DNA of 37,487 bases from Acidimicrobiales bacterium (GTDB lineage Bacteria > Actinomycetota > Acidimicrobiia > Acidimicrobiales > SZUA-35). Below the pieces are notes generated by a model. It searched no databases. It saw only the letters and a list, made by a program, of their open reading frames with translations, and was not told the DNA's origin. The stretch lies in assembly GCA_024638805.1 (NCBI GenBank), contig JAHEJO010000008.1, positions 1-37,487 of the forward strand. The letters run 5' to 3'. Numbering within the stretch: the stretch's first letter is position 1; each line of letters opens with the position of its first letter. Positions 1 through 37,487 of this stretch are shown in pieces. The position numbers and the translations under genes were made by a program.

Positions 1-2
1 TG

Positions 3-119
3 CACCGTGCGATGTTCGAGCGCGGCGGTGGCGAACCGGGCGCCCCCATCGATCTGGCGGCGGCCATCCGCGACATGATCGCCTTCAACGGGGGCCGTCC
101 GCTCCGCTGCCTGGCCTGA
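3..119 (+). CDS. C-terminal fragment of a protein entering from the left edge (product unknown)
   Basis: Open frame from base 3, ...HRAMFERGGGEPGAPIDLAAAIRDMIAFNGGRPLRCLA*, TGA at 117-119; no start in window. Confidence 0.6.
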   Translation, partial: HRAMFERGGGEPGAPIDLAAAIRDMIAFNGGRPLRCLA

Positions 120-121
120 CC

Positions 122-314
122 GAGGACCTCGACGTTTCGGCGTGAGCCGAAACTCGGTAAGTGAGCGCCAGCGAACGACGTGGACGGAGGACCTCGACGT
201 TTCGGCGTGAGCCGAAACTCGGTATTGAGCGCCAGCGAACGACGTGGACGGAGGACCTCGACGTTTCGGCGTGAGCCGAAACTCGGTAAGTGAGCGCCAG
301 CGAACGACGTGGAC
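122..314. repeat. Three tandem copies of a 64-65 bp hairpin-containing unit (GAGGACCTCGACGTTTCGGCGTGAGCCGAAACTCGGTAAGTGAGCGCCAGCGAACGACGTGGACG)
   Basis: Units start at 122, 187 and 251. Each contains the perfect 8-bp stem GTTTCGGC-GTGA-GCCGAAAC. The middle copy differs only at ggtattgagcg vs ggtaagtgagcg. Confidence 0.97.
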
Positions 315-383
315 CGTGCTGGACTTGAACCAGCGACCTCTCGCGTGTGAGGCGAGCGCTCTAGCCAACTGAGCTAACGGTCC
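310..383 (-). tRNA. tRNA-Val (anticodon CAC)
   Basis: Reverse complement GGACCGTTAGCTCAGTTGGCTAGAGCGCTCGCCTCACACGCGAGAGGTCGCTGGTTCAAGTCCAGCACGGTCCA: 7-bp acceptor stem, D-arm, anticodon stem CTCGC/GCGAG with loop CTCACAC, T-arm GGTTCAAGTCC; no encoded CCA. Confidence 0.97.
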
Positions 384-415
384 GCTCGGGGTGTTCAGGT
401 TACCCCGTCACCGCC

Positions 416-1069
416 CTACTGGAGGCAGACGATGACTTCTTCGTCGAGCGCCCGCTCGACACGGGTCTGGGCCGGACAGAACCCATCGGGAAAACGGGCC
501 CCGATCACACGTCCGTCGTTGATCCCATCGCAGGGAACCTCGAGAAGGGTCGGCCCCTGGATGACCCGTACGCATGCGCCGGCGGGCACGCCGAGGTCGG
601 GGCTGGGCACCAAGGGTTGAGCGGGCCCGTCGGTACGGGTGGCGTAGGCGGTGAACACGAAGATCGCAGCGACGAGACCGAGGAATCCGAGCCAGGGAAT
701 GATGCTCATCATGCGCGAGTGACGCACGCTGATCGCGTCGTCCTGGCGGCGTCGGCGAGCGGCGAGATATTCGGGATCGAGGAGCCGGGCGTCAATGCGG
801 GTGACACCCCCCTCCATCGACACTCCGTTACGGGGAGCGTTGGACCCCACCAGTCCGCGGTCGTACACCGTGCGACGTTCGTCGTTTCCGAGGACCCGGA
901 ATGCCTCGTTGACGCTGCGCATGGCCTCTTCGGCCTTCTGGGCCTCGGGCGCGGACTTGTTGACGAACCCGTCCGGGTGCCAGGCGCGCGCCTGACGGTA
1001 GTAGGCGCGTCGAATGTCCTCCGCAGTGGCGGATTTGGAGACCCCGAGAACGTCGTAGTGAGTAGGCAC
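416..1069 (-). CDS. J-domain (DnaJ-like) protein with a C-terminal transmembrane segment
   Basis: MPTHYDVLGVSKSATAEDIRRAYYRQARAWHPDGF with HPD motif; later IIPWLGFLGLVAAIFVFTAYA TM helix. Confidence 0.9.
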   Translation of the reverse strand: MPTHYDVLGVSKSATAEDIRRAYYRQARAWHPDGFVNKSAPEAQKAEEAMRSVNEAFRVLGNDERRTVYDRGLVGSNAPRNGVSMEGGVTRIDARLLDPEYLAARRRRQDDAISVRHSRMMSIIPWLGFLGLVAAIFVFTAYATRTDGPAQPLVPSPDLGVPAGACVRVIQGPTLLEVPCDGINDGRVIGARFPDGFCPAQTRVERALDEEVIVCLQ

Positions 1070-1138
1070 CTCGAGGACAGGGTAGGCAACCGGCCTGTCC
1101 TACGGGCAACCCACAGCGCCGGGAAGCAGCCACCCGGT

Positions 1139-2065
1139 CTAGTCACCGTCCACGCTGAACAGGTCGCTCGAGGACGACCATGCATCCTGGATCTGCTGCG
1201 CGGTGACCGGCTGGGCGGCGCTGTCGTCGGTCTCGCCGAAACTCGCCAGGATCGCTCGGAGTCGCTCCTCCTGCCGGAGAGCGATCGCCGGAACGATCCG
1301 CAGCGCGGTCACGGCGGCGCCGATGGCGCCCAACCCGGCGGCCAGGGCGAGCATCCCTGTCGCCTCCACGGTGACCTCATCGAGGTACTCGGTGGCCGAG
1401 GACGCGTAGGTGAAGACGCAGATACTGACGAACCAGATTCCGATCTCGCGGTTCTGCGCATCGCCGGACGCCTCCCCCAGCGCCGAGGTTCTCCACAGCA
1501 TTTTGAGGAGGCTGTGGCCGAGAGCAGCCGACATGAGCAGCCCAAACAGCACAGCAGCCCCTCCCGCGAGGCGGATGGCGGCCTCGAGCTCGCTCACGCG
1601 GGGCGCGATTGCGAGCATCACCGCACCGACAACCAAGAGGGCGAAATGCCGGGCGAGGATCGTCGCCTGACCAAAACCGGATGATCGGCCGAGGCGGGAC
1701 ACATTGGCCGCCGCCTGAACCGCCCAGATGATCGCGACCACCGCGGTCGCGAACGTGAGCAGGGCGATGCCGTAGCCCAGTGACCGCAGGGCCCGCACCA
1801 GCGAATCCGCTGCGTCCGATCCAGCCCCGAGTACGAGCATGCTGGCGCCCAGTGAAGCGACGACCACGCCGACCAGCACCCACACGATGTGAACGACCGA
1901 GAGGGCCGAGCCGGTGCTGAGGACCGATTCGTAGCCGGCGACGGTTTCGACGATGAGGCTCTGACGCCGGTTGCGGATTCGCGACGGTGCCGGCGCCTGG
2001 GCGGGGCCGGCACCCTGGCGTTCATGTTTCTTGGAGGTGGGCGAGTAACCTGCCACACGTCTCAA
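1139..2065 (-). CDS. Multi-pass membrane protein of unknown function
   Basis: Several hydrophobic helices (IVWVLVGVVVASLGASMLVL, GYGIALLTFATAVVAIIWAV, FALLVVGAVMLAI). Start uncertain; an internal GTG (VAGYSPTSKKH) is plausible. Confidence 0.7.
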   Translation of the reverse strand: MRRVAGYSPTSKKHERQGAGPAQAPAPSRIRNRRQSLIVETVAGYESVLSTGSALSVVHIVWVLVGVVVASLGASMLVLGAGSDAADSLVRALRSLGYGIALLTFATAVVAIIWAVQAAANVSRLGRSSGFGQATILARHFALLVVGAVMLAIAPRVSELEAAIRLAGGAAVLFGLLMSAALGHSLLKMLWRTSALGEASGDAQNREIGIWFVSICVFTYASSATEYLDEVTVEATGMLALAAGLGAIGAAVTALRIVPAIALRQEERLRAILASFGETDDSAAQPVTAQQIQDAWSSSSDLFSVDGD

Positions 2066-2098
2066 TCGGCTCGATCCGCTATCCGGTTGAGGACTGTT

Positions 2099-2998
2099 TC
2101 AGCCCAATCCGCCCAGTACCAATCCCGCGGTGAGAGCCAAACCGGTGGCGAGTTGGGCCCGCCCCGTGTCGGACAGGACCGGGATCAGTTGCTCACCGAT
2201 CAGCCCGTCGAGCACGTCCCGGACCGGCCGAATGGCCGCCGTGAGTCCGACGAGTCCGAGCACCGCGGGCCATCGGCGCAAGCCGGCGGCAACGATCCCT
2301 GCGCCGACACCAGCGATCAGAAGGACGAAGAACTGCCGGGTACGGAGATCACCGATCCGTACGGCCAAGGTTCTCTTGCCGGCGGCGGCGTCGAGCGGGC
2401 GGTCCCGGAGGTTGTTGACGACGAGCAGGGCGACGGCGAGCAGACCGACGGGAACCGAACAGATCAGTGACAAGGTGGTGAGGCGCCCGAGTTGTACGTA
2501 GGTCGAGCCGGCGGTGGCGACCACCCCGAAGAAGATGAACACGAACACCTCTCCCAGCCCGCGGTAGCCGTAGGGCTTGGGACCGGCGGTGTACCCCCAC
2601 CCGGCAAGCATTGACAGCGCCCCCACGATCAGCAGTTCGGGACCCACAGCGATGGCCAGCGCGGTACCCGCCGCAGCGGCAACCAGGAACGCGATGGCGG
2701 CGGCGGCCTGCACCTCGTCGGGGCTGGCCAAGCCGGCACCGATCAGTCGGACCGGCCCGACCCGGTCGGTGTCGGTGCCGCGTCGACCGTCGGCGTAATC
2801 GTTGACATAGTTGGTCGCGACCTGCAGAGCAAGCGCCACGACGCCGGCGGCGACGGCACGCCACCAGTGGAGCGGGTCGCCCTCGCCGACGGCGGCGGCG
2901 GTGCCGACGATCACCGGGACAACCGCCGCCGGTAGCGTTCGGGGTCGAGCCCCCAGCACCCATTTGTTCCCCGCGATGGAACGGTGACGCGCCGTCAT
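2099..2998 (-). CDS. menA: 1,4-dihydroxy-2-naphthoate polyprenyltransferase (MenA, UbiA family)
   Basis: WVLGARPRTLPAAVVPVIVGTA, NYVNDYADGRRGTDTDRVGPVRLI (NDxxD-type motif), NNLRDRPLDAAAGKRTLAVRIG. Confidence 0.92.
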   Translation of the reverse strand: MTARHRSIAGNKWVLGARPRTLPAAVVPVIVGTAAAVGEGDPLHWWRAVAAGVVALALQVATNYVNDYADGRRGTDTDRVGPVRLIGAGLASPDEVQAAAAIAFLVAAAAGTALAIAVGPELLIVGALSMLAGWGYTAGPKPYGYRGLGEVFVFIFFGVVATAGSTYVQLGRLTTLSLICSVPVGLLAVALLVVNNLRDRPLDAAAGKRTLAVRIGDLRTRQFFVLLIAGVGAGIVAAGLRRWPAVLGLVGLTAAIRPVRDVLDGLIGEQLIPVLSDTGRAQLATGLALTAGLVLGGLG

Positions 2999-4383
2999 CT
3001 GGAGCGTTCCGCAGCGACGAGTCTCAAGGCCAGCACATCGAGACCTGCAACCCTGCTGCCTTTCACCAAGACGGCATCGTTCTGAGCGAGTTCACCGACC
3101 ATCCGCTCCGCTCCGGCGATGTCGGCGACGTGCTCCACGCCTTCGCCGTACAGAGGCGCGGCGACCGCGACCACCTCGACCCCGGCGTCGCACATCTCGT
3201 CGGCGATGCTGCGATGGTCATCGACCTCCCGCGGTCCGAGTTCGGCCATGACGCCGAGGACGGCGATGCGTCGCTGGGCAGGAACGGCGAGCAGCGCCGT
3301 CATCGCCGCCCGCATCGACGTCGGGTTGGCGTTGTAGGAATCGTTGATGACCGTGGCTCCCGATTCGGTGGTGAGGATCTCCATTCGGTGAGGCGACATG
3401 ATCGGCGACGTCAGGCCCTCGACGATCGCCGACATCGGTATCCCCGCAGCAATCGCTGCTGCTGCAGCCGCCGCTGCATTGTCTGCCATGTGTGCTCCCG
3501 CAACCCCGAGGCGTATACGGCTGCTCCCGACCGGCGTCTGCAGGGTGAATGCGGGGTGAAGGTCCAACCCCGTGTGGACCTCTCCGTAGCGAACGTCACC
3601 GGTCGAGCGGCCGAATGTGATCACGCGCTCGGTTCCCGACCGTCGAGCCATGGCGGCGACGAGCGGATCGTCGGCGTTGAGGACGGCGGCGCCGTCGGCT
3701 GCAAGCGACTCGATCAGCTCACCTTTGGCCAGCGCAACCTGTTCGATCGATCCGAAGATCTGGGTGTGGACCGCAGCCACGGCGGTGACGACCCCGACGT
3801 CGGGGGCGGCGACCGAGCACAACAACTCGATGTGGCCGACGTTCCGGGCACCCATCTCGACGATGACCAGTCCTGCGTCCTCGGGAGCCGACAGGAGCGT
3901 GAGGGGTACGCCGAGTTCGTTGTTGAACGATGCCCGGCTGGCGTGGGTGACCGAGTGTGCCGCGCCGATGGCGCTGAGGAGATCCTTGACCGATGTCTTG
4001 CCGACGCTGCCGGTGATTCCCACCACGGTGGCATCGAGGCGGCGGCGGGCGGCCCGGCCGAGCTCGAGAAGAGCCTCACCGGTGTCGGAGACTTCGATAG
4101 CGGGAATGGGGCTGCGGTCGGGGTCGTGCACATCGACGGCGTTGACGGAGAGGTTGGCCTGAACGAGGAAGGCCACAGCTCCGGCTGCAATCGCCGAAGC
4201 GATGAAATCATGACCATCGCGTTCGGCGACGATGGGCACGAACAGATCTCCGGCCGCAACGTCGCGCGAGTCGATCGACACGCCTTCGACGAAGAGCTCG
4301 GTTCGGTCGGCGTCATCGGCGAGAAGGAGGCGGCCCTGCACCGGTTCGAGAGCCTCGGTCAGCGCATCGAGGGACCATCGCAC
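2995..4383 (-). CDS. murF: UDP-N-acetylmuramoyl-tripeptide--D-alanyl-D-alanine ligase
   Basis: GITGSVGKTSVKDLL (P-loop), FNNELGVPLTLL, VINDSYNANPTSMRAA, AVLGVMAELG. Confidence 0.95.
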   Translation of the reverse strand: MRWSLDALTEALEPVQGRLLLADDADRTELFVEGVSIDSRDVAAGDLFVPIVAERDGHDFIASAIAAGAVAFLVQANLSVNAVDVHDPDRSPIPAIEVSDTGEALLELGRAARRRLDATVVGITGSVGKTSVKDLLSAIGAAHSVTHASRASFNNELGVPLTLLSAPEDAGLVIVEMGARNVGHIELLCSVAAPDVGVVTAVAAVHTQIFGSIEQVALAKGELIESLAADGAAVLNADDPLVAAMARRSGTERVITFGRSTGDVRYGEVHTGLDLHPAFTLQTPVGSSRIRLGVAGAHMADNAAAAAAAAIAAGIPMSAIVEGLTSPIMSPHRMEILTTESGATVINDSYNANPTSMRAAMTALLAVPAQRRIAVLGVMAELGPREVDDHRSIADEMCDAGVEVVAVAAPLYGEGVEHVADIAGAERMVGELAQNDAVLVKGSRVAGLDVLALRLVAAERSR

Positions 4384-4418
4384 ACCTCTGGTCTAGCGTG
4401 CGATGTACGGTTTCCCAT

Positions 4419-5522
4419 GTGAGCATGATCGACAGGGCAACAGCGCTCGGAGATGAGCCGCTTCGTGTCGTCGTGCTCTACGGGGGTCAGTCGGCCGAAC
4501 ACGACGTCTCGCGAGTCACCGCAGCGCACGTCCTCGCCGCCATCGACCGGAGCCGCTACGTGGTGGAAGCGATCGCCATCGATCGCGACGGCATCTGGCG
4601 CGCGACGCCGGATCTACATGCTGGTTCGGGCCCGGTCGAGGCGTTGCCGGTGACAGGACCCCACATCGACCTGTCCGAGGCGCTCGCACCGCCGGGGGTT
4701 TCCCAGCGGACGGTTGCCCTCCCGTTGTTGCATGGCCCGATGGGCGAGGACGGGACGGTCCAAGGTCTGCTCGAGATGGCGGGTGTCCCCTATGTCGGAG
4801 CCGGAGTGCTGGGTTCGGCCCTGGCGATGGACAAAGCTGCGGCCAAGGAGGCCCTGGGAGCGGCCGGTGTTCCCCAGGCCCGATGGGCGACGATCCACGA
4901 ACCCGGATGGGTGGGCGATCCGGCTGAGATCGATGGGATACTGGCGCGTTTGGGCCAGACGCTCTTCGTCAAACCGGCCAACATGGGTTCGTCGGTCGGT
5001 ATCTCGCGGGTGACCGGCGGTGAGGGGCTCCGGGCAGCGATCACCGAAGCCTTCCTCTACGACGAGTGGGCTGTCGTCGAAGAAGCGATCGACGGCCGCG
5101 AGATCGAGCTGGGGGTGCTGGGCAATGTCGAGTTGGACTTCTCCGTGCCAGGCGAAATCATCCCGGGCGCAGAGTTCTACGACTACGACGACAAGTACCA
5201 CGATGGCGCGGCCAAGCTGATCATTCCGGCCGAACTGTCGCGCAACGAGATCGCCGAGATGGAGCGGATCGCGGTCGCCGCCTGCACCGCACTGCGGGTC
5301 GAAGGCATGGGCCGGGTCGATTTCCTGTACGAGGAGCGCGGACGAGGTTTCCTCCTCAACGAGATCAACACGATTCCGGGATTCACGCCCATCTCGATGT
5401 ACCCCAAGATGTGGGAGGCCACCGGGCTGTCGTACCGACGCCTCATCGATTCGCTCATCGATCTGGCGTTGGAACGGTTCGCTCGTCGATCGGCCAAGCG
5501 CCAGACCCCGGCGAGGCACTGA
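4419..5522 (+). CDS. ddl: D-alanine--D-alanine ligase
   Basis: VVLYGGQSAEHDVS, LLHGPMGEDGTVQGLLEMAGVPYVGAGVLGSALAMDK, FVKPANMGSSVGIS, FLLNEINTIPGFTPISMYPKM. Start GTG 4419 or ATG 4425 preferred over track start 4398. Confidence 0.95.
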   Translation: MSMIDRATALGDEPLRVVVLYGGQSAEHDVSRVTAAHVLAAIDRSRYVVEAIAIDRDGIWRATPDLHAGSGPVEALPVTGPHIDLSEALAPPGVSQRTVALPLLHGPMGEDGTVQGLLEMAGVPYVGAGVLGSALAMDKAAAKEALGAAGVPQARWATIHEPGWVGDPAEIDGILARLGQTLFVKPANMGSSVGISRVTGGEGLRAAITEAFLYDEWAVVEEAIDGREIELGVLGNVELDFSVPGEIIPGAEFYDYDDKYHDGAAKLIIPAELSRNEIAEMERIAVAACTALRVEGMGRVDFLYEERGRGFLLNEINTIPGFTPISMYPKMWEATGLSYRRLIDSLIDLALERFARRSAKRQTPARH

Positions 5523-5523
5523 A

Positions 5524-7764
5524 CTACCACCCGCCCGTCGAACCCCCGCCACCGAAACTTCCCCCGCCACCGAAACCGCCACCACCGCTGAAGCCGCCGA
5601 ACCCGCCACCACCACCACCGCCACCACCGCCGAAGCCGCCGCCGCTCCAGCCACCACCGCCGAAGCCGCGACCGCCGCCCACGACGATGATGCCGGTGTT
5701 GCGGCGCCGGCGTTCGTGGATGATTTCTTCACGGATCGCCACCGCATCATCACCGATGGCGGTCGCCTCGTCGAGCTGACCCTCGAGTGGCCCTCGCAAG
5801 TGTGAGAGCCGGGTGGACAGCAGTTCGAGCTCGTCCTTGCGGCTGCTGAAGATGGCCCAGCCCAGCGTCTCGCTGGCCCGCTTGATCGCTCGTTCGGCAC
5901 GGGCGACTTCCCGTGCCAGTTCGCGGCGGAGAGCTTCGATACGTTTGGCCTCTTCCTGGCTCTCGGCCAACATCTGGTCCATTTGACGGTCGACGCGGTC
6001 GAGCGTTCTCGCCACCCGGAGGTAGTTCGGGCGCTGCTTGGTCAACTCCCGGCCCATCTCCTCGAGAACCTCCTGCACGCGTTCGGGATGCAGATGGAAC
6101 TCCGGGGCGAGATCGGTGGATTTGGAGGCGACGAAGGATCGCAGTTCGCTCAGCTCCTGTGACGCCGCTCGCATCATTCCTGGACACTCGAGCCTGGCCT
6201 GCTCGAGATCCACCATGAGCGTATCCAGTTCGTCGAAGAGGGCATCGGCGGCATTCAGCTCGAGCCCGGCCGCTTCCAGCTGGGTGCCGGCGGTCGCCCA
6301 ATCCTGATCAGGGATCGCTGTAGCAGCGGTCCCGATGTGTTCGACCGCGCGATCGAGCCGGCCGAGTGCGGTGTCGACGTGGTCGACCGCCCAGCGCCAC
6401 GACTGAGGGCCGTGCGGTGCGATGACGGCGGCGAACCGAACCCCGGTGGTGTCGGCCCGTTTGCGCTGCTCGGATTCGGCTCGCTCGAGCTCCAGGGCCC
6501 ACTCGTTCAGGCGGGCGGGCCGATCGGCCACCGCCTGGATCTCGTGCCGAGCGGAAAACAACTCGGCCTCGGCCTGCTCCAACCGATCCGATAGCTCGAG
6601 CAGATCGAGTTTCAGATCGTCGAGTCCGATCCGTTCGACACTCATGCGAGAGCCGGCCAGGCGGGCGTCGGACGCGTCGAGTTTCCATCCGGCAGAGGTG
6701 CGCTCCACGAGATCGTGATGTGCCGCATCGAGTTCGCGCAGCAGCAGGGCCTTCTTCGTCGGCAGCGCAACGCGCAGACGGTCGAGCAACTCCCCGAAGG
6801 CGGTCAGGCCATCGAGTGCGATCTGGTAACGGTCCAGTGCGGCGGTGAATTCGATGAGCCGCTTTTCGCCCTGGGCGAGTTCGTCGCCCGATGCCGATGC
6901 GATGCCCTCCGGGGTCGCCTGGGACAGCAGCGAGGCGTGACGTTCGGCATCGTTGCCGGCGGTCGCCACCCGATTCTGGAGGTGGTTCAACTGGCTGAGC
7001 GTCCGACCGGCGACCGTGCGACCGAACCGTTCGCCCTGTTCGCTCAACCGGGTGTCCCGCTCGCGAGCAGCACCCATCCGGATTCTCGGTTCGGCAAGCT
7101 GCACGGCGAACGCCTCCCGGCGTTCTGCCAGTTGACGACGACGACTGCGAACGATCGTTGCACCGCCGATGCCCGCCAACCCGACCACCGTTCCGCCCAG
7201 AATGTAAGTACCCAGATTGCTCGATCCTGATTCGTCACCACCGGCGTCGTCTCGTTCGATGTCGACCGACCCTCCGACCTGGACAAGCGCTAGGCCGGCA
7301 TCGTCGAGGGCAGCGACCAGGCCACCGGTGAGGTCCCCGGCCTGGAGACTGTCGCTCATGGCGCCGGTGCGGATGTCTTGGCCGATCTGGTCAGACAGTC
7401 GGTCGCTCCACACCGAACTCTGCTGGGTGGACAGATCGATGGCGATATACAGATAACTGCCGCCGGCGGGCACGCACGCCGCCAGGATTTCAGTCCTGGC
7501 GCTGTCGAGATCGGTCCCGTCGTCGAACACTCGCACAAATACGGCCACGTCGGGATTCGCACCCTCCACCTCGGCGACGGCCGAGTCCACCTGCGCGAAG
7601 TCGATCTCACCCGACGCATCGAGAAGGCCCGTCTGGCAGTTGGCCTGCGCAACGGCGGGGGACACGAGCGAGGACAGCCCGAAGATCGCCACGACGACGG
7701 CGGACGCGAACCCGGCGAGGGCTCGGCCGACTGCCAGCTGCAAGAATGGGAGACGACAGCGCAT
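5524..7764 (-). CDS. TPM-domain secreted/membrane protein with central coiled-coil and long Gly-rich C-terminal tail
   Basis: Signal peptide, TPM-like domain (VAVFVRVFDDGTDLDSARTEILAA...YLYIAIDLSTQQSSVW), TM helix LGTYILGGTVVGLAGIGGATIV, heptad-rich middle, tail GGGRGFGGGGWSGGGFGGGGGGGGGG. Confidence 0.8.
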   Translation of the reverse strand: MRCRLPFLQLAVGRALAGFASAVVVAIFGLSSLVSPAVAQANCQTGLLDASGEIDFAQVDSAVAEVEGANPDVAVFVRVFDDGTDLDSARTEILAACVPAGGSYLYIAIDLSTQQSSVWSDRLSDQIGQDIRTGAMSDSLQAGDLTGGLVAALDDAGLALVQVGGSVDIERDDAGGDESGSSNLGTYILGGTVVGLAGIGGATIVRSRRRQLAERREAFAVQLAEPRIRMGAARERDTRLSEQGERFGRTVAGRTLSQLNHLQNRVATAGNDAERHASLLSQATPEGIASASGDELAQGEKRLIEFTAALDRYQIALDGLTAFGELLDRLRVALPTKKALLLRELDAAHHDLVERTSAGWKLDASDARLAGSRMSVERIGLDDLKLDLLELSDRLEQAEAELFSARHEIQAVADRPARLNEWALELERAESEQRKRADTTGVRFAAVIAPHGPQSWRWAVDHVDTALGRLDRAVEHIGTAATAIPDQDWATAGTQLEAAGLELNAADALFDELDTLMVDLEQARLECPGMMRAASQELSELRSFVASKSTDLAPEFHLHPERVQEVLEEMGRELTKQRPNYLRVARTLDRVDRQMDQMLAESQEEAKRIEALRRELAREVARAERAIKRASETLGWAIFSSRKDELELLSTRLSHLRGPLEGQLDEATAIGDDAVAIREEIIHERRRRNTGIIVVGGGRGFGGGGWSGGGFGGGGGGGGGGFGGFSGGGGFGGGGSFGGGGSTGGW

Positions 7765-7835
7765 TGAACTGAAACCGTAGCCGCGGCGAGCCCACTCCCT
7801 ATGCTGAACCGGGCCACCGCTACAGGAGCTTCACT

Positions 7836-10196
7836 TTGTCCGTTTCGAATCAGTTGGCCGGCAAGAGGATTGCGATCACCGGCGCCACCGGCTTCCTCGG
7901 CACGGCTCTCGTCGAGCGACTGATGAGATGCGTCCCCGACTGCGAATTGGTCCTGCTCGTGCGTCCTGGAAGGCGGAGTTCACCATCGGATCGAACCCGG
8001 CGAGAGGTCTTCCGAAACGACGTGTTCCGTCGCTGGATGGCCGAACTGGGGGACGGGGACCCGAAAGCGGGTGCCGACGTCTTCTGGACCGAAGTGGACC
8101 GGCGGGTCTCAGTGATCGCCGGCGACGTCGGATCCGACGGACTGGCACTGGACGGCGACGATAGGGCAATGCTGGCGTCGTGCGACATCGTGATCCACAG
8201 CGCGGCGACGGTCAGCTTCGACGCTCCGCTCGACTCGGCGGTCGAGGTCAACCTGCTCGGTGCCACCCGGATCGTTCAGACGTTGCAGGACTTGGCGGTA
8301 TCCCCCCACTTCGTCGCCGTGTCCACGTGCTATGTCGCCGGGAATCGGCGGGGGCGAGCCCCTGAGCAGCTCCTGACCGATTCGCCCTTCCACATCGACG
8401 TGAACTGGCGGGACGAGGTGAGTGCGGCGCGCCGGGCACGCTCCGACTTCGACAGCGAGTCCCGCGCTGTCGCCCGACTCGAGGAGTTCCGGGCACGGGC
8501 CCGCCACGAACTCGGAGCGGCGGGAACACCGCTTCTCTCGGCCAAGACCGAGCAATTGCGCCAGCGATGGGTGACCGAGCAGCTGATCGAAGCGGGTCGG
8601 GCCCGGGCTGCCTCGCTGGGTTGGCCCGATTCGTACGCCTACACCAAAGCGCTCGGCGAACGAGCTCTGGTCGAGAGCCGAGGTGTGATTCCGGTCAGCA
8701 TCGTCAGACCCTCGATCATCGAGTCGGCGTGGGCCGAACCGGTCCCGGGCTGGATCAAGGGGTTCCGGATGGCCGAACCGATTCTCATCTCCTATGCCCA
8801 GGGCCTGCTCAAGGAGTTCCCCGGTGTCCCCGAGGGTGTTGTCGACGTGATCCCGGTCGATCTCGTCGTCGCCGCCATCATCGATATAGCGGGGCGGGGA
8901 GTGATCGATCCCGACATTGTCGATATCACCCAGGTGGCCTCTGGTACCCGCAATCCGCTGCACTACCGACAGCTCGTCGAACTGGTGAACGGATGGTTCG
9001 TCGAGAACCCGTTGTATGACCGGCAGGGTCAACCGATCGCGGTAGCCAAGTTCTCCTTCCCGGGCCGCGGTGCGCTGGAACGCCAGCTCAATCGAGCCCA
9101 GCGGAACCTCGATCTGGCCGACCGTACGCTCAAGCGTCTCCCGCTTCGGGGCCGCCAGGCTCTCCTCAACGCCGAGGTCGAGGATCGCAGGGACCAGGTG
9201 GAACGGGCGATCGGTTACGTGAAGATCTACGGTGCCTACGCCGAATGTGAGGCGCTCTACGGCGTCGACAATCTCGTTGCCCTCCACGAGAACCTCGACA
9301 AATCCGACCGCCTGGCGCTCGGATGCGATCCTTCCATCGTCGACTGGAACCGCTATGTCACCGAGATCCACCTTCCGTCGGTCGTCCACCATGCTCGGGT
9401 GAAGACCACCGGCACCAAGAGCGACCCGGACGGACGGACCGCCCGCACCCGCAGAAAGGTTCTGTCGCCTGAGCGACAGTTGGCTGCCTTCGACCTCGAG
9501 AACACGATCATCGCGTCCAATGTCGTCTTCAGCTACGCATGGCTGGCAACGCGGGACATGGGAGCGATGGATCGAGTCCGCTTCGCACTGCGCACGCTCG
9601 GCGAAGCACCCGGTCTGCTCGCTCTCGATCAGCGTGACCGAACCGATTTCCTGCGTCACTTCTACCGCCGCTACGACGGAGCGTCGGTCGCAGAGATGGC
9701 GAGGCTCGGGCCCGAGCTCCTGGCCGACCACATCCTGACGAAGGCGTTTCCAGCCGCCCTGCGGCGCGTGAGGGAACACCGGGCCCTCGGCCATCGCACG
9801 ATCCTCATCACCGGTGCGCTCAACATCGTGGTCGACCCGCTACGACCGCTGTTCGACGACGTCATCTGTACCGAGATGACCGTCCGCAACGAGCGCTACA
9901 CCGGCGAGCTGACCGCGGTGCCGCCGACCGGTGAGGTTCGCGCCCAGGAGCTGCGGGACTTCGCACAGCTCCATGGCATCGACCTGGCCGAGTCCGTGGC
10001 CTACGCCGATTCGAGCTCCGATCTTCCGCTGCTGGATGCGGTCGGATATCCGGTTGCGGTCAACCCCGAAACGCGGCTGGCCTCCATCGCCTCCAAGCGG
10101 GGTTGGCTGATCGAGTCGTGGACCAAAGCGGGAGGTGGAACGGATCGCGTTCTGCCGCTGGGCCCGCTGCCCGCAGCGCGACGGTCGAGAAAGTGA
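7836..10196 (+). CDS. Fatty acyl-CoA reductase-type SDR (NAD_binding_4) fused to a C-terminal HAD-IB hydrolase-like domain
   Basis: TTG start with upstream AGGAG; GKRIAITGATGFLGTALVERL, YAYTK (YxxxK), SIVRPSIIESAW; C-terminal LAAFDLENTIIAS...ILITGALNIV...YADSSSDLPLLDAVGYPVAVNP. Confidence 0.88.
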   Translation: MSVSNQLAGKRIAITGATGFLGTALVERLMRCVPDCELVLLVRPGRRSSPSDRTRREVFRNDVFRRWMAELGDGDPKAGADVFWTEVDRRVSVIAGDVGSDGLALDGDDRAMLASCDIVIHSAATVSFDAPLDSAVEVNLLGATRIVQTLQDLAVSPHFVAVSTCYVAGNRRGRAPEQLLTDSPFHIDVNWRDEVSAARRARSDFDSESRAVARLEEFRARARHELGAAGTPLLSAKTEQLRQRWVTEQLIEAGRARAASLGWPDSYAYTKALGERALVESRGVIPVSIVRPSIIESAWAEPVPGWIKGFRMAEPILISYAQGLLKEFPGVPEGVVDVIPVDLVVAAIIDIAGRGVIDPDIVDITQVASGTRNPLHYRQLVELVNGWFVENPLYDRQGQPIAVAKFSFPGRGALERQLNRAQRNLDLADRTLKRLPLRGRQALLNAEVEDRRDQVERAIGYVKIYGAYAECEALYGVDNLVALHENLDKSDRLALGCDPSIVDWNRYVTEIHLPSVVHHARVKTTGTKSDPDGRTARTRRKVLSPERQLAAFDLENTIIASNVVFSYAWLATRDMGAMDRVRFALRTLGEAPGLLALDQRDRTDFLRHFYRRYDGASVAEMARLGPELLADHILTKAFPAALRRVREHRALGHRTILITGALNIVVDPLRPLFDDVICTEMTVRNERYTGELTAVPPTGEVRAQELRDFAQLHGIDLAESVAYADSSSDLPLLDAVGYPVAVNPETRLASIASKRGWLIESWTKAGGGTDRVLPLGPLPAARRSRK

Positions 10197-10206
10197 TGAA
10201 CATTGG

Positions 10207-11847
10207 ATGGGTGACCAACGTGGACGAGCCGACCACATGAAGCAGAACCGACCGAATCCACGACCCGGTTTCGTTCTCGACGTCGACCGGCAGGCGCCGC
10301 CGATCCTGTTCCATCACGGCGAAGGGTTCCGGCTGGAGCAACTGCCGGTGGGCAGGAGCCGGGTCGTCTATCCGGGCGAACCCCTCCGCGGGATACCGAA
10401 CCCTGATCTCGCCATAGCCGAGGCGCTCGAAAACCCGATCGACGACGACCCCCTACCGTCGCTGATGAAGCGGGGGATGAAGTTGACCATCGCCTTCGAC
10501 GACATCTCGCTGCCGCTACCCCCGATGCAGCGTCCCGATCTCCGACAACGCGTGATCGAGGCGGTGCTGGATCATGCGGCCGCCGCCGGAGTGGACGACG
10601 TTCACATCATCGCCGCCCTGTGCCTCCACCGACGGATGACCGAGGCCGAGCTTCGACACGCTGTCGGCGACCGGGTGTACGAGGCGTTCTCACCATCGGG
10701 TCAGCTCTACAACCATGACGCCGAGGACCATGACGGCATGGTGATCCTGGGGCACACCGATCACGACGAAGTCGTCCAGATGTCCAAGCGGGCCGCCGAG
10801 AGCGACCTGGTCGTCTACGTCAACATCAACCTGGTCAGCATGGACGGTGGCTGGAAGAGCACCGCCACCGGATTGTCCGGTTACGAAGGGGTGCGTGCCC
10901 ATCACAACGTCCGCACGATGCGCCACTCGAGGAGTTTCATGGATCAGGATCGCTCCGAGCTCCACCGATCGAATTGGCGCCAGGGTGCGGTCATCAAGAA
11001 GCACGGACCGCGGATCTTCCAGATCGAAACGACCGTGAACACCAACGTGTTCGGCCAGGACGGGCCAATGGGGGTGCTGCAGAAACGGGAGTGGGAATGG
11101 TCGCTACGCGATCGAGCATCTTTCGCTGGCATGCAGACGGGTCTGCGGGCAATGCCGTCCAGCGTCCGACGTCGGGCCTTTCACTCGTGGAAGTCTCCCT
11201 ATGAGATGACCTCGGTCCAGGCCGGTGAGGTCGAGGCGGTCCACAAACGCACGACCGAGATGGTCTACAAGCAGCACATGGTGCGCGTCGAGGGCCAAAC
11301 CGACATCGTCACGATGGGTCTGCCGTACCTCACGCCGTACAACGTCAACAGCATCATGAACCCGATTCTCGTGATGGTTCAAGGGCTCGGCTACTTCTTC
11401 AACCTGTACCGGGGCAAGCCGGTGGTGCGAGAGGGCGGCGTGCTCATCATGAGCCATCCGACCCCATGGGAGTTCCACCCGGTTCACCATCCGAGCTATG
11501 TCGACTTCTTCGAGCAGGTACTCGCCGAGACAACCGACCCGCTGGAGATCGAGGCGAAATACGAAAAGCGGTATGCCGAGGACGAGTGGTACCGGCACCT
11601 GTACCGCAACAGCTACGCCTACCACGGGGTGCATCCGTTCTACATGTGGTATTGGGGCTCACACGCCCTGGAGTACCTGGGCGGCGTCATCGTCGTCGGC
11701 GGCGACACGAAAGCCGTGCGGCGGCTTGGCTTCAAACCGGCCTCGACCCTCGACGATGCGCTCGAGATGGCCTCCGACATCGTCGGCCGGGGACCGACCC
11801 TCACCCACCTCCACAACCCGCCGATCTTCATGGCCGACGTGGTCTAG
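10207..11847 (+). CDS. LarA/lactate-racemase-domain (DUF2088) family protein
   Basis: MKLTIAFDDISLPLPP, HIIAALCLHRRMTEAELRHAVG, YNHDAEDHDGMVILGHT, GGWKSTATGLSGYEGVRAHHN: the LarA N-terminal domain layout. Start 10207 or 10237. Confidence 0.78.
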   Translation: MGDQRGRADHMKQNRPNPRPGFVLDVDRQAPPILFHHGEGFRLEQLPVGRSRVVYPGEPLRGIPNPDLAIAEALENPIDDDPLPSLMKRGMKLTIAFDDISLPLPPMQRPDLRQRVIEAVLDHAAAAGVDDVHIIAALCLHRRMTEAELRHAVGDRVYEAFSPSGQLYNHDAEDHDGMVILGHTDHDEVVQMSKRAAESDLVVYVNINLVSMDGGWKSTATGLSGYEGVRAHHNVRTMRHSRSFMDQDRSELHRSNWRQGAVIKKHGPRIFQIETTVNTNVFGQDGPMGVLQKREWEWSLRDRASFAGMQTGLRAMPSSVRRRAFHSWKSPYEMTSVQAGEVEAVHKRTTEMVYKQHMVRVEGQTDIVTMGLPYLTPYNVNSIMNPILVMVQGLGYFFNLYRGKPVVREGGVLIMSHPTPWEFHPVHHPSYVDFFEQVLAETTDPLEIEAKYEKRYAEDEWYRHLYRNSYAYHGVHPFYMWYWGSHALEYLGGVIVVGGDTKAVRRLGFKPASTLDDALEMASDIVGRGPTLTHLHNPPIFMADVV

Positions 11848-11853
11848 CGCATC

Positions 11854-12741
11854 ATGGGCTGGCTGCGATTCATCGCCACTCCGCCGTCGACGCCCAAGGG
11901 GGTCCACAAACCGACGCCAGAAGCGACGGCCGGGGTCCACTTCGACACGAGGTGGTCGAGGACCCGGCCGGCCAAGATCGCCCGCGAGATCGGCGTCTGG
12001 GCGTTCATGAAACCGGCCATCAGAGTGTACGGCGCCCCCCGGGTGATCGGTCTCGACCGGCTCCTGGAGGTGAAGGCACCCGTCGTTTTTGCCGCCAACC
12101 ACCACAGCCACGCCGACACCACGTTGCTTCTGGCCACCATCCCGTCCCATCTTCGCCGGAATCTCGCCGTCGCCGCGGGGGCGGACTACTTCTTCCCCAA
12201 TCGGGTTGCCGGCGCGCTATCGGCGCTGTTCATCGGTGCCATCCCGATCGAACGGCGCAAACTCTCCAAGATGAGTATCGGCAACGCGGTCGAGGTGATC
12301 TCGCGCGCCAACAGCTTGCTGATCTATCCCGAGGGCGGCCGCTCCCCGGACGGGTGGGGTCAGGAACATCGTCCCGGTGCGGCGTTCGTGGCCAAACGAA
12401 CCGACGTGCCCGTGGTCCCGACCTACATCGACGGGACGGGCGGGATTCTTGCCAAGGGCAAAAGCTGGCCCAGTCGGTCACGTTGTGCGGTCGTGTTCGG
12501 GAAACCGATGACCTCGCCGGCAGACGAGGACGCCCGTGCGTTCGCCAAACGGATCGAGGAACGCGTGAACGAGTTGGCCGAGGAGTTCTCGTCCGGTTGG
12601 TGGGAAGCCCGAAGGAAAGCCCACGCCGGCGAGGTGGCACAGCTGTCCGGACCCGAGATCGGCGCATGGCGCCGACGCTGGGCCCTGGGTCCGAAGTCAC
12701 CGAGGCGACAGGCCGGCAGGGATCGAACCTGGCCGAGCTGA
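11854..12741 (+). CDS. PlsC-type lysophospholipid/glycerolipid acyltransferase
   Basis: FAANHHSHADTTLLL (NHx4D), LLIYPEGGRSPDGWGQEHRPGAAFVAKRTDVPVVPTYI. Confidence 0.9.
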   Translation: MGWLRFIATPPSTPKGVHKPTPEATAGVHFDTRWSRTRPAKIAREIGVWAFMKPAIRVYGAPRVIGLDRLLEVKAPVVFAANHHSHADTTLLLATIPSHLRRNLAVAAGADYFFPNRVAGALSALFIGAIPIERRKLSKMSIGNAVEVISRANSLLIYPEGGRSPDGWGQEHRPGAAFVAKRTDVPVVPTYIDGTGGILAKGKSWPSRSRCAVVFGKPMTSPADEDARAFAKRIEERVNELAEEFSSGWWEARRKAHAGEVAQLSGPEIGAWRRRWALGPKSPRRQAGRDRTWPS

Positions 12742-12774
12742 CCGGCCGATCCCGAGCCCCTCCCCCGGAGGAAG

Positions 12775-14214
12775 TTGGCACGGATCTACGCTCGCCAGGT
12801 GTTGTTCAACTCGGCCGTGTTCCTGTGGCTGTTCCTACCGGTTGTTCTGCTGGTCCACACGCCGTTGGTCCGATGGTCCGTCGCACTCGCCAATCATTCG
12901 CTGCTACTGGCCAGCCTGCTGTTCTACGCCTGGGCCAGCGGACACCTCGTCCTGCTCCTCTTCGTGTCGGTCATCATCAACTACCTCGCCGCCGATCTCG
13001 CCGCCATCGCCCGTGAGAGGGGAAAGGCACGACTCGTCCGCTCGTGTGTGATCGTGGCGATCATCGCCAACGTCGGCCTCCTCGGTTGGTTCAAATACGC
13101 AGGATTCCTCGGCCGCTCGATCTCGTCATTCACCGAGGCGCTCGGCGGAAATGGGTTCGGAGTTCCCGAGATCCTGCTCCCGATCGGAATCTCGTTCTTC
13201 ACCTTCCAATCGATGAGCTACACCTTCGATGTCGCAGCGGGTCGGATAAAACCGATCGGCAACCCACTTCGCCTGATCCTCTATGTGAGCCTCTTTCCTC
13301 AACTGATCGCCGGGCCTATCGTCCGGGCTTCGGAGATCCAGGACCAACTCGGGCACCGCAGGGTCGACGCCGATGCGATCACCGCCGGTTTCGCTCGTTT
13401 CACCTGGGGATTGTCCAAGAAAGTGCTGATCGCCGATTCGGTCGCGCCGCTCGTCGATGCTGCATTCGCGGCCGAACCCACCACCCTCTCGGCCTGGATC
13501 GCCGCCACCGGCTACGCCGTTCAGATCTACTTCGATTTCTCCGGCTACTCCGATATGGCCATCGGTCTCGGCCAGATGCTCGGATTCACCTTTCCCGAGA
13601 ACTTCAGGCGGCCGTATGCGGCTGCCACCGTCACAGACTTCTGGCGGCGGTGGCACATCACCCTGTCGCGTTGGTTCCGCGATTACGTCTACATCCCCGC
13701 CGGTGGCAACAGGGGCAGCCGGGCTGCCACCATGCGGAACCTGCTGGTCGTGTTCGTTCTCACCGGCGTGTGGCACGGTGCCGCCTGGACCTTCCTGCTG
13801 TGGGGACTCTGGCATGGGGCAGCCCTGCTCGCCGAACGGTCGACCGGCATTCGGGCGGACAACACCCACATCGGCCTCCGAGTGTGGACGGCGCTGGTGG
13901 TCCTGGGAGGTTGGATCTTGTTCCGGGCACCGGATCTCTCCACGGCGGGCAGTTTCCTGGCGGCCGCGGTCGTGCCCTCGGGTGGTCTACCGGCGCCGGT
14001 GGCCGACGCGTTGACCCCGCTGACCGCCACCACGCTCGTACTCGGACTGGCACTCGCCGCAGCACCGACCGATTTCCGACCGGTCGATCTGCTCTCCCAA
14101 AGGCAACCGCAGGCCGGGGCCATCCGCTTCGCCCTCTACGGCGCAGCACTGCCCCTCGTTGCGGTGCGCATCCTTTCCGATGCGTTCACGCCCTTCCTCT
14201 ACTACCAGTTCTGA
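12775..14214 (+). CDS. MBOAT O-acyltransferase (AlgI/DltB-like)
   Basis: LFYAWASGHLVLLL, PIGISFFTFQSMSYTFDVAAGRI, LFPQLIAGPIVRASEI, FDFSGYSDMAIGLGQMLGFTFPENFRRPYAAATVTDFWRRWHITLSRWFRDYVYIPAGGNR, LTGVWHGAAWTFLLWGLWHG. Confidence 0.95.
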   Translation: MARIYARQVLFNSAVFLWLFLPVVLLVHTPLVRWSVALANHSLLLASLLFYAWASGHLVLLLFVSVIINYLAADLAAIARERGKARLVRSCVIVAIIANVGLLGWFKYAGFLGRSISSFTEALGGNGFGVPEILLPIGISFFTFQSMSYTFDVAAGRIKPIGNPLRLILYVSLFPQLIAGPIVRASEIQDQLGHRRVDADAITAGFARFTWGLSKKVLIADSVAPLVDAAFAAEPTTLSAWIAATGYAVQIYFDFSGYSDMAIGLGQMLGFTFPENFRRPYAAATVTDFWRRWHITLSRWFRDYVYIPAGGNRGSRAATMRNLLVVFVLTGVWHGAAWTFLLWGLWHGAALLAERSTGIRADNTHIGLRVWTALVVLGGWILFRAPDLSTAGSFLAAAVVPSGGLPAPVADALTPLTATTLVLGLALAAAPTDFRPVDLLSQRQPQAGAIRFALYGAALPLVAVRILSDAFTPFLYYQF

Positions 14215-15656
14215 TGCTCGAGCGAGACGAGAACCAGCCGCGACCAGCGACCGACCGCCGTTGGCCGCTGTCGAGCCTGATCGCCCTGGTCGGTTTTCTT
14301 TTCGTCCCCTTCGTGCTGACGGTCACCGGTCTGGTGAGCGACGATCAGCCGAACGATTCATCGGCCGCGGACCAGATCGACGGGCTGATGTTCGCAGAAG
14401 ACGCTTCGGAGACCGCCGAGTTCGAGCGATGGCTCGAGGATCGGGTGCCGGGTCGGGAACTGGCGGCGGAGTTCGAGCGCACGACGAGCCGGATCCTCGA
14501 TGACCGGTATGTCCAGGCGGTGACCGACAGCGACCAGGTCCTGCTGGGCCAGGAGGGCTGGCTGTTCCTCGCCGAATCCGCGCAACAACCCTGCATCACT
14601 CCGACCGAAGAGGCGGCGTGGATCGAGGAGATCGACCTCAGCGCAAGAATCCTGGCGCACACCGGCCGACGCATGGTGATCGCCATCACCCCGGACAAGG
14701 AGATCATCGTGCCCGAACTCCTCGGGGACATCGCCAACGAATGCCAACAAGCCAACCGGGCCGTCGTCGAGCGCCTCGCCATGCGAGACGATGTGATCTC
14801 TCTTGCCACGTCGGTCCGGGGGCAGGAGCATGCGTTGAAGTTGGACACACACTGGAGTCCCGCAGGAGCGCTGGCCGCCGCTCGGCCGATCGTCGACGAG
14901 ATTCGACCGGGCGTGTGGGAGGATCGCGAGCTCACCGCCACCGTGGTTGACCGGAGCGGTGACCTGGACCGATTGATCGGATACGACCATACCGAGACGG
15001 TCGAACTCGTCTCGATCGCACAGCCGATCCCAACCGTGCTGGAACCACTGCCGACCTCGATCGAGGGTCGCCCGCTCGTGCGGGCGTTGACCGAGGGCGC
15101 CGAACCCCTCGACGTCCTCGTCGCTCACGATTCATTCGGCGGTCTGACCGAGCCACGCGATCCGTATAGCTACCGACCGGGCTTGGCCATCGACTATCTG
15201 CGACCTTGGTTCGTCGAGGTCGCCAACATGCAGATGCCGGGCATCAGTTCCAACCTGCTCGGCGAAGCCCCAGGCGTCCAAGCGGTCAGGTGGGCCGACG
15301 TCATCGCGTTCCTGTTCGTTCAGCGCCAACTTCCGGTGCGCCTCGGCACAGGTCAACTCTCGGCCCCTCTCATATCGGCGCTCGAGCCGGAGTTGAGCAC
15401 CGTCGAGGTCGAGTTCGGACCCATTGACGGTCGGACCGTGATCGAGCCTCCACAGGAGGGCGGGGCGCTGATCATCGATGGGCTCCCGGCAGGTTCGGCG
15501 GTCGAGACCGCAGCGGCGGTCAACAGCGGCGCCATCGTCGGTCGGGGCAACTTCGACGACCGGGTCGTCCTACTCGTCGAGCCCGGTACCGAGGTGCGCT
15601 TGGCTGGATACCCCACGTCGGTGGCCTTCCTCCCGTTCGCCACGATCGCCGGATGA
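14214..15656 (+). CDS. AlgX/AlgJ-like (SGNH-type) cell-surface O-acetylation protein
   Basis: ATG overlaps the MBOAT stop (TGATG). N-terminal TM, GRRMVIAITPDKEIIVPELL, LKLDTHWSPAGALAAARPIVDEI, VLVAHDSFGGL. The track ORF 13044..15656 is over-extended. Confidence 0.82.
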   Translation: MLERDENQPRPATDRRWPLSSLIALVGFLFVPFVLTVTGLVSDDQPNDSSAADQIDGLMFAEDASETAEFERWLEDRVPGRELAAEFERTTSRILDDRYVQAVTDSDQVLLGQEGWLFLAESAQQPCITPTEEAAWIEEIDLSARILAHTGRRMVIAITPDKEIIVPELLGDIANECQQANRAVVERLAMRDDVISLATSVRGQEHALKLDTHWSPAGALAAARPIVDEIRPGVWEDRELTATVVDRSGDLDRLIGYDHTETVELVSIAQPIPTVLEPLPTSIEGRPLVRALTEGAEPLDVLVAHDSFGGLTEPRDPYSYRPGLAIDYLRPWFVEVANMQMPGISSNLLGEAPGVQAVRWADVIAFLFVQRQLPVRLGTGQLSAPLISALEPELSTVEVEFGPIDGRTVIEPPQEGGALIIDGLPAGSAVETAAAVNSGAIVGRGNFDDRVVLLVEPGTEVRLAGYPTSVAFLPFATIAG

Positions 15657-15691
15657 GGGGCGAAAGCCCTTGACGGTCGTACGGGCGGATA

Positions 15692-15705
15692 CGAACATAT
15701 GTTTG
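15692..15705 (+). promoter_or_regulatory. LexA/SOS box upstream of dinB
   Basis: CGAACATATGTTTG, one mismatch from the palindrome CGAACATATGTTCG of the Gram-positive/actinobacterial LexA-box type; immediately abuts ATG 15706. Confidence 0.85.
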
Positions 15706-16872
15706 ATGCCGGCATCCATTCTCCATGCCGATCTCGACTCCTTCTACGCCTCGGTCGAGCAACGCGACGATCCGACACTGCGCGATCGGCCGATGATCGT
15801 CGGGCGGGGCATCGTGCTGGCGTCGAGCTACGAGGCCAAAGCCTTCGGCGTGCGGACGGCGATGGGAACCAAGGCCGCTCTTCGACTCTGCCCGAACGCC
15901 GTCATCGTTCCGGCCCGATTCCACGCCTACGCCGAAGCGAGCAAACGGGTCTTCGAGGTCTTTCGCGATACCTCGCCGCTGGTCGAACCGGTCTCGATCG
16001 ACGAGGCGTTCATCGACGTGGGTGGCCTCGCTCGAACCGTCGGTCCCGCACCCCGGATCGCCGAGACCCTCCGGCATCGCATCCGGACCGAGGTCGGCCT
16101 GCCGATCACCGTCGGTGTCGCCTCGACCAAACACTGCGCCAAGGTGGCAAGCCAGGCGGGGAAACCCGACGGACTCCTCGTCGTTCCCGATGGCGGCGAA
16201 CTCGACTTTCTCTGGCCTCTGCCGGTGGACCGTTTGTGGGGCGTCGGCCTGAAGACGACACAGAAACTGGGACTCATCGGTATCGGAACGGTGGGCGACC
16301 TCGCCAACGTCGACATCGAACGCCTCACCGATGCGCTGGGCCGCGCCCACGCGCATCATCTCCACGCCCTGGCCAACAATCGGGATCCCCGCCGGGTCGA
16401 CACCGACCGCCGGCGCAAGTCGATCGGATCCCAACGGTCTTTTCCCTCCGGCGGGCTCACCGGCGACGACGCCAGGGTCATCATGTTCGAGCTCGTCGAT
16501 CAGATCTCGGCCAGGATGCGCGGCAAGGAGATGATGGGGCGAACGGTCACGATGAACCTTCGCGACAACGAGTTCCGGTCGTTCAGCAGGTCGGTCACCC
16601 TGCCGGAGGCGACCTGGTCTTCTTCGACGATCGGGCGGGCCGCGACCCGGTTGTTCCGGGACAACGAGCAGTTCATCAACAGCGGCGCGTGCACCAAGCT
16701 CGGATTGTCGTTGAGCAACCTCAGCTCGCCCCACAACGTGCAGCAGTCCCTCTCCTTCGAGCCGGGTCGGTCCCCTGAGGTGGACGCCGCCATCGACGAG
16801 ATCACGACCCGCTTCGGCACATCGGCGATCGGGCGGACGGGGCGTACCTCCGCCCGGCCCGACTGGCACTGA
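15706..16872 (+). CDS. dinB: DNA polymerase IV (Y-family)
   Basis: ILHADLDSFYASVEQRDDPTLRDRPMIVGRG, SSYEAKAFGVRTAMG, VSIDEAFIDVGG, GVASTKHCAKVASQAGKPDGLLVV. Confidence 0.96.
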   Translation: MPASILHADLDSFYASVEQRDDPTLRDRPMIVGRGIVLASSYEAKAFGVRTAMGTKAALRLCPNAVIVPARFHAYAEASKRVFEVFRDTSPLVEPVSIDEAFIDVGGLARTVGPAPRIAETLRHRIRTEVGLPITVGVASTKHCAKVASQAGKPDGLLVVPDGGELDFLWPLPVDRLWGVGLKTTQKLGLIGIGTVGDLANVDIERLTDALGRAHAHHLHALANNRDPRRVDTDRRRKSIGSQRSFPSGGLTGDDARVIMFELVDQISARMRGKEMMGRTVTMNLRDNEFRSFSRSVTLPEATWSSSTIGRAATRLFRDNEQFINSGACTKLGLSLSNLSSPHNVQQSLSFEPGRSPEVDAAIDEITTRFGTSAIGRTGRTSARPDWH

Positions 16873-16895
16873 AACGGGTCAGCGCCGAACGGTGA

Positions 16896-18035
16896 TCAGC
16901 CCGCCGATTCCAGCCAGGCCCTCACATCGTCGGAGTCCTCACCGAGTATCGGAGGTTTCTTCCTCGCCTCCAACGGGGTGCGACCGAGCTTGATCGGCGC
17001 GCGAGCTGTGCGCATTCCGTCAACGGTCCAGACCGGATCGAGACCGAGGCGTCGGGCGTCGGCGAACGCCTCGGTGAGCGTATTGATCGGGCCGGCCGGA
17101 ACCCGGGCCGCCAGCAGCGCCGAGATCCACTCTGCGGCGCGTCGCTCGAGCAAGTGGGGAGCCAGCGCCTCGCCCAGCTCCAGGATGTGGGTGACCCGCG
17201 CGCCATTGGTCACGAACCGTGGGTCGTCGATGAGGTGGTCGGCACCGATCACCTCGCACAGACGCCGCCACTGTCGGTCATTGCCCGTCGCAATGATGAA
17301 CGGCCCGTCGGACGCGACGAACACCTCGTACGGAGCGACGGAAGCGTGGCGGTTACCAGCTCGGCGGGGGTCCTTTTCGGTGAGCAGCGCAGCTGAGCTG
17401 GCATTGACCATTCCGGCCAGGAGCGACTGCATCAGGGCGATCTCGACCAGCTGGCCCTGACCGCCACCGATCCAGCGAGCGTGCAGCGCGGCCAGGATGC
17501 CGGCCAGAGCGTGGAGCCCGGCGAGCACGTCCGCCACGGCCACACCCACCCTGTACGGGCCGCCATCCTCGGGTCCGGTCAGGCTCATCAACCCTCCCAT
17601 CCCCTGGATCAGGAAATCGAATCCGGGCATCGACGCACCTGCACCGTCGGTGCCGAATCCGGTGATCGAGCAGTAGACCAGACCGGGGTTGACCGCCCGG
17701 GCCGATTCGAAATCGAGACCGAACCCTTCCATCACCCCTGGCCGGAAGTTCTCGATGAGAACGTCGGCACGAGCGACGAGGGTTCGCGCCAGATCCAGGT
17801 CGGCAGGCCGGCCCAGATCGAGGGTGATGCTCTGTTTGTTCCGGTTGATGGCGGCGTAGTACGTGCTGGTCCCGTCGTCCAAGAACGGAGGCCAGTGCCG
17901 GGTGTCGTCCCCGCCATCGGGTCGCTCCACCTTGATGACCGAGGCACCCATGTCGGCGAGGTGCATCGCGCACAGGGGGCCGGCCAGCACCCTCGAAAAA
18001 TCGGCAACAACGATCCCATCCAACGCCCCGGTCAT
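16896..18035 (-). CDS. CaiB/BaiF family CoA-transferase
   Basis: LDGIVVADFSRVLAGPLCAMHLADMGASVIKVERPDGGDDTR, NRNKQSITLDLGRPADLDLARTLVARADVLIENFRPGVMEGFGLDF, ITGFGTDG. Confidence 0.95.
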   Translation of the reverse strand: MTGALDGIVVADFSRVLAGPLCAMHLADMGASVIKVERPDGGDDTRHWPPFLDDGTSTYYAAINRNKQSITLDLGRPADLDLARTLVARADVLIENFRPGVMEGFGLDFESARAVNPGLVYCSITGFGTDGAGASMPGFDFLIQGMGGLMSLTGPEDGGPYRVGVAVADVLAGLHALAGILAALHARWIGGGQGQLVEIALMQSLLAGMVNASSAALLTEKDPRRAGNRHASVAPYEVFVASDGPFIIATGNDRQWRRLCEVIGADHLIDDPRFVTNGARVTHILELGEALAPHLLERRAAEWISALLAARVPAGPINTLTEAFADARRLGLDPVWTVDGMRTARAPIKLGRTPLEARKKPPILGEDSDDVRAWLESAG

Positions 18036-18044
18036 CGCAGAACC

Positions 18045-18518
18045 CTATTCGTCGGCGAGCACCAGATCCGAGCAATTGAGCACATCGGGCCGATTCCCGC
18101 AGGTCACGCCGAACTCCTCGTACTCGCTGCCGACGGGCGCCCGCTCCCAGAGCGCATCACACGCGCCGCCGTCGCCGAGCTCACACAGATCCCAGAGCGA
18201 GTCCAGTACCGGGTCGTCCCCGTAGGTGGTGGGTCCCGAGAACGGAATCTCGACCGGTGGTTCCTTCCCTGCCTCGACGAGCATGTCCGACGCCCGCTGA
18301 CAGGTCGCGATCAATTCCGATCGAGTCGACTCGCCTGTTCGGCTGTCGAGCAGTCCCACGACGCAGGAGGACACCTCGGGGGTGTATCCCTGGGCCAGCA
18401 AGTCCGCGGTCGAGTCGAGGCCTGCCGGTTCGGACACCGTCGTGCCAGCCAACCCACACGACACCAGGCCGATCGACGCAACGATCAGCAACGACGGAAC
18501 GACACCTCGGCCTAACAC
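18045..18518 (-). CDS. Putative lipoprotein of unknown function
   Basis: Signal sequence with lipobox-like IGLVSCG; Cys-rich C-terminus WDLCELGDGGACDALWERAPVGSEYEEFGVTCG. Confidence 0.65.
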   Translation of the reverse strand: MLGRGVVPSLLIVASIGLVSCGLAGTTVSEPAGLDSTADLLAQGYTPEVSSCVVGLLDSRTGESTRSELIATCQRASDMLVEAGKEPPVEIPFSGPTTYGDDPVLDSLWDLCELGDGGACDALWERAPVGSEYEEFGVTCGNRPDVLNCSDLVLADE

Positions 18519-18621
18519 TGTGATCCCATCGGCACTTCGCCTTCGACGCTGAGTTGCTCCTCCAGCGCCTCACCGTCACTCCGTTAGAGTTGACAAAGAT
18601 CTGATCAAGGAGATTCCACCA

Positions 18622-20916
18622 ATGACCGTCGGTCCTGTCACACCCATCGAACTGATCAACGCGGTGTACGCCACTCTCGACGAGCGGGTCGCGGCCATGC
18701 GCACTCGACTCGGGCGATCGATGACGCTGGCCGAGAAGATCCTCGCCAACCACCTCGACGACCCCGAGGCCGAGGTCGGGCGTGCCGTCAGTTACGTCGA
18801 TTTCCGGCCCGACCGGGTGGCGATGCAAGACGCCACCGCACAGATGGCGTGGCTCCAGTTCGACACCGCCGGCCTCCCGGAAGTGCAGGTCCCCACCACC
18901 ACACACTGCGACCACCTGATCCAGGCCAAGGTCGACGGGAAGAAAGACCTCCTGCGCGCTGTCGATTCGAACGAAGAGGTCTACGAATTCCTGCGTTCGA
19001 TTAGCGCCAAGTACGGCGGCGGCTTCTGGAAGCCGGGAAGCGGCATCATTCATCAGGTGGTGTTGGAGAACTACGCCTTTCCCGGCGGAATGATGATCGG
19101 CACCGACAGTCACACTCCGAACGCAGGCGGCCTCGGCATGATCGCCATCGGCGTGGGAGGAGCGGACGCGGTCGACGTGATGACCGGCTTTCCGTGGAAC
19201 GTGCGGTGGCCCAAGTTGATCGGCGTTCACCTCACCGGGCGGTTGAGCGGGTGGAGCGCTCCCAAGGACGTCATTCTCAAGGTTGCCGAGATCCTCACGG
19301 TGAAGGGCGGAACGGGGGCCATCGTCGAATACTTCGGGTCCGGGGCCAACAGTCTCTCGGCCACCGGCAAAGCGACGATCTGCAACATGGGAGCCGAGAT
19401 CGGCGCCACGACGTCGTTGTTCGCCTACGACGACGCAATGGCCCGCTACCTCAAGTCGACAGGACGTGAAGCCACAGCCGATGCCGCCAACGCGGTGGCC
19501 CATCATCTCCGAGCCGATGACGATGTGCTCAGCAGTCCGAGCGAGTACTTCGATCGCGTGATCGAGATCGACCTCGATGATTTGCACCCCCACATCAACG
19601 GTCCACACACACCCGACCTCGCCCGAGAGCTCAAGGATCTCGGGAGCGAGGCCCGCCAAAACGGCTGGCCGACCGAGATCAGCGCCGCGCTCATCGGCAG
19701 TTGCACCAACTCCAGCTACGAAGACATCACGCGGGCGGCGTCGATCGCCCGCGAAGCCGCCGCCAAGGGTCTCGAGGTCAAGACCAAACTCATGATCACT
19801 CCCGGGTCCGAACAGGTCAGGGCAACGATCGAACGCGATGGGCTCCTCGCCGACTTCGAGGCGTTGGGGGCGACCGTTCTCGCCAACGCCTGTGGGCCCT
19901 GCATCGGGCAGTGGGACCGAACCGGGGAACACGAACCGGGAGTCGCCAACACGATCGTCACGAGCTACAACCGCAACTTCCCCAAGCGCAACGACGGTGA
20001 TGCCGCCACCCTGGCGTTCGTCACGTCACCCGAAACCGTCATGGCCCTGGCTCTGGCCGGGACCATCGATTTCGACCCCATTTCGGGCACGCTCCCCAAC
20101 GAACACGGAGAACAGGTCGCCCTGTCGGTGCCGGTGGGTGTCGAATTGCCGCCTCGCGGTTTCGACGAAGGCGAATCCGGATTCATCGCACCGCCGGACA
20201 GCGGAGAGGGAATCGATGTGGCCGTGTCGCCTTCGTCGGATCGACTACAGCTTCTCACACCGTTTCGCCCCTGGGACGGGAACGACTACGCGGAACTGCC
20301 GATATTGGTGAAAGCCAAAGGCAAGTTCACCACCGACCACATCTCGATGGCCGGACCGTGGCTCAAGTACAGGGGCCATCTCGAGAACATCTCCGGCAAC
20401 CTCTACCTGGGTGCGGTCAACGCCTTCACCAGGGCCGATGGCAGCGACTATGAAGTCGGGTACGGCAAGAATCAGCTCACCGGCAACACGGAGACCTTCC
20501 CCGAGATCGCCAGGGCATACCACCAGGCCGGCCAACCATGGGTGGTCATCGGCGACGAGAACATGGGCGAGGGCTCGAGCCGGGAGCATGCTGCGATGGA
20601 ACCTCGATTTCGTCTGGGTCTGGTCGCGATCGCCCGAAGCTTCGCCCGTATACACGAAACGAACCTGAAAAAGCAGGGGATGGTGCCCCTGACCTTCGTC
20701 GACCCCGCCGACTACGACCGCATCGGCGAGGACGACCGTATCGGTCTCACCGGTCTGGCCGAGTTGACGCCCGGGCGGACGCTGACCGTCACCGTCACCA
20801 CCCTCGCCGGTTCCACCTGGTCCTTCGAAGGCGCCCACACCTTCAGCAACGAACAGATCGAGTGGTTCCATGCGGGGAGCGCTCTGAACGTGATCCGGCG
20901 CAACCTCGGCGTGTAG
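18622..20916 (+). CDS. acn: Aconitate hydratase (mitochondrial-type)
   Basis: AAGGAG RBS upstream; [100 protein letters not shown]. Confidence 0.96.
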
Positions 20917-20987
20917 TCGGATCGAGGTGTGACGTCGTCGGCTCCTCCCTCACGCCGAGTTCGAGCCGAGCCGATAGGTTCATTCCT

Positions 20988-22358
20988 ATGGCAGGCGCAG
21001 CCTTTTTCGATCTCGACCGCACACTTCTGCAGGGGGCCAGCGGGCCGCACATCTCCGCCGCGCTGCGGGCCGAGGGAGTGCTGGCGGACAAGCCGATTCG
21101 CGGCGAAGGGCTGGTGTTCGGCATCTTCAACGTGATCGGAGAAACCCTGCCGTCGATGGCCCTGACCCGGGTCGGCATCCGCGCCACGAAGGGTTGGAAT
21201 GTGGCGGCGGTCCAGGCGGCGGGCCGGCGGGTGGGACCTGTCCTTGCCGACGCGGTGCAGCCCTTCGCCCACGAGCTGATCGCCGATCACCGGGCCGCCG
21301 GCGACAAGGTCGTACTGGCCACGACAACCCCCTACGAGCTGGTGAAACCGTTTGCCGACCTGATGGGGATGGACGCCGTTCTCGCCACCCGCTATCGGTC
21401 CGTTGACGGATCCACCTACAACGGCACGGTCGACGGTGAGTTCGTGTGGAGTCGTGGCAAAGCTCGCTCGGTCAGGGCGTGGGCCCGAGCCAACCTCATC
21501 GAACTCGCCGACAGCTACGGCTACTCCGACAGCGTTTTCGACCTCCCGATGCTACGGGCGGTCGGCCATCCCACCGCCGTCAACCCCGACCCCCGCCTGT
21601 GGGCCCTCGCCAGCCTCTCTCGCTGGCCCACCGTGTGGTTGGATGCTCCCCCCGGCGTGCCCAAACCGCTCGGCATCGAACCCCAGCGCATCGTCAGGGA
21701 GTTGTTTCGCCCTGAACTACTCCTGTTCATTCGGATGGATGTCGACGGCGTCGACAATCTGGCCGATCTCAAGGGTGCGCTGATCACTCCCAATCATCGC
21801 AGCTACCTCGATCCGCTCGTGCTCGGACAAGCCGTGAGCCGCACGAACCGTCCAGTCCGCTTCCTGTCCAAGAAGGAGGTCACCGACGCCCCGATCGTGG
21901 GTCCGATCACCACTGCCATGGGGGCGATCCGGGTCGACCGTCAGGACCACAGCGGCGACCCGATGGGGGAAGCGGCGCGGGCCTTGCGCGCCGGTGAACT
22001 GGTGGCGGTCTTCCCGCAGGGCACGATCCCTCGAGGTCATGACTTCTTCGACCCCGTGCTCAAGGGCAGGTATGGGGCGGTTCGGCTGGCCCTGGACACG
22101 GGCACCCCGATCGTTCCGGTCGGCATGTGGGGTACCGAGCGGGCCTGGCCCCGCAACCGCCGACTCCCCTATTTGCTCAACCTCGCCGACCCCCCCGAGG
22201 TGCGGGTCCGCTTCGGCGAGCCGTACCATCCACCCACCGACGACCTCGAGGTCGAGACCAAACGGCTGATGGACCGAATCGTTGACCTTCTGCCCGACGT
22301 TGCGCGAGAACACCACGAGCCGACCGCAGCGGAGCTTGCCCGAACAGTTCCGGGATGA
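20988..22358 (+). CDS. HAD-IB hydrolase fused to PlsC-type 1-acylglycerol-3-phosphate acyltransferase
   Basis: AAFFDLDRTLLQGASG (DxDxT), YGYSDSVFDLPMLRAVGHPTAVNPD, then ITPNHRSYLDPLVLG (NHx4D) and VAVFPQGTIPRG. Confidence 0.93.
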   Translation: MAGAAFFDLDRTLLQGASGPHISAALRAEGVLADKPIRGEGLVFGIFNVIGETLPSMALTRVGIRATKGWNVAAVQAAGRRVGPVLADAVQPFAHELIADHRAAGDKVVLATTTPYELVKPFADLMGMDAVLATRYRSVDGSTYNGTVDGEFVWSRGKARSVRAWARANLIELADSYGYSDSVFDLPMLRAVGHPTAVNPDPRLWALASLSRWPTVWLDAPPGVPKPLGIEPQRIVRELFRPELLLFIRMDVDGVDNLADLKGALITPNHRSYLDPLVLGQAVSRTNRPVRFLSKKEVTDAPIVGPITTAMGAIRVDRQDHSGDPMGEAARALRAGELVAVFPQGTIPRGHDFFDPVLKGRYGAVRLALDTGTPIVPVGMWGTERAWPRNRRLPYLLNLADPPEVRVRFGEPYHPPTDDLEVETKRLMDRIVDLLPDVAREHHEPTAAELARTVPG

Positions 22359-23251
22359 GCCTTCTGCTCTGCGTCGGCGAAGCACTGGTCGACCTTCTGC
22401 GGTCCGACACCGACACTTCGGGCATCCGGGCGGTTCCCGGCGGCGGGCCGATGAACGCCGCCATCGCCGCCGCTCGACTCGGGGTCCCCACCGCCTTCGT
22501 CGGGCGAGTCTCGACCGACCCGTACGGTGAGCGGATTTGGTCGCACCTGCTCGCCAGCAATGTGATCCTCGATGCCGCCCAACGAGGCCGCGAGCCGACC
22601 GCCACCGCCGAGGTGAAAACCGAACCGATCCAACGCTTCGTGTTCTCCGGCACCGGGACCGCCGACACGCTTCTCGACGCAGTCGATCTCGCATCCCTCC
22701 CCGACGAGCCGGCCATTCTCCACGGCGGCACCCTCGGGCTCTTTCGAGGCCAGACTGCGATCACGCTGGCCGAGTTGGCCTCCGCTTTCCCAGGACTCGT
22801 CAGTCTCGATCCCAACGTCCGTCCGGCGATGATCGGGGACCGGGCTCGCTGGTGGTACTTCGCCGACCGCTGGATCGATCGAGCGAACCTCGTGCGCGGC
22901 AGCGACGAGGACTTCGAATGGATGGGGGTCACCGTCGATGATCTCCTCGCCCGCGGTGTCGGGGCGGTCGTACGCACACTCGGTGCCGACGGAGCCGAGG
23001 TCGCGTTGGCATCGGGTGGCGGCGTCCGAGCCGCCGGTGACCGAATCGAGTTCGTCGATGCGGTGGGCGCCGGCGACTCGTTCTGTGGGGCGTTGCTCGC
23101 CAGCTTGTACGAGGCGGGCACGACCGTCGAGACCTTCCACCAACTCGATGCTCACTGGTGGAAATCGACACTCGAGTTCGCCGTCCGGGTCGCCGGTATC
23201 ACGTGTTCGCGACCCGGGGCCGACCCACCGTGGCGGCACGAACTCGGTTGA
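22355..23251 (+). CDS. PfkB-family carbohydrate kinase (fructokinase-like)
   Basis: LLLCVGEALVDLL, VPGGGPMNAAIAAARLGVPTAFVGRVSTDPYG, DAVGAGDSFCGALLASL; start overlaps previous stop by 4 nt. Confidence 0.93.
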   Translation: MSLLLCVGEALVDLLRSDTDTSGIRAVPGGGPMNAAIAAARLGVPTAFVGRVSTDPYGERIWSHLLASNVILDAAQRGREPTATAEVKTEPIQRFVFSGTGTADTLLDAVDLASLPDEPAILHGGTLGLFRGQTAITLAELASAFPGLVSLDPNVRPAMIGDRARWWYFADRWIDRANLVRGSDEDFEWMGVTVDDLLARGVGAVVRTLGADGAEVALASGGGVRAAGDRIEFVDAVGAGDSFCGALLASLYEAGTTVETFHQLDAHWWKSTLEFAVRVAGITCSRPGADPPWRHELG

Positions 23252-23360
23252 AACAGAAGAAGCCGGCCGCTTCTGAGCGACCGGCTTCTTGTTGACGCCG
23301 ATTGGAAAGGGGGAAACCGACTCGGCGTCAGCTGTATGCATCAAAGGGGGAGATGCAGAC
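23252..23360 (-). ncRNA. 6C-RNA-like small RNA: two stem-loops with C-rich loops followed by a terminator hairpin
   Basis: Minus strand: TGCATC-TCCCCCTTT-GATGCA (23337-23357); TGACGCCGA-GTCGGTTTCCCCCTTTCCAA-TCGGCGTCA (23293-23330); then AAGAAGCCGG...CCGGCTTCTT + TCTGTTT (23290-23251). Matches the architecture of the actinobacterial 6C RNA family. Confidence 0.82.
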
Positions 23361-23439
23361 CTTCACATTACCTCGGCCCGGCCCGGCTGAGCAGGCGCTT
23401 TGATGTGAAAATCGTCATAGACGCCAGCGGCAATGCGGG

Positions 23440-24816
23440 CTACAGCGGCATGTTGTCGTGCCGGCGAGCCCGAAGACGTTCCCGCTTCGACGACAGCATC
23501 GCCACGGCGTCGCTCACCTCGATACGGGTGTGGGATGGCGCGATCACCGCGGTGATACTCCCTCGCTCCGCAGCCTGGTACGGGGTGAGATGCGTCGCCT
23601 CGTACTCGGCGACAAGACCCGCTTTGTCCAGTTCGCTGGCCCCGCGGTGGAGAATCTCCACCGCCCCCTTGGCCCCCATGACCGCCACCTCGGCGGTGGG
23701 CCACGCCAGCATCACATCGTTGCCCATGTTGACCGAGTCCATCACGATGTACGCACCGCCGTAGGACTTGCGCAGGATCAGCCCGACGCGGGGCACGGTG
23801 GCCCGAGCATAAGCGAACGCCAATTGGGCACCGTGACGGATCATGCCCCGCCATTCGAGGTCTTTACCGGGAAGGAATCCGCTCGTGTCGACAACGGTGA
23901 GGAGGGGCACATTGAACGAATCGCAGAAGCCGACAAAACGAGCCCCTTTCTGACTGGCCGAGATGTCGATGCTGCCGGCCATCGATTGGGTCTGGTTGGC
24001 CACGATGCCCACCGGATGGCCACCGACCGATGCGAACCCGACGACAAGATTCGGGGCCCACTGGGCCCTGAGTTCGCTGAAGACGCCATCGTCGATGATG
24101 GTTGCGATCACCGACCGGACGTCGTAAGAACCAGTCGCCGTCGTCGGCAGCAGCTCCCCCGCCTCGGGGGTCGCCCGATCGGCCGGGTCGTCGGTCGGGA
24201 TCATCGCGGGCATCTGATCCACGTGATCAGGGAGGTAGCCGAGGATCTCGAGCAGGTAGTCCTCGGCCTGAACCGGCGTCTCGACGACCGTCGCAGCGAG
24301 CCCACTACTGCGCTGGTGAGAGCCGGCGCCCCCCAGGGCTAGACCGCTGACGTCGGTGCCGGTGAAATCGCGCACCATCTGGGGTCCGGACAGATAAGCG
24401 TACGCATCAGCGGTGAACACCACCACGTCGGCCAGGGCGAGGAGAAACGACGGACCCGACAGGACCGGGCCGTCGGCGATGAACAGGAGCGGCACTACTC
24501 CGCTGCACCGCACCATCTCACGGGCGATGCGACTCCACGCAACGGATGGGGCCAGACCTTCGGTCAGGCCGACGCCGGCGGCGGTGATGTCAGCGATCAC
24601 AGGCAGCCGCTGTTCTCTGGCCGCCCGCAGCCCGGACTCGACGACCAGGCAGTCCGACTCGGTGAGCTTGTCGCCGGGACGGGAGCCGTGGAGCGCGATC
24701 CTGACGACGCGACGATCCCCCAGCCAGGTCACCCGAGCACTGGATCGGACCGGCACCGCGGCGCGCAGATCGATCGTTCGATCGTCTGCGTGGGTCTCGG
24801 CGTCGATCAGGGCCAC
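23440..24816 (-). CDS. Acyl-CoA carboxylase carboxyltransferase (AccD/PccB-like)
   Basis: GGHPVGIVANQTQSMAGSIDISASQKGARFVGFCDSFNVPLLTVVDTSGFLPGKDLEWRGMIRHGAQLAFAYA..VPRVGLILRKSYGGAYIVMDS, MGAKGAVEILHR. GTG start (VALIDAETHADDRTIDL) at 24816; the upstream ORF extension is antisense to mftE. Confidence 0.9.
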   Translation of the reverse strand: MALIDAETHADDRTIDLRAAVPVRSSARVTWLGDRRVVRIALHGSRPGDKLTESDCLVVESGLRAAREQRLPVIADITAAGVGLTEGLAPSVAWSRIAREMVRCSGVVPLLFIADGPVLSGPSFLLALADVVVFTADAYAYLSGPQMVRDFTGTDVSGLALGGAGSHQRSSGLAATVVETPVQAEDYLLEILGYLPDHVDQMPAMIPTDDPADRATPEAGELLPTTATGSYDVRSVIATIIDDGVFSELRAQWAPNLVVGFASVGGHPVGIVANQTQSMAGSIDISASQKGARFVGFCDSFNVPLLTVVDTSGFLPGKDLEWRGMIRHGAQLAFAYARATVPRVGLILRKSYGGAYIVMDSVNMGNDVMLAWPTAEVAVMGAKGAVEILHRGASELDKAGLVAEYEATHLTPYQAAERGSITAVIAPSHTRIEVSDAVAMLSSKRERLRARRHDNMPL

Positions 24817-24873
24817 GCCACGTTTGTAGCGCACCGGTTGGTCGGCCACCGGCGCTTGCGGGAGAATGGTCCG

Positions 24874-25584
24874 GTGAACCCTGGCGTACCGTTCTGCCTC
24901 GGCAGCCTGACATCGAGCGAGATCCCGGGTGAGGTCGTACTGCTCATCCCTCTCGGCGCAACCGAACAGCACGGACCACACCTGCCGCTCGACACCGACA
25001 CCCGCATCGCCGTGGCCTGGGCCGAGGGCCTTGCGTCGAGGCTCGCGTCGACCAGTTTCGGGAGCGTGGTCCTCGTCGCTCCGCCGATGTGCTTCGGCTC
25101 CAGCGGTGAACACCAGGGTTTCGTCGGAACGATGAGCGTCGGCGGGCCCGTCGTCAGATCGGTCGTGGTGGAGCTGGCCCGGTCCGTGCGTGCGAACGTT
25201 GCTGCTGTCGTGTACGTGAACGGTCATTCCGGCAATCGCCGGCCGGTCACCGATGCCGTGCACCAACTCCGCGACGAAGGCCACAATGTCGCAGCGATCT
25301 TCCCGGTCATCGAAGGTGGCGATGCCCACGCAGGTCACACCGAGACCTCGCTGATGCTGCACCTCCATCCCCAGCTGGTCCGGCGCGACCGTGCCGAACC
25401 GGGTCGGGACGAGAGCTTGCCCGAGCTGCTGGCCGAGCTCAAACGGGACGGCGTACGTTCGGTCTCGCCGAATGGCATCCTCGGCGACCCGACCGGTGCC
25501 ACCGCAGCACAAGGGCGCCGGATCTTCGAACAACTGATTCGGCACGGTGTCACCGAAGTGGCCGGTACCGTCGGTGTGCTGTAG
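24874..25584 (+). CDS. mftE: Creatininase-family protein, MftE-like (mycofactocin peptidase type)
   Basis: GTG start; VVLLIPLGATEQHGPHLPLDTDTRIAVAWAEGLA, PPMCFGSSGEHQGFVGTMSVG, VYVNGHSGNRRPV, GDAHAGHTETSLMLHLHPQLV. MftE assignment supported by the adjacent MftF-like gene. Confidence 0.78.
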   Translation: MNPGVPFCLGSLTSSEIPGEVVLLIPLGATEQHGPHLPLDTDTRIAVAWAEGLASRLASTSFGSVVLVAPPMCFGSSGEHQGFVGTMSVGGPVVRSVVVELARSVRANVAAVVYVNGHSGNRRPVTDAVHQLRDEGHNVAAIFPVIEGGDAHAGHTETSLMLHLHPQLVRRDRAEPGRDESLPELLAELKRDGVRSVSPNGILGDPTGATAAQGRRIFEQLIRHGVTEVAGTVGVL

Positions 25585-26965
25585 TCCCACACCGGGGCTC
25601 CAACGACTCGATGGCGGTCGGATTCTCCTCGGCGGATCGCCGCGGCGCTTGCTCAAGCTGTCCGCACGGGGCGCGTCTCTCGTCAGCGAATGGTTGGCCG
25701 GGCAGGCCGAGCCCGTTTCACCGGCGCAGCGTCAACTCATGTGGCACCTGGTCGAATCGGGGATGGTCAGCCCACCACAACCCTCACCCGGATCGATCGA
25801 ACCCACCGATGTGATCATCCCCGTGTACGACGACCCGGTGGGTCTCGCGTTCACGCTGGCGGGTTTGGCCCATGACGACGAAGGACTGAACATCACCGTT
25901 GTCGATGACGGGTCGCCCACATCGGTCGAGCTACCCGACTGGGCGGCTGGCCGGGTCGCTCTGATTCGCTCGAGTACCAATGGCGGTCCCGCGACAGCCC
26001 GCACGGTCGGAATCACCGCCACCGAGAACGAGATCGTCGTGTTCGTCGACGCTGGAGTGCGGATCACGCCGAAGACGGTGAGGGCATTGGCTGCCTGGTG
26101 TACGAAGACCGATGGCATCGTCGCCGCCGGACCCCGCATCGTGGTTCCACCCCCGACCGGACCGCTGGATCGATACGAGGCATCTCATTCCGTACTGGAC
26201 GTCGGCCGTGGTCTCCGGAGCCCGGAGATCGTCGGCCCGGGACGTCCGGTCGGGTATCTGCCGACCGCTGCGCTGGCGGTCCGGCGCCAGGCTCTGGAGG
26301 CGATCGACGGGTTCGACCCGAGGTTCCGATACGGCGAGGACGTGGATCTCGTTTGGCGACTCGATCGAATCGGGTCGGTCGTTGTCGATCCGGCTCTTTC
26401 GGTCACCCATCCGGCGCGGGCCACGATCATCGAGTTCATGGTCCAGCGTTTTCGCTACGGGACCTCGGCCGGATTGCTGGCCGCAAAGCACGGCCGCACG
26501 ATGGCTCCGTTTCGAGTTGATCGAGCCGTTGCCGTCGCTCTGGTCGGGTCCATCGTTCTGCCGCTTGTGCCCGCTACGGCCGTGGCCGTCGGCACGGTCG
26601 TCCTCGAGACCGGTCGGAGAGCGGCGCAGTTCCGGACGTGGTGTGACGGGACACCGGGTTCGGCGGCCCGTGGGGCGATCGAGAACCTTCGGTCAACGGC
26701 GCAGGTTACGGTGGCGTTCACCGGGGTCGCCGGTCGAGCCTGGTGGCCGATCACGCTGATCGCCGTGGCGCAGGCGCGATCGCCGAGATTGCGAGCCCGG
26801 GCGAGAGGGATTGCGCTCGGATGGCTGATCAGAAACGCCGCTCACAGGGACCTCGGCGCGATCGCAATCGCTGTGCTCGACGACCTGTCCTATGGGATCG
26901 GAGTGTGGTACGGGAGTCTACGGGCCAGGACAGCGCGGGCCCTCGTGCCGACTATGTGGCGATGA
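25574..26965 (+). CDS. mftF: Family 2 glycosyltransferase, MftF-like
   Basis: GLQRLDGGRILLGGSPRRLLKLSARGASLVSEWL N-terminal domain followed by GT2 core TDVIIPVYDDPVGL, ITVVDDGSP, NGGPATARTVGI, FRYGEDVDLVWRL; overlaps the mftE stop. Confidence 0.78.
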   Translation: MCCSPTPGLQRLDGGRILLGGSPRRLLKLSARGASLVSEWLAGQAEPVSPAQRQLMWHLVESGMVSPPQPSPGSIEPTDVIIPVYDDPVGLAFTLAGLAHDDEGLNITVVDDGSPTSVELPDWAAGRVALIRSSTNGGPATARTVGITATENEIVVFVDAGVRITPKTVRALAAWCTKTDGIVAAGPRIVVPPPTGPLDRYEASHSVLDVGRGLRSPEIVGPGRPVGYLPTAALAVRRQALEAIDGFDPRFRYGEDVDLVWRLDRIGSVVVDPALSVTHPARATIIEFMVQRFRYGTSAGLLAAKHGRTMAPFRVDRAVAVALVGSIVLPLVPATAVAVGTVVLETGRRAAQFRTWCDGTPGSAARGAIENLRSTAQVTVAFTGVAGRAWWPITLIAVAQARSPRLRARARGIALGWLIRNAAHRDLGAIAIAVLDDLSYGIGVWYGSLRARTARALVPTMWR

Positions 26966-29168
26966 ACAGATCCAGGAGCTGGCCGTTGTCGATCATCGTC
27001 GCGCCCTTCATGGCCGCCGATGACGCGAGATCCATGTCGTCGGTGACGACGACGACCGGCCATTCGCTCGGGTAGGAGTCGATCAGGCCGACGATTTGGG
27101 CAGCAACCGACCCTCCCTCCCGGGTGATCCTCACACGAACCGAACGCGAGTCTGGCAGGCGGTCATGGCCGTGGTCCCGGTCGAGGAGTACGTCGGGCGC
27201 TGCGCCGCTGCTGGCCGCCAATGCGCTGAGGTAGTGGACCAGATTCCGTCGCTGGTCGACACGATCGACGCTCGGCCACCCCATCGCGGCAACGGGGTCC
27301 CCATCGATCAACAACACGGCGTTCTCGGTGTTGACCACATGCCTGGCGACAGCGACCGGATCGTCGCGTAGGTTCTCCGGGATCTCGATCGGCCGTCGTG
27401 AGGCGGGAGCCGCCTCCTTCGCTGACGTCGGCTCAGCGGTTTCGTCGTCTGGCTCGACCGATTCCAGGACTACATCGCCTGAGCCCACCACTCCTGCGGT
27501 GGCGAGCAGAGGCCCTGACGCCTCCGTGGTCTCAGTCTTGTCGGGAGCCGACGAGTGGGTGAACGATGAGAAGAGACTCGCCAGGCCACCCCTCCCGCGG
27601 CTCCGCTCGGTTGTTCCGGTGGTCGCTGGTGCTTGCTCGGCGGTGACTCCGGACCCTGGCAGCGCATCAGCGTTGTCGGGTTCGAATGAGGCCACGGTTT
27701 CGGCGACGAGCGCATGCACCTCATCGATGTCCTCGGGCTCCTCGGGGGAGTCGGTCGACTCCGGCTCGGACGGCGGGGTATCGTCGCCTTCGCCTTCGCC
27801 ATCGCTTTCGTCGGCTGGAGCGGCTGTGGCGTCCTCGGCGGTGACCTCCACGAAACCGCTCGTGTCGAACGCGTCGGGGACGTCGAAGGCGCTCATGTCG
27901 GCGGCGGCGATGGGCTCGGTTTTCAAGCCGTCGACCGAAGATCGGAGTTCCTGCATCCGCTCGCCGAGTGCATTCGCCACCGCTTCGGCCTCGGTGACCG
28001 ATGAGTCCAGGGTCGCCATCTGATCGTGGAGCGCCGCCACGGTGGTCCGCACCAGCTCGAGTTTCGTCGTGAGCGTGTTGCGCTCGTCGGCGAAATCGGT
28101 GAGCGCCGCTTCGAGGGCTTCGATCTTCTCGCTATCGGAGGCACCACGCTCCGTGAGGGCGGCGTTGATCCGCTCCATCTCCGCCCGTGCCGCCGTGTGG
28201 GCGCCGGTCAGGGCATCGACACGACCGGTGAGGGCCGAGCGGGCTGAGATCGCTGCTTGGAGTTCTGATTCGGAGCTGGCGACACCGGCCTGTGCTTGGG
28301 CAAGTTTGGTCTCCAACCGCTGCACTTCGGCGGCAATCGAATCGCGCTCGGCGGCAACTTCTCGAGACTCGGCGATCGCCTGGTCCCGTTCCTGTTTGGC
28401 CAGTGCAGCCTCGGATCCGACAGCCTCCACCTCCGAGGAGGTTTGTGCGACCGCACTCTCGAGCTCGTCGAGACGTTCCTGAGCCTCGGCGGCGACTCGC
28501 CGGAGTTCGTCGAGCTCCTCGGTCAGCTCGGCCTGCTCGATGATCGCCAGCTCCTTGGCCTCCTGAGCCTGGTCTCGATCAGCCCGCGCCTGCCTGAGAT
28601 CTGTGTGGAGACTCCTGACCTGCGCCGACAGGGATGCCCCCGCGCTATGCACCGCTGACCCTTCCGAGTGCTCAGCCGGGGTCGGCGCATCGACGTCGTC
28701 GGCAGCGGGCTCGGACAGCCGCTGTGCGAGACCGGAGACCTCATCGTCGATGGAGTTCTTCTCCTCGGCGAGCTGGCCCACCAAGTTCTTGAGCTCGTCG
28801 ATTTCGCTGCGGATCGACTCCTCGTCTACCGGTGCTGCCTCGGGCTCAATTGCGGGCTCACCGGCGTCCGACGAGTCGTGACGCGTCTCCAGCTCGGTGT
28901 CGAGCGAGAGTACGCCGGGGAGGCTCAGCCAGCGCAGGGCTCCCTCGCCGACATTCTCCTCGGTGGCCGCGACCGCGACCCGCTGGCGGAAGGCTTCATC
29001 CTCGGCCAACACCTGACGGGCGATCGAGATGGCGCGCAGGGGAAAGTGGCGCACATAGAGGAACATCCGCATCGGCCCGGGCGGCTCGACCGGAGGCTCC
29101 TGCTCGACGCCCTCCCTTGCGACGAGGAAGGCCAACTCGCACGCTCTGTTCAGGTCTGGTTGGTCCAT
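26952..29168 (-). CDS. Coiled-coil protein with C-terminal NYN/YacP-like PIN-fold domain
   Basis: N-terminal domain LNRACELAFLVAREGVEQEPPVEPPGPMRMFLYVRHFPLRAISIARQVL; long heptad coiled-coil; C-terminal NAVLLIDGDPVAAMGWPSVDRVDQRRNLVHYL, VVVVTDDMDLASSAAMKGATMIDNGQLLDL. Confidence 0.83.
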   Translation of the reverse strand: MDQPDLNRACELAFLVAREGVEQEPPVEPPGPMRMFLYVRHFPLRAISIARQVLAEDEAFRQRVAVAATEENVGEGALRWLSLPGVLSLDTELETRHDSSDAGEPAIEPEAAPVDEESIRSEIDELKNLVGQLAEEKNSIDDEVSGLAQRLSEPAADDVDAPTPAEHSEGSAVHSAGASLSAQVRSLHTDLRQARADRDQAQEAKELAIIEQAELTEELDELRRVAAEAQERLDELESAVAQTSSEVEAVGSEAALAKQERDQAIAESREVAAERDSIAAEVQRLETKLAQAQAGVASSESELQAAISARSALTGRVDALTGAHTAARAEMERINAALTERGASDSEKIEALEAALTDFADERNTLTTKLELVRTTVAALHDQMATLDSSVTEAEAVANALGERMQELRSSVDGLKTEPIAAADMSAFDVPDAFDTSGFVEVTAEDATAAPADESDGEGEGDDTPPSEPESTDSPEEPEDIDEVHALVAETVASFEPDNADALPGSGVTAEQAPATTGTTERSRGRGGLASLFSSFTHSSAPDKTETTEASGPLLATAGVVGSGDVVLESVEPDDETAEPTSAKEAAPASRRPIEIPENLRDDPVAVARHVVNTENAVLLIDGDPVAAMGWPSVDRVDQRRNLVHYLSALAASSGAAPDVLLDRDHGHDRLPDSRSVRVRITREGGSVAAQIVGLIDSYPSEWPVVVVTDDMDLASSAAMKGATMIDNGQLLDLFIAT

Positions 29169-29367
29169 TGCTCGAATCTCCCGAGTCCCATTGGTCGACG
29201 AAAGGCGCGCACGCCTTTCCTTCTACATCGACGCTTCGGGGGCGAAGTTCAGTACACATTGCTGTCGCCACGCCTCAGCATCGCGCCCGTCCCGACGAGA
29301 ACTCCACCCTAACCCTCCGTGCCCCGGGCCCGAAAGTCCAGAAAGCCATTAGCGCGACCTTGACAGA

Positions 29368-29381
29368 GGAACAATCGTTCG
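29368..29381 (+). promoter_or_regulatory. LexA/SOS box in promoter of the exonuclease-UvrC fusion
   Basis: GGAACAATCGTTCG (GAAC-N4-GTTC), located between TTGACA (-35, 29360-29365) and TCTACT (-10, 29383-29388). Confidence 0.8.
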
Positions 29382-29395
29382 CTCTACTTTCACCG

Positions 29396-31027
29396 ATGTC
29401 AGTACCCGCCACGGCTCTCCCCCTTTTCGAGGAATCGCGCCCATTCGCCGGACCGGTTCGAGGTGCTCAGCGCTGCGGTGAGCCCGTGCAACACTCGCTC
29501 GAAGGAATGGGGGTGCCCCTGGCCGACGCCACGTTCTGTGTGCTCGACCTCGAGACGACCGGTGGTGACGTGGGGAGCTGCGGGATCACCGAAATCGGTG
29601 CGGTCAAGGTCCGAGGCGGCGAAGTCCTCGGCACGTTCCAGACAATGGTGAATCCTGGCTGCGGTATCCCGCCCAAGATCACTGTGCTCACCGGCATCAC
29701 CGAGATGATGGTCATGAAGGCTCCGACCATCGACGCGGTACTGCCCACATTCCTCGACTTCATCGGCGGAGCGGTCATCGTGGGCCACAATGTTCGTTTC
29801 GACATGTCGTTCATCAACGCCGCAGTCCGACGTTGGGGCGGTCCGATGTTGGGCAACCAGCGCATCGACACGCTCGCACTCGCACGGCGCGTGCTCGCCG
29901 ACGAGGTGCCCAGGTTCAATCTCCAGACGCTCGCAACGCGGCTTCGCCTCTCCCACCAACCCTCTCATCGCGCTCTGGAGGATGCGTGGGCGACGGTCGA
30001 CCTTCTACACCTGCTGATCGAGCGGGCGTCCGGGTGGGGCGTGACGGGGTTGGACGATCTGGTGGCGTTGCCGACCGTCGCCGGTCATCCCCAGTGGAAA
30101 AAACTTGCCCTGACCAAGAGCCTTCCCCGCTCGCCGGGGGTCTACTTCTTCAAAGACGCCTCCGGCATCGTGCTCTACGTCGGCAAGGCCACCGACCTCC
30201 GGGCGAGGGTGCGCAGCTACTTCAGCTCCGAGCGCCGTCGCAAGATCCCGCAACTCCTGAGGGAGACGAACGCGATTGAACACCGGGTGTGCGCCAACAC
30301 CCTCGAGGCGGAACTCCTCGAGTTGCGACTGATCAAGGAGCACCGACCTCGATTCAACCGTCGACACCGTAGCCCGGTCAGATCACAATGGGTCAAGCTG
30401 ACGACGGCCGAAGCGTTTCCCCGGCTCTCGATCGTTCGATCCACCAGAGGGGCCGGCGTCTATCTCGGTCCGATCTCGAATCGACGGACCGCCGAGTTGG
30501 TGGTCGATGCACTCCACAGCGTCGTCCCTTTGCGGCGATGTAATGCCCGAATAGGCCGGACCGGACAGCCCACGCGGGATGGGCTCTGCGTCGCAGCTCA
30601 ACTGGGGGTTGCGATGTGTCCCTGCAGCGGCGAACTCGACGTCAGCACCTACCAGCCGATCGTTGATGACGCCGCCCGGCTGATGACATCGCATCCCCAC
30701 ATCGCGCTGGAAGGACTACAGCGCCGGATGGAGGAGCTGGCCCGGTTGGAACGCTTCGAAGACGCTGCGGCGGTACGGGACCGGGCCAGTGCTCTGGCAG
30801 CAGCGGTCGAGCGGAGTCGGCGTCTTGCGAAGGTCGCCAACCTCGGCACGATCGTATTGGAGTTCGAATCGGGCGTCGTCCGTATCGATACCGAAGGCCT
30901 CGATGTCGAGGAACGGTTGCTTGTCGGGGGGTGGATCGATCGTCATGGGCCGAGGGCGCGGGTGCTGGAGGGAAGCGATTCGCTGAGCTCGCCCCTGCCG
31001 CGCCTGGCCAGTTTCAGTCCCCGGTGA
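29396..31027 (+). CDS. DEDDh 3'-5' exonuclease (DnaQ-like) fused to UvrC/Cho-like GIY-YIG endonuclease
   Basis: FCVLDLETTGGD, TGITEMMV, VGHNVRFDMSFIN, SHRALEDAWATVDLL; then LPRSPGVYFFKDASGIVLYVGKATDLRARVRSYF and a UVR-like EELARLERFEDAAAVRDRASAL. Confidence 0.93.
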   Translation: MSVPATALPLFEESRPFAGPVRGAQRCGEPVQHSLEGMGVPLADATFCVLDLETTGGDVGSCGITEIGAVKVRGGEVLGTFQTMVNPGCGIPPKITVLTGITEMMVMKAPTIDAVLPTFLDFIGGAVIVGHNVRFDMSFINAAVRRWGGPMLGNQRIDTLALARRVLADEVPRFNLQTLATRLRLSHQPSHRALEDAWATVDLLHLLIERASGWGVTGLDDLVALPTVAGHPQWKKLALTKSLPRSPGVYFFKDASGIVLYVGKATDLRARVRSYFSSERRRKIPQLLRETNAIEHRVCANTLEAELLELRLIKEHRPRFNRRHRSPVRSQWVKLTTAEAFPRLSIVRSTRGAGVYLGPISNRRTAELVVDALHSVVPLRRCNARIGRTGQPTRDGLCVAAQLGVAMCPCSGELDVSTYQPIVDDAARLMTSHPHIALEGLQRRMEELARLERFEDAAAVRDRASALAAAVERSRRLAKVANLGTIVLEFESGVVRIDTEGLDVEERLLVGGWIDRHGPRARVLEGSDSLSSPLPRLASFSPR

Positions 31028-32039
31028 TGAACTCGTCGTAGAGCGCCTTGACCTGCCCCGAGCGCAAGGCTCGTCTGGCCGAGGCGACCGCAGTCCCGAG
31101 GTCGGGCTCGATCTCGGCCACCACGAGTGCGGCGGCGGCATTGAGCGCCACGATGTCCTCAGCCGCGTCGACACCGCCGGCTGACTTGATCATGGCAGTG
31201 AATATTCGCGCGTTGTCCGCTGCAGTGCCACCGGCCAGCGACGCGGTAGCGACGAGATCGATGCCAGCCGCCTCGGGGTGAATCGTCATCTCTCGAATGT
31301 CGTGCCGGGTGACCTCGAAGACTCGGTTCGGGCCGGCGGTGGACAATTCGTCCAGTCCATCGAATCCGGCGATCACCCACGCCCGGATCATTCCCCGCTC
31401 GAACAGGACCCGGGCCAGCTGCTCGGCCCGGGTTTCGGTGGCCACCCCCATCACGATGCGCTTCACACCGCCGGGGTGGACCAGAGGGCCGAGGATGTTG
31501 AACACGGTCGAGATCCCGAGCGAGGTTCGAACCGGACCGGCGTGACGCATCGCCGGGTGAAAGGTCTTGGCCCACGCGAAGGCAAGGCCATGGTTGGCGA
31601 GTTGTTGCTCGACCTGTGCCGGAGTCTTATCGATGTCAACCCCTATCGCAGCCAGGAAATCAAACGACCCGCTGGTGCTCGAGGCCGCGACGTTGCCGTG
31701 CTTGCAGATGGTGACACCGGCGGACGCTGCGACGAACGACGCCATCGAACTCACGTTCAGGGCGAACGACCGACGATGCGCCGATCCTCCCGTCCCGACG
31801 ATGTCGACGGTGCCCTGAGGGACGGTGAGCGGCTCGGCTGCTGCCAACATTGCGTCTGCGAAACCCAGGATCTCGTCGTCGGACTCACCCTTGACGCGGA
31901 GTCCCATGAGCAGGGCGCCAAGCGCCACGGGGTCGGCATCGCCGTTCAGCACTTCGGTCATCGCTCTGGCCGTGACCTCACGGCTGAGGTCTCTGCCCTC
32001 GACCAGCGACCCGAGCAACTCCGACCAGGGTGTGATCAT
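31014..32039 (-). CDS. trpD: Anthranilate phosphoribosyltransferase family (TrpD)
   Basis: VDIVGTGGSAHRRSFALNVSSMASFVAASAGVTICKHGN, FHPAMRHAGPVRTSLGISTVFNILGPLVHPG, IAGFDGLDELST. Start ATG at 32039, overlapping DUF3501 stop. Confidence 0.87.
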   Translation of the reverse strand: MITPWSELLGSLVEGRDLSREVTARAMTEVLNGDADPVALGALLMGLRVKGESDDEILGFADAMLAAAEPLTVPQGTVDIVGTGGSAHRRSFALNVSSMASFVAASAGVTICKHGNVAASSTSGSFDFLAAIGVDIDKTPAQVEQQLANHGLAFAWAKTFHPAMRHAGPVRTSLGISTVFNILGPLVHPGGVKRIVMGVATETRAEQLARVLFERGMIRAWVIAGFDGLDELSTAGPNRVFEVTRHDIREMTIHPEAAGIDLVATASLAGGTAADNARIFTAMIKSAGGVDAAEDIVALNAAAALVVAEIEPDLGTAVASARRALRSGQVKALYDEFITGD

Positions 32040-32632
32040 CGGAGATCGGAGGCGATCGACGCACGGTTCTCGTCGGTGAGGACCGCTTCTTCGAGATAGG
32101 CCGGGTGGGTGCAGACGACTTTGACGGGACCCGCTTCGAACTTGTCGACCTGGGCGGCGGTGACGGGCCACCAGAGATAGTGAACGCTCGCCGTCATTTC
32201 TTCCCGGCTCAGCGTCCTTTCGTGATCGGCATCGAGGTGTCCTCTGAGGATCTCGACATCGTCACCATCGCCGAGATGAAGTTCGAGCGATCGCTCGACG
32301 CCGGCCAGCTTGGGCAGCCACTCCCGCAGTTGTTCTTCGCTGATGAGTTCGATGAACACTGTGGCGCCGAGCTTTCCGGGGCGCGAGATCAGCGGGTTGT
32401 ACGTCCGCAATTCGGTATCGATGCCTTCGTCGGTGACGATCTTTTCGACCCTCGCCATTTCCTGGATCTGGAACCGAATCGTGTGGCGGTTCTCGAAGAG
32501 GAGCGTCATGATCGTGCCGACGTGGATTCGGCGCTTCTTCTTCAGTGCGATGATGTAAGGATGGAACTCATCGCGCTCCCGTTCGTAGGCACGGAGGTCG
32601 GCGATGTCGTCGAGAGTGAGTTCAACTGACAT
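32036..32632 (-). CDS. DUF3501 family protein
   Basis: [61 protein letters not shown]; next to rubrerythrin. Confidence 0.75.
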
Positions 32633-32664
32633 GGTGCTTCCGTTCTAGGTGGAGGCGGGCGACT

Positions 32665-33084
32665 CTAGGAGATTCGGTCGAGACCGTCTGCGAAGCGGCC
32701 GGCGTGGGATTTCTCGGCGCGAGCGAGGGTTTCCATCCATTCGGCAACCTCGTCGAAGCCCTCTTCACGGGCGGTCTTGGAGAAGCCCGGGTACATCTCG
32801 GTGTATTCGTAGGTTTCACCGGTGATGGCGGACTTGAGGTTGTCCTCGGTTGGACCGACCGGCTCACCGGTGGCCGGGTCGCCTATCTCGGCGAGAAAGT
32901 CGAAGTGACCGAATGCGTGACCGGTCTCACCCTCGGCGACCGATCGGAACAGCATGGCGACATCGGGGTACCCCTCGACATCGGCTTTCTGGGCGAAGTA
33001 GAGGTACCGACGGTTGGCCTGGCTCTCGCGGGCAAAAGCTTCCTTGAGATTCTGTTCGGTTTTGGTGCCCTCGAGATCTGGCAT
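32665..33084 (-). CDS. Rubrerythrin-family protein
   Basis: [56 protein letters not shown]; diiron ExxH-type helices. Confidence 0.92.
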
Positions 33085-33150
33085 TTCAACTCCTGGTGGT
33101 GGGTTCGGCGTGGTATGTGCGATCCTCGGGATCGTTGGTGGTGGAAACGG

Positions 33151-33669
33151 TCATTGTAAATGCGAGATGCGAGCTGTAATCCGTTGCACTGTGCCAAGCG
33201 TTCTCGTCGTCGTTCCACCGACGGCGCTGTCCAGGGCGCTGAGCGAGAGCGTGGATTCAGAGAGCCTGCCTTGAGGCAACCAGTGGATTTCCGAACCGAT
33301 GACCTTGTACCGATCTCCGGCGGGAAACACCGTGGAGAGGTCAGCATCGCTCGGGCCGTGGAGGAAGATCACCTGGGGTTTGCCGCCACCTTCCCCCTGT
33401 TCGCCGTCGAAGGGCGCGGCCGCCACGAGGCCGGCGAGCTCCTCGCCGGTTCTGGTGAATACGTCCACCTCGTAGCCAAGCTCCTCGTGTAGCGTCCGCC
33501 CGAGCTGGGCAGGGTGGATGTCGTCCGCAAACGGGAGAATGATGTTGCCGCTCGCCTGGTAGGCGCTTGGGTCGTCGAACCCGCTCCGCTCGACGACGGC
33601 CAACAGCGCCTCGTTGGTGATTCTCCGCTTTCCGAGGTTCATTCCTCTGAGGAACACGACAACCGTCAT
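33151..33669 (-). CDS. DUF1697 domain protein
   Basis: MTVVVFLRGMNLGKRRITNEALLAVVERSGFDDPSAYQASGNIILPF. Confidence 0.88.
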   Translation of the reverse strand: MTVVVFLRGMNLGKRRITNEALLAVVERSGFDDPSAYQASGNIILPFADDIHPAQLGRTLHEELGYEVDVFTRTGEELAGLVAAAPFDGEQGEGGGKPQVIFLHGPSDADLSTVFPAGDRYKVIGSEIHWLPQGRLSESTLSLSALDSAVGGTTTRTLGTVQRITARISHLQ

Positions 33670-33743
33670 GGCTGGGAACCTAGCCGAGTCAGACCGTGGA
33701 TGTGGTTGGGCACCCGTCGGTCCTGGGCCCGTACGATTGCCGC

Positions 33744-34166
33744 ATGCCCGAGATCAAGTGGAACGTGGTGAAGACCTCGGCGATCGCCGGGCTCTGGCTG
33801 CTCGTACCGATCACGGTGGTCTCCCTCGTCTTGCTCGACGACAATTCGTCCAGCTTCGCCCGGCTCGGCTTCTTCGCCCTGACGATGTTCGGTTTCACCG
33901 CCGCCGGCTACGGCGGTGGGAAGCTTGCCCCACATGCCCCGATGGCCCACGGAGCCTTGGGGGCGGCCGGAACGTGGGCGATCATTCAAGCCTTCGGCGT
34001 CGTCAGGCGATTGATCTCGGGCGAGCCCATCGCATGGATCGGGCTGCCCCTTCTGGGGTTCATCGCCGCCGGTTGCGGGATCGGCGGTGCCGCGTTTGCC
34101 GATTGGATCCGTCGCTCCGGTCGGCCGGTCTCGGTGAGCGAGCTGCGGTCGCGCCTGCCGGACTGA
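33744..34166 (+). CDS. Small multi-pass membrane protein
   Basis: MPEIKWNVVKTSAIAGLWLLVPITVVSLVLLDD...LGFFALTMFGFTAAGYGGGKLAP...GALGAAGTWAIIQ: four-helix hydrophobic pattern. Confidence 0.75.
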   Translation: MPEIKWNVVKTSAIAGLWLLVPITVVSLVLLDDNSSSFARLGFFALTMFGFTAAGYGGGKLAPHAPMAHGALGAAGTWAIIQAFGVVRRLISGEPIAWIGLPLLGFIAAGCGIGGAAFADWIRRSGRPVSVSELRSRLPD

Positions 34167-34289
34167 TCGTGCCGCTCGCCGGTCCCTCTCCCCCGCCGGT
34201 GGGTGCTCCGCAGGACGGGCACCTCCATACGGTGAGCGCGATTTCGGTTGTCCCGTTGGGCTGGCGACTTTTCCTGCTGGACGCCGGTG

Positions 34290-34799
34290 TCGACGATCTG
34301 CCGCACCGTGTGGCCGGCTGAAGATCCACAGCCGGATGGCGGCATCGGGCCCAGGCGTGACGCCGGGTTCAGCATCCACGACATGACCCTCGAATCGTGC
34401 GGCCGTCCGCTGAAACGCGTTCCGCCCGGCTGCTGCATAGTGACATTGGAGGACTCGGCGCAGGCGATTCACACGAGCCCGGATGCGGTAGAGGGTGGAA
34501 CGGGGAATGCTGGGCGCGACCTGGTAGCGGCCCCAGCCACGACGCAGGACCCGACCGCGCACAATCTCGGTTGCCAGCGCGTCGGAGACTGTCTTCGATG
34601 CTCGTCCCCGGAGCGTCCACCCGGCGTTGCAGAGGTACCGCACGAGCTCGTTCACCGAGCATGTGCGTGCGTGGGTGGCGAGGCGGTGCGAGAGCACGTA
34701 GCGAAGATCCCGACCGCACAGGACTCTCGGATCGACGTTGCCGAGCCCTTCGAAGTCGGACTCCTGCAGCCGCTGGCATTCGGTCGTCACCGTGCGCAC
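34290..34799 (-). CDS. Putative winged-helix DNA-binding protein; 3' end unresolved (frame stays open to 33666)
   Basis: SVNELVRYLCNAGWTLRGRASKTVSDALATEIVRGRVLRRGWGRYQVAPSIPRSTLYRIRARVNRLRR; GTG start ~34799. Frame loses coding character after ~34290; the end given is approximate and is not a stop codon. Confidence 0.5.
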
Positions 34800-34830
34800 G
34801 CTGGCGCCGCCCGACCGGGCGGTCTCCCAG

Positions 34831-36168
34831 CTATTCAACTGCGCTGAGTCTTCGCCGCTCATCGACGTTGCCTCGTTTCTGCCATCGTCGTCGCCGTGCA
34901 TCGTTCCGACGCCGGGTGGCTTCGGCATTGGGCAGGGCCAGGGCGACCCAGGTCTGGTTGTCGGGTCTGAGGATCTCGATCGTGCGATCTGGATGGAGGC
35001 GGTAGTTCCAGCCGTGCTGGTGCACTTCGTCGTGGTGTCGGTCGCACAACGGGATCAGTTGGTCGAGGTTGGTGAGTCCTCCGTGTTCCCAGAACCGGAT
35101 GTGGTGGACCTTGCAGCTGTCGAACGGCACGTCACACTTGATGCAGGAGTCATACATCACGCGCAACGCTGCGCGTTGCGCCGACGTTGCGGTTCTCTGC
35201 GTCCTGCCGACGGCGAGGGGAACACCGTTGTCGCCGAGCAGGACATGCCGCAGCTCCGCATCGCACAGAAGCCGCTCGATCGTTGACATCGGAAGATCAA
35301 GACCTCCGGACGTGTAGCGCATCGAGTCCTCGTGTTGGCCGTGCCGCAGAGTGTCGAGATCCACGACCACGTTGATCAGGGGCCTCGCCTTGGGACCGCT
35401 CTTCGAGCTCAGAAGCGAAAGAAGCGCGCTGGCGTCGTGGTGTTCACCGGCGTGATAGGCCCGTCCAGCAAGTCGGCTCTGCGCACCCAGCGATTTTGCT
35501 TCGGCGCGAACGGCGTTGCGGACGATCTCCCCCGAGAGTGCATCGAGGTCGAACGAACCGCGCACCCGACCCTCTCCCGTGATCCAGGTACGGAACCCGT
35601 TGCGCTGGGTCTGCTCTGTGGCCGCCGTCTCACCGTCATCTGACATCGTCTGGCAAAGGCGGGAGAGCCAGGTGTGGAACTTCGCCGGTGCCATCTGAAC
35701 GGCACGGCGGGCGATGATGGGGTCTTTCCGGTCGAACGCGGCCTGCCATCGCTGGTCGTGGCGCAGCTTGTGCCTCGCCATCGCCACCGCATCAACGTTC
35801 TGGACCGGTGCGGTCCCGTCGCTCAGGGCGGTGGCGAGCGATGGAAGGTGTTCGATCAGGCCAGCCCGGCGCGAGTGACGCTGTGCATCAGCGCTCGACA
35901 GCCTGCCGGCACAGGAGAAAACATCCGCTGCGGACAGACATCCACCGGCGGCGTGTCGCTCATCCAACCGGTGGGCGATCGCAGTACTGACCGCCTGGAG
36001 GGCTCGGATCGATCGTTCGACCGTCCGCACCAATTCGATCGCCTCGTCCTCTTCGAGCGAGCCGAGATCGACCGACCCGAGCAGTCCACCCACATCGACC
36101 AGCACCTCCGCTGACCGCCGACACGTATCGGCCGCCCATCCAGTGGAGGCCGTGGCGGACGAGATCAT
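34831..36168 (-). CDS. DUF222 (13E12 repeat family) HNH endonuclease
   Basis: Central DUF222-like region; C-terminal HNH: CIKCDVPFDSCKVHHIRFWEHGGLTNLDQLIPLCDRHHDEVHQHGW. Start MISSATASTGWAADTC at 36168. Confidence 0.9.
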   Translation of the reverse strand: MISSATASTGWAADTCRRSAEVLVDVGGLLGSVDLGSLEEDEAIELVRTVERSIRALQAVSTAIAHRLDERHAAGGCLSAADVFSCAGRLSSADAQRHSRRAGLIEHLPSLATALSDGTAPVQNVDAVAMARHKLRHDQRWQAAFDRKDPIIARRAVQMAPAKFHTWLSRLCQTMSDDGETAATEQTQRNGFRTWITGEGRVRGSFDLDALSGEIVRNAVRAEAKSLGAQSRLAGRAYHAGEHHDASALLSLLSSKSGPKARPLINVVVDLDTLRHGQHEDSMRYTSGGLDLPMSTIERLLCDAELRHVLLGDNGVPLAVGRTQRTATSAQRAALRVMYDSCIKCDVPFDSCKVHHIRFWEHGGLTNLDQLIPLCDRHHDEVHQHGWNYRLHPDRTIEILRPDNQTWVALALPNAEATRRRNDARRRRWQKRGNVDERRRLSAVE

Positions 36169-36267
36169 GCACCAATTATGAACAGGGGGTGTGACACTCA
36201 GAATCGATTGATCCCGGTCGGGGCGGGCCGAGCCTCCGGCGCCGCGAGCGGGCGGTATCGTGGGATC

Positions 36268-36606
<339 letters not shown>

Positions 36607-36664
36607 CACACTACAACGGTGTAATTCCTGGTCAGAGGCCTAGAGCCCAGTATCTATGCGGGTT

Positions 36665-37487
36665 TCAGCGTCCTAGCGTCTCACTCGCTACGCACGAATA
36701 CTCACCGGAAACCATGATTTGGCAAGGTCTCGCGGAATCTGTGCGAAATCCTGAGGTCCAAGAACCCCAGTGAGTGGAAAGGACACGGGTGGCGCTGTCC
36801 GGCGCCTCTCGGGATTCAGAAATCGGGGGCGGAAGGAGCGTGAGCGCCAGAACCAGGAGGGAAATCAAAGCGACAATTGCGAGAGGGACGACCAGGTCGG
36901 CCACAAATGCTGGAGCTGAAGTTCCGGTGTTCGATTCTTGACGCTCAGGAAGAGGGGCCGCTGAGCCCATCCACGTCAACCCGTTCGATCGGCGTTTCCC
37001 TAGTGCCATGATCGGTGACCAGCCACCGAAGAGGCCCCAGATGAAGATCATCCCTAGGAGCAAGTCGCCAGCGAAGTAGAGAATGTTGGAGCTGAAGTGC
37101 CGGTTTTCGGCTCCGAGACCTTCGGCGAGGGTGAAATGATCGAACCCCCATGGTTCGTAGGTGGTGTATGCGAGAACGTTGTTCAGAACGACCACTAGCA
37201 CCAGAACAACGGACCACCCAAGGAGAACCCACCTGAAGCCTCGTGCGTAGAAGGGCAGTTCCGCACCCAACTTCTGCGCCCTCCAGACTGCGCCGGTCGT
37301 CGCCATGCCACCGCTGTCGCCGGCCCCGGTCGATTCCGGTAGCGCTGTTGCGGAACGCAAGCGATCCCATGCGTCCCGGACTCTGCTTGATCCCTCGGCA
37401 TCGGGCCCGGTCGGGTTCCCCGACAGGACCTGCTGAACCGGGCTGGTGTCACCTTCCGGGCCGACCGCATCGAAAAGGTCTGGACGT
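36665..37487 (-). CDS. Partial membrane protein entering from the right edge
   Basis: Frame is open to the window edge (RPDLFDAVGPEGDTSPVQQVLSGNPTGPDAEGSSRVRDAWDRLRSATALPES...); TM helices WVLLGWSVVLVLVVVLNNVLAY and VPLAIVALISLLVLALTLL. Track start 37360 is an internal TTG. Confidence 0.65.
   Translation of the reverse strand, partial: RPDLFDAVGPEGDTSPVQQVLSGNPTGPDAEGSSRVRDAWDRLRSATALPESTGAGDSGGMATTGAVWRAQKLGAELPFYARGFRWVLLGWSVVLVLVVVLNNVLAYTTYEPWGFDHFTLAEGLGAENRHFSSNILYFAGDLLLGMIFIWGLFGGWSPIMALGKRRSNGLTWMGSAAPLPERQESNTGTSAPAFVADLVVPLAIVALISLLVLALTLLPPPISESREAPDSATRVLSTHWGSWTSGFRTDSARPCQIMVSGEYSCVASETLGR

Follow-up and report, generated by a model that had tools for sequence, protein, structure and literature searches.

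Among the trans-acting sRNAs of Actinomycetota, those with C-rich loops, such as 6C, are some of the better studied. The 6C RNA (RF01066; B11 in M. tuberculosis and M. abscessus) comes from a stand-alone gene, is ~100 nt long, carries runs of C in the loops of two stem-loops and ends in an intrinsic terminator. Either of the two C-rich loops of B11/6C is enough to repress a target or reporter with a G6 tract in the 5' UTR (PMC10470900), and the 6C RNA of C. glutamicum is reported to be part of the GlxR network (PMC4046766). C-rich single-stranded loops are also putative pairing seeds in ar7 (RF02342), an alphaproteobacterial sRNA, and in Agrobacterium PmaR (PMC6234868). A literature search linking 6C-type RNA with Acidimicrobiia found no paper. 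The locus analyzed here, from an Acidimicrobiales genome (G000), contains what is, by sequence comparison, a real, conserved small RNA gene of 6C-like design, outside Rfam 6C as searched.

The window (the whole 37,487-nucleotide stretch of DNA that was analyzed) carries this gene on its minus strand at positions 23250-23358. The predicted transcript is ~105 nt, its ends being placed from the -10 box (5') and the terminator (3'). The minus strand of 23250-23370 reads TAATGTGAAGGTCT GCATCTCCCCCTTTGATGC ATACAGC TGACGCCGAGTCGGTTTCCCCCTTTCCAATCGGCGTCA AC AAGAAGCCGGTCGCTCAGAAGCGGCCGGCTTCTT CTGTTTC. As described in the initial annotation, two minus-strand hairpins with 6-bp and 9-bp stems display near-identical pyrimidine loops containing five C each. 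Hairpin 1 (TGCATC-TCCCCCTTT-GATGCA; 23337-23357, minus strand) exposes its loop, TCCCCCTTT, at 23343-23351. Hairpin 2 (TGACGCCGA...TCGGCGTCA; 23293-23330, minus strand) has a C-rich loop on a 9-bp stem as had been claimed, but not the exact loop: the stem closes a 20-nt loop, inside which a GG/CC pair closes an 11-nt C-rich loop (TTTCCCCCTTT, 23306-23316). Likewise, the terminator hairpin and its T-rich tail are present (23257-23290, minus strand), but with one 15-bp stem in place of the 10+4 bp originally read. The 121-nt region folds at -54 kcal/mol, as compared to -31.2 +/- 3.5 for shuffled sequences (z = -6.5), and none of 200 shuffles folded as well. Only one perfect 6-bp stem with a G-free loop of at least five consecutive C occurs in the window, and it is hairpin 1; dinucleotide shuffles of the window predict 0.21.

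Upstream of the RNA gene is a carboxyltransferase gene (Carboxyl_trans, PF01039, E 3e-103; 23440-24822, minus strand, start approximate), and convergent with it is a gene for a pfkB-family sugar kinase (PF00294, E 1.1e-28; 22355-23251, plus strand). A HAD hydrolase/acyltransferase (PlsC-like) fusion (PF12710 and PF01553; plus strand) is the other syntenic marker; its coordinates, 20538-22358, are ORF limits and its true start is near 21000. The RNA starts ~82 nt beyond the carboxyltransferase stop (23440), in agreement with the earlier estimate of ~80 nt, and its terminator abuts the pfkB stop (23251), also as noted before. This terminator may end pfkB on the plus strand as well.

The RNA had been put forward as 6C itself. 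Like 6C, it belongs to Actinomycetota, measures ~100 nt, is encoded by a stand-alone gene, and combines two stem-loops bearing C-runs with an intrinsic terminator at the end. The two differ, however, in detail. The stems are 6 and 9 bp as compared to ~12 and ~13 bp in true 6C (L109-L118), and the loops have five C with a U3 tail (UCCCCCUUU), whereas those of 6C have six or more C, such as GACCCCCCGG and CUCCUCCCCCCCUGG. The terminator is a separate third hairpin in the window and its family, whereas in 6C hairpin 2 (~13 bp) runs directly into the U-tract. The synteny is also different. Searches with RF01066 gave no match at the gathering score (47 bits) in the window, none at E<=10 on a 501-base stretch or in seven relatives, and none in G000 together with 40 relatives. 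That the search works is indicated by the 6C RNAs it recovers in 10 of 150 genomes of the phylum; none of these genomes is listed in this class. Ms1 RNA, whose linkage is a trait of mycobacterial 6C RNAs, was not found in the 37-kb window. The 6C identity was thus not borne out, and by sequence the RNA falls outside the Rfam 6C family as searched. The shared design nevertheless suggests, by analogy, that it most likely works like 6C.

When the DNA of 60 relatives was searched, the element turned up, at 79-90% identity, in three (G001-G003) of the four other species of the genus. The loop of hairpin 1 is identical in the four species that have the element, save for one extra T in one of them, and a 26-nt stretch at hairpin 2, GACGCCGAGTCGGTTTCCCCCTTTCC, is invariant in all four. 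Both loops keep five C throughout. The hairpin region is nearly invariant while the DNA beside the promoter box (described below) has 23-35% identity, approximately the random level (25%), and this indicates strong purifying selection on the RNA. The remaining member of the genus, G004, has no match to the element; this absence says little because the assembly is 81% complete and the carboxyltransferase locus is missing too. A small-protein reading of the conserved stretch was rejected, as the spacer lengths between hairpins differ by non-multiples of three and one loop contains the extra T. The exact two-loop pattern was found in 62 stretches among 84,980 species genomes. Three of these are the element itself, on the Acidimicrobiales contigs of G001-G003, and the rest, many of them cyanobacterial, look like repeats or chance.

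The placement of the RNA differs between species of the genus. In both the window and L002 it lies between the carboxyltransferase and a convergent gene, which is pfkB in the window and PlsC in L002; in L003 it comes after PlsC, on the same strand. This variation suggests that the RNA is an independent unit. A local rearrangement is seen in G002 (L107, G002:C65:4500-12500), where ~3 kb of a single contig separates the RNA from the carboxyltransferase and an aminopeptidase-like gene (identified by eye) is beside the RNA on the opposite strand.

Conservation upstream of the hairpins supports the suggestion, made from the hexamer TAATGT, that the RNA has its own promoter. This predicted -10 hexamer (23365-23370, minus strand) belongs to a TAnnnT series at matching positions in the four species (TAATGT, TAGGAT, TAAGGT and TAGTAT), 7-10 nt ahead of hairpin 1. 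Further upstream, at 23404-23419 on the minus strand, is a putative promoter box, TATGACNNNTTTCACA, an imperfect inverted repeat of the CRP-like form TATGA-N6-TCACA that is conserved in the four species, with 13 of its 16 positions invariant. The two ten-base bins of the box have 72-77% identity as compared to ~25% in both flanks, and the distance from the box centre to the start of the -10 hexamer is 41.5-42.5 nt in every species. The exact TATGACNNNTTTCACA motif is present in one copy per genome in these four species, solely at the RNA gene, and was not found in G004, which is itself without the RNA. In one half, the box resembles a CRP/GlxR site. CRP as the factor at this box was considered and rejected: canonical TGTGA-N6-TCACA sites are rare, with 1-3 per genome (controls 0-1), and a CRP regulon is unsupported.

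The carboxyltransferase loci of 26 genomes from nine other genera of the family were compared to assess the wider distribution of the RNA. In at least 20 of the 26 loci, representing seven genera, there is an RNA in which two hairpins with C-rich loops (three in L097) are accompanied by a terminator. It is nearly always on the opposite strand to the carboxyltransferase and slightly more than 1 kb upstream of that gene. The family members keep C5-6 loops on stems whose sequences have been replaced, hairpin 2 of many relatives has six or more C, and a terminator stem of the type GAAACCGGTCGC..GCGGCCGGTTTC recurs across the family. L098 has a single C-rich-loop hairpin, and in genus g2 the matches at these loci were all weak or cut off. 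In L097 (250-403, plus strand), three C-rich-loop hairpins stand in a row before the terminator, and it seems to be a family member that gained a loop.

A covariance model built from the window's genus only (R1) found nothing outside the genus except L106; it was too narrow and was replaced by R2, for which seven sequences were used, all from one other genus and none from the window's genus. R2 matches the window at 23250-23369 on the minus strand with 40.7 bits (E 1.5e-9 over 194 kb), and in the window's genome this element is the sole match (E 2.2e-8). R2 also matches all four loci of the window's genus and, at E<=1e-4, 22 of the 26 loci from other genera; seven of these 22 are the sequences from which the model was made. 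In a 26-row alignment (25 loci and one antisense terminator match in L103) that was fitted to R2 and so leans toward the model, 93.4% of cells are paired, both partners have changed in 26 of 29 pairs, and covariation scores 0.587 as compared to 0.193 when shuffled and at most 0.106 when slid. An unfitted MAFFT alignment of seven sequences scored 0.409 as compared to 0.221 when shuffled, and single-sequence folds of six members gave z from -4.5 to -8.0. The window element combines a match to R2, two C-rich loops, a terminator and carboxyltransferase/PlsC synteny. The original proposal of a small, unannotated RNA that carries two C-rich loops is supported: relatives retain the C-runs and the pairing, and the covariation that had been suggested as a check is seen. 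Sequence comparison thus shows conservation of RNA structure and loops, synteny across the family, and conserved promoter elements.

The other genera differ from the window's genus upstream of the RNA. Of 21 loci examined, 18 have a LysR-type gene that starts ~120-240 nt upstream of the RNA on the opposite strand and is followed by the carboxyltransferase. In L085 the LysR-type gene is identified by PF00126/PF03466, and a citrate synthase gene comes after the carboxyltransferase. OxyS of E. coli is an sRNA divergent to the LysR-type regulator OxyR, and the RNA gene in these genera is similarly divergent to a LysR-type regulator gene. Unlike OxyS, however, the RNA has a partner that does not match OxyR: its best scores are with the models for CynR and GltC, under the cut-off of each, and it is missing from the window's genus. 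No sequence relation between the two RNAs was seen. An ortholog of the LysR protein was not found in the window's genus, where the best match, at 29% identity, was in G002 only. The simplest reading is that LysR was lost and the RNA retained. A sigma-70-like -35/-10 pattern (TTGACA-like, then GAT, then TAnnnT) precedes the RNA in 13 of 19 loci as compared to 0.04 in shuffles, and an ATCT-N7-9-AGAT box is upstream in seven of 19 as compared to 0.23, ratios that are optimistic given that both patterns were picked after inspection. Neither pattern was found in the window's genus. In L086, upstream of the RNA (331-457, minus strand) and by the divergent LysR gene, are two adjacent palindromes, ATCTG-N5-CAGAT and ATCTGTCC-N8-GGACAGAT, a likely LysR operator.

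These arrangements bear on whether the RNA is part of a neighbouring transcript. In 15 of the 21 other-genus loci, the RNA is followed on its own strand, after 70-220 nt, by the HAD motif of the HAD/PlsC gene, as would be seen if the RNA acted in cis as a 5' leader or attenuator, originally for that gene. A leader role may apply in those genera; as an explanation of the RNA in general it is unlikely. The RNA of the window and of L002 converges on its downstream neighbour and so has no gene to lead, that of L003 follows PlsC, and the sequence constraint is equally strong in all three; moreover, the RNA ends in a strong terminator for which no alternative antiterminator was seen. The initial annotation had also allowed for derivation from a 3' UTR. 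A reading of the RNA as the 3' UTR of the carboxyltransferase mRNA with its terminator, perhaps released by processing, would agree with its position in the window, on the same strand shortly beyond the carboxyltransferase stop and with a terminator at its end. We consider this very improbable, as the RNA is not downstream of the carboxyltransferase in L003 or in seven other genera, its orientation and placement vary among relatives, and the conserved box and -10 hexamer lie between the stop and the RNA. Neither explanation holds in the window's genus, given neighbours that vary between species and a promoter that is conserved. An RNA found variously after the carboxyltransferase, after PlsC (L003) and beside LysR is neither a fixed UTR nor the leader of one gene.

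We regard the RNA, with good though incomplete confidence, as an independently transcribed regulatory RNA whose loops pair in trans with G-rich mRNA sites. We infer its transcription, its control by LysR and the trans action of its loops as follows. The two short hairpins would display C5 loops (UCCCCCUUU), and these would base-pair in trans with G-rich mRNA stretches (sites of the AAAGGGGGA and AAGGGGGA types), most likely at or near ribosome-binding sites. Pairing would alter the translation or stability of several mRNAs, and the separate terminator hairpin would end and protect the RNA. In most of the family the divergent LysR regulator probably controls the RNA gene, and in the window's genus another factor probably acts at TATGACNNNTTTCACA to read the promoter.

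Candidate target sites were sought in four genomes with AAAGGGGGA, the 9-mer complement of the loops. There are 50 sites as compared to 42 for a reversed control, no clear excess, and eight of the 50 are the RNA gene's own two loops; outside the gene there are 7-17 sites per genome. Four sites are 3-6 nt before an ATG start codon, ahead of genes that were named by eye as encoding a LacI-type regulator, a sugar ABC permease, an acyl-CoA ligase and an uncharacterised protein. Each of these occurs in one species only, and no candidate target site is common between species in the four genomes. The proposed search for such sites near start codons therefore yielded no target that we would claim. A related motif, AAAGGGGGAAA, occurs almost exclusively in the RNA gene itself. 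The failure to find conserved mRNA targets, as well as the presence of two equal loops on separate hairpins, would also fit a protein sponge, in which the C-rich loops of a sequestering or structural RNA are protein-binding sites and not mRNA-pairing seeds. This is improbable, given that the experimentally studied C-rich-loop RNAs of like layout (6C/B11) pair with G-rich mRNA sites.

RNAs with C-rich loops of 5-8 C are also present in other families of the class (L121, L124, L128, L135 and L106). In L121 and L124 (around 1501-1630) the loop of the terminator hairpin is C-rich as well, L135 carries three such loops, and hairpin 2 of L128 and of L106 doubles as the terminator, which is the 6C layout. 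Among the R2 matches outside the family, L121, L124, L128 and L135 clearly have C-rich-loop hairpins on inspection; most other class-wide matches were rejected as terminator-only or as a tRNA plus terminator (L126). A deep link of the RNA family to 6C is possible. The stronger proposal, that the RNA is a true but highly diverged member of 6C, homologous to RF01066 and retained in Acidimicrobiia, is doubtful but deserves some weight. The phylum and the two-hairpin C-rich-loop design are the same, and the distant L128 and L106 have loops of 6-8 C together with hairpin 2 as terminator, as in 6C. The CRP-like promoter box of the window can also be set beside the GlxR network of 6C, GlxR being a CRP-type regulator. 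The common features are few and easily convergent, however, RF01066 finds no match even at E<=10, R2 reaches nothing significant on true 6C loci (best 12 bits, E 0.19), and the Ms1 RNA that accompanies 6C in mycobacteria is missing from the window.

It is about evenly balanced whether the RNA represents a separate, undescribed family of C-rich-loop sRNAs that spans an Acidimicrobiales family, with two- to three-loop relatives elsewhere in the class, and forms an OxyR/OxyS-like pair with the divergent LysR, the window's genus having lost the regulator and re-wired the RNA to another promoter box with its loops frozen. If this is the case, loops that stayed frozen after re-wiring imply an RNA with its own conserved set of targets. 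The occurrence of the RNA with LysR in most genera and without it in one provides a natural test of sRNA re-wiring in which the pairing loops are kept. In the genomes searched, matches to Rfam 6C were confined to certain lineages, and the same design, backed by strong covariation and synteny, is now seen in a largely uncultured class, in which the R2 model could be used to annotate many genomes.

The window was also compared with other known RNAs. Like ar7 and PmaR, the RNA has C-rich single-stranded loops as putative pairing seeds; unlike ar7 and other C-rich-loop sRNAs, it comes from another phylum, and the likeness is limited to those loops. No ar7 match was found in the window. The best ar7 score among relatives, 37.4 bits for the distant L106, is below the gathering score of 60. 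Weak matches of the window to ar-type, Mcr7 and mir-341 models were rejected as chance level. In the whole window, cmscan reports two matches at gathering level, a class A RNase P RNA (36270-36608, plus strand, 258.9 bits) and a tRNA gene (310-383, minus strand); the small RNA gene itself matches no catalogued family. Beside the carboxyltransferase gene are two mycofactocin genes on the plus strand, both above their NCBIfam cut-offs: mftE, for a creatininase-like peptidase (24688-25584; TIGR03964), and mftF, for a glycosyltransferase (25547-26965; TIGR03965).
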